64,000 bases of DNA, taken from assembly GCA_913055615.1 (NCBI GenBank), contig CAJXKK010000001.1, forward strand, positions 62,001 to 126,000, read 5' to 3'. The translations under genes and the position numbers were made by a program. Of the stretch, positions 1 through 64,000 are shown piece by piece (the first letter of the stretch is position 1; the number at the start of each line of letters is the position of its first letter). Under the pieces are notes generated by a model, which searched no databases, was not told where the DNA came from, and worked only from the letters and a program-made list of their open reading frames with translations. The DNA comes from an uncultured Ectothiorhodospiraceae bacterium (GTDB taxonomy: Bacteria > Pseudomonadota > Gammaproteobacteria > XJ16 > Halofilaceae).

Positions 1-804
1 GCGCTCGACGCTGCCGCCGACCGCGCCAGCACCGGCCATCGCCAGGTCGTCACTGAACACGGCGCCGCCGAAGCCGAAACGCTCACGCAGGATGTTTTTC
101 AGCCAGATGGACGAGAAACCGGCCGGTACGTCATCGACCACCCGATAGGTTACGTGGGCCGGCATGACACCGGGCAGGCCCTGGTGGGCGAGGCGCTCGA
201 AGGGGATGCCGTCGAGCTGGAGGATGTCCTCGAGGTCGCGCGGGTCGACCGGGCACTCGTAGTGCGAATCCGGCGCGACGCTGCCGTGGCCCGGGAAATG
301 CTTGCCAATGGCCGCCATGCCGGCCTGGCCCATGCCGCGCATGAGTGCCGCGCCAAGCCGGGCGACCGCCTCGGGATCGTTGTGGAACGCGCGGTCGCCG
401 ATGACGGCGCTGATATCGCGGCGCAGATCCAGTACGGGCGCGAAACTCAGATCGACGCCGACGGCGAGCAGTTCCGCGGCCAGCAGCCAGCCCAGCGCGC
501 GCGCCCCAGCCTCCGCGTTATGCGGGTCCTCGTCGAAACGCTCGCCGAGGCGTCCCATCGGCGGCAGCCGGCTGAAACCCTCGCGGAAGCGCTGGACGCG
601 GCCACCCTCCTGATCGACGGCGACCAGCAGGTGCGGTTCGCGCAGGGCGTGGATTTCCTTCACGAGGGCCGCAACCTGAGCGCGGTCCTCGTAGTTGCGG
701 CTGAACAGGATGACGCCGCCGACGTTCGGGTGCATCAGCAGCTCGCGGTCCTCGGCCGTGAGGCTCTTGCCGCCGATGTCGAGCATGACCGGGCCGAGCG
801 CCAT
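1..804 (-). CDS. nagZ: beta-N-acetylhexosaminidase NagZ (3' end cut by window)
   Basis: Family 3 glycoside hydrolase that removes N-acetylglucosamine from muropeptides in cytoplasmic peptidoglycan recycling. The visible 268 residues begin [20 protein letters not shown]. They include [10 protein letters not shown] near residues 66-75, the KHFPGHGS loop and the SDDLAM motif that holds the catalytic Asp, in family order. The C-terminal part (full length is usually about 340 residues) lies beyond the window edge. The ATG shares one base with the ispF stop (TGATG), so the gene is the last visible member of the ftsB-ispD-ispF run and probably translationally coupled to ispF. Confidence 0.93.
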
Positions 805-1283
805 CAGCGCGCCTCCAGCAGCACAACGGCGTGCGCGGCGATGCCCTCGCCGCGGCCGAGGGCGCCGATGCCCTCATGCGTGGTCGCCTTGACGTTGACC
901 GCGCGCCGATCGACATCGAGCTCGGCCGCGATGCCCTCGCGCATGGCGTCGATGTGTGGGCCGATGCGCGGGCGCTCGGCGATGATCGTGAGATCGGCGT
1001 TGACCGCGGCCCAGCCGCGATCGCGCACGAGCGCGACCGTACGCCGCAGGAGTTTCTGGCCGGGGGCGTTCGCCCATGCGGGTTCGGTATCCGGGAAGTG
1101 GCGGCCGATATCGCCGAGGCCCGCGGCGCCAAGCAGCGCATCGCACAGCGCGTGCAGCGCGACGTCGCCGTCCGAGTGCGCACGCAGGCCGAAAGGCGCG
1201 TCGATGCGCTCGCCGCCGAGCATGACGTGATCGCCTTGCGTGGTCGCGTGTACGTCGTAGCCGTGTCCGATTCGCATGGTCAT
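804..1283 (-). CDS. ispF: 2-C-methyl-D-erythritol 2,4-cyclodiphosphate synthase IspF
   Basis: Fifth step of the MEP isoprenoid pathway, releasing CMP while closing the cyclodiphosphate ring. The 159 residues equal the usual family length. The N-terminal RIGHGYDVH carries the Asp/His metal ligands. [17 protein letters not shown] and the AHSDGD signature follow, and the C-terminal [21 protein letters not shown] is typical. The start at 1283 ([10 protein letters not shown]) forms an ATGA overlap with the ispD stop. An in-frame ATG at 1276 is a possible alternative, and the coupling pattern of this operon favours 1283. The substrate is supplied by IspD (adjacent) and the unlinked IspE. Confidence 0.96.
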
Positions 1284-1975
1284 CGTAATTGTCCGCCGCG
1301 CATCGCCAGCACGGCCTCCGCGAGCGGCAGGTCGTGTGGCCGGGTAATCTTGATATTGGCCGGGTCGCCTTCGACCAGGCGCGGCGCGTAGCCGGCGCGT
1401 TCCATGGCCGAGGCTTCGTCGGTGATGGCCGAGTCGGTCGCGTCCCCGAGCGCGTCGCGCAGCGTACCACCGTGGAAGAGCTGCGGGGTCAGCGCCCGCC
1501 AGAGCCCGCTGCGGTCCTCGGTGGCGGCAACGTGGCCGTCGCCGTCCGCGCGCTTGAGCGTGTCGCGCACCGGGACGGCGAGGAGCGCGCCGGCCGGGTC
1601 GGATGCGAATGCGAGCAGCCGTTCGATCTCGTCGCCGGACAGGCACGGGCGGGCGCCGTCATGCACCAGTACCGGGCCGTCCACGGCGCTGCCGAGCGCG
1701 CCCAGCCCGGCCGCCACCGAGGCCGCGCGGCTGGCGCCGCCGGTGACGCTCAACAAGCGCGCATCACTCGCCGCCTGCAATCCGGCGAACCGGGTGTCAT
1801 CGGGGGCGAGCGCCACAACCAGCCGCTGCAGGCCAGGGTGCGCCAGCAGCGGTGCAAGTGCCCACTCGATCACCGTGCCGCCGGCCAGCGGGAGATACGT
1901 CTTGGGGGTTGTGCCGCCCATGCGCGCGCCGGCACCGGCGGCGGGGACGACGGCATTGAACGCGACCGGGCTCAC
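1280..1975 (-). CDS. ispD: 2-C-methyl-D-erythritol 4-phosphate cytidylyltransferase IspD
   Basis: Third MEP-pathway step: activates methylerythritol 4-phosphate with CTP. The protein has 231 residues. The N-terminal PAAGAGARMG (about residues 10-19) is the nucleotide-binding loop, followed by KTYLPLAGGTVIEWAL, the VHDGARPCL motif and the C-terminal KITRPHDLPLAE. It overlaps ftsB by 4 nt upstream and ispF by 4 nt downstream, so ftsB, ispD, ispF and nagZ read as one unit. This is the common gammaproteobacterial arrangement. Confidence 0.96.
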   Translation of the reverse strand: MSPVAFNAVVPAAGAGARMGGTTPKTYLPLAGGTVIEWALAPLLAHPGLQRLVVALAPDDTRFAGLQAASDARLLSVTGGASRAASVAAGLGALGSAVDGPVLVHDGARPCLSGDEIERLLAFASDPAGALLAVPVRDTLKRADGDGHVAATEDRSGLWRALTPQLFHGGTLRDALGDATDSAITDEASAMERAGYAPRLVEGDPANIKITRPHDLPLAEAVLAMRGGQLR

Positions 1976-2343
1976 TGGTTGTCGGACTCCGGTGCGGGGC
2001 TGTCCTTGTTCGGGGCGGCGTCCGGCGACCCATCCGAGCCGGCCTCCGGCAGCGGTTCCACGTCGTTTTTGTCCTTTTCGATCACGCGGAAGAAGGTCTC
2101 GCCCTCCCCCACCATGCCGAGTTCCGAACGCGCCCGCGCCTCGACCGCCTCCATGCCCTTTTTGAGATCACGCACCTCGGCGGCCAGAGCCTCGTTGCGT
2201 TCGCGCAGGCGGGCGTTGCGTTCCTCCTGGGTCGCAATTTCCTGCTTGAGGCGGTAGACCTCGGCGAGACCGCCATCAGCGATCCACAGGCGATACTGCA
2301 GGATCAGCAACAGTGCGACCAGAACGGCGATCAGGATTTTCAA
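1972..2343 (-). CDS. ftsB: cell division protein FtsB
   Basis: Bitopic inner-membrane protein of the FtsQBL divisome subcomplex. The 123-residue protein starts MKILIAVLVALLLILQYRLW, a single N-terminal transmembrane helix (about 3-18). A coiled coil follows (about 28-70; EVYRLKQEIATQEERNARLRERNEAL), then the GMEAVEARARSELGMVGEGETFFRVI segment typical of FtsB. It is about 20 residues longer than Escherichia coli FtsB, with an acidic, Pro/Ser-rich C-terminal tail that is probably disordered. It lies between eno (37 nt upstream) and ispD (4-nt overlap), the standard neighbours. Confidence 0.93.
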   Translation of the reverse strand: MKILIAVLVALLLILQYRLWIADGGLAEVYRLKQEIATQEERNARLRERNEALAAEVRDLKKGMEAVEARARSELGMVGEGETFFRVIEKDKNDVEPLPEAGSDGSPDAAPNKDSPAPESDNQ

Positions 2344-2379
2344 TACGCCTCCCGCGGCCGCACCGGGCCGTCGGTCCGG

Positions 2380-3735
<1,356 letters not shown>

Positions 3736-3784
3736 TCATCCGGGCTACAGGCGGCGTGTGACGTGTGCCGCGTTCGTACGTATT

Positions 3785-3929
3785 GCAAGAGCGGGCTTGC
3801 TCGCGATCGTGCCCGAATTGCGGCTCGGTGTTCACACGGCCTGCGAATACCTGTCCGGGCCGAGCTGCCATCCGTATCGCCCGTCGGCGCGTTCAACCGC
3901 AATCGCGAGCAAGCTCGCTCCTACAAAAG
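3785..3929. repeat. REP-like inverted pair between kdsA and eno
   Basis: Two copies of an approximately 25-bp motif (core GAGCAAGCTCGCTCCTAC and its reverse complement) lie in opposite orientation. The left copy is about 3785-3809 and the right copy about 3898-3929, with about 90 bp between them. A second pair of the same family sits at 61898-61975. The core resembles REP sequences of Pseudomonas and relatives that are mobilised by RAYT transposases. No RAYT gene is in this window. The arrangement would let the transcript fold into one long hairpin. Confidence 0.8.
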
Positions 3930-3953
3930 CACCACCTGCGTGGTACCAGGTGT

Positions 3954-4795
3954 TTACCGTCCTGGCCAGTCATTTTCCGCGTACGGCTGCGCTTTCACCA
4001 CCCGGTCGAGTTCGGCCAGGGTTTTCAGCAGCCGTTCCAGCCGGTCCAGGGGCCAAGCGTTGGGTCCGTCCGAAAGCGCCTGCTCGGGGCGCGGGTGCGT
4101 TTCCATGAACAGCCCGGAGATGCCGGCGGCGACGGCCGCGCGTGCCAGCACCGGTATGAACTCGCGCTGGCCGCCGGAGGAACTGCCCTGCCCGCCCGGC
4201 AGTTGCACCGAGTGGGTCGCGTCGAACACGACCGGGCAGCAGGTATTGCGCATCACGGCGAGCCCGCGCATATCCGAGACCAGGTTGTTGTAGCCGAACG
4301 AGACTCCGCGGTCGCAGACCATGATGCCCTCGCCACCGGCGGCGCGCGCCTTGTCGACGACGTTCACCATGTCCCACGGCGCGAGGAACTGCCCCTTCTT
4401 GATATTCACCGGGCGCCCGGCGGTGGCCACGCGCTGGATGTAGTCGGTCTGGCGGCAGAGGAAGGCCGGCGTCTGGAGCACATCGACGACCGCGGCGACC
4501 TCGTCGACTGGCGTGTATTCATGCACGTCGGTGAGCACGGGCAGACCGGTCTCGCTGCGCACCCGCTCCAGCGACGCCAGACCGGACTCCAGGCCGGGGC
4601 CGCGATAACCGGAGGCCGAGGAACGGTTGGCCTTATCGTAAGAGGCCTTGAAGATGATTGGGACACCGGTGCGACCCGAGATGCCCTTGAGCGCCTCGGC
4701 GATCTCCAGTGCCAGCGACTCGCTCTCCAGGGCGCAGGGCCCGGCGATCAGGAACAGCGGGCGATCCGGGCCGACTTCGAAGCCGCAAAGGTCCA

Positions 4796-4796
<1 letters not shown>
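3954..4796 (-). CDS. kdsA: 3-deoxy-8-phosphooctulonate synthase KdsA
   Basis: Condenses arabinose 5-phosphate with phosphoenolpyruvate to give Kdo-8-phosphate, the precursor of the inner-core sugar attached to lipid A. The 280-residue protein matches the family length. Motifs include [12 protein letters not shown] (about 14-25), [12 protein letters not shown], the VLTDVHE loop, [13 protein letters not shown] and [15 protein letters not shown]. Its ATG shares one base with the pyrG stop (TGATG), so it is coupled to pyrG. This pairing with pyrG and eno is conserved in many gammaproteobacteria. Confidence 0.96.
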
Positions 4797-6790
<1,994 letters not shown>

Positions 6791-8071
6791 TTATGGCCTT
6801 GGTACGCCGATGGCGCCGATGAGATCTCCGTCGACGTAGACCAGCGGGATGCGGTCACGCTCCCACGGGGGGATGCCGTGATCGGCTAGCCAGCGTTTGA
6901 GGGCGATGCTGCCCTCGCCGTCCCGGCGCGGCAGGCGCTCGCCACCCTGGCGGAAGCGGATCTGGACGTGGCTACTCTCATCGAGAGGACCGGCCAGCGC
7001 TTCGAGCGCTTCCGGCGGGACGCGGCGGTGCGGCAGTTCTTGCGGTTGCCGCGGATCGGTCCAGTCGTAGACCGCCTCCGGGTCCAGCGGCGGCGCCGGT
7101 GCCAGCACCCAGGCCTCGCCGCGCCAGCGGCGTACTTCCCCACCGGGCCAGGCGACATGCGGATTGCGGTCGGCGGCGGCCTCGACGAGCTGCCGCCGCA
7201 GCGATTCCAGCCGCGCGGCGCCGGGGCGCGGCAGACCCCGGCGGTGGATCCAACAGCGCAGCAGCGCGCGCTGGCGGGACACCGGCAAGGCCGCCAGCGC
7301 GGCGCAGTCCAGCGTGGCGGCATACGTGCCCCGGCAGCTGACGAAATCATGCGCGGCCAGGCTGTCGACGCCCGCCGCGGCCTCGCCCGCCTGGTCGGCG
7401 GCCCGGGCGAGCGTGGCATCGACCTCGGTATGGCGTTCGCGCAGCACCGGCAGCACGCGTTCGCGCAGCCAGACGCGATCGTAGTCGGTATCCGCGTTCG
7501 CCGGGTCATCCAGCCCCTCGATGCCGCGGCGGTGCAACTCCGTCTGCAGGCGGTCGCGCGGGATATCGAGCCAGGGCCGCAGGTGCAACCCGGCGCCAAG
7601 CGTCCGGCAGACCGGCATCCCGGCCCAGCCGTGCACCCCGCCCCCGCGCAGCAGCGCGAGCAACAGGGTCTCCGCCTGGTCGTCGCGGTGGTGCGCGGTC
7701 AATAACACCTCGTCCGGGCGGAGCCGCTCGGCAAGCGCGGTGTAACGGGCCTCGCGGGCGGCGGCCTCCGGCCCTTCACCGCGCTTGGCCCCCGCATCGA
7801 CACGGACACTTTCGCAGCGCAGACCCAGTCCGCGCGCGACCTGCTGGCAGTGCTCCGCCCACGCATCCGCATCTGCATGCCAGCCGTGATGGATATGCAG
7901 CGCGCGTAGGCGGCGCCGCGGCAGCGTCTCGGCCGCGAGATGCAGCAGGAGCGTGGAATCGGGCCCCCCGCTGAATGCGACCACCACCCCGGTGCGCTGC
8001 GGTGCCTGCTCGGCGATCACGGCCGCGAGCCGTTGGTAGGGGTCCGGCGGGTCGGTCGCGCGCTCGTTCAT
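6791..8071 (-). CDS. tilS: tRNA(Ile)-lysidine synthetase TilS
   Basis: ATP-dependent attachment of lysine to C34 of tRNA-Ile(CAU), which switches decoding from AUG to AUA. With the start at 8071 (MNERATDPPDPYQRL) the protein has 426 residues, close to the family norm. The N-type ATP-pyrophosphatase P-loop SGGPDS is at residues 34-39, followed by HIHHGWHADAD, LTAHHRDDQAETLLL and the C-terminal TilS domain ending in GIPPWERDRIPLVYVDGDLIGAIG. A longer in-frame reading to 8242 adds an Arg/Pro-rich leader with no family support, so I rejected it. It lies downstream of accA, as in E. coli. Confidence 0.93.
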   Translation of the reverse strand: MNERATDPPDPYQRLAAVIAEQAPQRTGVVVAFSGGPDSTLLLHLAAETLPRRRLRALHIHHGWHADADAWAEHCQQVARGLGLRCESVRVDAGAKRGEGPEAAAREARYTALAERLRPDEVLLTAHHRDDQAETLLLALLRGGGVHGWAGMPVCRTLGAGLHLRPWLDIPRDRLQTELHRRGIEGLDDPANADTDYDRVWLRERVLPVLRERHTEVDATLARAADQAGEAAAGVDSLAAHDFVSCRGTYAATLDCAALAALPVSRQRALLRCWIHRRGLPRPGAARLESLRRQLVEAAADRNPHVAWPGGEVRRWRGEAWVLAPAPPLDPEAVYDWTDPRQPQELPHRRVPPEALEALAGPLDESSHVQIRFRQGGERLPRRDGEGSIALKRWLADHGIPPWERDRIPLVYVDGDLIGAIGVPRP

Positions 8072-8294
8072 AGCGGGTTCTGGAAAGCGGTTGGTGCCGG
8101 CTCGGGAGGCCGGGCGGCGATGCCCGTCAGCCGGACTGCGCTGATTCACCGCTACGGGCTCCCGGCGCTCGCGGGCCCGCCGGGCAGGAGCTGTCGGACG
8201 ATTCCGGTACCGACCCGCGCCTGGCGGGATGGGTCCGCCCACCGGCCGGGTGCATCAGCTGCCGGCCATCACGACCGCATGCGGCCTGCGCCAC

Positions 8295-9263
8295 TCAGCC
8301 GGTATCGCGGTAGCGGCCGTAGGACGTCAGGCGCTGGTATCGCTGCTCGACCAGCGCGTCGGTGTCGCCGCCGTCGAACGCCCCGATGGCCTGGATGAGG
8401 GCGTCGCGCAGGCCCTTGGCCGCGTTGTCGTAGTCGCGATGCGCGCCGCCAAGCGGTTCACCGATGATCTCGTCGACCAGGCCGAGTTCTTTCAGCCGCA
8501 GGGCGGTGATGCCCATGGCCTCGGCGGCCTCGGCGGATTTCTCAGACGACTTCCACAGGATCGATGCACAGCCCTCGGGCGAGATGACCGAGTAGGTGGA
8601 GTATTCGAGCATCATCAGGCGATCGCCGACACCGATCCCGAGCGCGCCGCCGGAACCGCCCTCGCCGACCACGGTGGCGATGATCGGCACGCGCAGATCC
8701 GACATGGCGAACAGGTTGCGCGCGATGGCCTCGCTCTGGCCGCGCTCTTCGGCACCGACGCCGGGGTAGGCCCCGGGCGTGTCGATGAACGTCAGGATCG
8801 GCATGTTGAACTTCTCGGCCATGCGCATCAGCCGCAGGGCCTTGCGGTAGCCCTCCGGCCGCGCCATGCCGAAGTTGCGCCGCAGCTTTTCCTTGGTGTC
8901 ACGACCTTTCTGTTGGCCGATCACCATGACCGGGCGCCCGTCGAGCCGGGCCGGACCGCCGACGATCGCTGGATCGTCCGCGTATGACCGGTCACCGTGG
9001 AGCTCGGTAAATTCCTCGAACACGCGGTCGAGGTAGTCCAGCGAGTACGGCCGCATGGGATGGCGCGCCAACTGTGCGACCTGCTGGGGGCGCAGTTTGG
9101 CGAAGATGCTGCGGGTCAGGGATTCGCTCTTCTGCTGCAGCCGCTGGATCTCCTCGCCAATATTGATCTCGGGGTTGGCATCGGAACCGAGACGGCGCAA
9201 CTCCTCGATCTGCGCCTCGAGTTCGGCGATCGGTTGCTCGAATTCCAGAAAATTCGGATTCAT
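8295..9263 (-). CDS. accA: acetyl-CoA carboxylase carboxyltransferase subunit alpha
   Basis: One of two carboxyltransferase subunits that move CO2 from biotin-BCCP to acetyl-CoA, the committed step of fatty acid synthesis. The 322 residues match AccA. The start is [23 protein letters not shown]. The core contains [42 protein letters not shown] and [41 protein letters not shown]. It lies between dnaE and tilS as in many gammaproteobacteria. About 474 bp of repeats separate it from dnaE, so separate transcription is likely. Confidence 0.97.
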
Positions 9264-9737
9264 GGGTTGGCGACTGATCCCTGCATGTTCCTGACAATGA
9301 ACCGATGATACAGGCAGGGTGCGGTCTTATGCACGTCGCGACGGAGCCGGATCGAGCCCGTGCAGGGGATTAGGCCGTGTAAAAACCTTCTCTCGCAGAG
9401 GCGCGGAGGGCGCGGAGAAGGTCAAAATCGGTATCTCGCCAAGACGCGAGGCGCGCCAAGGAAGGGCAAAACGAAAAAGACGTAGGCCGGTTTGGTCCGG
9501 CGCGCATCGCACGACGTTTCACCGCCAGGGCGATCGGCGCGCCGGGCAATGCCGGCAGAAAGCATATCCAATCCCGCAGCGCCTAACCATCCGGAACGCT
9601 CATGGCGGCATTGTCCGGGGCAAGCGCAGTGCACACGTGAACCGCGCTGCGGCCGGACAAAGCCGGCCTACGATTTTTTCTTTCCTTGGCGTGCTCCGCG
9701 TCTTGGCGAGAGGCGCTTTTGACTTTTCGCCTCCACC
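9264..9737. repeat. nested palindromic repeat cluster between dnaE and accA
   Basis: No gene is seen in this 474-bp gap. A unit of type B (CGCAGAG/CGCGGAG three times) lies at 9391-9419, then the linker GTCAAAATCGG, then a type A unit (CGCCAAG-like, three times) at 9434-9463 that runs on into GTAGGCCGG near 9492. The reverse complement follows on the right: CCGGCCTACG near 9663-9672, a T/C-rich stretch and type A at 9681-9712. The two arms align over roughly 50 bp with small gaps. They would form one long stem with a loop of about 170 nt. Confidence 0.8.
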
Positions 9738-12700
9738 CTACCGCTGATACTCGATCTCGACCGCACTCTCGTCGGTGAGCTGCCGCAGGCGGTGGAGCAG
9801 TTCATCGGTCGGATGGATCTGCCAGTCTTCCCCCAGGTGCAGGCGGGCGCTGGCGCTGGGGCCCTGGTATTCGACGGCAATGGGCGTGTGGCCCTCGCGG
9901 AAGGGGCGCAGGGTGTCGCGCAGGTGGTCGATGAAGCCGTTGCCGGCGGCGCTGGCGTTGACGTGCAGGCGCAGGCGGCGGGCGAAGCGTTCACGGGCGT
10001 CGTCGATGCTGTAGATCTCGCGCGCGTTGATCTGGTAGCCGCCGTTGAAATCATCATAGGCCAGCTGGCCCTCCACCACCAGCACGCGGTCGCGCACAAT
10101 CGAGTTGTGCCGGCGCTGCAGCAGTTCCGGGCCGATCTTGACCTCGACGCGCGTGCTCTTGTCGTCGATCGTGGCGAAGCCCATCTTGCCGCTGGACGTG
10201 TTCTTCGTGCGGAAGGCGTTCACCAGGCCGGCGAACACCTCGTTGCGGTCCTCGCCGCGCCGCCGGCCGAGGCTCTCGAGTTTGCCGCACTGGTCAGCCA
10301 GGCGGCCGTTCGTGAAGCGGGTCAGCTCGTCGCTGTAGCGGTCGATCGGATGCCCGGAGAGATACAGGCCCAGCGTCTCCTTCTCGGCCGTGAGGCGGGT
10401 CTCGTCGTCCCAGTCCGGTTCCGGCGGGATGTCCGTGCTGCCCGCCGCCGGCTTGTCACCGCCGCCGAACATGTCGTTCTGGCCGGCCGCGGTGTTGAGG
10501 CGATGCTGCTCAGCGGCGCGCACGGCGTGCGGCAGGCGTTTCTCGATGGTCGCGCGGTTGGGGCCGAGACCGCCCAGCGTGCCCGCCCGGTTGAGCGCCT
10601 CGAGCACCCGCCGGTTCACCTTGCCCGCATCGACGCGCACGCACAGATCGTCGAGATCGCGGAAGGCACCGCCGCGGTCGCGTTCGCGCAGGATGGCCTC
10701 CAGCGCCGATTCGCCCACGCCCTTGATCGCACCGAGCCCGAAGCGCACGCGACTGGCGTCAACGGCCGTGAAGCTGAAGGCCGAGTTGTTGATATCCGGG
10801 GGGATGACGTCCAGCCCGATCGAGGCGCACTCGTCGATCAGCGTGACAACCTTGTCGGTGTTGTCCATGTCGGCGGACAGAACGGCGGCCATGAACTCGG
10901 CCGGGTAATGCGCCTTGAGCCAGGCGGTCTGATAGGACAGCAGCGCGTACGCGGCCGAATGCGACTTGTTGAAGCCATAGCCCGCGAACTTCTCGATCAG
11001 GTCGAAGATGTACTCGGCCGTGGCGGATTCGACGCCGTTGGCGACCGAGCCCTCGATGAAGCCCGAGCGCTGCTTGGCCATCTCCTCGGGCTTTTTCTTG
11101 CCCATGGCGCGGCGCAGCAGGTCGGCGGCGCCGAGCGAGTAGCCCGCCAGCACCTGCGCGATCTGCATCACCTGCTCCTGATACAGGATGACGCCGTAGG
11201 TGGGCTTGAGGATGGCCTCCAGCCACGGGTGCGGGAACTGGACCTCCGCGTGCCCGTGCTTGCGCGCGATGAAGTCGTCGACCATGCCGGACTGCAGCGG
11301 TCCCGGGCGGAACAGCGCCACCAGCGCGACGATCTCCTCGAAGTTGTCCGGCTGCAGGCGCTTGATCAGCTCCTTCATGCCGCGCGATTCGAGCTGGAAG
11401 ACCGCCGTGGTCTGGCAGGCCTTCAGCAGCTTGAAGGCATCGGGGTCGCCGGTCTCGAGCTGGTCCATGCTGACGGGCTCGCGGCCCTCGCCGCGCAGGC
11501 GCTTGTTGATCGCCTGGACCGCGCGGTCGATGATCGTGAGCGTGCGCAGGCCGAGGAAGTCGAACTTCACCAGGCCGATTTTCTCGACGTCGTCCTTGTC
11601 GAACTGGGTGACCAGGCCCTGCCCGCCCGGCTCGCAGTACAGCGGCGCGAAGTCGGTCAGCGCCGAGGGCGCGATGACGACGCCGCCGGCATGCTTGCCG
11701 GCGTTGCGCGCCAGGCCCTCGAGCTTCATGCCGAGATCGATCAGCGCGCGGACGTCGTCCTCGTCGTCGTAGACCTGTTTGAGGTCCTCCGACTCCTTGA
11801 GGGCCCGCTCGAGCGTCATGCCGACCTCGAACGGCACCAGCTTGGCGATGCGGTCGACCATGCCGTAGGGATGGCCGAGCACGCGGCCGACGTCGCGGAT
11901 CACCGCGCGCGCCGCCATGGAGCCGTAGGTGATGATCTGCGAGACCTTGTCGCTGCCGTACTTCTGCGCGACGTAGTCGATCACGCGGTCGCGCCCGTCC
12001 ATGCAGAAGTCGACGTCGAAGTCGGGCAGCGAGACGCGCTCCGGGTTGAGGAATCGCTCGAACAGGAGGTCGTAACGCAGCGGGTCGAGGTCGGTAATCC
12101 CCATCGCATAGGCCACCAGCGAACCCGCGCCGGAACCGCGACCGGGGCCGACCGGCACGCCGTTGTTCTTCGCCCAGATGATGAAGTCGGCGACGATCAG
12201 GAAGTAGCCGGGGAAGCCCATCGAGTTGATGACGCCCAGTTCCCGCTCCAGGCGCTCGACATAGGGCCTGCGGAAGTCCTCGTCCGCGGCCCTCGCCGCG
12301 CCGTAGAGCTGGTGCAGGCGCTCATCTAGCCCCTGATACGCCACCTCGCTCAGATACGTGTCGACCGTGTGCTCGGCCGGGACAGGGAAATCGGGCAGAT
12401 AGGACTCACCGAGCGTGATCCGCAGGTTGCAGCGCCGCGCGATCTCGACCGAGTTCTCCAGCGCCTCGGGTATATCGCCGAAGAGCTCGGTCATCTCCTC
12501 TTCGCTGCGCAGGTACTGCTGGTCCGAGTAGCGCTTGGGGCGGCGCGGGTCCGTCAGCACGCGGCTGTCGTGGATACACACGCGCGCCTCGTGGGCGTCG
12601 AAGTCCTCCGCCGCCAGGTAGCGCACGTCGTTGGTCGCCACGACCGGGCATTCCATGGTGCTGGCGAGTTCCAGCGCGCCGTCGATCCAGGCCTCTTCAT

Positions 12701-13226
12701 GCTCACGGCCAGTACGATGGATCTCCAGGTAGAAGCGACCGGGGAAGCGCGCCATCCAGTCGGCCAGTGACTCCAGCGTGCGCTCGCGGCGCCCCGCCAG
12801 CCAATTGCGCGCGACCTCGCCGGTGCGACCGCCGGAGAGCGCGATCAGGCCATCGGTGGCGCCATCGAGCCAGGACCGCTCGATGGTCGGCTCGCCGTCG
12901 CTCTGCCCCTCGAGATACGACCGTGACACCAGCCGGATCAGGTTGCCGTAACCGACATCGTCCTGGACCAGCAGAGTCAGCGGCGTCGCCGGCTCACCCC
13001 GGGCCTCGCCGCGCAGCAGCACATCGCAGCCGATGATCGGCTTCACGCCGGCGGCGATGGCGGCGCTGTAGAACTTGACCATGGCGAACAGGTTGCTCTG
13101 GTCCGTGAGCGCGACCGCGGGCATCCCGCGCGCCTTCAGCGTCTCCATGAGCTCGGGGATGCGCACGGTGCCGTCGACCAGCGAGTAGTCGGTATGCAGG
13201 CGCAGATGGACGAAGCTCGGTTTCAT
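9738..13226 (-). CDS. dnaE: DNA polymerase III subunit alpha
   Basis: Catalytic subunit of the replicative polymerase. The 1162 residues match the usual DnaE1 length. The N-terminal PHP domain starts FVHLRLHTDYSLVDGTVRI. The palm domain carries the catalytic Asp pair in SLPDFDVDFCMDGRDRVIDYV. GPGRGSGAGSLVAYAMGITDLDPLRYDLLFERFLNPER precedes it, and the fingers contain ILYQEQVMQIAQVLAGYSLGAADLLRRAMGKKK. A C-terminal OB-fold and tail (MGFATIDDKSTRVEVKIGPE) follow. It is the only polymerase gene in the window. It is flanked on both sides by nested palindromic repeats. Confidence 0.97.
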   Translation of the reverse strand: MKPSFVHLRLHTDYSLVDGTVRIPELMETLKARGMPAVALTDQSNLFAMVKFYSAAIAAGVKPIIGCDVLLRGEARGEPATPLTLLVQDDVGYGNLIRLVSRSYLEGQSDGEPTIERSWLDGATDGLIALSGGRTGEVARNWLAGRRERTLESLADWMARFPGRFYLEIHRTGREHEEAWIDGALELASTMECPVVATNDVRYLAAEDFDAHEARVCIHDSRVLTDPRRPKRYSDQQYLRSEEEMTELFGDIPEALENSVEIARRCNLRITLGESYLPDFPVPAEHTVDTYLSEVAYQGLDERLHQLYGAARAADEDFRRPYVERLERELGVINSMGFPGYFLIVADFIIWAKNNGVPVGPGRGSGAGSLVAYAMGITDLDPLRYDLLFERFLNPERVSLPDFDVDFCMDGRDRVIDYVAQKYGSDKVSQIITYGSMAARAVIRDVGRVLGHPYGMVDRIAKLVPFEVGMTLERALKESEDLKQVYDDEDDVRALIDLGMKLEGLARNAGKHAGGVVIAPSALTDFAPLYCEPGGQGLVTQFDKDDVEKIGLVKFDFLGLRTLTIIDRAVQAINKRLRGEGREPVSMDQLETGDPDAFKLLKACQTTAVFQLESRGMKELIKRLQPDNFEEIVALVALFRPGPLQSGMVDDFIARKHGHAEVQFPHPWLEAILKPTYGVILYQEQVMQIAQVLAGYSLGAADLLRRAMGKKKPEEMAKQRSGFIEGSVANGVESATAEYIFDLIEKFAGYGFNKSHSAAYALLSYQTAWLKAHYPAEFMAAVLSADMDNTDKVVTLIDECASIGLDVIPPDINNSAFSFTAVDASRVRFGLGAIKGVGESALEAILRERDRGGAFRDLDDLCVRVDAGKVNRRVLEALNRAGTLGGLGPNRATIEKRLPHAVRAAEQHRLNTAAGQNDMFGGGDKPAAGSTDIPPEPDWDDETRLTAEKETLGLYLSGHPIDRYSDELTRFTNGRLADQCGKLESLGRRRGEDRNEVFAGLVNAFRTKNTSSGKMGFATIDDKSTRVEVKIGPELLQRRHNSIVRDRVLVVEGQLAYDDFNGGYQINAREIYSIDDARERFARRLRLHVNASAAGNGFIDHLRDTLRPFREGHTPIAVEYQGPSASARLHLGEDWQIHPTDELLHRLRQLTDESAVEIEYQR

Positions 13227-13691
13227 GGGTGGTGTCGCGGGTCCCGTTTGGTTTGTTGCGTTTCCGGTTCGGTCATTGTCTCTCGCAGGGGCGCTGGTCG
13301 TATTGAGAGAAAGTCAAAATCGTTTTCTCGCGGAGGCGCGGAGTTCGCGGAGGAAAGTCAAAATCGGTTTCTCGCCAAGGCGCCAAGCGCGCCAAGGGAA
13401 ATCAACAAACGGCTATAAATCATTGATTATTAGATCCTGTGGCTTTAGTGCGCCTGGGTGCCGGCATTGCCCTGCGCGGTTTGTGCTTTCGCCAGAATCC
13501 AGCCTCGGCTCGCGCAGGGCAAAGCCGGCCTACGTCCAGTGAAACACTCTCTCACCAATAGACCCCAACAACCTGAACACCCACGCCTTTTCACGTATTC
13601 CGCCCTTTTTGGCGCACTTGGCGCCTTGGCGAGAAACCGATTTTGACTTCCTCTCAGCGCTCTCTGCGCCTCTGCGAGAGAACGCCTTTTC
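13227..13691. repeat. nested palindromic repeat cluster between rnhB and dnaE
   Basis: No gene is seen in this 465-bp gap. The left half has a partial type B unit near 13279, a full type B unit (13326-13357), the linker GTCAAAATCGG and a type A unit (13368-13402). The right half is the mirror image: type A at 13602-13636, the linker in reverse, then type B at 13650-13680. The composite arms are about 75 bp each and are separated by about 200 bp. Near 13509-13525 lies one copy of the CCGGCCTAC motif seen in other gaps. The dnaE promoter must lie here but is not recognisable. Confidence 0.85.
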
Positions 13692-14312
13692 TCACGATTC
13701 CACCCCATAGCCATCCAAAGCCAAACGCCCCTGCTCGGCCGCCGCGCGGACCGGGGCGAAGCTGTGGCGGTGGGCCGGGCATGGGCCGAGGCGCGTGAGC
13801 GCTTCCAGGTGGACACGGGTGCCGTAGCCCTTGTGGGCCGCGAAGCCGTAGCCCGGGTATTCGTCCTCCATCGCGACCAGCAACCGGTCGCGGTCGACTT
13901 TGGCCAGGATCGAGGCCGCCGAGATCGCGGGGTCGAGGGCGTCGCCGCCGACGAGCGCCTCCGCCGGCACCCCGAAATCGGGAGCGCGGTTACCGTCGAC
14001 GCGCACCGCCTGCGCCCGGATCGGGAGCGCCGCCACCGCGCGGACCATGGCCGCAAGACTCGCCTGCAGGATATTGATCCGGTCGATCTCGGCCGCCTCG
14101 ACCCGGGCGATCGCGAACGCCAGTGCCTCGGCCCGGATGCGCTCATCGAAGCGCTCGCGGCGCTTCGCGGAGAGCTTCTTCGAGTCCGTGAGGCCCGCGA
14201 TCGGGCGCGCCGAATCCAGCACCACGGCGGCCGCGACGACGGGGCCGGCGAGCGGTCCGCGACCGGCCTCGTCGACGCCGGCTACGTGGTCGGTGTCCGC
14301 GGCTATCGCCAT
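13692..14312 (-). CDS. rnhB: ribonuclease HII
   Basis: Endonuclease that cuts RNA of RNA-DNA hybrids and single misincorporated ribonucleotides. The 206-residue protein starts [30 protein letters not shown]. The [12 protein letters not shown] motif holds the first catalytic Asp/Glu pair. [15 protein letters not shown] and the [16 protein letters not shown] motif with further acidic residues follow, and the C-terminal [13 protein letters not shown] is typical. It is normally followed by dnaE and preceded by lpxB. Here lpxB lies on the other strand about 6.3 kb away because the intervening block is inverted. Confidence 0.95.
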
Positions 14313-14443
14313 ATCGTATTATGCCCGCCTTGGTACCGTTGCCGCGATCGGTGATCAGGCCCCAGGATACCATGTCCACCCCCGGTTCAACCCTGGGAAT
14401 TTTACCCCGGGCGGGCACGGGTCGACTCCAAAAAGGCTGCCGC

Positions 14444-15394
14444 ATGAAGCTGTCCACCGCCGTGATCGGCGCCGGTTACCTCGGCCGGTTCCACGCGCAG
14501 AAATACGCCGCCCTCGATGCCTGTGAGCTGATTGCGGTCGTCGACCGCGATCCGGAGGCCGCGCAGCGCAGCGCCGAGCCGGCAGGTGCCCGTGCCCTGA
14601 CCGACTATCGTGAACTGCTGGGGCAGGTCGATGCCGTGAGCATTGCGGCACCGACCTCGTTGCACTACGAGATCGCGCGCGATTTCCTGGCGGCCGGTGC
14701 CCATGTGCTGGTCGAGAAGCCGATCACCGTGACCGTCGCGCAGGCGGACGAACTGGTCGAGCTGGCCCGTGAGCGCGGTCTTGTGCTCCAGGTCGGCCAT
14801 CTCGAACGGTTCAACCCGGCGCTGCGCGCGGCGGACGACATCCTGGACCAGCCCCGCTTTATCGAGTCCCACCGGCTTGCGCCGTTCAATCCGCGCGGCA
14901 CGGATGTGGACGTCGTGCTGGACCTGATGATCCACGACATCGACATCATCCTCGATATCGTGAACAGCCCGGTAGCGCGGATCGACGCCAGCGGCACCCA
15001 GGTGCTCACCGATGCCACGGACATCGCCAACGCCCGCGTCGTGTTCGACAACGGCTGTGTGGCCAACGTGACCGCGAGCCGTGTCTCGGCGAAGAAGGAA
15101 CGCCGCATGCGGTTCTTCCAGCACAACTGCTACCTCGCGGTGGATTTCGGCGAACGCCGGCTGACCGTCCATCGCAAGGGCGAGCAGGAGATGTATCCGG
15201 GCATCCCGGAGCTGGTTTCGGAGGACCAGTCATTCGAGGCGGCCGACGCCATCCGCGATGAGATCGAGTCTTTCCTCGACTGCATCGCGAGCGGGGAATC
15301 GCCACTGGTTTCCGGCGAGGACGGCCGCCGCGCGCTCTCGACCGCGATCGAGATCAGTCAACTCTTCGGCGTGGACGGAGGCAGCACGGTATGA
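14444..15394 (+). CDS. gnnA: Gfo/Idh/MocA oxidoreductase, probable UDP-GlcNAc 3-dehydrogenase GnnA
   Basis: Probable NAD-dependent oxidation of the 3-hydroxyl of UDP-GlcNAc, giving the 3-keto sugar used by GnnB. The 316 residues show the Rossmann loop GAGYLG (9-14), the EKP signature (91-93), GHLERFNPA (118-126) and DLMIHDIDI (160-168) with the family catalytic His/Asp. GnnA and GnnB were characterised in Acidithiobacillus ferrooxidans, where they lie between lpxA and lpxB. Here the gene opens a plus-strand block that ends in gnnB and lpxB. The start [11 protein letters not shown] at 14444 places the Rossmann fold at the N terminus. The family assignment is firm. The exact substrate is inferred from context. 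Confidence 0.7.
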
Positions 15395-18300
15395 GTGATG
15401 CAGGCATGTGGAATTCCGGCAATCACGACTCCGGGACATGGGACTTCTGGGTCGATCGGGGCGGCACCTTCACCGACATCGTCGCCCGCCGGCCCGACGG
15501 CGAGCTCGTCAGCCACAAGCTGCTGTCGGACAACCCCGAGCAGTACGACGACGCCGCCCTCGCCGGCATCCGCCACCTGCTCGGTGTCGCCCCGGACGCC
15601 CCGATGCCGGGCGAGCGCATCAGCCGCGTCAAGATGGGCACGACCGTAGCCACCAATGCCCTGCTCGAGCATAAGGGTGAGCCGACCGCGCTGGTGACCA
15701 CGCGCGGCTTCCGCGACGCCCTGCGCATCGGCTACCAGGCGCGGCCGGACATCTTCGCGCTGGACGTCCGCCTGCCGCAGATGCTCTACACCACGGCCGT
15801 CGAGGTCGACGAGCGCCTCGCCGCCGATGGCGACGTACTGCGCCCGCTCGATGAGGCCGACGCCCGCCGCGTGCTCGAGGAGCTGCGCAGTGCAGGCTAC
15901 GACAGCGTCGCGATCGCGTTTCTGCACGGCTACAGCTACACGGAGCACGAACACCACGTGGCGGCCATCGCCCGCGAAATCGGCTTCAGTCAGGTCTCGG
16001 CCAGTTTCGAGGTCAGCCCGACCATGAAGCTGGTGTCCCGTGGCGACACGACCGTGGTCGACGCCTACCTCTCACCCGTGCTGCGCCGCTATGTCGACCG
16101 CGTGGCAGCGGATCTCGGCAACACCCGCCTGATGTTCATGCAGAGCAACGGCGGCCTGGCCGAGGCGCACGCCTTCCGCGGCAAGGACGCGATCCTGTCC
16201 GGCCCCGCCGGTGGCGTGGTCGGCATGGTGCGCACCGGGATCGCCGCCGGCCACGACCGGCTGATCGGCTTCGACATGGGCGGCACCTCGACCGATGTCA
16301 GTCACTACGCCGGCGATTACGAGCGCACCTTCGAGAGCACGGTCGCCGGCTGCCGCCTACGCGCGCCCATGATGCGCATCCACACCGTCGCCGCCGGCGG
16401 CGGCTCGATCGTGCACTTCGACGGCACCCGTTATCGGGTCGGACCGGACTCGGCCGGCGCGGATCCGGGTCCCGCGTGCTACCGCAAGGGCGGTCCGCTC
16501 ACGGTCACCGACTGCAACGTGATGCTCGGCCGCCTGCGACCCGAACTGTTCCCGCGCGTATTCGGGCCGAACGCCGACCAGGCGCTGGACACCGACATCG
16601 TCCGCGAGAAATTCGCCGCCCTCGCCGAGGAAATCCATCAAGCGACCTGCGACGAGCGCACGCCCGAAGCGGTGGCCGAGGGCTTCCTGCGCATCGCGGT
16701 CGAGAACATGGCCAACGCGATCAAGGAGATCTCGGTCGCGCGCGGCTACGACGTCTCCGGCTACACGCTCAGCTGCTTCGGCGGCGCGGGTGGCCAGCAC
16801 GCCTGCCTGGTCGCCGACCTGCTGGGCATTGACCGCGTGCTGCTGCACCCCCATGCCGGCGTGCTGTCGGCGTTCGGTATCGGTCTCGCCGACGTGCGCT
16901 GCGTGCACGAGCGGGCATTCGAACAGCCGCTTGAACAGGCGGCGGAGGATCCGCTGAAACGGCTGCTGGACGAGCTGGCCTCGCGCGCCGTCATCGACCT
17001 CGAATCCCAGGGGGTGCGCAGCGACGCCATTGCGACCCGGCGGCGCGCGCACATCCGCTATTCGGGCTCGGATACGGCACTGCTGATCGACGCTGCCGAC
17101 GCCGTGACCATGCGCGAGGAATTCGAGACCCTGCACGGACAGCGTTACGGCTTCGTCTCTCCGGGCAAGACCGTGATCGTCGAGACCGCCCAGGTCGAGG
17201 GTATCGGCACCAGCGACACGCCGGACACGGTCCCGGTGCCGACGCTCAAGGGTGGCGATGTGCGTGAACATGGGCGCTTCGAGACCGTGATGGGCGGTGA
17301 CCGTCACGACACACCGTTCCTGGAACGCGCGGCGCTGGGCGGCGGCGATCCGGTCGATGGGCCGGCGGTGGTGGTCGAGCCGAACGGCACGACCGTCGTC
17401 GAGCCCGGCTGGCGGGCAATGGTCACCGAGCGCGGCGACCTTGAGCTCGAACGCGTGGCGGCGCGCGCCGGTGCCGGCGGCGTTTCCACCGCGGCCGATC
17501 CGGTCATGCTCGAGGTCTTCAACAACCTGTTCATGTCGATCGCCGAGCAGATGGGCGCCGTGCTTGAGACCACTGCCTATTCGGTCAATATCAAGGAACG
17601 GCTGGACTTCTCCTGCGCCGTGTTCGACGGCGACGGCGAACTGATCGCCAACGCACCGCATATGCCGATCCACCTCGGCTCCATGGGCGCGAGCGTGCAG
17701 CGCATCCACGCCGCCAATGCCGGGCAAATGCAGCCAGGCGACGTCTACATGCTGAACGACCCGTACAACGGCGGCACCCACCTGCCCGACATCACCGTGG
17801 TCAAACCGGTGTTCGACGACGCCGGCGAGCGCATCCTGTTCTACACCGCCAGCCGCGGACACCACGCCGACGTCGGCGGCATCACCCCCGGCTCGATGCC
17901 GCCCGACAGCAAGGTGCTGGAAGACGAGGGCGTGCTGATCGACAACATGCGCATCGTCGCCGACGGCAAGCTGCTGGAGAACGACATCCGCGCGCTGTTC
18001 GAGGGCGCCGTCCACCCCGCGCGCAACGTCGACAACAATATCGCCGACCTGCAGGCGCAGATCGCCGCCTGCGAAAAAGGCGTGCAGGAACTCGGCCGCA
18101 TGATCGACCAGTTCGGCCTGGAGGTGGTCGAGGCCTACATGCAGCACGTCCAGGACAACGCCGAGGAACAGGTGCGCCGGGTCATCGACGCGCTCGACGA
18201 CGGCGAATTCGCCTACGAGATGGACGACGGCTCGATCATCCGGGTGGCGGTCACGGTCGATCGTGCCAACCGCGGCGCCCGCGTCGATTTCACCGGTACC

Positions 18301-19026
18301 AGCGACCAGCATCCGACCAACTTCAACGCCCCGGCGGCGGTCGGCCGCGCGGCCGTGCTCTATGTCTTCCGCTGCATGGTCGCCGACACGATCCCGCTCA
18401 ACGGCGGCTGCCTCAAGCCGCTGGATATCGTCATCCCCGAGGGCACGATGCTGAACCCGCGGCCGCCGGCGGCGGTCGTGGCCGGCAACGTCGAGACCTC
18501 GCAGTGCGTGGTGGATACGCTGTTCGGCGCGCTGGAGGTGGTCGCCGCCTCCCAGGGGACGATGAACAACTTTACCTGGGGCAACGAAAACCACCAGTAC
18601 TACGAGACCCTCTGCGGCGGCGTCGGCGCCGGCCCGGACTTCGACGGCGCGAGCGCCGTGCATTCGCATATGACGAACTCGCGCCTCACGGACCCCGAGG
18701 TCCTCGAATGGCGCTTCCCGGTCCGCCTGGAGGACTTCCACATCCGCACCGGCTCCGGCGGCCGCGGCCGCCACAACGGCGGCGACGGGACCTATCGCCG
18801 CGTACGCTTCCTGCAACCCATGACCGCCTCGATACTCTCGGGCCACCGGCGCATACCGCCCTACGGCCTCAAAGGTGGCGAACCGGGCGCCTGCGGCAGC
18901 AACACGGTCGAGCGCACCGACGGCAACACCGAAACCCTGGGAAGCCGCGACAGCACCGAGATGGACGCAGGCGATGTCTTCATCATCGAGACACCTGGCG
19001 GTGGAGGCTACGGCACGCCGGAGTAA
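15391..19026 (+). CDS. fused hydantoinase A/B, probable ATP-dependent 5-oxoprolinase
   Basis: Probably opens 5-oxo-L-proline to glutamate with ATP. The 1211-residue protein fuses HyuA-like (about 12-695) and HyuB-like (about 702-1205) domains, the arrangement of eukaryotic and some bacterial 5-oxoprolinases. HyuA motifs are [19 protein letters not shown] near the N terminus, [10 protein letters not shown] and [14 protein letters not shown] (actin-like ATPase). HyuB begins [18 protein letters not shown] and contains [13 protein letters not shown] and [13 protein letters not shown]. It ends in [11 protein letters not shown], typical of the family. Its ATG overlaps the gnnA stop as ATGA, so it is coupled to gnnA. 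That position within a lipid A gene set is unexpected. Other hydantoin or N-methylhydantoin substrates cannot be excluded. Confidence 0.88.
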
Positions 19027-19526
19027 CTGGCGGGGCCGTTTATGAACCACGAATGAACCACGAATGGGGCTGTGCAAAGTGAACGGCTTCGGGAGCTTCG
19101 CTGTTCGGCAGTGGAAGCTGTTCCGTGTTCAAGAACCACAGATAGACACAGATGAACACAGATAAAATCACCTCGATGCCGACTGCGAGGCCGAAGGCTG
19201 AATAAGCGACACAACGCCCCGATTCGTTCGAGATGGCCGATTTCGCCTTTATCTGTGTCCATCTGTGTTCATCTGTGGTTCAAAACTCGACGGGTGATGC
19301 TGTAAAGGAACCTCAGCGTAGCTCCCCAAGGCTGTGGTTCCCCCAAGACCATTCGTGTTCATTGCTCGGCACGTCCTTGCGCCTCGCCCCGTCGGGGCTG
19401 GCGCGAAGATTCGCTCCCGGCGAAGCTTTCGTGGTTCTGATTTTTTCCAGAAGCGGCAAGGGAGGCGGATGACAGCCCCCGCACGATGCCGGACAATGCG
19501 GACTTCTCCCGAGACGATGTGAGCCG
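19027..19526. repeat. nested CACAGAT / CCACGAAT palindromic repeats
   Basis: No gene is seen in this 500-bp gap. The outer units are CCACGAAT-type: two copies in tandem at 19044-19066 and one inverted copy at 19349-19364. The inner units are CACAGAT repeated three times with a 10-bp period at 19134-19167, and the exact inverted counterpart at 19248-19285. The nesting (outer D, inner C, inner C', outer D') matches the B-A-A'-B' nesting around dnaE. The element separates the hydantoinase from gnnB, so gnnB may have its own promoter in the last 150 bp. I could not identify one. Confidence 0.85.
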
Positions 19527-20636
19527 ATGAGCGATTCCCCGATTCCGATGGTCGACCTGAAGGCGCAGTACGCGGCGCTTCGGGGCGAGCTTGAGCCCGC
19601 GATGGCGCAGGCGATGGCGGCGACGCAGTATATTCTCGGGCCGAACGTGCAGGCGTTCGAGCGCGAAGCGGCCGAGTACCTCGGCGTGCGCCACGCGCTC
19701 GGGTGCGCGTCCGGCACCGATGCCCTGCATCTGGCGCTCGCAGGCCTGGGGATCGGGCCCGGTGACGAGGTGATCACGACGCCGTTCACCTTCATCGCCA
19801 CCGCCGAGGCGATCCGCTACGTTGATGCGACGCCGGTGTTCGTCGACGTCGACCCGCAGACCTTCAACCTCGACCCGGTGGCGGTCGAGCGGGCGATCAC
19901 GGAACGCACGCGGGCTATCATGCCGGTGCACCTGTTCGGCCAGCCCGCCGACATCGATACGCTCAATCGCATGGCCTGCGACCGCGGGCTTCTGGTCCTG
20001 GAAGACTGCGCGCAGTCATTTGGTGCGACCGTGGACGGACGCCAGACGGGGTCGCTCGGCGCCGCCGGGGCGTTCAGTTTCTTCCCGAGCAAAAACCTTG
20101 GCGGCTTCGGCGACGGCGGTCTGGTTACGACGCATGATGACGCGGCGGCGGAGCAGATCCGCTCGCTGCGCAATCACGGTCAGACCAAGCGCTATCACCA
20201 CCCGCAGATCGGCTACAACAGCCGGCTCGATGAGCTGCAGGCCGTCGTGCTGCGGCACAAGCTGCCGCATATCGACCAGTACAATACCGAGCGCCGCCGC
20301 GTCGCGGACCGCTACGACGCACGCCTGGCCGGCCTGCCGCTGCAGACACCACTGCGCCGCGACGGCGCGACGCACGTATTCCACCAGTACACCGCCCTCA
20401 GCGACCACCGCGACACGATCATGCAGGCGTTGAAGGACGAATCCATCGCCAGCGCGATCTACTACCCCGTGCCGCTGCACCGCCAGCCGGCCTTCGCGGA
20501 CGCCGCGGTGCCGGCGAGCCTGCCGGTCGCGGAATCGCTCGCGGAGCGCTGCTTTTCGCTGCCGGTTTATCCGGAGCTCACGGATGCCATGGTCGACCGG
20601 ATCTGCGGGGTGATCCGCGAGGCCGTCGGTGGCTGA
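19527..20636 (+). CDS. gnnB: DegT/DnrJ/EryC1 aminotransferase, probable UDP-3-keto-GlcNAc transaminase GnnB
   Basis: Probable PLP-dependent transfer of an amino group from glutamate to the 3-keto product of GnnA, forming UDP-GlcNAc3N for LpxA. The 369 residues include the substrate/PLP loop GCASGTDALHLAL (59-71), VLEDCAQSFGA (157-167) with the PLP-contacting Asp, and the Schiff-base Lys189 in FFPSKNLGGFGDGG. Length and motifs also fit WbpE-like O-antigen aminotransferases. The 8-nt overlap with lpxB favours the lipid A role. The start MSDSPIPMVDLKAQY is standard for the family. Confidence 0.72.
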   Translation: MSDSPIPMVDLKAQYAALRGELEPAMAQAMAATQYILGPNVQAFEREAAEYLGVRHALGCASGTDALHLALAGLGIGPGDEVITTPFTFIATAEAIRYVDATPVFVDVDPQTFNLDPVAVERAITERTRAIMPVHLFGQPADIDTLNRMACDRGLLVLEDCAQSFGATVDGRQTGSLGAAGAFSFFPSKNLGGFGDGGLVTTHDDAAAEQIRSLRNHGQTKRYHHPQIGYNSRLDELQAVVLRHKLPHIDQYNTERRRVADRYDARLAGLPLQTPLRRDGATHVFHQYTALSDHRDTIMQALKDESIASAIYYPVPLHRQPAFADAAVPASLPVAESLAERCFSLPVYPELTDAMVDRICGVIREAVGG

Positions 20637-21807
20637 GCGCCCGCGCCTGATGATCTCGGCCGGAGAGGCCTCCGGCGACCACCACGCCGCCCGCTTCGTG
20701 GAGGCCCTGCGCCGCCGCGGCAGCGACCCCGAACTGATGGGCATGGGCGGGCCCCACCTGCAGGCCGCCGGGATGGACGTCGTGGTCGACTGCCGCGATC
20801 TCGCCATCATCGGCATCGTCGAGGTCCTGATCCACTGGCGCCGGATCATGCGCGAACTGGAGAAACTGCGGGCGCGTCTGCGCGAGCACCGCCCCGATCT
20901 GCTGATCCTGGTCGACTACCCCGAATTCAATCTCAAGCTCGCTGAGACGGCACGCTCGTTGGGTATCCCCGTGCTGTTCTACGTCAGCCCGCAGGTCTGG
21001 GCCTGGCGCTCACACCGGGTCAAGCGCATTGGCCGGCTGGTCGACATGATGGCGGTGCTGTTCCCCTTCGAGGTGGATTTCTACGAGCGTGCGGGCGTGC
21101 CGGTCCGCTACGTCGGTCACCCGCTGGTCGACGAGATCCACCCGAGCGTGACGCACGACGAGGCCCGGGTCGAGTTCGACATCGAACCGGGCCGGCCCGT
21201 GGTCGGGCTCATGCCCGGCTCCCGTCGCGGCGAGATCCAGCGGCTGCTGCCCACCATGATCGCGGCCGCGGAACAACTGCAACGGGACCGCGACCCGATC
21301 CGCTTCGTGCTGCCACTCGCCGGCACGCTGGATGCGGAGACGGTACGCCCGCAGCTGGAACAGGCGGAGGTGGATATCCGACTGATCGAGGGCGGGCGTG
21401 CGTACGATGTTGTACCGCTCTGCGACAGCGTTATCACCGCATCCGGCACCGCGACACTCGAGATCGCCTTGATGGGCGTGCCGATGGCGGTGATCTACCG
21501 CGTGAACTGGCTCACCTGGCAGATCATGCACCGACTGATCACGATCGACGATATCGCGCTCGTGAATATCGTGGCCCAACGGAGGGTCGTGCAGGAATTC
21601 GTGCAGCGCGACGCACGACCCGACGCCATCGCTGGCGAGACCGCGCGTATCCTCGATGATGAGAGTTACCGCCGGCAGATGGTCTCTTCGCTCGCCACCG
21701 TCGCCAACCGCATGGGCGAAGGCGACGGCCCCGGCCGCGTCGCCGCCCTCATCGAGGAGATGCTGGCCTCACCGCCTGAAAGAAAGTCGGTGTCACGGGC
21801 TGAATGA
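20629..21807 (+). CDS. lpxB: lipid-A-disaccharide synthase LpxB
   Basis: Glycosyltransferase joining UDP-2,3-diacylglucosamine (or the diamino analogue) to lipid X to make the beta-1,6 disaccharide of lipid A. The 392-residue protein starts at GTG 20629, overlapping gnnB by 8 nt. Motifs include LMISAGEASGDHHAARFVEAL, the VDYPEFNLKLA segment, FYVSPQVWAWRSHRVKRI and VGLMPGSRRGEIQRLLP. It is convergent with lpxA (301-bp gap), whereas in most relatives lpxA and lpxB are adjacent and codirectional. Confidence 0.95.
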   Translation: MAERPRLMISAGEASGDHHAARFVEALRRRGSDPELMGMGGPHLQAAGMDVVVDCRDLAIIGIVEVLIHWRRIMRELEKLRARLREHRPDLLILVDYPEFNLKLAETARSLGIPVLFYVSPQVWAWRSHRVKRIGRLVDMMAVLFPFEVDFYERAGVPVRYVGHPLVDEIHPSVTHDEARVEFDIEPGRPVVGLMPGSRRGEIQRLLPTMIAAAEQLQRDRDPIRFVLPLAGTLDAETVRPQLEQAEVDIRLIEGGRAYDVVPLCDSVITASGTATLEIALMGVPMAVIYRVNWLTWQIMHRLITIDDIALVNIVAQRRVVQEFVQRDARPDAIAGETARILDDESYRRQMVSSLATVANRMGEGDGPGRVAALIEEMLASPPERKSVSRAE

Positions 21808-22108
21808 ACCGGTCCCGGAGTGATCGTGTCGCATCAAAGGGGATAGGCCTGCCAGGGTTCTCGCCAAGGCGCCAAGCGCGCCGAGCGGCGCGAAGGAAAG
21901 ATCAGGATATTCAATCACTGCCTTTTCTTTGCGTGCCTTGGCGCCCTTCGCGTCTTGGCGAGAACCTTACGGGATCTGATTCAGCGATGCGCCCGAGCCC
22001 GTACCACGGGATGCCGGAAGCGCCTGATCCCTCCGACACGGAAAACGCGCGCGTTCGCCTTCGTCGAACACGCGCCTACGCGCAATTGATCCCGCGGAGT
22101 CGAGCGGG
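21808..22108. repeat. type A palindrome between convergent lpxB and lpxA
   Basis: This 301-bp gap has no gene. A type A unit (CGCCAAG-like, with one extra GCGCGAAGG unit) at 21858-21900 is followed by its inverted counterpart at 21921-21966, separated by only about 20 nt. The result is a nearly continuous hairpin about 45 bp long. It lies between the 3' ends of lpxB and lpxA and could terminate or protect both transcripts. It is also close to one end of the proposed inversion of the gnnA-lpxB block. Nothing notable is seen in 21967-22108. Confidence 0.8.
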
Positions 22109-22879
22109 TCAGCGGACGATGCCGCGCTGGCCTTCTTCGATGAAATCGCGCAGGGACGCGACCTCGGCGTGATCGTTTGCCAGCCGGTCGACCTCGGCGC
22201 GGGCTTCCTCCGAGTTGCGGCGCGACTTGATCATCACCATGTAGGTACGGTGCAGCGCCTTGACCACAGCCGGGTCGAACCCGCGGCGTTTGAGGCCGTT
22301 TTTGTTGATACCGTACGGCCTCGCGTGGTTGCCGGCGACGGTGACGAAGGGCGGGATATCGCGGGTAACGACCGTCCCCAGTCCGGTGAAGCTGTGTGGG
22401 CCGATACGGCAGAACTGATGGACGCAGGTGAACCCGCCAAGGATCGCCCAGTCGCCGACCTCCACGTGCCCGGCCAGCGATGCCGCATTGGCGAAGATCG
22501 CGCGGCTGCCGACCTCGCAGTCATGCGCGACGTGGGTATAGGCCATGAACAGGTTATCGTTACCGATCCGCGTGACGCCGCCGCCGTCGGTGGTGCCACG
22601 ATTGAAGGTGACGTACTCGCGGATGGTATTCCGATCCCCGACTTCCAGGCGGGTCGGCTCGCCATCGTACTTGAGGTCCTGCGGCGCCTCGCCAATGGTC
22701 GAGAACGAGAAGATCACGTTGTCGCGTCCGAGGCGCGTCGGCCCGCGGATCACCACATGGGAGCCCACCCGCGTGCCCGAGCCGATTTCCACTTCCGGCC
22801 CAATGACACAGAACGGGCCGATTTCCACATCCTCGGCGACACGCGCGCCGGGATCGATGATCGCCTGCGAATGGATCAC
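22109..22879 (-). CDS. lpxA: acyl-ACP-UDP-N-acetylglucosamine O-acyltransferase LpxA
   Basis: First step of lipid A synthesis: transfers a 3-hydroxyacyl chain from ACP to position 3 of the UDP sugar. If GnnA and GnnB act as proposed, it would form an amide on UDP-GlcNAc3N. The 256-residue left-handed beta-helix starts at GTG 22879 ([14 protein letters not shown]), which overlaps the fabZ stop as GTGA. The catalytic His119 lies in [10 protein letters not shown]. The C-terminal helical region has [19 protein letters not shown]. Hexapeptide repeats fill residues 5-165. It is the last gene of the operon that begins at rpsB. Confidence 0.95.
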
Positions 22880-23325
22880 GAGCTGACTTCCCGCACGGCC
22901 CCCATTAATTCCGCCACACAGGCGACCTCTCCGTCTACGCTTGCCTCGCAATAAAATTTCCAGAGGCCGCGCGAGGAGCGCATGAGTTCGATGTTCAGAT
23001 CGAGGCGATCCCCCGGCTGGACCTTCCGCTTGAAGCGACAATTATCCACGCCGACGAACAGATAGAGCTTGTTGTCCTCCGGCATGACACCCATCGTGCG
23101 GAAAGCGAGCAGACCGGTCGCCTGCGCAAGCGCTTCGATGATAAGGACGCCGGGAAATACCGGATGGGCCGGGAAATGCCCCGGGAAAAAGGGCTCGTTG
23201 TAGCTTACGTTCTTGATCGCCCGGATGCGCTCGCCCAGCTCGCACTCGATCACACGGTCCACCAGCAGAAACGGATAGCGGTGTGGCAGGTACTTGAGCA
23301 CCTCGTGGATATTCATCTCACTCAC
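22876..23325 (-). CDS. fabZ: 3-hydroxyacyl-ACP dehydratase FabZ
   Basis: Hot-dog-fold dehydratase of fatty acid elongation. It competes with LpxA and LpxD for 3-hydroxyacyl-ACP. The 149-residue protein contains [13 protein letters not shown], the catalytic His50 in [12 protein letters not shown] and Glu64 in [12 protein letters not shown]. The start is taken as GTG at 23325 ([10 protein letters not shown]). A GGAGGG Shine-Dalgarno lies 7 nt upstream of that GTG, whereas it is 16 nt from the in-frame ATG at 23316. Family members also carry a short Met-x-x-Met leader. It overlaps lpxD by 8 nt and lpxA by 4 nt. Confidence 0.94.
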
Positions 23326-24367
23326 GGCGTATCCCTCCGGACTTATGTGCGCTGCTGTCCTTTTCGAGTGCATTGACACGCCGTGCGAGACGGTCAAGCT
23401 GATGGAAACGGGCCGCGTTGCGGCGCCATTCCCGATGGGGTTCGAGCGGAACGCCAGATGACCAGGTGCCGGCCCTTGTAATCGAATTGCGCACCATCGA
23501 CCGCGCGGTGATATGGACATCATCGACGATCTCGAGATGCCCCAGAATGCCCGCCGCCCCACCGATCGTGCAGCGTGCGCCGATTACCGCACTGCCCGCA
23601 ACCCCGACACAACCGGCTATCGCCGTACCGGCACCGATACGGACGTTATGAGCGATCTGGATCTGATTATCGAGGATGACACCGTTAGCGATCACCGTGT
23701 CGTCCGAGGTGCCACGATCGATCGTCGTGTTCGCCCCGATCGCGACATCGTCGCCGATCACGACGCGCCCGATCTGGGGGATTCGCACCCATGCTTCGCC
23801 GTCACGTGCAAAGCCGAATCCATCGCTGCCGATCACCGCACCGGGCTGAATGATACAGCGCGCCCCCAGAATACAGCGATCACCGACCACCGTACGTGCA
23901 CCAATCCGGGTATCCGGGCCGATCCGTACATTCGAACCGATCACACAGGCAGGGCCGATCATCGCACCGCCCTCGATCCGTGCACCGGTCTCGACGATCG
24001 CACCGGTCGCGACATGGGCCTGCTCATCGACGAAAGCATCGGGCGCGACGGTCGCCCCCGTCGCAATGCCCGGCTCGACCGCTGGCAGGGGATGGAGCAG
24101 CTGCGATGCGCGTGCGAAATGCAGATACGGCTCATCGCTCACGATCGACACGCACGGCGCCGCTTCAACATCGTCCGCACAGACAATCACGGCACCGGCC
24201 CTGGTTGCCGCGAGCCGTTCGACGGCCGTTCCCGGGACAAAGAACGTGAGTGCGTCGGGGCCCGCCGACTCGAGCGAAGCCGCCCGCGCCAGCGCGCACG
24301 TACCATCGCCCCTGTACTCGAGACCGAGTCGCTCAGCGAGCTTATGGATCGTCCACGGCACCGTCAC
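23318..24367 (-). CDS. lpxD: UDP-3-O-acylglucosamine N-acyltransferase LpxD
   Basis: Adds the second 3-hydroxyacyl chain at the 2-amino group in lipid A synthesis. The 349 residues show the N-terminal uridine-binding domain (1-100). A long hexapeptide-repeat beta-helix follows (about 100-300), with [11 protein letters not shown] (180-190) and the catalytic His240 in [10 protein letters not shown]. The C-terminal helix contains [24 protein letters not shown]. Six nt separate it from skp upstream, and it overlaps fabZ downstream. Confidence 0.96.
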
Positions 24368-24373
24368 GGGCCT

Positions 24374-24892
24374 TTACTGGGAATTACCGTCGTAGTCCGC
24401 TTCCATCCGCTCGAGGACGCGCTCGGTGAGATTCACCGCATCACTCGCGTACAACGCGCCCTGGCCGACCACGAGATCGTATCCCTCTTCCTCGGCCAGT
24501 GCCTCGACCGCCTCCATCACCGACTGGCGCACGCCCTTGAATGCCTTGTTGCGCTCGATGTTGAGGTCCTCACGAAAGCCCTCCTGCATACGCTGAATCT
24601 CGCGTTTCATCTGGTTCAGACGATCCTCGGCCTCGGCCCTTTCCTCTTCCGACATCACGAGGCCGTCTTTCTGCAGCTCCTCCTGCAGTTGCTGGAATTC
24701 CTGCTGTTTCTGCTGGAGTTGCTGCTGCTTCGGGCCGAACTCCGTCTCGAGTTCGCTGCTCGCCGCCTTGGCCTGGGGGGAGTTGTCGATCAGATACGGC
24801 ACATCGACATAGCCGATCTTCGACTCGGCCAGGGCGAAGCCAGGCAACGTCATCGCCGCCATCAACAGCAGACAGGTTACAATTTTGCGCAC
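24374..24892 (-). CDS. skp: periplasmic chaperone Skp/OmpH
   Basis: Trimeric periplasmic holdase that carries unfolded outer-membrane proteins to the Bam complex. The 172-residue precursor has a signal peptide (MRKIVTCLLLMAAMTLPGFALA, about 1-22), then SKIGYVDVPYLIDNSPQAKAASSELE. A long Gln/Glu-rich coiled coil follows (about 50-110) that forms the tentacles, with a C-terminal VMEAVEALAEEEGYDLVVGQGALYAS strand region. It lies between bamA and lpxD, the conserved position, with a 40-nt gap after bamA. Confidence 0.94.
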   Translation of the reverse strand: MRKIVTCLLLMAAMTLPGFALAESKIGYVDVPYLIDNSPQAKAASSELETEFGPKQQQLQQKQQEFQQLQEELQKDGLVMSEEERAEAEDRLNQMKREIQRMQEGFREDLNIERNKAFKGVRQSVMEAVEALAEEEGYDLVVGQGALYASDAVNLTERVLERMEADYDGNSQ

Positions 24893-24932
24893 GGCTCAAC
24901 TCCGCGTGGTTGTCCGATTCCACGAATCGGTC

Positions 24933-27242
24933 TCAGAAAAGGGTACCGATCGTAAACTGAAAACGCTCGGTATCGTCGCCGGGCTCATCGATAATGGGTT
25001 CGGCCAGACTGATCGAAAGCGGGCCGACGGGGGATCGCCAATTAAACGCGACGCCGGCCGAGGCTCGCAGGCTACCGGTCTCAAAGTCCCGCGGATCCTC
25101 GAAGACGTTACCGAAATCCACGAAGGTGCTCAAGCGCGTCTGGCCGGACTCCTCGATGAACGGCGGCGGGAACACGAGCTCGAAGGAACCGGTGGCGACA
25201 AAATCGCCGCCCTTCGGGTCCCGATCGGACGCCTCCTCAAACGTATAGCGGGGTCCGAGGCTGTTGCCGGCAAAACCGCGCACGGAGCGGATACCGCCCG
25301 CGAAATAGCGCCGGTAGAAAGGCAGATCCTCATCGTCGCCGTACCCGGCACCATATCCCAGCCGGGCGCTGGTGGACAGCACCAGATCTTCGGTTACCGG
25401 CAGATAGTTCTCGAAACGGTATCCGAGCTTGTAATATTCGACATCGCTGCCAGGCAAGGCCATATCGAGCGACAGGCTTTGCAGGGTACCGCGTTCCGCG
25501 AAAATCGTGCGATTCCGCGAGTCACGTGTGTAGCCCACGCTGCCATTGAGCCCGGCGAACTCGTTGCCGCGTTCATCGATGAAATCCTCGATCGGCTGCG
25601 GCGTCGAGTCCGTCGTGCGGATACGGATTCCGTCAAAACCAAGGCCATACCGTAACGTGTCGAATTCTGACAGTGGCACACCAAAGCGGAACCCGATATC
25701 GGCGGAATCCGAGAAGTAGTCCGTCGTATTCAGGATGTCGTTCGGGTCACTTTCTCTATAAATGAAACGCAGCGTCCGGCTGACGCCCCAATCCGTGTAA
25801 TAAGGGTCGGTGTACCGGATCGACACGGTACGGTCAATCTCGGTTGTATCGATATTCACGTCCAGGTCCTGGCCGGTACCCAGCACGTTGCGCTCGCTGA
25901 CGCCGATATTCAGGCCGAGTCCAGTGCCACTCGAGAAGCCGGCCCCCAATTGGAGCGAACCGGTCTGGCGCTCCGTAATCTGATAATTGACGTCCACTTT
26001 GCCGCTCTCGCCCGGCACCGGCCGCGTATCCATTTCGACACGCTCGACCGAATCGAGCCGCTGCAGGCGTACGCGCGAACGATCCAGATCAGCAGGCGAG
26101 TACAGCCCACCTTCCATCTGCCGCAGTTCACGCCGGTAGACGCGGTCCTCGGTGGTGGTATGGCCACTGAATGTCACCCGCCTCACGTACACCCGATTGC
26201 CGGGATCCACGAAGAATTCGAGATCGACCTTCTGTTCTGCCTCATCGATACTGGGTGATACGTTCACATTCGCGAACGCATAACCCGCCTGCGCCAGGCG
26301 ATCGGATATGGCCGTACGACTGGCCGTAAGAGATTTACGTGAGAACAGGTCGCCATCTCCGAGTTCAACCTGCTCAAGCAGTTCCTCCTCATCCACCGGA
26401 AGATCGCCCGAGACCGACACGTCACGAACCGTGTATTTCTCGCCCTCCTCCACGTTGATCGTGATATAGATATCTTTCTTGTCAGGGGTGATCGTCACCT
26501 GGCTCGAGGTGACCGAGAACCGGATGTACCCGCGATCCAGATAATACGAACGGATCGCCTCCAGATCACCCTCGAGTTTGGCCCGCGAGTATTCATCCGC
26601 CGAGGAAAGGAGTGCCCAGGCGCTCGGAATACCCGATTCCATCTCGTCCTTGAGGGTCTCGTCACTGAAAACATCATTGCCGAGAATCCGGATCTGGCGG
26701 ATCTTCGCGACCCGCCCCTCTCTCAGGTTCACGTCGACCGCGACCCGATTGCGTTCCAGCTCGCGAACCTCCGTGGACATCTGCATGCCATACTTGCCCT
26801 GGCTGTACAGGACGCGCTGCAGTTCCTGTTCGGTGCGGTCGAGCATCGCGCGCTCGAAGATCCGTCCCGGCGCCAGGCCGATATCCGCCAGCGACTCGCG
26901 AAGCTGTTCCTCCTCCATGCTGTAGTCGCCTTCGATATTCAGCTCACCGATGGCGGGCCTCTCGGTGACGTCGACCACGAGCACCTGCCCATCGCGTGCA
27001 ATGCGCACATCCTCGAACAGCCCGGTGTCATACAGGGCACGGACCGCGCGCCCGGTATCGTCCGGTCCGAACGTCTCGCCGGTGCGCACCGGCAGATAGT
27101 TCAGAATCGTACCGTCCTCGATCCGTTCTGCGCTGCGGATCTCGATGTCCTCGACCACGAACGGTTCAAAGGCATGGACCGGGGTGGCGACGGCAATAGT
27201 AAGCACGAGCGCAACCAGCGCGCCGATCATTGATAAACGCAT
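24933..27242 (-). CDS. bamA: outer membrane protein assembly factor BamA
   Basis: Essential Omp85-family insertase of beta-barrel outer-membrane proteins. The 769 residues have a signal peptide (about 1-24, ending in VHA before FEPFVVEDIEI) and five POTRA repeats (about 25-420). The 16-strand barrel contains the lid-loop motif SVRGFAGNSLGP and ends in Phe (FTIGTLF), the expected outer-membrane C-terminal signal. It lies 4 nt after rseP and before skp. Confidence 0.97.
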   Translation of the reverse strand: MRLSMIGALVALVLTIAVATPVHAFEPFVVEDIEIRSAERIEDGTILNYLPVRTGETFGPDDTGRAVRALYDTGLFEDVRIARDGQVLVVDVTERPAIGELNIEGDYSMEEEQLRESLADIGLAPGRIFERAMLDRTEQELQRVLYSQGKYGMQMSTEVRELERNRVAVDVNLREGRVAKIRQIRILGNDVFSDETLKDEMESGIPSAWALLSSADEYSRAKLEGDLEAIRSYYLDRGYIRFSVTSSQVTITPDKKDIYITINVEEGEKYTVRDVSVSGDLPVDEEELLEQVELGDGDLFSRKSLTASRTAISDRLAQAGYAFANVNVSPSIDEAEQKVDLEFFVDPGNRVYVRRVTFSGHTTTEDRVYRRELRQMEGGLYSPADLDRSRVRLQRLDSVERVEMDTRPVPGESGKVDVNYQITERQTGSLQLGAGFSSGTGLGLNIGVSERNVLGTGQDLDVNIDTTEIDRTVSIRYTDPYYTDWGVSRTLRFIYRESDPNDILNTTDYFSDSADIGFRFGVPLSEFDTLRYGLGFDGIRIRTTDSTPQPIEDFIDERGNEFAGLNGSVGYTRDSRNRTIFAERGTLQSLSLDMALPGSDVEYYKLGYRFENYLPVTEDLVLSTSARLGYGAGYGDDEDLPFYRRYFAGGIRSVRGFAGNSLGPRYTFEEASDRDPKGGDFVATGSFELVFPPPFIEESGQTRLSTFVDFGNVFEDPRDFETGSLRASAGVAFNWRSPVGPLSISLAEPIIDEPGDDTERFQFTIGTLF

Positions 27243-27246
27243 CGAA

Positions 27247-28620
27247 TCAGTGCACCAGGCGGACGAAATCGTTGTAAAGCGCCAGCGACATCAAAGCGAA
27301 CAACAGGACCAGACCGACCTGTTGCCCCATAACCTGCACGCGTTCCGATACCGGCGAGCCCTTGATCGCCTCCACCGCGTAATACAGCAGATGCCCGCCG
27401 TCGAGTACGGGGATAGGCAGAAGATTCAGCAGTCCAATGCTCACGCTGATGAGGGCCAGAAATCCGAGGAAGGTCGCCAGGCCGACCTGCGCGGATTGGC
27501 CGGCGTACTGGGCGATGGACACCGGCCCGCTGATATTGGAAAGCGCCGCCGAGCCGGTTACGAGGCCCGCGAGAACACGCACGGTCAGGGTCGTCATATC
27601 CCACGTCTTGGCCGTGCCCTGGATGACCGATTCGATTGGCCCGTAACGCACCGTCGTGTACATGCGCTCGCGCTGTTCGGCGCTCAGTCGCGGCCCCTCG
27701 GCCCCGATCCTTCCCATGGTGCGGCCGCCCGCCTCCACGGCGGCCGGGGTGACCTCCAGCTCGACGCTTTCGCCAGTGCGCTCAACCACCAGCGGGATCG
27801 CCTCACCGGGGCGATCCTGGACGTGGCTCACCCATTCGGACCAGGTCCGGATCCGCGCGTCGCCGGCGCGCACGACCACGTCGCCTGCCTGAAGGCCGGC
27901 CGCGGCCGCGGCCGAATCATCGATAACACCGGTGATCCGCGGCGGCATATCGGGCAGCCATGGCTGGAAACCGAGTTCGCGGACCGGATCGACACCGTCC
28001 TCGCGCAGGGATACGCCGGAGATATCGAGCCGGCGCTCCGTCTCGTAGCCGGCGGCGCCGCGCACGGTCACGGGGATATGACTGCGACCGCCCTCGAGAC
28101 CGCGATCAAGGAGCGTCAGGCGCGCCTCCGACCAGCTCGGCGCTTCGACTCCGTCAACGGCGAGTATCCGGTCACCGCGCTCAAAACCGGCCTCCGCGGC
28201 AGGCGAATCGGCGGCCACATCCCCCATGCGCGGCACGACGCCCTGGATACCGATCATGAACATCACCGTGTAGGCGACCGCGGCGAGAACGATATTCACC
28301 GCGGGACCGGCGGCGACGATCGCGGCACGGCGACCGACGCTCTGGCGATTGAAGGCGCGATGCACCTCGCTGGCATCGACCTCGCCTTCGCGTTCGTCGA
28401 GCATCTTCACGTAACCGCCCAGCGGGATCGCGGCGACGACCCATTCGGTGCGGTCGACGCCGTAGGCGCCCTTCCACAGGGGCCGCCCGAAACCCACCGA
28501 GAACCGCAGTACGCGAACACCGCACCAGCGGGCCACCCGGTAGTGACCGTATTCGTGCACGGTGACCAGCACGCCGATGGCGACGATGAACGCAGCGATG
28601 CTGAACAGGATCTGGATCAT
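27247..28620 (-). CDS. rseP: site-2 intramembrane protease RseP
   Basis: Zinc metalloprotease that makes the second cut in the anti-sigma factor RseA and clears signal-peptide remnants. The 457 residues include HEYGH (22-26) in the first transmembrane helix, two periplasmic PDZ domains (about 105-300), and the C-terminal [18 protein letters not shown] motif with the third zinc ligand Asp. The start at 28620 ([11 protein letters not shown]) forms an ATGA overlap with the dxr stop. An ATG nine bases further upstream is possible. Its substrate RseA is encoded at 49254-49859 in this window. Confidence 0.95.
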
Positions 28621-29837
28621 TGGGTACACATCTCCGCCATGCGGTCGGCGTGGATCGTCGCCCGCTCCCGCGCCGCCCGATCCGCGGCCAGGATGCCCGC
28701 CAGCGAGTCCGCATCGCCGTCGGCGGCCGCCTCACCCAGCGTCGCCTCAATCACGCCCGCGATCGCGGGGAATGCCAGCCGCTGCTGCAGAAAACGCTCG
28801 ACCGCGACTTCGTTGGCGGCATTCATGACGGCGCCCGCGATACCGCCGGCGCGCGCGGCCGCCAACGCGACCCGCAGCGCCGGGAAACGCCCCGTATCCG
28901 GCGGTTCGAATTCCAGGCCCGCCAGCGCCGTAAGTTCCAGTGCCGGCACGCCGGCATCGACCCGCTGCGGCCACGCCAGCGCGTGCGCGATCGGTGTGCG
29001 CATGTCCGCGTGTCCCATCTCGGCCAGCACGGAACCGTCTACGTAACGCACCAGCGAATGGACGATACTCTGGGGGTGGACCACCACCTCGATCTTTTCC
29101 GCCGGGGCATCGAAGAGCCAGCAGGCCTCGATTACCTCCAGTCCCTTGTTCATCATCGTGGCGGAATCGACCGAGATCTTTCGACCCATGGCCCAATTCG
29201 GATGGGCACAGGCCTCGTCCGGGGTGACGCCCGTGAGCGTCTCCGGGCCACGGCGCAGAAACGGCCCGCCGGAAGCCGTCAACAGGATACGCTCCACCCC
29301 GGCACCGTCCAGCCCCGCGGCCCGTTCGGGCGGCAGACACTGGAAGACGGCATTGTGCTCGCTGTCGATCGGCAGCAATGTTGCACCCGATTCGGCAGCC
29401 GCCCGCATGACGAGTCCACCGGCCATCACCAGCGGTTCCTTGTTCGCCAGCAGCACGCGCTTGCCTGCGCGGACCGCGGCGAGCGTCGAGACCAGCCCGG
29501 CCGCACCGACGATCGCGGCCATAACGGTATCGACCTCCGGTGCCCGCGCGATCGCCTCCAGTCCGTCAGGCCCCGCCAGCACCCGTGTCGCCAGGCCGCG
29601 CTCGCGCACGCGCCGCTCCAGTTCGAGGGCCGCGTCGGGATCAGCCATCACTGCGTAGACCGGTTCGAGCGCCACGACCTGTTCCCACAGGGCGTCCAAC
29701 TGGCGATGCGCGCTCAGCGCGACAACACGGAAACGCGCGGGATGGCGCGCGATGACGTCGAGCGTGCTGAGGCCGATCGAGCCCGTCGCGCCCAGGACCG
29801 CGACGCCGTTCAGGCCGCTGTCATCGGCACCGGTCAC
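28617..29837 (-). CDS. dxr: 1-deoxy-D-xylulose 5-phosphate reductoisomerase Dxr
   Basis: Second MEP-pathway step, converting deoxyxylulose 5-phosphate to methylerythritol 4-phosphate with NADPH. With the GTG start at 29837 the protein has 406 residues. It has GATGSIG (16-22, NADPH loop), [16 protein letters not shown], the metal and substrate loop [20 protein letters not shown], and [27 protein letters not shown]. This GTG forms a GTGA overlap with the cdsA stop, like other junctions here. An in-frame ATG at 29861 is the alternative. IspD and IspF at the start of the window act after Dxr. Confidence 0.95.
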
Positions 29838-30664
29838 GCGAGAAACCCCGAATCGGCCCATGCGAAACCGACCACCAGCACCGGAGCGGCCGCGATCAAG
29901 CTGTCGACCCGGTCGAGCAGACCACCGTGCCCGGGGAGAATCCTGCCACTGTCTTTCACGCCGGCCTCCCGTTTCAGTACGCTCTCCAGCAGATCGCCGG
30001 CCACCGATAACAGTCCGGCGGCGACCGCGACCACCATCCACGCCAGCCACGCATCATAGGGCACGCCGAACACCCCGAGACCGGCAATCGCATACAGCAC
30101 GACCGCCGCAACCCCGCCGACCACCCCTTCACGCGTCTTGCCCGCGCTCACGCGCGGCGCGAGTTTATGACGCCCCCACGCTCGGCCGGCGAAATAGGCG
30201 CCGATATCCGCGACCCATACGATCCCGATCGCATACAGAAGAAACGCGCGGCCCACCCAGTCCGCGCGCTCGGCCAGCATCGCGATCGCCAGCGCCAGCG
30301 GTGGCAGAACCAAAAGGCCGATCGCCAACCAGCCCCAGCGTACACCCGCGGCCGCTACGCGCGGACCGCCCCCGCTCAACAACCAGCCGGCGACACCGAT
30401 CCAGAACGTGCATGCGAGCGCGAGCCAGACCATCGTCACGGGCGCACCAACTCGCCATATCGCGAGGGCCAGTGCGCCCACGGCGGCCAGGAACCCGATC
30501 CGCAGCCACCAGTCGCGACACGAAGACAGTCGCGCCCACTCCCAGGCGGCGCACAGCATGACGAGACCACCCGCGCCCGCCATCCCGAGCGGCGAGAGGA
30601 AAAAGATACCGCCGATAACGACAATGGCGCCGACCAGCGCCGTGGCGATGCGCAGTCTAAGCAT
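29834..30664 (-). CDS. cdsA: phosphatidate cytidylyltransferase CdsA
   Basis: Integral membrane enzyme making CDP-diacylglycerol from phosphatidate and CTP, the branch point for all phospholipids. The 276 residues start [22 protein letters not shown] and contain about seven hydrophobic helices. The C-terminal signature runs through [37 protein letters not shown], with its acidic metal-binding residues. It overlaps uppS by 8 nt and dxr by 4 nt. A longer upstream reading has no family support. Confidence 0.94.
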
Positions 30665-31394
30665 GTCGCTGGCGTTCGATCTGCTCGGTGGTACGCCCGA
30701 ACCGCCGCTGGCGCCCGCGGTAACAGGCGATCGCCTCGTCGAGCACGGCGGGATCAAAGTCGGGCCAGAGCGTATCCGTAAACCACAGTTCAGTATACGC
30801 AAGGTGCCAGAGCAGGTAGTTGCTGATGCGCCGCTCGCCGCCGGTGCGGATGAACAGATCCGGCTCCGGCAGGTCCGACAGGCTGATATATGCGGCCAGG
30901 GTGCGCGCATCGACCTGGTCGGGGCGTATCCGCCCCGCGGCAACCTCCTCGGCGATTCGACGGGCTGCCTGCGCGATATCCTGGCGTCCCCCGTAGTTGG
31001 CCGCGATATTCACGGTGAGATTGGCGTTGCCGGCGGTTTTTTCCTCCGCACGCCCGATCTCGGTCTGCAGCGAACGGCCGAGTCCGGCGCGGTCGCCGAT
31101 GAAGCTTACGCGGATGCCGTTTTCGTGCAACCGCCCGATCTCGTCACGCAGCGTGCGCAGGAACAACTCCATCAGGATACGCACTTCCGACTCCGGCCGC
31201 CGCCAGTTCTCGCTCGAGAACGCGAACAGCGTAAGCGCCGTCGTGCCGCGTCGCGCGCAGGCCTCGATGATCGCCTGGGTGGCACGCACGCCGGCCTTGT
31301 GACCTTCCGTTCTCGGCGCGAAACGGCGCCGCGCCCAGCGCCCGTTGCCGTCCATGATGATCGCGATGTGTGCGGGGTCGCTGCCCTCAGTCAT
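30657..31394 (-). CDS. uppS: undecaprenyl diphosphate synthase UppS
   Basis: Cis-prenyltransferase that makes the C55 carrier for peptidoglycan and O-antigen. The 245 residues include HIAIIMDGNGRWA (catalytic Asp15), GHKAGV, LTLFAFSSENWRRP, NIAANYGGRQDI and the C-terminal PEPDLFIRTGGERRISNYLLWHLAYTELWF motif. It follows frr after 84 nt and overlaps cdsA. Confidence 0.97.
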   Translation of the reverse strand: MTEGSDPAHIAIIMDGNGRWARRRFAPRTEGHKAGVRATQAIIEACARRGTTALTLFAFSSENWRRPESEVRILMELFLRTLRDEIGRLHENGIRVSFIGDRAGLGRSLQTEIGRAEEKTAGNANLTVNIAANYGGRQDIAQAARRIAEEVAAGRIRPDQVDARTLAAYISLSDLPEPDLFIRTGGERRISNYLLWHLAYTELWFTDTLWPDFDPAVLDEAIACYRGRQRRFGRTTEQIERQRHA

Positions 31395-31478
31395 AAATCG
31401 CTCCGGGAACGCTGCCCCCTGCCGGCGCCCATCGATCCGCCATCCCCCGGCCGTACCCTGGGGTACGGGGCGGACGGA

Positions 31479-32036
31479 TCACACCTCCATGAGGTCGTTT
31501 TCCTTGCGCTCCAGCATGGCATCGACCTCGGCGATCGACTCGTCCGTGATCTTCTGGATCGCCTGCTCGGCCGCACGCTCCTCGTCCTCGCTGATCTCCT
31601 TTTCCTTCTGCAGCGTCTTAAGGTCCCCGTTGACGTCGCGACGGATGTTGCGGATCGCGATGCGGGCGTTCTCCGCCTCCTGACGAACAACCTTCACCAG
31701 ATCGCGTCGGCGCTCTTCGGTCAGCGGCGGCATCGGCAGGCGGATCACGGTCCCGGCGGTGTTCGGATTCAGGCCGAGGCCCGAATTCATGATCGCCTTC
31801 TCGATCTTCGACACCATCGTTTTCTCGAACGGCTGCACGGCCAGCGTACGCGAGTCCTCGACATGCACATTGGCCGCCTGGTTGATTGGCACCTCGGCCC
31901 CGTAATAGTCCACCGTTACATGATCCAGCAGACCACTGTGCGCACGCCCGGTCCGCACGGCCGCGAACTCGTTCTGTAGGGCCGAGAGACTCTTCTTCAT
32001 GCGCTGACGCGCATCCTTTTTGAGATCCTCGATCAT
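31479..32036 (-). CDS. frr: ribosome recycling factor
   Basis: Splits post-termination ribosomes together with EF-G. The 185-residue protein is the standard length. It starts [38 protein letters not shown] and contains [38 protein letters not shown] and a C-terminal helical arm. It overlaps pyrH by an ATGA, keeping the conserved pyrH-frr coupling. Confidence 0.97.
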
Positions 32037-32764
32037 GGTTCGCCTCGCTCGACGATGGTACCGACCTTCTCGCCCTGGATGAGGCGGATCAGATCGCCAT
32101 CGTTGTTGAGATTGAATACCTGCAGCGGGATGTGATTATCCCGGCACATCACGATCGCCGTGGCGTCCATGACACCGAGATTTTTTGTGAACACCTGATC
32201 ATAAGTGACCCGTTCATAGCGCTGTGCCTCGGGATTATTCACCGGGTCGTCGTCGAATACGCCATTGACCTTCGTGCCCTTGATCATGATGTCCGCACCG
32301 ATCTCGATCGCGCGGAGGCTCGCGGCGGAATCGGTGGTGAAGAAGGGATTGCCGGTACCGGCGGCGAAGATGACGACGCGGCCTTTCTCGAGGTGGCGTA
32401 CCGCACGCCGGCGGATGTAATCCTCGCAGACCTCGTTGATCTTGAGCGCCGACATCACGCGGCAGAATACGCCGAGCTTCTCGAGCGAATCCTGCATGGC
32501 CAGCGCGTTGATTACGGTACCAAGCATACCGATGTGATCGGCGGTCACCCGATCCATACCGGCCTCGGCGAGACCGGCACCACGGAAGATGTTGCCGCCG
32601 CCGATGACCACGGCGACCTCGACCCCCATCGCGCTGATATCGCGCAGTTCCCGCGCGATGCGCGAGAGGATGACCGGGTCGACGCCATACTGCTGATCGC
32701 CGAGGAGCGCCTCGCCGCTGAGTTTCAGCAGCACGCGTTTGTGGACGGGTCCCTGATCGGTCAT
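32033..32764 (-). CDS. pyrH: UMP kinase PyrH
   Basis: Phosphorylates UMP to UDP. It feeds PyrG (CTP) and the UDP-sugars of the lipid A genes. The 243 residues start [22 protein letters not shown] and contain [44 protein letters not shown] and the [12 protein letters not shown] loop. The start was placed at 32764 rather than at an ATG 12 nt upstream, because MTDQ fits the family leader. A 171-nt gap with a perfect palindrome separates it from tsf. Confidence 0.96.
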
Positions 32765-32867
32765 CGGGTTATACAACCTCCGCGCCCTGAGGCCCCCGGG
32801 CGGGGCCCACTATTGTAGCCGAAGCCCGCCGTGCGGGCGCAGGCACCGGTACCGGATTGCGGCCGCC

Positions 32868-32894
32868 GGGGTGCCGTGCCCGGCACGGCACCCC
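32868..32894. repeat. 27-nt perfect palindrome between tsf and pyrH
   Basis: Arms of 13 nt (GGGGTGCCGTGCC at 32868-32880 and its exact complement at 32882-32894) flank a single C. In the minus-strand transcript this gives a very stable stem about 40 nt after the tsf stop, with no T-run. It therefore looks like an attenuating or RNA-stabilising hairpin, or a pause site, rather than a classical terminator. It may set the ratio of EF-Ts to UMP kinase expression. Confidence 0.7.
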
Positions 32895-32935
32895 GAGAGG
32901 CGGGCCGGTCCCCGCCACGACGACCAGGGCCCGGA

Positions 32936-33820
32936 TCAGGCGCCCTTGGCCTGGGCCATGACCTCGTCGGCGAAGTTCTCCTCCTTCTTCTCCTTGCCCT
33001 CACCGACTTCGAAGCGGCGGAAGTAGAACACATCGGCGTCGTTGGCCTTGAGCATTTCCTCGACCGTCTGGTCCGGGTCTTTCACGAACGGCTGCCCCAG
33101 CAGCGTGATCTCGGAAAGGTGCTTGCGGAGCCGGCCGTCGACCATTTTCTGAATAATCTCTTCCGGCTTGCCGCTGTCGCGCGCCTGCTCCTCGAGGAAC
33201 TGGCGCTCCTTCTCGAGCTCGGCCTGGGGGATGTCATCGGCGCGCGTCGCGGCCGGATTGTTCGCGGCAACGTGCATGGCGACATCCTTGCCGACCTGCC
33301 CGGGACCAGTATAGTCGACGAGCACGCCGATCCGGTTGCCGTGCAGATAGCTGGCCAGCTGGCCGCCGGCGGATTCCCGCCGCTCGAAACGGCGGACCTC
33401 GAGATTCTCGCCGATCTTCGCGACCAGCTCCTTGGTCGCCGTGGCGATATCGCGGTCATCGCCGTCGCCGACGGTCAGGCCGGAGAGTTCGGCGACGTCC
33501 GCCGGATTCGAGTCCAGCACACGCTCGGCCACACGGGCGGCGAACCGCTGGAACTCCTCGTTCTTGGCGACGAAGTCGGTCTCGCTGTTGATCTCGACCA
33601 TCACGCCGGTGCGGCCATCTTCGGCGATCCGCGTGACGATGATGCCCTCGGCGGCGACCCGGCCGGATTTCTTGTCGGCCTTGGCAAGACCGGCCTTGCG
33701 CATGGCCTCGATGGCGCCTTCCATATCGCCCTCGGCCTCCTTCAGCGCCTTTTTGCATTCCATCATGCCCGCACCGGTCCGGGTGCGGAGTTCCTTGACC
33801 ATCGCGGCGGTGATTTCCAT
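32936..33820 (-). CDS. tsf: translation elongation factor Ts
   Basis: Guanine-nucleotide exchange factor for EF-Tu. The 294 residues begin [44 protein letters not shown] (UBA-like N domain with the [12 protein letters not shown] signature). The EF-Tu-contacting [14 protein letters not shown] is at about residues 77-90, and two core subdomains follow. The C terminus is Lys/Glu-rich. It follows rpsB after a 66-nt spacer containing a hairpin. Confidence 0.97.
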
Positions 33821-33850
33821 CGCGGGGTTACCCCATTTTGTCTGGCGGTG

Positions 33851-33874
33851 GGCCGGGCCCGAGCGGACCCGGCC
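33851..33874 (-). promoter_or_regulatory. hairpin in the rpsB-tsf spacer
   Basis: In the minus-strand transcript, GGCCGGGTCC pairs with GGGCCCGGCC across a 4-nt loop, with one weak pair. It lies 13 nt after the rpsB stop and about 30 nt before the tsf start. No T-run follows. The rpsB-tsf spacer of E. coli also carries a hairpin that partly terminates transcription. The same role is inferred here. Confidence 0.5.
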
Positions 33875-33886
33875 GCGGGAGTGGAT

Positions 33887-34939
33887 TCAGGCCTCTTCGT
33901 CGCCCTCGCCCGTCTGACTGGCGGCGGTCTTCTTCGAAGCGGCCTTTTTGGTCGACGCCTTCTTCTTCGAAGCCGTCTTCTTGGCGGCGGCCTTTTTCTT
34001 CGCGGCCGGCGCGGCGTCTTCCGCGTCGGCGGACGGGGCCTCGGCCGTGGCGTCTGCGCCCTCGGCCGCCCCGGTCGCTTCAGCCGCCTCGACCGCTTCG
34101 CCCTCGCCACGCTCGGTGGCGGTGCTCGCGGTCTTCGCGGCGGCGGTCTTCTTGCCCGCGGCCTTCTTGGCGCTCGCCTTCTTCTTGCCGGTGTTCTGCG
34201 TCGGCCGCCCGGAGGCGTCGACCTCGACGAACTCATCGTTCTCACCACCGCCCGGGATCGTGCTCTTGCCGGTCTCGATCGCCTCGGCGATCGCCTGCGT
34301 ATAGAGCTGGATCGCGCGCAGCGCATCATCATTGCCCGGGATCACGTAATCGACCCCGTCCGGCAGGTTATTGCTGTCGACGATGCCGACCACCGGGATG
34401 TTGAGCTTGCGCGCCTCGGCGACCGCGATATCCTCATGGCCGACGTCGACGATGAACATCGCGTCCGGCAGGCGCTCCATGTCCTTGATACCGCCCAGAC
34501 TGCGGTCGAGCCGGTCCTTTTCGCGTTCCAGATCGAGCCGCTCTTTCTTGTTCAGCTTGTTCAGCGAACCGTCCTCGAACATCTTCTCCAGGTCTTTCAG
34601 GCGGCCGATCGAGTGTTTGACCGTCTTGAAGTTGGTCATCATGCCGCCGAGCCAGCGGCGATCGACGTAGGGCATGCCGCAGGACTGCGCAGCCTCGCGA
34701 ACGGCGTCGCGCGCGGCACGCTTGGTGCCCACGAACAGGATCGTGCCGTTGTTGGAAGCGATCTTCGACAGGAAATTCCGCGCGTCGTCCATCAACGGCA
34801 CGGTCTTTTCCAGATTGAAGATATGGATCTTGTTGCGTTCGCCGAAGATGTAGGGGGCCATCTTCGGGCACCAATACCGGGTCTGGTGACCGAAATGGAC
34901 GCCCGCCTCGAGCATCTGGCGCATCGAGATACGAGACAT
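33887..34939 (-). CDS. rpsB: 30S ribosomal protein S2 with long Lys/Ala-rich C-terminal tail
   Basis: Small-subunit protein S2, required to recruit S1. Residues 1-231 are a normal S2: [63 protein letters not shown] and [13 protein letters not shown]. Residues 232-350 are an extra tail of about 119 residues. It starts with an acidic linker ([12 protein letters not shown]), then a [13 protein letters not shown] block, an acidic Ala/Glu/Asp segment and a second [24 protein letters not shown]-like basic block. E. coli S2 has 241 residues. The tail composition resembles histone H1-like proteins. The start at 34939 is fixed by the S2 N terminus. An upstream promoter is visible at 35106-35134. Confidence 0.96.
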
Positions 34940-35105
34940 GGTGATTCCTTTGTGTCGGGTTGAGCCTCCACGCCACCAGCCCGGCCAACCACTGCCCGGC
35001 AATCCCCATTAAGGAAACCCCGTGGCGAGTGGCACCCGACCGAACCCTGACGGTGCGCGTGTGCGGATTTGGCCGCGGCCGGTACTCCGGCCTGCGGCGG
35101 CGCGC

Positions 35106-35134
35106 TTTATACCACACCCCCCTCGCGATCTCAA
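35106..35134 (-). promoter_or_regulatory. sigma-70-type promoter for the rpsB operon
   Basis: Reading the minus strand, TTGAGA (35134-35129) is followed after exactly 17 nt by TATAAA (35111-35106), each matching consensus at five of six bases. The expected start near 35099 leaves a leader of about 160 nt before rpsB. Long rpsB leaders in gammaproteobacteria bind S2 for autogenous control. I did not fold this leader. Confidence 0.75.
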
Positions 35135-35167
35135 TCCGAACCTCTCGGAGTCGGCGGCCTGATGCGC

Positions 35168-35173
35168 TACAAT
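35168..35173 (+). promoter_or_regulatory. possible -10 box for map-glnD-dapE
   Basis: TACAAT on the plus strand lies 35 nt before the map ATG and matches TATAAT at five of six bases. The best-spaced -35 (TCGGAG at 35145-35150, 17-nt spacer) is weak, so the call is tentative. It would be arranged back to back with the rpsB promoter. Confidence 0.4.
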
Positions 35174-35208
35174 CCCGCTTCTGCCCGCAAACTGATCACG
35201 GTGGCCCG

Positions 35209-36000
35209 ATGTCCGCACCCGCACAGGCGCGCAACTCCGTTGCCGCGAAGACCCAGGATGAGATCGAACGCATGCGCGTCGCCGGCCGTCTGGCGGCCAG
35301 CGTCCTCGACATGATCGAGCCATACGTCGAACCCGGCATCACGACCGAAGAGCTCGATCGCATCTGCCACGATTACATCGTCAACGACTGCGCTGCCACG
35401 CCGGCGCCGCTGAACTATCGCGGCTTCCCCAAGTCCGTCTGCATCTCGCTCAACCACCAGGTGTGCCACGGCATCCCCGGCCCGCGAGAACTGAAAAAGG
35501 GCGACGTCCTCAACATCGACGTGACGGTCATCCGTGACGGCGTCCACGGCGACACCAGCCGGATGTTCTATGCGGGTGAACCCTCACGCAGCGCGCGCCG
35601 TGTCTGCGAGGTCGCCTATGGCGCCATGGTCGCCGGGATCCGGGCGGTCGCACCCGGCGCCCGCCTCGGCGATATCGGCCACGCAGTGCAGCAATACGCA
35701 GAGGGGCACCACTGCTCGGTCGTGCGCGAGTATTGCGGCCACGGGATCGGCCGGGGATTCCACGAAGAACCGCAGATCCTGCATTACGGCAAGGCCGGCA
35801 CTGGCATGGAACTGTTCCCCGGCATGGCCTTCACCGTCGAGCCGATGATCAACGGCGGCAAGCGCCACGTGAAGCTGCTGGGCGATCAGTGGACGGTCGT
35901 GACCAAGGACCACAGCATCTCGGCGCAATGGGAGCACACGCTGATCGTGACCGAGGACGGCTTCGAGCTGACCACCCTCCCGGACGGCCGCACACTCTAG
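35209..36000 (+). CDS. map: type I methionine aminopeptidase
   Basis: Removes the initiator Met from nascent proteins. The 263 residues start MSAPAQARNSVAAKTQDEIERMRVAG and show the five metal ligands in order: the Asp of LNIDVTVIRDGVHGDTSRMF (two Asp), His in CGHGIGRGFHEEP, Glu in FTVEPMI and Glu in EHTLIVTEDG. It is divergent from rpsB, the usual gammaproteobacterial position. Its TAG stop shares one base with the glnD GTG. Confidence 0.96.
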   Translation: MSAPAQARNSVAAKTQDEIERMRVAGRLAASVLDMIEPYVEPGITTEELDRICHDYIVNDCAATPAPLNYRGFPKSVCISLNHQVCHGIPGPRELKKGDVLNIDVTVIRDGVHGDTSRMFYAGEPSRSARRVCEVAYGAMVAGIRAVAPGARLGDIGHAVQQYAEGHHCSVVREYCGHGIGRGFHEEPQILHYGKAGTGMELFPGMAFTVEPMINGGKRHVKLLGDQWTVVTKDHSISAQWEHTLIVTEDGFELTTLPDGRTL

Positions 36001-38687
36001 TGGGCCCCGCCGCGCCGGCGCCCGTACCCGACGCCGCCCGGTTCGACACGGCCCGCATCGACGCGGGGCTGCGCGCCGGGCAACGCCCCGCGAGCGTCTA
36101 CGCCGGGGCGCTGGCGGACATCGACGCCGCACTCGACGGCGCGCTCGACGCCGGCATCTCCGCCCACGATATCGTCGCCGCGCGCGCGGCGGCGGTGGAC
36201 GAACTGCTGGCCCACGCCTGGCAGGCCGGCTTCGCCGAGGCGAACGGTGATATCGCCCTCGTGGCCGTGGGCGGCTACGGCCGGGGCGAGCTCCAGCCGC
36301 ACTCCGACGTGGATCTGCTGATCCTGCTCGCCGAAGACGCCGAGGACCGGCATCGCGAGGCGATCGAGGCGTTCGTCACCCTGCTGTGGGATATCGGCCT
36401 CGAGATCGGGCAGGCCGTACGCACGGTCGCCCAGTGCAGCGAGGCCGCACAGGCGGACGTGACCACCGCGACCAACCTGATGGAGTCGCGGCTGCTGGCC
36501 GGTGCCTCCACCCTGTACGAGGCCATGCAGGCAGCGACCGGCCCGGAACGCGTTTGGCCAACCGAGACGTTTTTCCGGGCGAAACTCGACGAGCAGAAGG
36601 CCCGCCACCGCAAGTTTGACCGCACGGCCTACCGGCTGGAGCCGAACATCAAAGAAGGCCCTGGCGGTCTGCGCGATATCCAGATGGTCGGCTGGGTCGC
36701 CAAGCGCCATTTCGGGGCGCAGACACTCGCCGAGCTGGTCGATCACGGCTTCCTGACCGACGATGAGTACCGTCGCCTGGTGCGCGGGGAGGAGCTGCTC
36801 TGGGCCATACGCTGGCGCCTGCACCGCATGAACGGGCGCAGTGAAGACCGACTGCTGTTCGACCACCAGCGCGACCTGGCGGTGGCATTCGGCGAGACCG
36901 CCGACGACCCCAACCGCGCCGTCGAGGCCTTCATGCAGCGCTATTACCGGGCGGTCATGGAACTGCAGCGCCTCAATGAGATCCTGCTGCAGTTCTTCCG
37001 CGAAGCGATCCTCGAGCCGCCCGGCCAGCCGGTGGTGCGCCGCCTCAACGAACGCTTCCGCATCCGCGGGGAGACGCTCGAGATCGCCGCCCCGGACGTA
37101 TTCCGGCACCAGCCGCGGGCGCTCATCGAGATGTATCTGCTGCTCGCCCGGCATCCGGAGGTGCGCGGGGTCCGTGCGGAGACCCTGCGCCGGTTGCGTG
37201 ATGACCTCGATGGCATCGACGACAGCGTGCGCGCCGATCCGCAAGCCCGGCGTCTGTTCATGGAACTTCTGCGCCAGCCGTGGCGGGTCGCGAGCCAGCT
37301 CTTCCGCATGAACCGCTACGGGGTGCTCGGGGCGTATATACCCGCGTTCGATCGGATCGTCGGGCGCATGCAGTACGACCTGTTCCACACCTACACGGTC
37401 GATGAGCACACGCTGCGCGTGATCCGCAATCTGCGCGAGTTCCGCGCCCCGGACGAGGACGCCGATGGCAGCGAATTCCCGCTGTGCCTTGAACTCATGT
37501 CCGACCTCGAGGAACCGGAACTGCTGTACGTCGCGGCCCTGTTTCATGACATCGCCAAGGGCCGCGACGGTGACCACTCCGAGCTGGGCGCGGTGGATGC
37601 CGAGGCGTTTTGCCGCGACCACGGCCTCTCCTCGGTGCAGACCGGACTGGTCTGCTGGCTGGTGCGCCACCACCTGCTGATGTCGATGACCGCCCAGCGC
37701 CGCGACCTCAGCGACCCGGCCGTGATCCACGAGTTCGCGCGCACGGTCAGTTCGGTATCGCACCTGAACCACCTGTACCTGCTGACGGTCGCCGATATCC
37801 GGGCCACCAACCCGACGCTGTGGAACTCCTGGAAGGACAATCTTCTGCGCGAGCTCTATCACAAGACGGTGCAGGCGCTGTGGCGCGGGCTCGACAACCC
37901 GATCGACAAGGAAGAACGAATCGCCGAGGTACAGCATCACGCGCGCCGACAACTCGCCGCCTGGGCGCTCGACGTCGACCGCATCGACACCCTGTGGGCC
38001 GAGCTCGGTGACGCCTATTTCCTGCGCCACAACGCCGACGAGATCGTCTGGCACACGCGCGGCCTGCTCGAGCACGGCGACCGCGAGGACGCCCTGATCC
38101 TGCTGCGCCGGGAGACGCAACGCGGCTCCACCGAGCTGTTCATCTCGCGCCCCGATCACCGCTACCGCTTCGCCCTCGTGACCACCGTACTCGACCGCCT
38201 CGGCCTGTCGATCGTCGATGCCCGCGTGCTGACCTCTCGCAGCGGCCGCGCCCTCGACACCTACCTGATCCTCGAGGCCGAGGGCGAACCGATCACCGAC
38301 GACCACCGTATCGCCGACATTCGCGCCGGGCTCGAGGCCGCGCTGGCCGACCCCGAACGGCTGCCGGATCAGCCCGCGCGGCGCACGCCACGCCGCATGC
38401 GCCATTTCGACGTGCCGCTGGTGGTCGAGGCCGAGGAGGAGCCCGAGCACGGCATGACCGCCGTGGAGGTCAGGGCGAGCGATCAGCCGGGCCTGCTGTC
38501 GAAGATCGCCCGCGCCTTCCTCGCCGTCGGCGTACGGGTCCACAGCGCACGTGTTGCGACGATCGGCGAGCGGGTCGATGATGTGTTCTTCATTACCGAT
38601 TCCGGCAATCGCCCGGTCGACGACGAAACCGTCCGGGCGGTCGAGCGGGAACTCGCCCATCGAATCAGCAACCCGGGAGCCCCATGA
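36000..38687 (+). CDS. glnD: bifunctional PII uridylyltransferase/uridylyl-removing enzyme GlnD
   Basis: Senses glutamine and uridylylates or deuridylylates PII, controlling nitrogen assimilation. The 895 residues contain the nucleotidyltransferase motif [19 protein letters not shown] (about 80-98). A GlnE-like linker ([12 protein letters not shown]) and an HD domain ([30 protein letters not shown]) follow. Two C-terminal ACT domains (about 715-785 and 820-890; second starts [22 protein letters not shown]) complete the protein. The GTG start forms TAGTG with the map stop, giving a length close to E. coli GlnD (890). It is coupled to dapE by ATGA. Confidence 0.96.
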
Positions 38688-39832
38688 ACGCCAGCACCGC
38701 CGACAGCGACGCCGTTGCCCTCGCCCGCGAACTGATCCGCCGCCGCTCGATCACCCCGGACGACGCGGGCTGTCAGGATCTGATCGCCGAGCGCCTGGGT
38801 GCGCTGGGGTTCGACATCGAACGCCTGGCCTTCGGCGAAGTCGACAATCTGTGGGCACGCCACGGCACGGAAGGCCCGCTGATCGTGTTCGCCGGTCATA
38901 CCGACGTCGTCCCCACCGGCCCGGAAGAGCGCTGGACCGAATCACCATTCGCGGCGAATGTTCGCGACGGCATGCTCTACGGCCGGGGCGCGGCCGACAT
39001 GAAGGGCAGCGTCGCCTCGATGGTGGTCGCGGCCGAGCGCTTCGTGCGCGAGCATCCCGACCACGGGGGCTCGATCGCGCTGCTCATCACCAGCGATGAA
39101 GAGGGGCCAGCCGTGGACGGCACGAAGCGCGTCGTCGACACGCTGGTCGAGCGCGGCCTGTGGATCGACTATTGCCTGGTCGGCGAGCCCTCGTCGAACG
39201 TGCAATTCGGCGACACCGTAAAGATCGGCCGCCGGGGATCGCTGACCGCGCATCTCACGGTGCACGGCCTGCAGGGGCACGTCGCCTACCCGGCCCGCGG
39301 GCGCAACCCGGTCCACGACCTCGGGCCGGCGCTCGCCGAACTGATCGGTACGCAATGGGATGAAGGTAACGAACACTTCCCGCCGACCAGCTTCCAGGTC
39401 TCGAACATCCATGCCGGCACCGGCGCCGACAATGTGATTCCGGGGCACGTGGATGTGGTCTTCAATTTCCGCTACTCGACCGATTGCACCGCCGAGGGTC
39501 TGGGCGCGCGCACCCGCGAGATCCTCGACCGCCACGATCTTGAGTACGAACTGCAGTGGCGTCACGGTGGCGAGCCGTTCCTGACCGAGCCCGGCGCGCT
39601 CACCGAGGCCCTGTCGGTGGCGCTCGAGGAAACGGTCGGCTACCGCCCGGCGCTGGCCACCACCGGCGGCACCTCCGACGCGCGTTTCATCGCGCCCACT
39701 GGCGCCCAGGTCATCGAACTCGGACCGCTGAACGCCACCATCCACCAGATCGACGAACACATCGCCACGGAAGACCTCGACCGGATGGCCGAGGTGAGCC
39801 GGCGCCTGCTGGAGCGGTTGACGCGGCCTTAG
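38684..39832 (+). CDS. dapE: succinyl-diaminopimelate desuccinylase DapE
   Basis: Di-zinc hydrolase of the lysine and meso-diaminopimelate pathway. The 382 residues show [12 protein letters not shown] (His/Asp), GRGAADMKG (bridging Asp), TSDEEGPA (catalytic and metal Glu), EPSS and the C-terminal [11 protein letters not shown] with the last zinc His. The residue pattern TGGTSDARF is typical of DapE rather than ArgE. It is the last gene of the map-glnD-dapE unit. Confidence 0.95.
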
Positions 39833-39969
39833 GCGAACCTTCCGGCCAGACGACCTGTGTGAATGACACTGGATACCGTTTCGCGGGCAAGCCGAACAGG
39901 GTCATCGCCGCGTTGCGCGGGCACAGCCCGACCCGGCCGGTCGCCCCAAGAGCCCCGACAATCCGGTGT

Positions 39970-40064
39970 TGAGCGACGGGATACCGAACACCGCGGCTGA
40001 GCTCGAAGCCCCGGACAAGCAAATCACCGCCGACAATCAGCAGCGCAAGACCGGCGATGAGCAT
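39970..40064 (-). pseudogene. possible remnant of a calcium/sodium antiporter N terminus
   Basis: On the minus strand, 40064 downward reads MLIAGLALLIVGGDLLVRG. It resembles the first helix of CaCA (YrbG-type) antiporters, in which a GLALL-VGGELLVRGA pattern is common. Family similarity ends after about 19 residues, and the frame then runs antisense into dapE. It may be a decayed gene end or chance. The rest of the 278-nt gap (39833-40110) shows nothing recognisable. Confidence 0.3.
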
Positions 40065-40110
40065 CAGATCGTCATGTGTCGAAAGCTACCATTTCAGACG
40101 CGGCCGCTAT

Positions 40111-40926
40111 TCATGTGCCTTCAGCGGCCAACGCCTCGAGATCGTCGAGTTCCTCCTCGGTGAACCCGGCATGCAGCCGGCCCTCGCGATCAAAAGGGCC
40201 CTTGATCCGGCCGCTCATGTATTCCCGGATCAGGGAATTGAAGGTCGTGCGCGGATCCTGGTTGGCCCAGCCGCAGGCGGCATGGAACCAGCGGTTGCCG
40301 ATATGCACGTGTTCGATCTCGTCGTTATAGATCACATCGAGCGCTCTCACGGCATCGTCAGCGCCCACGCCCTGCAGGCTTTTCATCAGGCCTGGCGTCA
40401 CGTCGATCCCGCGGGCCTCCAGCACCCGCGGCACCAGCGCCATGCGCACCAGCAGATCATGGTCCGTCTTGACCGCCGTCTCCCAGAGACCATTGTGGGC
40501 CGGGAAATCGCCATAGTCGTAACCGCGGTCGTTGAGCAGGGCGCGCAGCATGCCGAAGTGGCGCGCCTCGTCGGCACCCACGCGCGCCCAGTCGACATAG
40601 AAATCGCGTGCCATGTCGGGGAACCGGTACACGGCATCGACGGCGAGATTGATGGCGTTGAACTCGATGTGCGCCAGCGCGTGGAGCAGCGCGGCCCGCC
40701 CGGGCTCACTGCCGAGGCCGCGGCGCGGCAGTTCACGCGGCGACACCAGTTCCGGGCGCTCGGGGCGGCCGGGAATCTCGAAGCGGCGCGGTGTCTCCGG
40801 GTGCTGCAGCGGGATCCGGTCGTTGCGGATTTCCTCATACAGCGTCGCCGCCGCTGCGCATTTGGCGGTCGGATCGCATTCGAGCACGACCGCCTCGGCG
40901 CACGCCTGGACCACGGATTCGCTCAT
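40111..40926 (-). CDS. DUF455 ferritin-like protein
   Basis: A 271-residue protein of the DUF455 ferritin-like family. Its function is unknown, but the fold suggests a di-metal four-helix bundle. Candidate metal ligands are Glu/His in ALAHIEFNAINLAVDAVYRF, Glu and His in VGADEARHFGML, and Glu/His in VIYNDEIEHVHIGNRWF. These repeat the E-x-x-H pattern of di-iron oxygenases and MiaE-like tRNA hydroxylases. It overlaps the recO stop by ATGA and is the last gene of the rnc-era-recO run, where pdxJ is found in many relatives. A role in oxidation or metal handling is inference. Confidence 0.85.
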   Translation of the reverse strand: MSESVVQACAEAVVLECDPTAKCAAAATLYEEIRNDRIPLQHPETPRRFEIPGRPERPELVSPRELPRRGLGSEPGRAALLHALAHIEFNAINLAVDAVYRFPDMARDFYVDWARVGADEARHFGMLRALLNDRGYDYGDFPAHNGLWETAVKTDHDLLVRMALVPRVLEARGIDVTPGLMKSLQGVGADDAVRALDVIYNDEIEHVHIGNRWFHAACGWANQDPRTTFNSLIREYMSGRIKGPFDREGRLHAGFTEEELDDLEALAAEGT

Positions 40927-41654
40927 GTACTCCCTCCACCATACATCGAACGGTACAGTTCCCGGCTTTTCAGTGGCCGGTTGCCGAGATGGGGCGCCAG
41001 GCTCGCGCGCAGGAGGCGTCGCGCCGAGCGCAGCACATCGGCATCGTCGAATTCACGCTGGGCGATCGCAAGCAGGTGTGCACCGGACACCCGCAACGCC
41101 TCCGAACCGGCCGGGCCATATGCGGGCGCCGGTCCGTGCTCGATCAGGAAATCGTAGTCGATATCGGGCTGTACCGGCTCACCCGTACCCGCATCACAGT
41201 CCAGCGGCGGCGCGAAGCCCAGGGCATCCAGCAGTTCGATCTCGAAGCGCCGCAGCGCGGGTTCCGCGGGCGCGTCTCCGGCGAGCGCCGTGATGGCCAG
41301 GTCGTAGGACTCGAAGACCTCGGGATTGGGGTCATCCCGGCCGAGCAGGCGCATCACCAGTTCACTGCAGTAGAAGCCGGCCAGCAGCCTGCGCCCGGCG
41401 GGCGGCGGGCGCCAGCGCTCGGCGTCCACCGTCGTCAGCGTCCGCAGTTCCCCCCGGCCGGTCCAGGCCATCAGCAGCGGCTGGAATGGCTCGAGCAGGG
41501 GGCGGGTACGATTCCCCCGGCTGCGGACACCGCGTGCGACCAGGCCGATGCGGCCGGCATCGACGGTCAGGGCCTCCACGAGCATGCTGGTGTTGCGCCA
41601 GGGCCGGGTCTGAAGAACGTAGCCGCGGCCGAGCTCGCCGCGTGCGGGGGTCAT
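40923..41654 (-). CDS. recO: DNA repair protein RecO
   Basis: Recombination mediator that helps load RecA onto SSB-coated gaps (RecFOR pathway). The 243-residue protein has an N-terminal OB fold (GELGRGYVLQTRPWRNTSMLVEALTVDAGRIGLVARGVRS). A helical domain ends in the LGNRPLKSRELYRSMYG motif seen in gammaproteobacterial RecO. The start at 41654 gives an ATGA overlap with the era stop. Longer upstream readings lack family support. Confidence 0.93.
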   Translation of the reverse strand: MTPARGELGRGYVLQTRPWRNTSMLVEALTVDAGRIGLVARGVRSRGNRTRPLLEPFQPLLMAWTGRGELRTLTTVDAERWRPPPAGRRLLAGFYCSELVMRLLGRDDPNPEVFESYDLAITALAGDAPAEPALRRFEIELLDALGFAPPLDCDAGTGEPVQPDIDYDFLIEHGPAPAYGPAGSEALRVSGAHLLAIAQREFDDADVLRSARRLLRASLAPHLGNRPLKSRELYRSMYGGGST

Positions 41655-42547
41655 TCCGTCTCGTAGCCGAACTGGCGCAGCGCGCGGGTGTCGTCGGACC
41701 AGTCGGCCCGGACCTTGACCCACAGTTCCAGGTGGATGCCGGTACCGAACAGGCGCTGCATGGCCTGGCGGGCGCTGGAACCGACCGCCTTGAGGCTCTC
41801 GCCACTGCGGCCGATCACGATCGCCTTCTGGCCCTCGCGCTCGACCCAGATGATCGCGTCGATGCCGGTACGCCCATCCTCCATCGCCTCGAAGCGGTCG
41901 ATCGAGACCGTCAGGGCGTAGGGCACCTCCTGCCCCATGCGACGCGTCAACTGTTCGCGGATCAGCTCGGCCGCCAGGAAGCGCTCGTCACGGTCCGTCA
42001 GGTCGTCCGCTTCAAACTGGTGCTCGCCCTCCGGGATTCGCTCGCGCAGTTCGTTCCAAAGGCCCTCGACGTTATCCCCCGTCCAGGCGGAGAGCGGCAC
42101 GACCGCCTCCATATCGAGTTGCCCGGCGAACGAATCGAGGAACGGCAGCAGGCGTTTCTTGTCCTTGACCCGGTCGACCTGGTTGACCACGCCGATCACC
42201 GGGACGCCGGCCTCGCGCAGCCGGTCACGCACCAGCGCATCGTCATCCTCCCAGCGCTCGGATCCGACGACGAACAGCGCGACATCGACCCCCGTGATGG
42301 CCGCGGTGGCGGCGCGATTGAGACTGCGGTTCAACTGCCGGCGGGCGTTGCCGTGCAGGCCCGGCGTGTCGACGAAGGCCACCTGCAGATCGCCCTCGGT
42401 CACGATGCCGAGGATCCGGTGCCGGGTCGTCTGCGGGCGTGACGCGGTGATACACAGCCGCTCGCCGATCAGGCGATTGACCAGGGTCGACTTGCCCACA
42501 TTGGGGCGGCCGACGACGGCTACGACACCGAAACGGGTCTGACTCAA
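41651..42547 (-). CDS. era: GTPase Era
   Basis: Ras-like GTPase with a C-terminal KH domain that binds the 3' end of 16S rRNA during 30S assembly. It contains G1 GRPNVGKST (about 13-21), G3 DTPG, G4 NQVD and the KH segment QKAIVIGRSGESLKAVGSSARQAM. I placed the start at TTG 42547 (MSQTRFGVVAVVG, 298 residues). A strong GGAGGAG lies 5 nt before it, and the length matches E. coli Era (301). An ATG at 42592 would add 15 residues and overlap rnc by 17 nt. The usual rnc-era-recO order is kept. Confidence 0.94.
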   Translation of the reverse strand: MSQTRFGVVAVVGRPNVGKSTLVNRLIGERLCITASRPQTTRHRILGIVTEGDLQVAFVDTPGLHGNARRQLNRSLNRAATAAITGVDVALFVVGSERWEDDDALVRDRLREAGVPVIGVVNQVDRVKDKKRLLPFLDSFAGQLDMEAVVPLSAWTGDNVEGLWNELRERIPEGEHQFEADDLTDRDERFLAAELIREQLTRRMGQEVPYALTVSIDRFEAMEDGRTGIDAIIWVEREGQKAIVIGRSGESLKAVGSSARQAMQRLFGTGIHLELWVKVRADWSDDTRALRQFGYETE

Positions 42548-42575
42548 GCGTGCTCCTCCGGGTACATCGGGCGTC

Positions 42576-43253
42576 TCATCCGCGCTCCGCAAGCGCGTCG
42601 AGGCAGGTCAGCGCCGCCTGCTGTTCCGCCTTGCGGCGGCTGCGGGCGGTCGCGTGGCGCTCACAATCCAGCGCCTCGATACGGCAGCGGACGGTAAACC
42701 GTTGCTCATGGTCCGCGCCCGTCACCTCGATCACCTCATAGGCCGGCGGTGAATAGCGACGGCTCTGAAGATACTCCTGCAGGCGCGTCTTCGGGTCTTT
42801 CAGTTCGTCGGCGTTCGGCAGATCCGCCAGGCGAGTCGCGAACAGCGCCCGCACACGCACACGCACCGTCTCGAAATCGCTGTCCAGGAACATCGCCCCG
42901 ACCAGGGCCTCGAAGGCATCCGCCAGGATCGATGCACGCCGGTGACCACCGCTTTTGCGCTCGCCCTCGCCCATCAGCAGGGCCTCGCCGAGACCGAGCT
43001 CGCGCGCGATACCGGCCAGCGTCTCGCCGCGTACCAGTGCGGCCCGCAGTCGGCTGAGCTCGCCCTCGGGCGATGCCGGGCGCAACCGGTAGAGCTCAAT
43101 CGCGATGATGCTGTTGAGCAACGCATCCCCGAGGAACTCAAGCCGCTCATTGTTCGCGGCCCCGGCGCTGCGGTGGGTCAGCGCCTCCCGCAACAGGCCC
43201 GGCGCGGCGAAGTCGTGCCCGAGCGCCCGGGCGATTCGTTCCATCGGTTCCAT
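42576..43253 (-). CDS. rnc: ribonuclease III
   Basis: Double-strand RNA endonuclease for rRNA processing. The 225 residues have the RNase III signature NERLEFLGDALLNSIIA (about 35-51), the second acidic motif LADAFEALVGAMFLD, and a C-terminal double-stranded RNA-binding domain (KTRLQEYLQSRRYSPPAYEV, ARSRRKAEQQAA). It is 3 nt from the DUF4845 gene upstream and 28 nt from era. Confidence 0.96.
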   Translation of the reverse strand: MEPMERIARALGHDFAAPGLLREALTHRSAGAANNERLEFLGDALLNSIIAIELYRLRPASPEGELSRLRAALVRGETLAGIARELGLGEALLMGEGERKSGGHRRASILADAFEALVGAMFLDSDFETVRVRVRALFATRLADLPNADELKDPKTRLQEYLQSRRYSPPAYEVIEVTGADHEQRFTVRCRIEALDCERHATARSRRKAEQQAALTCLDALAERG

Positions 43254-43256
43254 CGG

Positions 43257-43622
43257 TCAGCGCGCGATCGTGCGGTCGAAGGTCACCACGAGTTCGACAT
43301 TCGCCAGCAGTGGCCGGCGTTGTTCATAGTTGACATGGATCTCCAGCCCGCCATCCCGGCGCCGGATATCCATGGTCTCACGCGGCTCCAGAGAGCGCAG
43401 GTTGTTCAGGCCGAACCGCACGCGGACCTTCTCCCACACCTCCGCCATGTCATCGTCGCTGCGGGTGTCCTCCTGGACCGACTCGGCGACCGAGATCACG
43501 CTCCAGTAGTTCAGGTATACCGGGGTCAGGCGAACCGCAACCAGCAGTACGAACCCGACGACGATCAGGATGCCCAGCATGGCCCACATGGTCATCCCGC
43601 GCTGGCGACGTTGCAGGATCAT
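43257..43622 (-). CDS. DUF4845 membrane protein
   Basis: A 121-residue protein with one N-terminal transmembrane helix (about 12-30, MWAMLGILIVVGFVLLVAV) preceded by a basic QRRQRGMT segment. An approximately 90-residue domain of DUF4845 type follows. It lies between lepB and rnc, the typical place for this family. The function is unknown. Its position suggests a membrane or secretion-related role linked to signal peptidase. Confidence 0.85.
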   Translation of the reverse strand: MILQRRQRGMTMWAMLGILIVVGFVLLVAVRLTPVYLNYWSVISVAESVQEDTRSDDDMAEVWEKVRVRFGLNNLRSLEPRETMDIRRRDGGLEIHVNYEQRRPLLANVELVVTFDRTIAR

Positions 43623-43648
43623 CGCGCTCTCCCCGGAGGCTGTAAAAG

Positions 43649-44452
43649 TCAGTCAATACCATTACCGATACGGGACCAGTCTACCCCACCCTCGCCCCAA
43701 TCCCAGTGCATCCAGATGAACTCGGCCTCGCCGACGAGATTGGCCGCCGGCACATAGCCCCAGGAACGGCTGTCATTGCTGTGATCGCGGTTATCGCCAA
43801 GCACGAAGTACTGCCCCTCGGGCACGATGAATTCGCCCTCGGGACTGCGGCCATTGGGGTCAAGCAGTACCGAATGGGTGGTATCGCCGATCCGTTCGCG
43901 GAACCGCAGCAGTTCCCTGCCGCCGTTCTGGCCGGCCGGACGGTATTGGCCGATCTGCTCCATATCGACCGGGTCGCCGTTGATGAACAGGCGCCGGTTG
44001 TAATACGCGATCTGGTCACCGGGCAGACCGACGATCCGTTTGATGTAGTTGATCGAGGGCTTGCGCGGGTAGCGGAACACGGCCACATCACCGCGTTCCG
44101 GCTCACCGGTTTCGATCACCTGCGTATGCGTGACCGGCAGCCGGACACCGTAGGACAGCTTGTTCACCACGATGAAGTCCCCGACCTCGAGTGTCGGCAG
44201 CATGGACGGCGAGGGGATGCGGAACGGTTCCGCGAGGAACGACCGCAGCACCAGCACGATGAGCAGTACCGGGAAGAACGAGCGCGCGTATTCGACCAGT
44301 GTCGGATCGGGGATCGCATCCGCGCGCGCGCCATGGGTCTTTTCCATGGATCGCGCACGACGGGCGCCGGCGAACACGACCGCATCGACGGCCCAGATCA
44401 GGCCCGATACGGCGGTCGCCAGCACCAGGATGACTTCGAAATCCAACCCCAT
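43649..44452 (-). CDS. lepB: signal peptidase I LepB
   Basis: Inner-membrane Ser/Lys protease that cleaves Sec and Tat signal peptides. The 267 residues have two N-terminal transmembrane helices (about 5-28 and 58-74). The catalytic Ser83 is in FRIPSPSMLPTLEVGD, the general-base Lys138 is in INYIKRIVGLPGD, and GDNRDHSNDSRSWGYVP is box E. It lies 98 nt after lepA in the same direction, as in E. coli. Confidence 0.96.
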   Translation of the reverse strand: MGLDFEVILVLATAVSGLIWAVDAVVFAGARRARSMEKTHGARADAIPDPTLVEYARSFFPVLLIVLVLRSFLAEPFRIPSPSMLPTLEVGDFIVVNKLSYGVRLPVTHTQVIETGEPERGDVAVFRYPRKPSINYIKRIVGLPGDQIAYYNRRLFINGDPVDMEQIGQYRPAGQNGGRELLRFRERIGDTTHSVLLDPNGRSPEGEFIVPEGQYFVLGDNRDHSNDSRSWGYVPAANLVGEAEFIWMHWDWGEGGVDWSRIGNGID

Positions 44453-44550
44453 GTTGACACTCCCCGGTCAGCGCACAGGCGGGCTCGCCTCTGCCGGCAG
44501 CCAGGGGCCTGGCCGGGGAAGTCGGGCTCCCCGGGCAGGCCTCTGACATA

Positions 44551-46347
44551 TTATTGGTTCTTCTCGACCTGGAGCACGGCGAGAAAGGCGTCCTGGGGGA
44601 TCTCTACCTTGCCCACCTGCTTCATCCGTTTCTTGCCTTCTTTTTGTTTCTCGAGCAGCTTTCGCTTGCGACTCACATCGCCCCCGTAGCACTTCGCCGT
44701 CACGTTCTTGCGCATCGCCTTGACCGTGGAGCGTGCGATGATGTGGTTGCCGATCGCCGCCTGGATGGCGACCTCGAACATCTGGCGCGGGATGATCTCA
44801 CGCATCCGGTCGACGAGTTCGCGCCCGCGCTGCTGGCTCTTGGCCCGATGCACGATCAGTGACAGCGCGTCGACGCGGTCGCCATTGATCAGTATATCGA
44901 GGCGTACGAGATCGGCCGTCTCGAAACGCTTGAATTCGTAATCGAACGAGGCGTAGCCACGGCTGACGGATTTCAGGCGATCGAAGAAATCCAGCACGAT
45001 CTCGGCCAAGGGCAGTTCATAGGTCATCGAGACCTGGTTGCCGATATAGGCCATGTTCTTCTGAACGCCCCGTTTCTCCACGCAGAGCTTGATGACCTCG
45101 CCGATGAACTCCTGCGGCATGAGCAGGTTGGCCTCGACGACCGGCTCGCGGATCTCGGCGATCGACGTGACCGGCGGGAGCTCGGACGGATTATGCACAT
45201 TGAGGATTTCGTTGTCCGTCGTAAGCACCTCGAACACCACCGTCGGCGCAGTCGTGATCAGGTCGAGCCCGTATTCACGTTCCAGCCGTTCCTGGACGAT
45301 CTCCATGTGGAGCATGCCGAGGAATCCAACCCGGAAACCGAAACCCAGGGCCTGCGATACCTCCGGCTCATAATGCAGCGACGAATCGTTCAGGCGCAGC
45401 TTGCCGAGCGCATCGCGGAAGGCCTCGTAGTCGTCGGAGCTGATCGGGAACAGCCCCGTGAACACGTTCGGCCGGACCTCGCGGAAACCCGGCAGCATCT
45501 CCGGGGCCGGATTCGACGCCGACGTGATCGTATCACCGACCCTGGATGCATCGATGTCCTTGATACCGGCGATCAGGAAGCCGACCTCGCCCACGCCGAG
45601 CGCGTCGCGCGTCTCGCGGTGCGGCGCGAACACGCCCACGGAATCGACATGATACGCGCGCCCGGTCGACATCATCCGGATCTTCTCGCCGGATTTAAGC
45701 CGTCCCTGAAACACCCGCACCAGTGAGACGACGCCCACATACTGGTCGAACCACGAGTCGACAATCAGCGCCTGGGTGGGTGCGCCCGGGTCGCCCTGCG
45801 GCGGCGGCACCTGTTGGACCAGACGCTCGAGCAGGTCGATCACACCGACCCCGGTCTTGGCCGATACGCGCACGGCATCCAGCGCCTCGAGGCCGATCAC
45901 GTCCTCGATCTCCTGGGCGACACGGTCGGCGTCGGCGGCAGGCAGATCGACCTTGTTCAGGACCGGGATCACCTCGAGGTCCAGCCCGATGGCCGTGTAA
46001 CAGTTGGCGACGCTCTGCGCCTCTACGCCCTGCGAGGCGTCCACGACCAGCAACGCGCCTTCGCAGGCCTGCAGCGAGCGCGCGACTTCATACGAGAAAT
46101 CGACGTGGCCGGGTGTATCGATGAAATTGAGCAGGTATTCCTGGCCATCGCGCGCCGTGTACTTCAGCGATACGGCCTGGGCCTTGATCGTGATGCCGCG
46201 CTCGCGCTCGAGGTCCATCGAATCGAGCATCTGCTCCGAGCGTTCGCGCTCGGTGAGCAGGCTGCAGTTCTCGATGAACCGATCGGCCAGGGTCGACTTG
46301 CCGTGGTCGATATGGGCGATGATGGAGAAGTTGCGGATCTGCTGCAT
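44551..46347 (-). CDS. lepA: elongation factor 4 (LepA)
   Basis: Ribosome-associated GTPase that acts on stalled or initiating ribosomes. The 598 residues start [26 protein letters not shown] (P-loop AHIDHGKST) and contain [18 protein letters not shown] and the LepA-specific C-terminal domain ([54 protein letters not shown]). Its ATG shares a base with the stop of the glutaredoxin-like gene. Confidence 0.97.
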
Positions 46348-46598
46348 CAGGTATCCGGGGCGGAGGCGAGCGCGCGTTCGAGCGCATCCGCGTCAAGGTG
46401 GTAACGGGCGATTTCGGTGCCATCGAATTCCAGCACCGGGATTGCGGTGTTGTAGCGGCGGACAAGCTCCGAATCCCGATCGATGTCCACCGATTCGATA
46501 TCGAGACCGAAGCGATCGGCGACGGGCCGCGCGACCGCGAGCATTTCATCACAGAGGCCGCAGCGGGCGCGCGTATACAGAACCAGACGCGCCGCCAT
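46347..46598 (-). CDS. glutaredoxin-like protein (DUF836)
   Basis: An 83-residue thioredoxin-fold protein with a CxxC motif (Cys13-Gly-Leu-Cys16 in [13 protein letters not shown]) and a cis-Pro region (AIPVLEF). It belongs to the small glutaredoxin-like DUF836 group that often lies between mucD and lepA. Redox activity is likely from the motif, but partners are unknown. It overlaps both neighbours by one base (TAATG with mucD, TGATG with lepA), so expression is tied to the envelope-stress operon. Confidence 0.85.
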
Positions 46599-48049
46599 TA
46601 TTCGGCCTCGGGCACCTCGATCGCGATGAACTGCGGCCCCTCGTCACGCTCGACGAGCAGCGCCACACTGCGCCCGCCCGGGAGCTCGGCGACCCGTTCG
46701 GCGAAGTCGTCCACCCCCTCAATCGGCCGGGAATTCATCATCACGATCACATCGCCCCGGCGCAGCCCGCTGCCGACCGCGGGCTGCGAAAGCAGCTCGA
46801 CCACCTCGACGCCGCCGGGGCCGAGATCACGCTGCTCGCGCAATGTATCGCTCACGGCCGCGACCCGCATGCCAAACCGTGCACCGGCCTCTTCCCGCTG
46901 TTCGGTCTGCGGATCGTCGTTACGCCCTTCATCAGGCGAACCGTAGCCGGCCATTTCGGACTCTTCCGGGAGCCGCCCGATCGTCACACGCAGGGTCATG
47001 CGCTCGCCGTCACGGACGATTTCGACCCGCGCTTTCGAGCCGATCGGTGTCCGGCCCACCAACGGCGGCAATGCACTCGAGCGGGGCACCTCATCGCCAG
47101 CGAATCCGACGATCACATCACCGACCCGGAGCCCCGCCTTCGCCGCGGGCGAGTCCGGCAGCACCCGGGACACCAGCGCGCCACGCGCGCGCTCCATACC
47201 GAAGGATTCCGCGAGATCCCGCGTCACCTCCTGGATCACGACACCCAGCCAGCCGCGCGCGACCTTGCCGGTCTCCCGCAACTGGTCGGCGACATCCCCC
47301 GCGACATCAATCGGGATCGCGAAGGACAGACCCATGAAGCCGCCGGTACGACTGAAGATCTGCGCATTGACACCGACCACCTCGCCATCGAGGTTGAACA
47401 GCGGCCCGCCGGAATTACCCGGGTTGATCGCGACATCGGTCTGGATGAAGGGGACGTAATTGTCGTTCGGCAGACTGCGCCCCTTCGCGCTGACGATCCC
47501 CGCCGTCACCGAGTGATCGAACCCGAACGGCGAACCGATCGCGAGGACCCATTCGCCAACCTCCAGGTGATCCGGATCGCCGGTCTTTACCGCCGGCAGC
47601 CCCTTGGCATCGATTTTCAGCAGGGCCACATCGCTGCGCTTGTCCGTGCCGACCAGCTCGGCCTCGAACTGACGCCGGTCGTGCAGGCGCACGATGATCT
47701 CGTCGGCGTCGGCGACCACATGGCCGTTGGTGAGGACGTAACCATCACTGGAAATAATGAATCCCGACCCCAGCGAGGCCGTATCCCGGCTGCGCGGCTG
47801 CGCGCGTTCACCGAAGAATTTCCGGAACAGATCGCCGAACGGCGAGTCCTCGAACTCGGGCATGTCGAACCCGGGCGGCAGTCCGCCCCGCCGCGGTTCG
47901 ACCTCGCGGCTGGTGCTGATATTCACCACAGAGCGGTACTGGTCTTCCACCAGATCCGTGAAATCCGGCAGTTCGGCCAGCGCCGTTGCCGGGAATACCA
48001 CGAGCGAAATGGCCAGGGCGAGCGCGCGGGCGTAAACGGTCTGCAGCAT
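46598..48049 (-). CDS. mucD: periplasmic serine protease MucD/DegP
   Basis: HtrA-family protease and chaperone for misfolded periplasmic and outer-membrane proteins. The 483-residue precursor has a signal peptide (about 1-25, ending ATALA before ELPD). The catalytic triad is His110 (LTNGHVV), Asp140 (KRSDVALL) and Ser213 (GNSGGPL). Two PDZ domains follow (about 280-370 and 400-480). The start at 48049 was chosen for the signal peptide. It is encoded downstream of rpoE-rseA-rseB, the Pseudomonas algU-mucA-mucB-mucD order, with a 237-nt gap after rseB. Confidence 0.95.
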   Translation of the reverse strand: MLQTVYARALALAISLVVFPATALAELPDFTDLVEDQYRSVVNISTSREVEPRRGGLPPGFDMPEFEDSPFGDLFRKFFGERAQPRSRDTASLGSGFIISSDGYVLTNGHVVADADEIIVRLHDRRQFEAELVGTDKRSDVALLKIDAKGLPAVKTGDPDHLEVGEWVLAIGSPFGFDHSVTAGIVSAKGRSLPNDNYVPFIQTDVAINPGNSGGPLFNLDGEVVGVNAQIFSRTGGFMGLSFAIPIDVAGDVADQLRETGKVARGWLGVVIQEVTRDLAESFGMERARGALVSRVLPDSPAAKAGLRVGDVIVGFAGDEVPRSSALPPLVGRTPIGSKARVEIVRDGERMTLRVTIGRLPEESEMAGYGSPDEGRNDDPQTEQREEAGARFGMRVAAVSDTLREQRDLGPGGVEVVELLSQPAVGSGLRRGDVIVMMNSRPIEGVDDFAERVAELPGGRSVALLVERDEGPQFIAIEVPEAE

Positions 48050-48286
48050 GGCGGTGTTCGGCCTCCCGGCGGGATCAACCCTGGAATCGGCGTATTCGGA
48101 TGGCGGGATCGGTGTGCTCGTGGGCCCCGGCAACGGTCACTTCGATCGCTACCCCAGCGCACCGAACCGGGCTCCTGCGATTCCCGATTCGCCATTGGGC
48201 CTGTCAGACCGCGGATCGACCAACCGTGTGATGCCAGTAGATCATAGCATATCGACCACTGGCGCCGAAGGTCGTGGTATCGCGAC

Positions 48287-49267
48287 TCAGCGGCGCTGCA
48301 CGCCCAGTCCGAACTGCCTGACGGTCGCCGCCGGCACTTCGCCCACGGCCGTCACCTGGTGGCCATCGATCTCGTGTCCGAACGCATGCACCGCCCCCAT
48401 CCTCGAGAGCCCGCGCAACGGCATCGCATCGGTGCCCGCCGGCTCGACGAAGATCGATACCGATGCCAGCCCATCAGTGTACACCGAGTGCTGAACGGCC
48501 TCGCCGTGCGGCGGCATCGCCTCGTTTTGGTGTGAAACCAGCCGGAATCCGGGTGGCAGCCCGGTCGTTTCCCATTCGGGATCCTCCAGCCGCGTGGAGT
48601 CCGCCGATGGATTTGCTTGGCGACTGTACTGTTCGCCCTCCAGTGAGGGCCGGAAGCGCTCGCGCCCGACCGTATCCAGTGGTTCGATATGCGTGAACAT
48701 GATGCGCTCGTAAACCGAGTCGTCGCGTCCGACCAGATCGGAACGCAGCAGCAGACCGGTCTCCCGGTCGATCCACATGCGGTAGCCATAGCGGTAGTGA
48801 TCCTCGCCGGCGATGCGAAGGATCCGGGCCTCGCGCCCGGCAACCCTGGCCGTACCCCCGAGTTCGGCCGCGTAATGTTGCGGCAGTGACCGCAGATCGC
48901 GTGGCGGTTGGGGTGCCGGCAGATCACCCGGTCGCTGATCCTCCAGCATCCGGCGTTCGGCCGGCCAGACACAGGTGACCTTATCGCCCTCGCGGATCAC
49001 CTCGAACGGTTCACCATTGAGCACGCGCAGGCGCTCGTACTCCTGGCCGTCGATATGGCCGTGTACGATCGCCAGCGATTCCAGATGGTCGCCGTGTTCA
49101 TAGACCAGCGTCCCCTCATAGGCCTGACTGAGCATGGCCTCGGCCATGCGCATCAGCAGGTCCGCGGCTTCATCCGCCGCGGCGGCCGGGGCGACGCCGG
49201 CGAGCATTATCGTCGTGAGGATGGCCGCGAGCGGCAGGCGCCACGAGCGGGGATCATGGATCCGCAT
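48287..49267 (-). CDS. rseB: sigma-E factor regulatory protein RseB/MucB
   Basis: Periplasmic protein that binds RseA and shields it from DegS. It senses lipopolysaccharide intermediates in E. coli. The 326-residue precursor has a signal peptide (about 1-31, ending APAAAA before DEAADLL). It shows the MucB/RseB fold: YEGTLVYEHGDHLESLAIVHG at the N domain and VYTDGLASVSIFVEP in the C domain. It overlaps rseA by 14 nt. A longer reading to 49318 lacks a signal peptide at its start. Confidence 0.92.
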   Translation of the reverse strand: MRIHDPRSWRLPLAAILTTIMLAGVAPAAAADEAADLLMRMAEAMLSQAYEGTLVYEHGDHLESLAIVHGHIDGQEYERLRVLNGEPFEVIREGDKVTCVWPAERRMLEDQRPGDLPAPQPPRDLRSLPQHYAAELGGTARVAGREARILRIAGEDHYRYGYRMWIDRETGLLLRSDLVGRDDSVYERIMFTHIEPLDTVGRERFRPSLEGEQYSRQANPSADSTRLEDPEWETTGLPPGFRLVSHQNEAMPPHGEAVQHSVYTDGLASVSIFVEPAGTDAMPLRGLSRMGAVHAFGHEIDGHQVTAVGEVPAATVRQFGLGVQRR

Positions 49268-49859
49268 TGAAACCGGCCAGACGGCTGCTGGGCATGACGT
49301 TGGGCATTTCGTCGGCATCCGCGAACCGGTTATGGCTGTTGAGGTATACGGTCAGACGCTGACGCACGCGCTCCTGCTCCGCCGGTCCCAGCCCATCACC
49401 GTAGGTCCCGCTCACGATCGGCACCGCATCCCCGCCAGCCGCTACCACCGTGTCGGGGGCCGTGGCGGCAACGCCCGACGCCGGTGACTCGAAGATGCCG
49501 CCGCGCAACGCCACAACGCCGCCCGCGGTGACCACGGCCACCAGGGCCGCGGCGGCGATCGCGGCACCCCCGCGCCGCCAAAGCGGCCGACGCACACCGG
49601 CCAAGCGACCGGACGCCCTGACAGGCGGCTCGGCACTCACGGCAGCGGCCACCCGCTCGCTGAAACCGGGACCGAGCAGGCCCGGCTCCGCCCCCTCCAG
49701 GCTGGCGCGTCCCGCGTGATAGCGCGCCCAGCGCGCACGCAGTTCCGGATCCTCCAGCAGCCGCCCGACAATCCGGTTGCGCGTCAGGGCCCCGAGCTCG
49801 CCGTCCACCAGCGCCGACAACGCCTCATCACCCGTCATCGATTCGGTTTTACTCGCCAT
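49254..49859 (-). CDS. rseA: anti-sigma factor RseA/MucA
   Basis: Single-pass inner-membrane protein that holds RpoE inactive until DegS and RseP cleave it. The 201 residues have an N-terminal cytoplasmic domain (TGDEALSALVDGELGALTRNRIVGRLLEDPELRARWARYH, about 9-48). A transmembrane helix lies at about 98-119 (AAIAAAALVAVVTAGGVVALRG). The periplasmic tail ends NSHNRFADADEMPNVMPSSRLAGF, a typical RseB-contacting region. The start at 49859 overlaps rpoE by 11 nt. Confidence 0.92.
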   Translation of the reverse strand: MASKTESMTGDEALSALVDGELGALTRNRIVGRLLEDPELRARWARYHAGRASLEGAEPGLLGPGFSERVAAAVSAEPPVRASGRLAGVRRPLWRRGGAAIAAAALVAVVTAGGVVALRGGIFESPASGVAATAPDTVVAAGGDAVPIVSGTYGDGLGPAEQERVRQRLTVYLNSHNRFADADEMPNVMPSSRLAGFNADP

Positions 49860-50448
49860 CGCTTTTCCCCGTCTCATCGAGCAGCGGCCGGATCGCCGAA
49901 TCGATCGCTTCGCGGGCACGGAATATCCGTGAGCGCACGGTGCCGATCGGGCAGTCCATCACGGCCGCGATCTCGTCATAAGACAACCCCTCCATTTCGC
50001 GCAGGGTCACCGCCTCGCGCAGTTCCGACGGCATCGATTCGATCGTCCGGTACACGGTCTGCTCCAGTTCAGTCGTCATCAGTGTGCGCTCGGGGGTATC
50101 GGCATCGCGCAGCAGGGCCGCATCCTCGTATTGTTCCGCATCGGTGGCATCGACCCCCTGATCCGGGACGCGCCGGCCCGCCGAGACCAGGTGGTTCTTG
50201 GCCGTGTTGATCGCGATCCGGTACAGCCAGGTGTAGAACGCGCTCTCGCCCCGGAAACTCGCCACTCCCCGCCAGGCCTTGATGAACGCCTCCTGGGCCA
50301 CGTCTTCCACCTCGGACTTATCCTGCACGTAGCGCGCGATTAGATGCGCGATCCGATGCTGATATTTCTGCACAAGCAGATCGAAGGCGGCCCGCTCGCC
50401 CCGCTGGATCCGCCGCACCAGCTCGAGATCGACCGCGCTTTCGCTCAT
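49849..50448 (-). CDS. rpoE: RNA polymerase sigma factor RpoE/AlgU
   Basis: ECF sigma factor for envelope stress. The 199 residues show region 2 (AFDLLVQKYQHRIAHLIARYVQDKSEVEDVAQEAFIKAWRGVASFRGESAFYTWLYRIAINTAKNHL) and region 4 (MPSELREAVTLREMEGLSYDEIAAVMDCPIGTVRSRIFRARE), both closely like E. coli RpoE. It is the first gene of a minus-strand run reaching to the DUF455 gene. Upstream lies a large palindromic element whose end nearest rpoE contains an outward GGAACT, the -35 core of sigma-E promoters. No good -10 follows, so autoregulation is only suggested. Confidence 0.96.
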   Translation of the reverse strand: MSESAVDLELVRRIQRGERAAFDLLVQKYQHRIAHLIARYVQDKSEVEDVAQEAFIKAWRGVASFRGESAFYTWLYRIAINTAKNHLVSAGRRVPDQGVDATDAEQYEDAALLRDADTPERTLMTTELEQTVYRTIESMPSELREAVTLREMEGLSYDEIAAVMDCPIGTVRSRIFRAREAIDSAIRPLLDETGKSDGE

Positions 50449-50486
50449 CGGGTGCGGGTCCGGACGACCGACACGCCGGTGCCATC

Positions 50487-50750
50487 AGTGGGCCATGCGG
50501 GGAGTTCCGTCACCCTCTGCGGCGCTGTGCGTACTCGCCGCAACGCGCGAGGAGCACGTGTAGCGTCACTACACAAGTGACGAGCAACGCAGCGGCGGGT
50601 GCGCACAGTGCCGCCCCTCGGGAGCGGACAGGGCGGCCTACCACGGCGTTGCGCCTCCTCGCCATGGGGCGCGCCATGACTCGTCGGCGCGCCTTGTGCT
50701 GAACCGCCCTGTCCGCCCAGAGGGTAACGGAACTCCCCGCATGGCCCACT
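50487..50750. repeat. 264-nt two-lobed palindromic element between rpoE and nadB
   Basis: Terminal inverted arms of 33 nt (50487-50519 and 50718-50750) match at 32 positions. Inside are two lobes. Lobe 1 (about 50517-50616) pairs GCGGCGCTGTGCG with a near-complement at 50588-50615. It is centred on GTGTAG/CTACAC (50558-50574), which overlaps a second hairpin CGTCACT/AGTGACG (50564-50582). Lobe 2 has 13-nt arms (50624-50636 and 50704-50716). No coding region is supported. It fills most of the 415-nt divergent gap 50449-50863. The shape suggests a non-autonomous mobile palindrome or structured RNA element. Confidence 0.8.
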
Positions 50751-50863
50751 ACGGTAGACAGTCATTGAGGGCAAAGGTTTCCGGACGAACGGGAATGAGC
50801 GGGTGCTGCGACAGCCGCCACTTGTCGTGCCAAAATACACACCCCCTATCGGACGGACAAGCG

Positions 50864-52492
50864 ATGGCCGACGCACTCGAAACCGACGTGCTGATCCTTG
50901 GCAGCGGCGCTGCCGGACTGACATTCGCCCTCCATGCCGCGGAGCACGCCCGCGTAACGGTCCTGGCAAAGGGTCCTCTGCCCGAGGGCAATACCTGGTA
51001 CGCCCAGGGCGGCATCTCCGCCGTACTCGACGACAGCGACAGCTTCGAATCGCATATCGGCGATACGCTCGATGCGGGTGCGGGCCTCTGTGACGCGGAC
51101 ATCGTCCGGTTCACGGTCGAGCACGGCCCCGAATGCATCGACTGGCTGGAATCGCTGGGCGTCGCCTTTACCCGGGAACCGGCCGGCGGCGAGGCGCCCT
51201 ACCATCTCACGCGCGAAGGCGGGCACGCCCATCGGCGGGTGATTCACGCGGCCGACGCCACCGGGCGCGCGGTAGAAACGGTGCTGATCGAACGCGCACA
51301 GACCCACCCCGATATCGAACTCCTGCCCAACCGCAATGCGGTCGACCTCATCACCGCTCAGGGCGCGGACGGACAGCGCCGCTGCGTCGGGGCCTACGTA
51401 CTCGATACCCGCGACGGGCGGGTCGAGACGATCCGCGCCCGTGCGGTTGTCCTCGCGACCGGCGGCGCGAGCAAGGTCTATCTGTACACGAGCAACCCGG
51501 ATGGGGCGACCGGCGACGGCATCGCCATGGCCTGGCGGGCCGGCTGCCGGATCGGGAATATGGAATTCATGCAGTTCCACCCGACCTGCCTGTACCACCC
51601 GCGCGCCAAATCCGCGCTGATCTCGGAAGCGGTGCGCGGCGAGGGCGGCAAACTGCTGTTGCCGGACGGCTCGCGCTTTATGGACCGGTTCGACACGCGC
51701 GCCGAGCTGGCGCCGCGCGATATCGTCGCCCGCGCGATCGACCATGAAATGAAACGCCTGGGCGCGGACTGCCTGTATCTCGATATCTCGCATCGCGGCG
51801 CCGAATTCATCCACGAACACTTCCCGAACATCCAGGCCAAGTGCCTCGAGTTCGGCGTCGACATGAGTCGCGAGCCGATCCCGATAGTCCCGGCGGCCCA
51901 CTATACCTGCGGTGGCGTAATGACCAACCGCGCCGGTCACACCGATCTCGAAGGCCTGTACGCGATCGGCGAAACCGCGTGTACCGGCCTGCACGGCGCC
52001 AACCGCATGGCCAGCAACTCGCTGCTGGAATGCCTCGTCTTCGCCCGCGCCGCGGCGCGCGACATCGCCGAACGCCTGGACGTTTTCGGCACCAGCGAGA
52101 CCATCCCGCACTGGGATGAGAGCCGGGTAACGAACTCGGACGAGGAAGTCGTGGTCGCGCACAACTGGGATGAACTGCGGCGTTTCATGTGGGACTACGT
52201 CGGCATCGTGCGCAGCGACAAACGCCTGGAGCGCGCGCGCCACCGCATCGACCTGCTGCTGGGCGAAATCGCCGAGTACTACGGCAATTTCCGCGTGACC
52301 AATGACCTGCTTGAACTGCGCAACCTCGCGCTGGTGGCCGATCTGATCATCCGCAGCGCCGCCGCCCGCCGCGAGAGCCGCGGTCTCCACTTCACGATCG
52401 ACTATCCGGAGCGGCTGCCGGTCGCGGCGCAGACCGTGCTCACGCCGCCCGCACGGAGCGTCGATCCGGTCTCCAGCGCCGGGAGCGCATGA
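50864..52492 (+). CDS. nadB: L-aspartate oxidase NadB
   Basis: FAD enzyme that makes iminoaspartate for NAD synthesis (with NadA). The 542 residues have the FAD loop [20 protein letters not shown] (about 9-28). [39 protein letters not shown]-type [12 protein letters not shown], and the C-terminal [41 protein letters not shown] follow. The last segment separates NadB from succinate dehydrogenase. It is divergent from rpoE, the usual gammaproteobacterial layout. The start at 50864 puts the FAD loop near the N terminus. Confidence 0.96.
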
Positions 52493-52495
52493 ACC

Positions 52496-53320
52496 ATGTC
52501 CGCGACTGAAGATCTCCCCCTGCTGCTGGACCCGGCCGCCCTGGTCGAACGGCTCGACGATCCGGCGATCCGCGTGGTCGACCTGAGCCCCGGAGAGGTC
52601 TTCGGTGAACACCACGTGCCGGGCGCGGTCCACCTCCCCTATGGCGAGTTGGTGGCCTCACGTCCACCGGTGGGCGGCCTGCTGCCGGACACGACGACAT
52701 TGCTGCGCGTGCTCCGGGCAGCCGGTATCGGTCCTGGGGTGCAGGTGGTGGCAATGGATGCCGAGGGCGGCGGTGCCGCGGGTCGCCTGATGTGGACACT
52801 CGACGCCCTTGGCCATGACCGCACGGCCATCCTCGACGGCGGCCTGCGCGCCTGGGTGCATGAAGGCTACCCGCTCGAAGCCGGGCGCGGCGCCAATCCA
52901 GAGCCGGGCGCGCTGGATGACACCGGCGAGCGCGCCAACGTTCGGGTCGCGGAGACCATCATGGGGCGCCTTGGCGGCGCCGATTTCATCTGTCTCGACG
53001 CCCGCTCGCGTGGCGAATATGACGGCAGCTCGGTGCGCGCGGCCCGCGCCGGTCACGTCCCCGGCGCGGCGCATTACGAGTGGACGCGGGCGATGGACCC
53101 GGAACGCGATCTGCGCCTGCGGCCGCTCGACGACATGCGCGCCGAGCTCGAGGCACTTGGGATCACGCCCGACCGCGAGGTCGTCGCCTACTGCCACACC
53201 CACCATCGATCGGCATTCAGCTACGCCCTGCTCCGGATCCTCGGCTACCCCCGTGCCGCCGGCTATCCGGGTTCCTGGTCCGACTGGGGGAACCGGGACG
53301 ACACGCCGGTCGAGGCCTGA
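52496..53320 (+). CDS. rhodanese-type sulfurtransferase
   Basis: Two-domain rhodanese of 274 residues, 3 nt after nadB. The N domain (about 5-140) lacks the active Cys (its loop reads AMDAEGGGAAG). The C domain (about 155-274) has the candidate nucleophile Cys233 in YCHTHHRSAFSYALLRILGYP. The loop CHTHHRS differs from the common CGSGVTA of mercaptopyruvate sulfurtransferase (SseA) and the CRxGxxR of rhodanese. Activity as thiosulfate or mercaptopyruvate sulfurtransferase is likely, but donor and acceptor are unknown. Close spacing to nadB suggests one transcript. Confidence 0.88.
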   Translation: MSATEDLPLLLDPAALVERLDDPAIRVVDLSPGEVFGEHHVPGAVHLPYGELVASRPPVGGLLPDTTTLLRVLRAAGIGPGVQVVAMDAEGGGAAGRLMWTLDALGHDRTAILDGGLRAWVHEGYPLEAGRGANPEPGALDDTGERANVRVAETIMGRLGGADFICLDARSRGEYDGSSVRAARAGHVPGAAHYEWTRAMDPERDLRLRPLDDMRAELEALGITPDREVVAYCHTHHRSAFSYALLRILGYPRAAGYPGSWSDWGNRDDTPVEA

Positions 53321-53498
53321 ATGGCCGGCCCCGGAACACCCGAAACGCCGCGCAAATAACTGCTTTTTTCTGTTTATTTTTCGGAATTTCGCTTTACATT
53401 GCGTTGATATAGGCTGCCCCGCAAAATTCTGCCACGTATAGCCCCTGAAGACCGCGCAGCGCCTCAGCGGACGCGGGGACACCGGGCGGAGTGGTGCA

Positions 53499-54206
53499 GT
53501 GAGCGAATTCACGCGCGCATTCGAGCAAGCGGGCAACCTGCTGATCGCACTCGATCCCGACATCTTCGGGATCGTCGCACTTTCGCTGCAGGTCAGCCTG
53601 ACGGCGGTCATCATCGCGACGCTGATCGCGCTGCCGCTGGGCGCCACGTTGGCGCTCACGCGCTTCCCCGGGCGCGGGATCCCGATCACCATACTCAATG
53701 CCTTCATGGGCCTGCCGCCCGTCGTCGTCGGCCTGGCGGTGTACCTGCTCCTGTCGCGGGCGGGCCCGCTCGGCGAATTCGGTCTCCTGTTCACGCCCGG
53801 TGCGATGATCACCGCTCAGGCGATCCTCGTCCTGCCGCTCATCGCGGCACTGACTCGCCAGACGATCGAAGACCTCGCGACGGAATATCGCGAGGATCTG
53901 GCGTCCCTGGGCGCCAACCGCGCGCGGATGCTGCCGACGCTGCTGTGGGAGGGCCGATTCAGCCTGACCACCGGCGTGCTCGCCGGATTCGGCCGCGCCA
54001 TCGCCGAGGTGGGCGCCGTGTTCATTGTCGGCGGCAACATCGACGGCGTTACGCGGGTCATGACCACCGCGATCACACTCGAGACCAGCAAGGGCAACCT
54101 CGGCATGGCGCTCGGCCTCGGCATCATCCTCATCGGCCTGACGATCGGCATCAACGCCATCGCCATGGCGGTCTCGCGCTTCGGACGGCTGCGGTACGGC
54201 GCATGA
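53499..54206 (+). CDS. tupB: ABC transporter permease, tungstate (TupB) type
   Basis: Membrane subunit of a group 6 oxyanion importer. The 235 residues have about five transmembrane helices and the inner-membrane EAA-like loop (YREDLASLGANRARMLPTLLWEGRFSLTTGVLAGFGRAIAEVGAVFIVGGNIDGVTRVMTTAITLETSKGN). The GGNIxGxTRVMTTAI stretch is characteristic of TupB/WtpB rather than ModB. The start is GTG 53499. An AT-rich 178-nt region precedes it, but no clear promoter is visible. No substrate-binding TupA gene is adjacent. Confidence 0.82.
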   Translation: MSEFTRAFEQAGNLLIALDPDIFGIVALSLQVSLTAVIIATLIALPLGATLALTRFPGRGIPITILNAFMGLPPVVVGLAVYLLLSRAGPLGEFGLLFTPGAMITAQAILVLPLIAALTRQTIEDLATEYREDLASLGANRARMLPTLLWEGRFSLTTGVLAGFGRAIAEVGAVFIVGGNIDGVTRVMTTAITLETSKGNLGMALGLGIILIGLTIGINAIAMAVSRFGRLRYGA

Positions 54207-54931
54207 AGGCCCGTGACGACACCCTGTTCCCCGCGCGCCTCGATGACATCGGTTTCGTGGCCGAAGGCAGACAACTGTTGAGCGGCATCACGACCCGCAT
54301 CGGTCGCGTCCCGATCACCGTCCTGCTCGGCCCCAACGGGGCCGGCAAGACGCTGCTCATGCGGATCTGCCGCGGCCTCCTCATACCCACGCGGGGCAGC
54401 GTGAGCTGGGGGAATGCGGATATCGGTCGGCTCGGTGTGCGGGTGGGGTATGTCCCCCAACACCCGGTCATGCTGCGGCGCTCGGTCGAGGCCAATGTCA
54501 CCTATGCGCTCGCGCTCGCCGGCGTACCGCGACAGCGTCGGTCCGAAGCCGCCCGCAGCGCCCTGGCGGCGGTGCGCCTCGAGGGGTTCGCGCGCACCGG
54601 CGCCCGCCGGCTCTCGGGCGGCGAACGTCAGCGGCTCGCGATCGCGCGCGCCTGGTCCCAGCGCCCCGCGGCCCTGCTGATGGACGAACCCGCCTCGCAC
54701 CTGGACCCGGCGGCCACGACATCGATCGAAGAATCGATCGAGGCCGTACGCGACGCCGGCACGCGCATCATCCTCTGCACCCATGACCTCAACCAGGCCC
54801 GGCGGCTCGCCGACGAAGTCGTGTTCATGCACCACGGGCGGATCCTCGAGCAGGCATCGGGATCGGTGTTCTTTGATCGGCCACAGAGCGAGGAGGCGAG
54901 GCGGTTTGTTGCGGGGGAGTTGCTGGTGTGA
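54203..54931 (+). CDS. tupC: ABC transporter ATP-binding protein, tungstate (TupC) type
   Basis: ATPase partner of the preceding permease (ATGA overlap). The 242 residues contain Walker A LGPNGAGKTLLM, Q-loop VGYVPQHPVMLRRSVEANV, signature RLSGGERQRLAIARAW, Walker B ALLMDEPASHLD and the switch His in LCTHDLNQA. It lacks the C-terminal MOP oxyanion-binding domain found in ModC, which supports a Tup-type assignment. Confidence 0.85.
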   Translation: MKARDDTLFPARLDDIGFVAEGRQLLSGITTRIGRVPITVLLGPNGAGKTLLMRICRGLLIPTRGSVSWGNADIGRLGVRVGYVPQHPVMLRRSVEANVTYALALAGVPRQRRSEAARSALAAVRLEGFARTGARRLSGGERQRLAIARAWSQRPAALLMDEPASHLDPAATTSIEESIEAVRDAGTRIILCTHDLNQARRLADEVVFMHHGRILEQASGSVFFDRPQSEEARRFVAGELLV

Positions 54932-54946
54932 CGTGGCTTGGCGGCA

Positions 54947-54982
54947 GGGCCACGGGCCAAGGGCCAAGGGCCAAGGGCCAAG
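54947..54982. repeat. GGGCCAA heptamer tandem repeat
   Basis: Five head-to-tail copies of a 7-nt unit (first copy GGGCCAC, then four GGGCCAA) follow the tupC stop by 15 nt. This is a simple tandem repeat that may vary in copy number by replication slippage. Confidence 0.85.
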
Positions 54983-55646
54983 GTTATTATGTAAGCCGGC
55001 TTTCCCCGGCTCCCGTTGCACTTCGCGCGTGCACCGGCATTCGCCGCCGGGGAATGCCGGCATTGCGCGGTGACGTGCTCCGGGCCGGCATCCAGTGCCG
55101 CGGCACCGCGCGAGGCCGGCCTACGTTCTGCGGTGCATGGCGCGCCAGATGGGAGGAAAACCGCCACGCTGGATCCCGTGCACCACGTCCCGCTCCGCGA
55201 CGGTTTTGACGTCTCCTCCCATCGACGCCGCCGAGCACGGGCGTGGGCGACGGACCAGCCCGGCGCCTCAGCGTCGGGTGGCCGCATGGATACGGCCATG
55301 CGGGCGTCAGGCCAAGGATGGCCTGTCGCCCGCACCCATCGCCCACGCCCGCGCGCAGGGGACCCCGCCGACGTTTTCCTTCGGATGCCCTGAACCCGAA
55401 AGGAGCGGATACAGTCACCGGGAGCGGACGTGACCGGCTATCCCGGGAAAACGGCGGCGGGGCGGCGTCGCCCGGGGCACGCTTTCTTTGGTTCCTTTCT
55501 TTTCGTGCAAAAGAAAGGAACTCGCCGGCGCCAGCCGGCGAAACCCAAACCACGTATCGAACCGCGAAAACACCACACCGAACCGCGACAACCGGGAAGG
55601 GTTGTATGGACGCTCGGACCTCGACGGCGTCGAACTGAAGTCCGAC
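54983..55646. repeat. palindrome-rich gap between tupC and the HTH-PBP regulator
   Basis: No gene is supported in these 664 nt. Four elements are visible. First, 54986-55127 carries GCCGGC-type motifs ending in GGCCGGCCTACG, related to those near 9490 and 13515. Second, 13-nt perfect inverted arms CGGGCGTGGGCGA lie at 55238-55250 and 55339-55351. Third, a perfect 13-nt hairpin GTTCCTTTCTTTT/AAAAGAAAGGAAC with a 5-nt loop spans 55491-55521. Fourth, a GCCGGCG inverted pair lies near 55524-55540. Hairpins of the third kind are dispersed in many proteobacterial genomes. They often create spurious short reading frames, which I reject here. Confidence 0.75.
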
Positions 55647-56531
55647 CTACGCCGCGTTGTAATGCACCGCCCCGGTCCCACTGAGGTCATAACCGCCCAG
55701 CGTAGCCGCACGCTCGGCAAACCGCCGCGTCCGCGTAATGGCGAGCAGCGCCTGGAACGGCGGCTCGAAGTAATCCCGGCGCCCGACCAGCAGATCGAAG
55801 CGCTCATCGGCGAGCGGCAGGAATTCCAGCCCGGCCTCGCGGGCGGCGGCCTCGATGCCCAGCCCGGCGTCAGCGTGCCCCGCATGAACCTCGCGGGCGA
55901 CGTCGTTCTCATTGATGGCCGGCTCGTCGACGATCGCCAGATCGGCGCGTGCGATACCCGCCTCCTCCAGCAGGCGATCAAGCCGCAACCGGCTGCCGGC
56001 GCCGGGCTGGCGATCGATCAGGCGCGCGCCCCTGGTCACGAGATCGGCCAGGCCGGCGATCCCGAGCGGATCCCCCGGGGCGACCATCAGCCCCTGACGC
56101 CGTCGCGCCCATTCGATCAGGACCGGTTCGCGGCCCGTACCGGCCTCGCGCACCGCGGAAACATTGTCCTCCATACCTTGCGAATCGGGTATATGCAGAC
56201 CCGCCGTGACGGCCTCGTTCCGGGCGAAGCGGCTCAACCCATCAAGGCTCCCGCCGAACAGCAGCGCGAGACCGCAACCGGAGGCCTGTACCGCCCACTC
56301 AAGCAGCGGGTCGTGGCTGCCGGCGACAACCGGGGCCGGTGTCGGGCGCATCTCGTGCGCGCCACCCTCGCCGTGCTCCAGCAGCCAGCGGTCGATCAAC
56401 GCCTTAGGGAACAGCCACTTGCCGGTCACGCGCGTACAGGGGATCGCGCCGGTGCGCACGAGTTCATAGACCTTGCGCTCCTTGAGCCGCAGGTACTCGG
56501 CTACCTCGCGCGTCGTCATCAGTTGCTGCAT
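55647..56531 (-). CDS. HTH (excisionase-type) regulator fused to a periplasmic-binding-like domain
   Basis: A 294-residue one-component regulator. The N terminus (MMTTREVAEYLRLKERKVYELVRTGAIPCTRVTGKWLFPKALIDRWL-like, residues 5-52) is an excisionase/MerR-like winged HTH. Residues about 65-294 form a substrate-binding-protein-like domain (PBP-like, PF12727 type) found with molybdate and tungstate genes, starting VVAGSHDPLLEWAVQASGCGLALLFGGS. It has no signal peptide, so it senses a ligand in the cytoplasm. It converges on tupBC across a 715-nt repeat region. Sensing tungstate or molybdate and controlling tupBC is inferred from context. The start was placed at 56531 by the HTH. Confidence 0.82.
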   Translation of the reverse strand: MQQLMTTREVAEYLRLKERKVYELVRTGAIPCTRVTGKWLFPKALIDRWLLEHGEGGAHEMRPTPAPVVAGSHDPLLEWAVQASGCGLALLFGGSLDGLSRFARNEAVTAGLHIPDSQGMEDNVSAVREAGTGREPVLIEWARRRQGLMVAPGDPLGIAGLADLVTRGARLIDRQPGAGSRLRLDRLLEEAGIARADLAIVDEPAINENDVAREVHAGHADAGLGIEAAAREAGLEFLPLADERFDLLVGRRDYFEPPFQALLAITRTRRFAERAATLGGYDLSGTGAVHYNAA

Positions 56532-56565
56532 GGCGGCCTCCGCAGACCGTGCATCACCATCGCGA

Positions 56566-57111
56566 TCAGATGCTGAAGGCGTGCTTCCGGTAGTAACGCA
56601 GCTCGGCGATCGAATCGCGGATATCATCCAGCGCCAGGTGACTGCCCTCCTTGCTGATGCCCTCGAGCAGAGCCGGCGACCAGCGGCTGACCAGTTCCTT
56701 GACCGAGCTGACATCCAGATTGCGGTAGTGGAAGAAGGACTCCAGATCGGGCATCAGGCGGGCGAGGAATCGACGATCCTGACAGATACTGTTGCCGCAC
56801 ATCGGTGATTCGCCCGCGACGACCCACTCGCGGAGGAAATCGAGCGTACGGCCCTCGGCCGCCGCATAACCGATCGTGGATTCCAGCACCCGCCGGGTCA
56901 GCCCGGACTGACCGTGCTGGCGCGTATTCCAGTCGTCCATGGATTCCATTACCCGTTCGGGCTGGTTGATCGCGAGCACCGGTCCCTCCGCGAGGATCTC
57001 CAGCTCACTGTCAGTGACGATGGTCGCGATCTCGATGATGGCATCGCGACGGGTGTCGAGCCCGGTCATCTCGAGGTCGATCCAGATCAGACGCTGCGTG
57101 GCGTCGGTCAT
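56566..57111 (-). CDS. orn: oligoribonuclease
   Basis: DEDD-family 3'-5' exonuclease that degrades 2-5-nt RNA and pGpG from cyclic-di-GMP. The 181 residues have [12 protein letters not shown] (first Asp/Glu, about 8-19). [16 protein letters not shown], the [13 protein letters not shown] motif and the C-terminal [21 protein letters not shown] follow. It is divergent from the M48 protease and 34 nt upstream of the HTH-PBP regulator on the same strand. Confidence 0.96.
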
Positions 57112-57175
57112 TCTGTTTCCCGGTATTCGAAGGGGTTGCTATTCTAGCAACACGCTCCCGCCTGTACGCGAACAC

Positions 57176-58423
57176 ATGCATGCATTGACCGCCCTTTTCG
57201 TTGTGGCCCTCGTGGCCTCGACTGGCCTCCGGCTTTGGCTCGCCCGGCGCCAGATCGATTCGGTGCACCGCTACCGCGGGCACGTGCCCGAGGCGTTCGC
57301 CGACACGATCACGCCGGAGACACACCGCCATGCCGCCGATTACTCGGTCGCGCGCACGCGCCTCGGTGCCGTCGATACGGCTGTGGAGGCGATCGTGCTC
57401 CTCGGCTGGACACTCGCGGGCGGTCTCGCCGCCGTGGATCAGGCATGGCGGGCGCTGGAACTGCCGCCGATGGTCACCGGCATCGGCGTGCTCGCAACGA
57501 TTGTGGTCGTCGGCGCCGCGATCGACCTGCCCCTGCGCGTTTGGCGCACGTTCGGAATCGAGGCCCGCTTCGGCTTCAACCGGACGACGCCCGGGCTGTT
57601 CATGGCCGATCAGCTGCGCACCGCCGGTCTCCTGCTTGTGCTCGGCATACCGCTGGCCGCCGTCATCCTGTGGCTGATGCAGGCCGCCGGCAGCGGCTGG
57701 TGGCTCTACGCCTGGGCCGTCTGGCTGGGCTTTAATCTTTTGATGGTGTGGGCCTGGCCAGCCTTTATCGCCCCGCTGTTCAACCGCTTTACGCCGCTCG
57801 AAGACACCGGCCTGCGCACGCGGATCGAGGGCCTGCTCAAGCGCTGCGGGTTTGCCAGCAACGGGGTCTACGTTATCGACGGCTCACGCCGATCCGGCCA
57901 CGGCAACGCGTACTTCAGCGGCCTCGGACGCAACAAGCGCATCGTGTTCTTCGACACGCTGCTTGCGCAGCTCGATGCCGATGAGGTCGAGGCGGTACTG
58001 GCGCACGAGCTCGGCCATTTCCGGCATCACCACATCGCGAAGAACATCGCCCTGATGGCGCTCGCCAGTCTTGGCGGCCTGGCCCTGCTCGCCTGGCTAA
58101 TGGAACGGCCCTGGTTCTATACTGCGCTTGGCGTCCCCACGCCCTCGATACATGCGGCGCTGGCGCTGTTCATGCTGGTGCTGCCGGTTTTCACTTTCTT
58201 CCTGCAGCCGCTGTTCGCCTGGCTGTCGCGCCGCCACGAGTTCGAGGCCGACGCCTTCGCGGCCACGCAGTGCCGGGCCGACCACCTGGTCAATGCGCTT
58301 GTCGACCTGTACCGCGAGAACGCGAACACCCTGACGCCCGACCCGATCTGGTCGGCCTTCCACGATTCACACCCGCCGGCGGCGGAGCGGATCGCGCACC
58401 TGCGCCGCCAGCAAAACGGATAG
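57176..58423 (+). CDS. M48 family (Ste24-like) membrane metalloprotease
   Basis: A 415-residue CAAX prenyl protease 1-like (Ste24) membrane protein with about seven transmembrane helices. The zinc motif HELGH is at about residues 277-281 (LAHELGHFRHHHIAKN), and the third ligand Glu is in RRHEFEADAFA near residue 357. Bacterial homologues likely act in membrane protein quality control, though substrates are unknown. It is divergent from orn, a common pairing in gammaproteobacteria. The start at 57176 gives an N-terminal membrane helix. Confidence 0.93.
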   Translation: MHALTALFVVALVASTGLRLWLARRQIDSVHRYRGHVPEAFADTITPETHRHAADYSVARTRLGAVDTAVEAIVLLGWTLAGGLAAVDQAWRALELPPMVTGIGVLATIVVVGAAIDLPLRVWRTFGIEARFGFNRTTPGLFMADQLRTAGLLLVLGIPLAAVILWLMQAAGSGWWLYAWAVWLGFNLLMVWAWPAFIAPLFNRFTPLEDTGLRTRIEGLLKRCGFASNGVYVIDGSRRSGHGNAYFSGLGRNKRIVFFDTLLAQLDADEVEAVLAHELGHFRHHHIAKNIALMALASLGGLALLAWLMERPWFYTALGVPTPSIHAALALFMLVLPVFTFFLQPLFAWLSRRHEFEADAFAATQCRADHLVNALVDLYRENANTLTPDPIWSAFHDSHPPAAERIAHLRRQQNG

Positions 58424-58534
58424 ACCAGGTGGGGGATTTCGCTGGCAGTTTGAGGCACCACGCGCGGGCACCGTACAATCACGGTGACACATGGCGGCAG
58501 CGCCGCCGACATTGGACGGCTTTGAGGCATTCCC

Positions 58535-58876
58535 ATGAGCGAAGAGCAACTGACCGAACGCAAATGTCAGGCCTGCGAAGGCGGGGTATCCCCGCTCGAG
58601 CGCGGTGAGGCGGAGAAGCTCCTGGCGCGCGTCCACGAGGACTGGGCCATCTCGGACGATGACCGGGTGATCACGCGCACCTTCAAGTTCCGGAATTACT
58701 ACCACACGATCGCATTCGTGAACGCCCTGGCCTGGATCGCGAACCGCGAGGACCACCACCCGGACCTGGAGGTCGGTTACAACCGCTGCGTGGTGAAATT
58801 CTCGACGCATTCGATCGGCGGTCTGTCGGACAACGACTTCATCTGCGCGGCCAAGGCGGACGCCCTGCTCGACTGA
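58535..58876 (+). CDS. phhB: pterin-4a-carbinolamine dehydratase
   Basis: Recycles tetrahydrobiopterin-type cofactor for aromatic amino acid hydroxylases. It may have other roles where none exists. The 113 residues start MSEEQLTERKCQACEGGVSPLERGEAEKLL and contain the signature EDHHPDLEVGYNRCVVKFSTHSIGGLSDNDF with the catalytic His pair. No phenylalanine hydroxylase gene is nearby. The conserved CxxC (CQAC) near the N terminus is frequent in bacterial members. Confidence 0.94.
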   Translation: MSEEQLTERKCQACEGGVSPLERGEAEKLLARVHEDWAISDDDRVITRTFKFRNYYHTIAFVNALAWIANREDHHPDLEVGYNRCVVKFSTHSIGGLSDNDFICAAKADALLD

Positions 58877-59045
58877 GGGCGCGGGGTCCCAGGAACCGGC
58901 CGAGTGTGTATACTGGCGGCTTTGGGCCGTATATGGGCCGGTCCATCCGACCGGCCCGAAAAAGCATGCGGACAACTCGTCGACAAACGGTGGTACGAAT
59001 CGCCCCGCGGGCAATCGACACACCCGGACGCGGAGAACAGGATCG

Positions 59046-59378
59046 ATGACGAAAAGACGCGCGAGCGCGCTCGCGGCAACGCTGGCCGGGCTGCTGGTCG
59101 CCGGTGCCGTCCACGCCGAAGGGGACCCGGAGAAGGGACGGTACGCGTCGCAGACCTGTCTCGGCTGCCATGGCATACCCGACCAGGCGAACGTCTATCC
59201 CACGTACATGGTGCCGAAGATCGGCGGACAGCATTCCGAGTACATCGTTTCCGCCCTCGAAGCGTACCGTTCGGGCGACCGCACGCACCCGACGATGCAG
59301 GCCCAGGCCCGCGCCCTGAGTGAGCAGGAAATCCAGGATATCGCGGCGTATTTCGCGTCGATCGATCAGCCCCGCTAA
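59046..59378 (+). CDS. periplasmic monoheme cytochrome c (c4-half-like)
   Basis: A 110-residue precursor with a signal peptide (about 1-24, ending VHA before EGDPEKG). Heme-binding Cys38-Leu-Gly-Cys41-His42 is present, and Met84 in HPTMQAQARALS is the likely axial ligand. The fold order (heme site, PKIGGQH, Met, QEIQDIAAYFASI) matches one half of diheme cytochrome c4. It is followed after 26 nt by a second similar gene. It probably carries electrons to a terminal oxidase or reductase, but the partner is not in the window. Confidence 0.9.
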   Translation: MTKRRASALAATLAGLLVAGAVHAEGDPEKGRYASQTCLGCHGIPDQANVYPTYMVPKIGGQHSEYIVSALEAYRSGDRTHPTMQAQARALSEQEIQDIAAYFASIDQPR

Positions 59379-59404
59379 ATCGATACGCCTTCGAGGACCC
59401 CGTC

Positions 59405-59758
59405 ATGCAGCGAATTTCCGTATTCTTCGCGACCGCCGCACTGATGATGCTGGCCACCCTGAGCACTGCCCATGCGGCCGGCGACCCCGAGGCGGGCAGG
59501 GAGAAATCGCAGACCTGCGCCGCCTGTCACGGCGAGAAGGGCAACTCGCAGAACGCCATGTACCCGAAACTCGCGGGCCAGCACCCGAGCTATCTCTACG
59601 TAACGCTCAAGCAATACAAATCCGGCGAGCGCGACAACGCGATCATGAGCGGTCAGGTCACCCAACTCTCTGACCAGGATATGCGCGATCTCGCCGCGTA
59701 TTACGGCAGTCTCGAGGGTGACCTCTATACGTTGCCACTGCGGGATGGCGGTCAGTAG
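59405..59758 (+). CDS. periplasmic monoheme cytochrome c (c4-half-like)
   Basis: A 117-residue precursor with a signal peptide (about 1-24, ending AHA before AGDPEAG). Heme site Cys38-Ala-Ala-Cys41-His42 and likely axial Met81 (NAIMSGQVTQLS) are visible. PKLAGQHPSYLYVTLKQYKSGERDNAIM is close to cytochrome c4. The heme positions coincide with the upstream gene, so the two look like the products of one duplication kept as separate proteins. Only 26 nt separate them, so cotranscription is likely. Confidence 0.9.
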   Translation: MQRISVFFATAALMMLATLSTAHAAGDPEAGREKSQTCAACHGEKGNSQNAMYPKLAGQHPSYLYVTLKQYKSGERDNAIMSGQVTQLSDQDMRDLAAYYGSLEGDLYTLPLRDGGQ

Positions 59759-59782
59759 GCATCCGGTGACGGGGGACGGCCC

Positions 59783-60661
59783 GTGCCGTTCGCCGCCCGA
59801 GCGCCCCGCATTCCACAGGGCCTTGTGGCTACCATCGCCGCGCTCGTCCTCGGCGCGGCACTCGTCTATGCCCTGATCGCCGCCTTGCTGTTCGTGTTTC
59901 AGCAAGGACTGGTGTTCTTCCCCACCCGCGGCGATTACCCGGCCACACCCGATTTCATCGACCTGTCATGGCACGATGTCAGCCTCACGGCCGATGACGG
60001 TACAGACATCGCCGCGTGGTTCGTCGACGGGCCCGATGACGATGGCCCGATCGTGCTGTTCTTCCATGGCAACGCCGGTGACATGTCGCATCGCCTCGCC
60101 ACCGTGGGTGCATTGCATGAACTCGGCGCGGCGACCCTTATGATCGACTACCGCGGTTACGGGCGCAGCGACGGCAGTCCGGATGAGCACGGCCTGTACC
60201 GGGACGCCCGGGCCGCGTGGCGCTGGCTGACCGGGGACGCCGCCTACGCCCCCGGTCGAATCGTCGTCTTCGGGCGCTCGCTGGGCGGCTCGGTGGCCGC
60301 ATGGCTCGCCGCGCGGCATAAGCCCGCCGGTTTGGTGCTCGAGTCGCCCTTTACATCGCTACCCGATCTCGCCGCCCATCACTACCCCTGGCTGCCGGCC
60401 CGCTGGCTGGCACGCTATGAATTCGATACGGAGGCGGCCATCGCCCGCACTGATTGCCCCGTGCTGATCGCGCACTCGCGCGATGACGAGATCGTGCCGT
60501 TCCGGCACGCCGAAGCGCTCGCCGGCGTACGCCCCGAAGCGACCCGGCGGGTGCGGCTGAGCGGTTCGCACAACGATCCGTCACTGGAACTGAACGCCGA
60601 CTGGCGACAGGCGCTCCGCGGGTTCATTCACCGCCATACAGTCATGGCCGCCAAACAGTGA
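59783..60661 (+). CDS. alpha/beta hydrolase (BEM46-like), membrane-anchored
   Basis: A 292-residue alpha/beta hydrolase with an N-terminal hydrophobic helix (about 14-38), then LFFHGNAGDMSHRLA (oxyanion loop). The nucleophile Ser lies in VFGRSLGGSVAAWLA, the Asp in HSRDDEIVPF and the His in GSHNDPSLE. The family (YfhR/BEM46-like) has unknown physiological substrates. The start is GTG 59783. It overlaps the MOT1-type transporter as GTGA, so the two are translationally coupled. Confidence 0.88.
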   Translation: MPFAARAPRIPQGLVATIAALVLGAALVYALIAALLFVFQQGLVFFPTRGDYPATPDFIDLSWHDVSLTADDGTDIAAWFVDGPDDDGPIVLFFHGNAGDMSHRLATVGALHELGAATLMIDYRGYGRSDGSPDEHGLYRDARAAWRWLTGDAAYAPGRIVVFGRSLGGSVAAWLAARHKPAGLVLESPFTSLPDLAAHHYPWLPARWLARYEFDTEAAIARTDCPVLIAHSRDDEIVPFRHAEALAGVRPEATRRVRLSGSHNDPSLELNADWRQALRGFIHRHTVMAAKQ

Positions 60662-61785
60662 ATACCGCCGACCAGCGTGTGCGACCGCTGCGCGAACTGG
60701 CCGGGGCCTGTGGCGACATCGGCACCTTCCTGCCCCTGACCATCGGCGCGATCATGGTGGGCGGGCTGCCTGCCGGCAGCGTCCTCGCAGGCTTCGGGAT
60801 CGCCTACCTGCTTACGGCCGGCTTCTTCCGGGTGCCGATCCCGGTCCAGCCAATGAAGGTTGCCGGCGCCGTGCTCGTGACAAGCGCACCGGCGCTCGAC
60901 GCCGTGATCGGTGGCGGGCTTGCCCTCGCGGTCGTGTTCCTGCTGCTGGGGACCGGCAAACTGATCACGCGCCTCGCGCGGCTGGTCCCGGCGCCGGTGA
61001 TCGCCGCATTGCAGGCAGGGCTCGGGCTCAGCCTAGGCTGGAAGGCATTGGGTATGCTGGCCGCCAACCCGCTCACCGGGTTCCTGCTGGCGGCCCTGGC
61101 CGCGGCCCTGCTCCTGTGGCGGCCCCAATGGCCGATCGCGCTGATCGTACTCGGCGCCGGCCTGGCCGCCCTGCCGTGGATTGGCGAAGCGGCACCGGCC
61201 ACGGTCCCGGCCGGGGATCTGATCGCACCCCGGCTGCCGGGTATCGACGCGCTCATCACGGGTATCGTCCTGATCACCCTGCCGCAGATCCCGCTCACGC
61301 TCACCAACGCGATCATCGTCACCGAGCGGGTCGGCCGCGAATACTATCCCGACGCGCAGCGCGTGCGGATGCGGCGGCTGTCCGTAACGACCGGACTGAT
61401 GAATCTGGTCACCGCACCGTTTGGCGCGATGCCGATGTGTCATGGCGCCGGCGGTGTGGCCGCCCATTACCGCTTCGGCGCCCGTAGCTGGCCCGCGCCA
61501 GCCGGCCTGGGGATCACCCTGCTGGGCCTCGGGCTGTTCGCGGCCGCCGATACCACACGGCTGCTGGCGCATATCCCCGACGCCGCGCTGGGCACCCTGC
61601 TGCTGATCCCGGCGATCGATCTCGTGCGGATCGTGCGTCCCTCGCAGTACGCGCGGACCGATCAGGCGTTCATCGTGCTTCTCGCCGCCGTGGCCATCGC
61701 GTCCCCTGCGCTCGCGTTCGTGCTCGGGTTGATCGCTATACCGTTGTGGTATCGCTTCCGTGACGCCGCCTCAGGCCACGATTGA
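60658..61785 (+). CDS. MOT1-type molybdate/sulfate transporter
   Basis: A 375-residue membrane protein with about ten transmembrane helices, of the sulfate permease-like MOT1 family known from plant and bacterial molybdate uptake. It contains LAGACGDIGTFLPLTIG near the N terminus, PIPVQPMKVAGAVLVTSAP, QIPLTLTNAIIVTERVGREYYPDA, and MPMCHGAGGVAAHYRFGARS. These are the PxPVQPMK and PxCHGAGG motifs of the family. No STAS domain is present. The GTG start overlaps the hydrolase stop. A tungstate-type ABC pair lies 6 kb away, so group 6 oxyanion uptake is a theme of this end of the window. Confidence 0.88.
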   Translation: MNTADQRVRPLRELAGACGDIGTFLPLTIGAIMVGGLPAGSVLAGFGIAYLLTAGFFRVPIPVQPMKVAGAVLVTSAPALDAVIGGGLALAVVFLLLGTGKLITRLARLVPAPVIAALQAGLGLSLGWKALGMLAANPLTGFLLAALAAALLLWRPQWPIALIVLGAGLAALPWIGEAAPATVPAGDLIAPRLPGIDALITGIVLITLPQIPLTLTNAIIVTERVGREYYPDAQRVRMRRLSVTTGLMNLVTAPFGAMPMCHGAGGVAAHYRFGARSWPAPAGLGITLLGLGLFAAADTTRLLAHIPDAALGTLLLIPAIDLVRIVRPSQYARTDQAFIVLLAAVAIASPALAFVLGLIAIPLWYRFRDAASGHD

Positions 61786-62088
61786 GACCAAGCCGGCGTA
61801 CCCGCCGCCGGGACCGGGCCGCTTTACTCCGTTGACGATGGTGTCCGTGCCAGGCACGCGATGAGCGGGCCTTGTTTATCACCATGCCGCACGGAACGCT
61901 CGTCGATCGCGAGCAAGCCCGCTCCTGCAGGAATCCTGCCAGCCCCCGTAGGAGCGAGCTTGATCGCGATCACTTTCCGACGCCCGGCTTTCAACCGCCA
62001 AGGGCTGCAATAAAAAAAGCGGGTACGGAAAGCCCCGTACCGGCTCTTATTCTACCGAATGATTCCGGGCCCGGCGGCCCGGCCGAAC
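61786..62088. repeat. REP-like inverted pair in the gap between the MOT1 transporter and prx
   Basis: This 303-nt gap has no gene. A second REP pair of the family at 3785 lies at 61898-61975. ATCGCGAGCAAGCCCGCTCC is followed by an 18-nt CAGGAATCCTGCC-like inner palindrome, and then by the inverted core GTAGGAGCGAGCTTGATCGC. The remaining part, 61786-61897, shows nothing recognisable. The prx terminator occupies 62012-62045. Confidence 0.8.
62012..62045 (-). terminator. rho-independent terminator of the prx gene
   Basis: In the minus-strand transcript a stem GGTACGG/CCGTACC, extended by a mismatch and a GC pair, with a short loop is followed by seven T residues (plus-strand A-run 62012-62018). 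It lies about 45 nt after the prx stop. Confidence 0.85.
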
Positions 62089-62727
62089 TCAGCGGTTCGG
62101 CTGCGGCGTGACGCGCAGGTACGGACGCAGTTCCTTGTGGCCTTTCGGGAACTTCTCCTTGATGACGTCCGGATCGGTGATCGAGGGCAGGATGATGACG
62201 TCCTCGCCATCATTCCAGTTCGCCGGCGTCGCGACACTGTAGTTGTCCGTCAATTGCAGCGAATCGATCACGCGCACGACTTCATTGAAGTTGCGGCCCG
62301 TGCTCTTCGGATACGTGATCATCGTCCGGATCTTCTTGTTCGGGTCGATGATGAATACCGAGCGCACCGTGGAGGCATCGTCCTCATTCGGGTGGATCAT
62401 GTCGTAGAGCTCGGCCACGGTCCGGTTCTCGTCGGCGAGAATCGGGAAGTTCACGGTGGTGTTCTGCGTCTCGTTGATGTCGCCGATCCAGCCCTTGTGG
62501 GACTCGACCGGGTCGACGCTGACGGCGATCGCCTTGGCGCCGCGCTTTTCGAATTCCGCCTTCAGGTTCGCGGTCGCGCCGAGTTCGGTGGTGCAGACCG
62601 GCGTGAAGTCTGCCGGGTGCGAGAACAGCACGACCCAGTTGTCTCCCGCCCACTCGTGGAAGTTGATCGTGCCCTCGCTCGACTCCTGCTTGAAATCGGG
62701 CGCCTTGTCACCAATTCTCAGGCCCAT
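62089..62727 (-). CDS. 1-Cys peroxiredoxin (Prx6 subfamily)
   Basis: Reduces hydroperoxides. The 212 residues contain the peroxidatic Cys45 in SHPADFTPVCTTELG and no other Cys, so it is a true 1-Cys enzyme needing an external thiol. The C-terminal domain VIILPSITDPDVIKEKFPKGHKELRPYLR is typical of Prx6. The start at 62727 (MGLRIGDKAPDF) fits the family. Upstream readings add an unconserved leader. A cluster of repeated ATAAGAA sites lies upstream, and a terminator follows. Confidence 0.94.
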   Translation of the reverse strand: MGLRIGDKAPDFKQESSEGTINFHEWAGDNWVVLFSHPADFTPVCTTELGATANLKAEFEKRGAKAIAVSVDPVESHKGWIGDINETQNTTVNFPILADENRTVAELYDMIHPNEDDASTVRSVFIIDPNKKIRTMITYPKSTGRNFNEVVRVIDSLQLTDNYSVATPANWNDGEDVIILPSITDPDVIKEKFPKGHKELRPYLRVTPQPNR

Positions 62728-62806
62728 CTTATCGATCTCCGGTGCATCTCTACGGTAAACGCCGATCACCCGGTCGGGCGATCGTTCTGACCCCGCGACT
62801 ATACCG

Positions 62807-62854
62807 ATAAGAAACACTCATCCGGTAAGATCGGTTTCTTATAGCATAAGAACC
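62807..62854 (-). promoter_or_regulatory. triple ATAAGAA-type operator region upstream of prx
   Basis: Three copies of ATAAGAAAC-like sequence occur at 62807-62815 (plus), 62834-62842 (minus) and 62846-62854 (plus, ATAAGAACC). The last two form a near-perfect inverted repeat around AGC. Reading the minus strand, TGCTATAAG inside this palindrome resembles an extended -10 box. A TATAGT candidate lies closer to the gene, near 62798. The arrangement looks like a regulated promoter for the peroxiredoxin. The regulator is unknown. Confidence 0.55.
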
Positions 62855-62859
62855 GGTTG

Positions 62860-63381
62860 TTACCAGCGTCGCCCGCCCAGCCCCTCGCTGGCGGGGCCGT
62901 GCCCGGGGCGGGCGAGAACACCGCGCAGATCGCCGGCCAGTTCGTCGCGCTCCTCGTCGGTCAGAAAGCGGCCGAGCTCGACCGCACGCCCGTGTGAGCG
63001 CAGGATCAGGCGCGAAGGGTGCGCACGCCGCCGGGCCGGCTGCAGCAGCACCTGCGCCCAGTCGCGCGCGAGTTCGAAGCGACGTTCGACCTCCCGCTTG
63101 CCGGCCTCGATCGTGATCTGGTCCGCGTCGATCGTGATCACCTCCTGCGCGAGCAGCGAGTGATTGACGACGTACAGCCCCAGTGCAAGCACAGCGAGCT
63201 CGAGCCCGCACAGCGGCAGGATCAGCCAGAAACCGGCCACGGCCCACGCCATCGCGATGGGCACCGCCATCAGCGCGACCGCCGCGACCAGCCAGAGGTT
63301 GTCACTCCAGGTCGCGGAGCGGTGAGGCCGCAGTACATAGCGACCGAACCGCCCGTCGGTACTCAGTTCGCGTTCAATCAT
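62860..63381 (-). CDS. DUF2244 integral membrane protein
   Basis: A 173-residue protein with two close transmembrane helices (about 32-52 and 54-74, DNLWLVAAVALMAVPIAMAWAVAGFWLILPLCGLELAVLALGLYVV). A C-terminal cytoplasmic PH-like region follows (EVITIDADQITIEAGKREVERRFEL...LLQPARRRAHPSRLILRSHGRAVELGRFLTDEER). The family often adjoins cytochrome oxidase genes. Function is unknown. It lies 53 nt after hinT and 132 nt before prx. Confidence 0.85.
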   Translation of the reverse strand: MIERELSTDGRFGRYVLRPHRSATWSDNLWLVAAVALMAVPIAMAWAVAGFWLILPLCGLELAVLALGLYVVNHSLLAQEVITIDADQITIEAGKREVERRFELARDWAQVLLQPARRRAHPSRLILRSHGRAVELGRFLTDEERDELAGDLRGVLARPGHGPASEGLGGRRW

Positions 63382-63434
63382 TGCCTCGATATCCCCGGAC
63401 CCGCGGCAAGCGGCCGTCCCGGACCGCGTTACGC

Positions 63435-63782
63435 TCAGCCGGGGGGCCACTCCATCGTACGCCCGCCGATCACGTGCAGATGGATATGGAATACGGTTTG
63501 ACCACCGTCCGCATTGGTATTCATCACAAGGCGGTAACCGGATTCGGCGATCCCGTCTTCGCGCGCGATCCGTTTGGCGACCAGGAACATCCGTCCGATC
63601 AGCCCCGCATGTGCTTCCTCGATATCGTTGACCGTCGGGATGATCTCTTTCGGCACGACCAGCACGTGGGTCGGTGCCTGGGGATTGATATCGCGGAAGG
63701 CAAAGATCTCATCGTCCTCGTAGACGATATCGGACGGGATCTCCCGATCCCGGATTTTCGTAAACAGCGTCTCTTCGGTCAT
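63435..63782 (-). CDS. hinT: HIT-family nucleotide-binding protein HinT
   Basis: Purine nucleoside phosphoramidase. The 115 residues start MTEETLFTKIRDREIPSDIVYEDDEIFAFRDINPQAPTHVLVVPK and end with the histidine triad HIHLHVIGGRTMEWPPG. It is the first gene of the visible minus-strand group with the DUF2244 gene and prx. Upstream is a palindromic repeat. Confidence 0.96.
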   Translation of the reverse strand: MTEETLFTKIRDREIPSDIVYEDDEIFAFRDINPQAPTHVLVVPKEIIPTVNDIEEAHAGLIGRMFLVAKRIAREDGIAESGYRLVMNTNADGGQTVFHIHLHVIGGRTMEWPPG

Positions 63783-64000
63783 GCCATCTCCAGTCTTGCC
63801 GGGAAGTCAAAATCGCCTCTCGCCAAGCACGCCAAGCGCGCCAAGAAAACCTGGGCTGAATAGACCGTGGCTAGCCGGTGCGTCTGGACAACGCCACACT
63901 CTCCTGCGATTAGTCCGCCTGTTTCTATTCGCCTTTCCTGGCGCCCTTGGCGTGCTTGGCGAGAGGCGGTTTTCCAGGCCATGCCCCGGACCGGTCAGAC
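63783..64000. repeat. type A inverted repeat pair upstream of hinT
   Basis: The linker GTCAAAATCG near 63806-63815 precedes a type A unit (CGCCAAG three times, 9-bp period) at 63816-63850. The inverted unit is at 63934-63972, with a spacer of about 80 nt. It is the fourth type A locus in the window. No gene is seen between 63783 and the window end. The promoter of hinT should lie between 63783 and the left arm. Confidence 0.8.

Follow-up and report, generated by a model that had tools for sequence, protein, structure and literature searches.

The gnnA-gnnB gene pair of Acidithiobacillus ferrooxidans is credited to Sweet et al. 2004 (doi 10.1074/jbc.M400596200) in passages of two later papers (PMC8036547, PMC5644692). 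Capnocytophaga canimorsus and Campylobacter jejuni also carry gnnAB, and in both organisms the lipid A backbone is a GlcN3N-GlcN hybrid (PMC3342949 and PMC7956469, respectively). When C. jejuni loses gnnA or gnnB, it activates TLR4 more strongly and becomes more sensitive to antimicrobial peptides (PMC8036547); the trait is therefore relevant to how robust the envelope is and how the immune system recognizes it.

Here we analyzed a stretch of 64,000 nucleotides from an uncultured Ectothiorhodospiraceae bacterium (the window), which encodes an oxidoreductase and an aminotransferase close to lpxB. With a probability of roughly 0.92, these two genes are orthologues of the A. ferrooxidans pair and supply UDP-GlcNAc3N for lipid A via LpxA, LpxC, LpxD and LpxB. 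The locus comprises the following features:

13692-14312, reverse strand: rnhB, divergent from gnnA; dnaE and accA come next
14444-15394, forward strand: gnnA, ATG at 14444, 316 aa, predicted NAD-dependent UDP-GlcNAc 3-dehydrogenase of the Gfo/Idh/MocA type
15391-19026, forward strand: oplAH, 1211 aa, fused HyuA-HyuB hydantoinase/5-oxoprolinase (Pfam Hydantoinase_A/B)
19027-19526, no strand: spacer of 500 nt with an inverted repeat (34-nt arms, 19133-19166 and 19248-19281) and a promoter-like site for gnnB
19469-19497, forward strand: promoter-like ATGACA-17-GACAAT upstream of gnnB-lpxB (1 found, 0.2 expected)
19527-20636, forward strand: gnnB, 369 aa, predicted PLP-dependent UDP-3-keto-GlcNAc aminotransferase of the DegT type, putative PLP lysine K189
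20629-21807, forward strand: lpxB, lipid A disaccharide synthase of the gnn-associated lineage, TIGR00215 over cut-off
22109-22876, reverse strand: lpxA, convergent with lpxB, sole LpxA in the genome, TIGR01852 over cut-off
22876-27242, reverse strand: bamA-skp-lpxD-fabZ, the operon that usually precedes lpxA

The ORF calls agree with the preliminary description in that gnnA, gnnB and lpxB, all on the forward strand, lie in a same-strand block in which the last 8 nt of gnnB are also the first of lpxB (20629-20636, provided that lpxB begins at its GTG). That description had overlooked the oplAH ORF between gnnA and gnnB as well as the opposite, convergent orientation of lpxA, and had also omitted the 500-nt spacer. 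Because lpxA is convergent on the reverse strand and gnnA diverges from rnhB, no collinear lpxA-gnnA-gnnB-lpxB run exists here. Identical neighbours surround gnnA in dozens of other genomes, which places the gene block far beyond chance. Intergenic hairpin repeats are present as inverted copies at 13355-13649 and 21856-21966; a recent inversion via these repeats was considered as the cause of the layout and rejected, since the flipped layout without oplAH is widespread elsewhere.

GnnA matches the Pfam family GFO_IDH_MocA (PF01408) with E=1.8e-32. Its best structure match is 7BVJ (E=3.1e-69, 43% sequence identity), followed by a second-best structure at 4.8e-20. We take 7BVJ to be GnnA of A. 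ferrooxidans, the record name reading only 'Oxidoreductase, NAD-binding'. In quick maximum-likelihood trees, whose outgroup branches are long, both proteins fall into one GnnA clade of 107 rows, separate from 10 other Gfo/Idh proteins with an SH-aLRT support of 99.7. The residues K92, D160 and H164 are invariant across 132 GnnA sequences including 7BVJ, with the lysine of the EKP motif and the histidine of the DLMIHD motif as catalytic residues. The NCBIfam model NF040723 for archaeal UDP-GlcNAc 3-dehydrogenase scores GnnA at 212.9 bits, below its curated cut-off of 450; that model targets the archaeal enzymes and is no criterion for bacterial GnnA. The genome encodes one GnnA-like protein.

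GnnB matches the Pfam DegT family PF01041 with E=4.6e-125, and its K189 aligns with the PLP lysine of WbpE. In a comparison set of gnnA-linked DegT proteins, WbpE and further DegT proteins, WbpE joins the latter with a support of 98 and GnnB stands outside the WbpE group. A single clade of gnnA-linked GnnB proteins was not rejected (p=0.58), yet was absent from the free tree search. The earlier claims that the oxidoreductase is a GnnA homologue and the DegT aminotransferase a GnnB homologue are thus well supported by the trees, GnnA grouping with 7BVJ and GnnB lying outside the WbpE group.

Enzymes of the WbpB/WbpE type belong to identical superfamilies, and GnnB scores against WbpE structures nearly as well as against its best DegT structure. 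One could accordingly suppose that the diamino sugar made by the pair goes into O-antigen or capsule and not into lipid A. We consider this extremely improbable and rejected it, because no match to a UDP-sugar 6-dehydrogenase (WbpA; PF00984) was found in the organism's own genome, although 13 of 14 control genomes contain one, because the trees separate both proteins from the alternative families, and because GnnB is the sole strong DegT sugar aminotransferase in a genome that holds LpxA, LpxB and LpxC as single copies. Adjacency to lpxB is, moreover, conserved over many families. At the sequence level, identity as GnnA and GnnB and use in lipid A rather than O-antigen are strongly supported by the 7BVJ clade, the separation from WbpE, the missing 6-dehydrogenase, the lone strong DegT protein and the old link to a distinct LpxB.

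The oplAH product matches PDB 7hk5 (E=8e-148) and 6yra, a '5-oxoprolinase' (E=3e-69). Its gene lies between gnnA and gnnB in all three genus members (the window genome, G001 and G002), its start and the end of gnnA share 4 nt, and a dN/dS of 0.09 against G002 indicates purifying selection. All of this would suit a protein working in the pathway, where it would turn 5-oxoproline into the glutamate that GnnB needs as amino donor. Such a role is nevertheless very unlikely. None of the compared gnnA neighbourhoods outside the genus carries oplAH between gnnA and gnnB, close homologues in other genomes are not linked to gnnA, and glutamate is plentiful in any case. Furthermore, gnnB seems to own a promoter, as identical hexamers with identical spacing, read by eye, precede it in G002 and G001, and the spacer of G001 differs in content, with an intervening stretch of ~2.4 kb. 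Instead, oplAH is a genus-specific insertion, as a probable result of which gnnA-oplAH and gnnB-lpxB are transcribed separately. This insertion is the only local novelty of the locus.

The analysis shows orthology, gene neighbourhood, single copies and conserved catalytic residues; what the enzymes catalyse and how much GlcN3N results are inferred. GnnA would oxidize the 3-OH of UDP-GlcNAc in an NAD+-dependent manner, and GnnB would transaminate the 3-ketone with L-glutamate to UDP-GlcNAc3N. The single LpxA would then transfer a 3-hydroxyacyl chain onto the 3-amine, yielding an amide, and not onto the 3-OH, yielding an ester. The amide-bearing sugar would reach lipid A through LpxC, LpxD and the gnn-associated LpxB, and the expected outcome is GlcN3N in at least part of the lipid A backbone.

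The preliminary description had gone further and proposed lipid A with four amide-linked chains. While the assignment of GnnA and GnnB to lipid A stands by orthology and context, this second step does not follow, because the selectivity of LpxA decides and known carriers of gnnAB have a hybrid backbone. Four amide chains, with GlcN3N in both sugars, are not established from the DNA. A hybrid or mixed lipid A, in which LpxA takes both substrates or another step selects, leaving the amide on one sugar or on a fraction of the molecules, is a serious possibility that we place somewhat below an even chance. E. coli LpxA uses both UDP-GlcNAc and UDP-GlcNAc3N, and has L75 and L116 in common with the window protein. 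L75 is found in Leptospira LpxA as well, whereas L116 and N200 replace the Y and V of that enzyme. The window protein keeps the catalytic and substrate residues H122, H125, H144, Q161, N198 and R204; its L173 may point to an acyl chain shorter than C14. In LpxA of the Leptospira type, selectivity for the 3-amine depends on a backbone carbonyl turn at Q68/Q73; Q73 is present here, as in every LpxA compared.

Pointing away from a hybrid, a signature defined as not K75, not W116 and not E200, at positions picked after seeing the data, groups the window LpxA with most LpxA proteins of single-LpxA gnnA-positive genomes (score 3 in 13/21, versus 6/38 for gnnA-negative genomes). Fisher tests of residues 75, 116 and 200 against gnnA presence gave p values of 0.005, 0.0007 and 0.00009 in this sample for these post hoc positions, with just one independent pair on well-supported branches. 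The LpxA of 4r36 (L, L, I), which we take to be a Bacteroides protein from a GlcN-only organism, also fits. For these reasons, prediction of LpxA selectivity from the three residues was discarded. By its residues, the window LpxA appears neither Leptospira-like nor of the usual gnnA-negative type.

Among 76 sampled relatives, 35 carry gnnA, many with matching layout, and a search with the 7BVJ sequence was positive in 127 of 369 genomes, making the trait common in the class. The gnnA-(gnnB)-lpxB neighbourhood recurs in Gammaproteobacteria and Geobacter-type bacteria. On the LpxB tree, gnn adjacency requires 3 label changes, compared with 33 for shuffled labels; the gnn-adjacent LpxB appears close to one lineage of its own. 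A second LpxA occurs in 13 of the 35 gnnA-positive relatives and in none of the 41 gnnA-negative ones. Since the gnnA-gnnB-lpxB cassette behaves as if old and with its own LpxB lineage, and second LpxA copies are confined to gnnA-positive genomes among the 76, one may imagine a dedicated GlcN3N branch in which LpxB, and LpxA too in some genomes, is adapted to the 3-amide substrate; in many bacteria it would operate beside the ordinary branch and yield a controlled hybrid. In the window genus, with its single LpxA and single gnn-type LpxB, it would have replaced the ordinary branch. We regard this scenario as speculative and rather unlikely. The LpxB and second-LpxA patterns amount to a genomic predictor, open to testing, of whether lipid A is a hybrid or holds GlcN3N throughout, and a base-stable, amide-rich lipid A is predicted for this uncharacterised gammaproteobacterial genus.

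In comparison with known systems, Pseudomonas WbpB/WbpE, which serve O-antigen diacetamido uronic acid synthesis, share superfamilies and C3 chemistry with the window pair, but act downstream of the UDP-sugar 6-dehydrogenase that the window genome lacks, and WbpE falls elsewhere in the tree from GnnB. In C. canimorsus and C. jejuni, GnnA and GnnB likewise provide GlcN3N for lipid A (PMC3342949, PMC7956469, PMC8036547); lpxA is present twice in C. canimorsus but once in the window genome. A. ferrooxidans shares the orthologous GnnA, the order gnnA, gnnB, lpxB and a nearby lpxA. However, in the genomes whose GnnA is most closely related to 7BVJ (L316, L317, L130) the arrangement is a collinear lpxA-gnnA-gnnB-lpxB-rnhB, whereas the window block faces lpxA, diverges from rnhB and contains oplAH. 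Loci from Ectothiorhodospira, Thioalkalivibrio, Simiduia and Halothiobacillaceae (L269, L277, L272, L276) show the same divergent rnhB, gnnA-gnnB-lpxB and convergent lpxA-fabZ-lpxD-bamA, differing from the window by having no oplAH between gnnA and gnnB. The gnnA-gnnB pair is already known, and the locus is an ordinary one, as in many related bacteria.

ORF calling and domain searches bore out the gene positions, common strand and 8-nt gnnB/lpxB overlap of the preliminary description, the overlap holding provided that lpxB starts at GTG. The description did not mention oplAH, nor the 500-nt spacer preceding gnnB. The features are as follows:

14444-15394, + strand, gnnA, a Gfo/Idh oxidoreductase gene by domain search
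15391-19026, + strand, oplAH, a 1211-aa fused hydantoinase/oxoprolinase ORF
19527-20636, + strand, gnnB, a DegT aminotransferase gene by domain search
20629-21807, + strand, lpxB, by domain search
22876-22109, - strand, lpxA, last gene of bamA-skp-lpxD-fabZ-lpxA

The 3' end of gnnA overlaps oplAH by 4 nt, lpxA and lpxB are convergent, and rnhB-dnaE-accA is divergent from gnnA. Intergenic hairpin repeats of one family (CTCGCCAAGGCGCCAAGCGCGCCAAGG) lie at 9374-9711, 13309-13681 and 21842-21966, at the accA/dnaE, dnaE/rnhB and lpxB/lpxA junctions.

The top structure match of GnnA was 7BVJ/7BVK (E=3.1e-69; runner-up 4.8e-20). Although 7BVJ is labeled only 'Oxidoreductase, NAD-binding', we take it to be GnnA of Acidithiobacillus ferrooxidans; in line with this, the genomes with the nearest GnnA (68, 62 and 57% identity; loci L316, L317 and L130) show the collinear order lpxA-gnnA-gnnB-lpxB-rnhB, in agreement with the A. 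ferrooxidans arrangement cited in the preliminary description. A tree built from 117 proteins split 107 GnnA, among them the window protein and 7BVJ, from 10 other Gfo/Idh proteins with a support of 99.7. K92 (EKP), D160 and H164 were invariant in 132/132 GnnA.

GnnB, with PLP lysine K189, matched DegT sugar aminotransferases best. As these include WbpE of Pseudomonas O-antigen synthesis, similarity alone does not decide its identity. In the tree, WbpE and nine other DegT proteins unlinked to gnnA formed one group (support 98), separate from the gnnA-linked proteins among which window GnnB was placed; constraining all gnnA-linked GnnB to one group was not rejected (p=0.58). At five Legionella/Coxiellaceae loci (L290, L294, L300, L302, L312) lpxB lies directly 3' of gnnA and gnnB is absent. 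Three sampled genomes (G006, G067, G071) also have no gnnB at gnnA-lpxB, and their nearest DegT elsewhere in the genome groups with WbpE.

The genome of this organism (2.998 Mb, 87 contigs, 100% complete) encodes no UDP-sugar 6-dehydrogenase, an enzyme present in 13/14 control genomes, so a WbpB/WbpE-type O-antigen route would be missing its first step. GnnB is the sole strong DegT (E=3.6e-125; next 2.6e-10), no second GnnA-like protein is encoded, and LpxA, LpxB and LpxC occur once each. The lpx genes are therefore the natural users of the gnn product, and we assign the GnnA/GnnB pathway to lipid A with a probability of about 0.92. Three LpxL-family late acyltransferases are also encoded.

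The oplAH product is related to N-methylhydantoinase/5-oxoprolinase structures. All three genus members keep the gene, and a dN/dS of 0.09 relative to the congener G002 places it under purifying selection. No locus outside the genus had oplAH between gnnA and gnnB in the locus survey, in which the locus of the congener G001 is split over two contigs. Most simply, oplAH is an insertion riding with gnnA. The spacer upstream of gnnB differs among all three members: in G001 it spans ~2.4 kb between oplAH and gnnB (L106, about 11386-13796) and, read by eye, appears to hold a putative antisense GGDEF/EAL-like gene. In the window, an inverted repeat of ACAGATGAACACAGATAAA-type units occupies 19133-19281, a part not conserved in G002. 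ATGACA-17-GACAAT is kept closely upstream of gnnB in 3/3 members, which makes a separate promoter for gnnB-lpxB probable.

The preliminary description had further proposed four amide-linked chains. Window LpxA retains the catalytic and substrate residues and belongs to the main LpxA group, outside a separate clade of second copies found in 13/35 gnnA-positive genomes versus 0/41 others. At positions 75/116/200 (E. coli numbering) it reads L/L/N, compared with L/L/E in E. coli, L/Y/V in Leptospira, mostly K/W/E in gnnA-negative genomes and L-I/Y-F-M/mostly V-I in second copies. It thus departs from the gnnA-negative pattern, yet does not match Leptospira; these positions were linked to gnnA after the data had been seen, and descent confounds the association. 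Leptospira LpxA selectivity is explained by the backbone carbonyl at Q68, which is invisible in sequence. For both reasons the GlcN3N proportion cannot be read from window LpxA. The second-copy clade (e.g., L198, L199, L200, L132, L284, L288) is Leptospira-like at 75 and 116 and mostly V/I at 200, and several of its genes adjoin gnnA. In Simiduia aestuariiviva (L272, 16279-17824) two lpxA genes lie side by side, adjoining fabZ, on the strand opposite the nearby gnnA-gnnB-lpxB.

Hybrid lipid A with a GlcN3N-GlcN backbone occurs among gnnAB carriers or GlcN3N producers (PMC3342949, PMC7956469), and a full GlcN3N backbone in Phyllobacterium (PMC5644692) and Legionella (PMC7956469). That four amide-linked chains are the dominant form here is slightly favored, a matter that sequence cannot decide. 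L173 of window LpxA, where E. coli has G173, suggests primary chains shorter than C14; the P. aeruginosa counterpart of this residue, M169, is called the acyl chain ruler (PMC7072397).

LpxB proteins encoded 3' of gnnA/gnnB very nearly make up a lineage of their own: 3 label changes suffice, compared with a mean of 33 after shuffling, and placing them all in one clade was not rejected (p=0.47). Inheritance of gnnA-gnnB-lpxB appears to have been as a unit. In the sampled genome G053 (L155), which has no gnnA, a gnn-type lpxB converges on lpxA, which looks like loss of gnn.

At ≥43% identity, gnnA was found in 35/76 sampled genomes including this one, clearly separated from the next matches (E 1e-69 versus 1e-27), and the 7BVJ sequence found matches at E<=1e-40 in 127/369 genomes of the class. 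The commonest survey pattern (21 loci) has rnhB divergent, gnnA-gnnB-lpxB, and lpxA convergent; this is the window layout, and named loci that share it include those of Ectothiorhodospira, Thioalkalivibrio, Simiduia and one Halothiobacillaceae MAG, so the flipped arrangement is not a local accident. Geobacter-type loci carry gnnA immediately downstream of lpxA. Compared with the collinear loci nearest 7BVJ, lpxA of the window instead converges on lpxB.

Follow-up and report, generated by a model that had tools for sequence, protein, structure and literature searches.

Bacterial MITEs are usually viewed as remnants of one insertion sequence, with an interior of no importance. Several kinds of repeat described in other genomes have features in common with the palindrome found between rpoE and nadB in the window, which is the whole stretch of 64,000 nucleotides that was analysed. 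The ERIC, YPAL, RUP and Correia/NEMIS families are characterised, in two accounts of such elements, as small, palindromic and dispersed, with TA ends and stable stem-loop transcripts (PMC2229807, PMC10969869). Palindromes nested in larger palindromes are described for the GTAG-15 dimers of A. variabilis and the CGTC-1 dimers of H. neapolitanus (PMC3733652). For SINEs on DNA transposons, highly conserved domains are reported that are common to otherwise unrelated non-autonomous elements (PMC6887750).

The element in the window resembles the first of these groups in size class, palindromes, TA ends, dispersal and stem-loops, but each of those families, as portrayed in the same accounts, has one set of ends, while here a module is common to different ends, genera and classes (PMC2229807, PMC10969869). 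It is like the REP, REPIN, GTAG and CGTC repeats in its nested palindromes, but the stems given for those are 5–13 bp (PMC3733652), while here there is a 50-nt module with conserved internal loops and no conserved GTAG. The SINE domains are eukaryotic and are presented as sequence domains with no claim of a same fold (PMC6887750), while the module here is structural. IS5-family insertion sequences (NCBIfam NF033580) and the MITEs derived from them are similar in another respect – ends and TA target match in two genomes, G124 and G277 – but the insertion sequences have no lobe, and the lobes also occur with many other ends. Here the interior is conserved and the ends are exchanged, the reverse of the usual view of MITEs.

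The explanation favoured as a whole, and considered quite likely, is a MITE moved in trans with a conserved hairpin module inside, present in the window as an old insertion behind the -10 of rpoE. The palindrome is a MITE, and its lobe is probably a folded single strand. The arms, flanked by TA, would serve a transposase supplied in trans; the interior would consist of one or two copies of the module, combined with many unrelated ends; and the module would be retained because one strand folds, as RNA or as single-stranded DNA.

Architecture of the element

Comparison with other copies sets the limits of the element (end type A, family A) at 50488–50749, a length of 262 bp in which inverted arms enclose two hairpin lobes. 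The left terminal inverted repeat, GTGGGCCATGCGGGGAGTTCCGTCACCCTCTG, is at 50488–50519 on the plus strand and the right one at 50718–50749 on the minus strand; each has 32 nt, with one mismatch between them, and one further pair outside them accounts for the 33 nt of the earlier note. Its picture of a palindrome with two lobes between such arms was borne out by the sequence and by folding. A 301-nt stretch has a predicted free energy of -201.4 kcal/mol, while 100 dinucleotide shuffles gave -136.4 +/- 5.8 (z -11.2) without one as stable, and the element folded as DNA gives a z of -11.8. The predicted fold is a three-way junction carrying the two lobes.

Lobe 1 (50541–50590) carries the hairpin module in plus orientation (covariance model match 50533–50599, 71.9 bits, E 6.6e-16) and lobe 2 (50646–50696) carries it in minus orientation (match 50637–50704, 70.0 bits, E 2e-15); both lobes belong to the model's own alignment, and these scores are those of members, not of independent matches. 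Two overlapping hairpins in lobe 1, also described before, are both present on the plus strand. The inner one, GTGTAG-CGTCA-CTACAC (50558–50574), has a stem that covaries across lobes. The alternative, GTCAC-TACACAA-GTGAC (50565–50581), was read from the sequence and is retained in some copies only, with a compensatory change in L020 and broken in L017.

No transposase gene lies inside the 262 bp. The only ORFs of at least 80 aa across the element are one minus-strand frame that runs through it and the upstream extension of nadB, the gene for L-aspartate oxidase (50864–52492, plus strand; NCBIfam NF006567, 925.7 bits).

Copies and insertion sites

A search of 37 genomes, including the element's own (G000), gave matches in four. 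Two congeners have five further full-length copies, 82–85% identical, of which G001 holds one and G002 the other four. The G000 genome has one full copy, plus shortened or single-end copies at several places. In G000, the 13-mer GTGGGCCATGCGG occurs 16 times exactly and 52 times with at most one mismatch (reversed control, 16); solitary 13-mers are among the occurrences, and some are within coding-like surroundings. A strict-pattern scan of contigs returned one record, L035 from an Ectothiorhodospiraceae MAG, which is the same copy as that of G001. There are also bare palindromes with little beyond two arms, at L044 (1770–1796, 27 bp), L039 in G002 (1010–1064, ca. 55 bp) and L148 (ca. 65 bp), which are probably internal deletion derivatives.

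The rpoE-nadB site exists in three states – full in the window, empty in G001, and reduced to a 13-bp remnant, CGCATGGCCCACT, in G002. The flanks of seven insertion sites were searched together for counterparts in the congeners. The clearest is L019 of G002, where the element-free counterpart in G000, CAACTGGCA, has a single CTGG and the filled site, CAACTAG...CTAGCA, has CTAG on either side. The L021 element of G002 is missing in G000 and the L005 element of G000 is missing in G002, with less clean junctions. At L003 and L004 the intergenic DNA of G002 is different and a clean junction is not readable; the junctions at L021, L003 and L004 are too altered for a duplication to be read. No contiguous counterpart was returned for L016 and L020. 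These differences in presence between congener sites show that the element moved, or was lost, after the species parted.

The congener copies L017, L019, L020 and L021 have TA beyond each of their ends, and there is one informative empty site, L059. In the window, TA at 50750–50751 is the likely target, and G001, which lacks the element here, has a TA at the corresponding position; the left flank (50486–50487) is CA, presumably a decayed TA. The element is short and dispersed, in several copies, with terminal inverted repeats and with presence or absence between relatives, all as expected of a MITE. In the earlier note a mobile palindrome was one of two alternatives, with a search for further copies as a check; the dispersed copies, the congener sites without the element and the TA at its ends bear that alternative out.

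Sequence and fold of the hairpin module

Lobes 1 and 2 are homologous when the second is read on the minus strand, and the two represent one hairpin module of ca. 50 nt. The same module is found inside two more families of the genus, one with end type B (GTGTCCTTTAACGCAAG, one lobe) and one with end type C (GGGCCTGTTCACACTT, two lobes). Its sequence is roughly CAAGGCGCGnnGAnnGAnnGTAG...CTAC...GA..GA..GCAACGC, a hairpin whose pairing is interrupted at symmetric GA/GA steps and at an internal loop that is conserved.

The folding with covariance across copies that the earlier note proposed was done on two alignments, and the stems covary in both. Alignment A1 contains 25 lobes, aligned with MAFFT and not fitted to the structure; 86.6% of cells are paired, covariation is 0.537 compared to 0.193 when shuffled and at most 0.109 when slid, and 113 cells are changed on both sides, compared to 42.7 when shuffled. 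Alignment A2 contains 93 covariance matches (84 of them distinct), was fitted to the structure and has many related rows; 85.1% of its cells are paired, with covariation of 0.618 compared to 0.183 when shuffled.

Such covariation could also result from template switching or arm conversion that perfects the palindromes, with lobes of no function. The outer arms do vary together in each copy – in the six full copies they start with GTGGGCCATGC and end with CTCTG, the bases between vary in step, and the arms differ at 1–2 positions within one copy and at a mean of 4.1 between copies. However, correction would erase mismatches, while in the 84 distinct lobes the outer GA pair is 93–100% constant, as are those positions of C-AAGGC and AACGC that do not pair. 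Correction also predicts no strand bias. On the lobe strand, all pairs of A2 include 135 G-U and 8 A-C, or 87 and 8 if a single pair, G-U in most lobes, is left out, and in A1 the numbers are 45 and 6. The ratio is 51:18 outside the lobe in single-lobe elements and 2:4 in the arms of the six type A copies, where the choice of strand is arbitrary; related rows inflate all of these counts. No bias is expected from a double-stranded cause, so the excess of G-U indicates that one strand, RNA or DNA, folds. Correction of functionless palindromes is therefore unlikely to be the explanation.

Covariation and strand bias together suggest that selection probably acts on a folded single strand. An interior that is conserved while the ends are exchanged likewise implies that something selects a folded single strand inside mobile DNA. 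No RNA family of Rfam 15 accounts for the module: over the window none reached its gathering score, and the matches of five related loci and of the window stretch at E up to 1 were all below threshold and to unrelated families.

Terminal repeats and candidate transposases

For the end types GGGCCTGTTAACAC and GGCTCTGTTGACG, the matching ends and target suggest that an IS5-family transposase would move the lobed elements. In the complete genome G124, lobed elements have the ends GGGCCTGTTAACACTA, and an insertion sequence of 811–812 bp (TA included) with ends GGGCGTGTTAACACTA is present in five copies, all flanked by TA. The two frames of this insertion sequence match DUF4096 and DDE_Tnp_1; against the IS5-family model NF033580, OrfB is above the cut-off and OrfA is just below it. 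In G277, an 822-bp insertion sequence with GGTTCTGTTGACGTTT is found beside a lobed MITE with GGCTCTGTTGACGTTT. Two end types other than that of the window thus combine IS5 ends with a TA target. Further IS5 copies with TA-flanked ends are found in G093, G172, G310, G323 and G368, and the ends of L181, a lobed element from another class (GATGGTGTCGTCATGAG), resemble the ends of the insertion sequences of G310 and G323. In G124, the flank TAAGACAAACGATAACA is common to a lobed MITE at two places and an IS5 copy at another (L120, L121 and L141).

This association does not extend to every IS5 copy. The IS5 loci of G023, G093, G170, G197, G213 and G368 do not have the end strings of the lobed elements known in the same genomes (at most 9 of 12 bases match, and some loci end at a contig edge). 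Among 369 genomes, those that carry NF033580 are not enriched in the module, which is present in 14 of these 43 and in 78 of the 326 others (Fisher p 0.26). The possibility that the lobes are part of the insertion sequence itself was rejected – the insertion sequence has no lobe, and a single weak match, in L141, is outside it – and the lobes are therefore dispensable for IS5 transposition.

In the draft genomes of the three congeners (G000–G002), no partner was found for end type A. They contain no relative of IS5 OrfB and no match to NF033580 (E up to 1e-20), and no insertion sequence with the end string GTGGGCCATGCGG was seen. An IS630 partner in the genus was also considered and rejected, with no DDE_3 in the three congeners at E up to 1e-8. 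The genus of the window element may have no known enzyme left for end type A.

A REP or REPIN-type element moved by a RAYT (IS200/IS605-like) transposase would also be palindromic and intergenic, with single ends scattered through the genome, and a remnant of end type A (L057; G000:C47, about 7891–7903) lies in a broken frame that, by eye, resembles an IS200/RAYT-type transposase. Against such an element are the TA-flanked inverted ends, the IS5 partners in two relatives, whose ends are the same, and the lack of a conserved GTAG tag in the 84 distinct lobes, which make this origin highly unlikely.

Within the genus, the lobes of end type C are most similar to those of end type A (best values 0.85–0.94), compared to at most 0.83 for lobes of end type C elsewhere. 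The simplest reading of these similarities would be that a resident core recombined with new ends. Type A and type B ends abut at CTGG or CTAG in L011 and L003, which looks like the insertion of one element at the border of another. A rough gene call around 20 single-lobe elements showed no preferred orientation (7 upstream genes in the same direction and 12 in the opposite one) and so gives no support to a role within host messages.

Position relative to rpoE and the GGAACT motifs

The rpoE gene (49849–50448, minus strand; NCBIfam TIGR02939, 319.1 bits, cut-off 236) has its ATG 39 bp from the element. A predicted RpoE-type promoter of rpoE, GGAAACC-N16-GTCTACC, is at 50753–50782 on the minus strand, outside the element. 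Of three RpoE-like patterns drawn from the familiar consensus, two match this place and nowhere else in the window; the third, stricter on GGAAC, matched two other places. The promoter is conserved in G002 (L030) and recognisable in G001 (L031) as GAAACC...GTCTACC. No sigma-70 promoter was found in the region. With the element directly after the -10, transcription would begin within the right arm, and the RNA would have the element as its leader. From this predicted start, the window element probably forms the 5' leader of rpoE.

The other alternative of the earlier note, an RNA structure tied to the rpoE circuit, is upheld as to position only. As a conserved leader RNA that acts in cis on the rpoE operon, the element would be expected between the predicted promoter and the start codon, where it is, and the rpoE-sense leader RNA folds with a z of -12.0, lobe 2 forming the canonical module hairpin and the start-codon region folding apart. 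But the same site is empty in G001 and has 13 bp left in G002, so the element is not a conserved part of the rpoE circuit, and copies are found at unrelated places; a conserved leader is scarcely plausible. On the favoured reading as a MITE, the window copy would be an old insertion right behind the predicted -10 of rpoE, intact in outline.

The weakest proposal, and one close to untenable, is that an RpoE -35 box is brought in with the arms. In their consensus form, RpoE promoters have a GGAACTT -35, a spacer of 15–18 nt and a TCTGA-like -10. The arms do carry outward GGAACT as described before, at 50503–50508 on the minus strand (read 50508–50503) in the left arm and at 50729–50734 on the plus strand in the right arm. 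But these are private variants, as GGAACT (AGTTCC) is in both window arms and in none of the ten arms of the other five full copies, a lack of conservation that the earlier note had named beforehand, together with a lack of start sites near the arms, as grounds for abandoning the idea. There is no TCTGA-like -10 at the right distance from either motif (at best, 4 mismatches over -35 plus -10), and the arms thus contain no RpoE promoter of the consensus form. The window contains 45 GGAACT and four GGAACTT on both strands, with the full GGAACTT in neither arm. The import of an envelope-stress -35 box was rejected, and the GGAACT in the arms is chance variation.

The gene adjoining rpoE (49254–49919, minus strand) has a weak match to RseA (35 bits, cut-off 263).

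Distribution of the module

The covariance model R1, whose E-values are rough, had a match in 92 of 369 genomes of the class, from 75 of 272 genera (E up to 0.001). The matches are often inverted pairs ca. 40 bp apart, like those in the window. In a sample of the phylum, 45 of 398 genomes matched (E up to 1e-5), 26 of them from other classes. Numbers of matches per genome in both scans are to be read as at least the number given, with at most 13 or 12 candidates scored per genome. In the other classes, five of ten loci have TA-flanked inverted ends, some with the end GGGCCTGTTAAC.

One search took in 61 loci picked to avoid near-duplicates. A rule for TA flanks was passed by 43 of 61 loci, while by eye about 30 have TA at the apparent true ends, since about a dozen passes fell inside the arms (for example L005, L016, L023–L025, L111, L113, L115, L117, L118, L138 and L147); loci of one genome are not independent in these counts.

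The window element had no match in plasmids, and the G124 element (L122) had none in E. coli genomes. Partial matches of the G124 element were found in plasmids of Azotobacter chroococcum, Halomonas sp. PA16-9 and Methylophaga frappieri; the model confirmed lobes in the first two and gave a weak match (E 0.0017) in the third. Literature searches with the end strings returned nothing relevant, and the string GGCGCAACGCCG occurred only in work that is unrelated, judging by titles. No description of the module was found in titles or abstract openings of the open-licence literature.

A more speculative reading, possible but held only tentatively, is that the lobe is a transferable, gene-less hairpin module and that a common protein reads its loop and helps elements to multiply or persist under any ends. 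The module would then be a single-stranded RNA or DNA hairpin marked by tandem GA pairs and by an internal loop, CAAGGC/AACGC, that does not vary, and the lobe-recognising protein could be the host's or the element's. If true, the lobe, spread over several classes of one phylum, would correspond in bacteria to the conserved domains of SINEs. As the lobe motif is small, well defined and common, it is open to direct experiment, and the covariance model helps to annotate many unexplained intergenic palindromes.

One genome, G350, is rich in the family, with 107 matches to the end string per strand (at most 2 mismatches), and at three of its loci (L144 to L146) the lobe tips are inserted or replaced.
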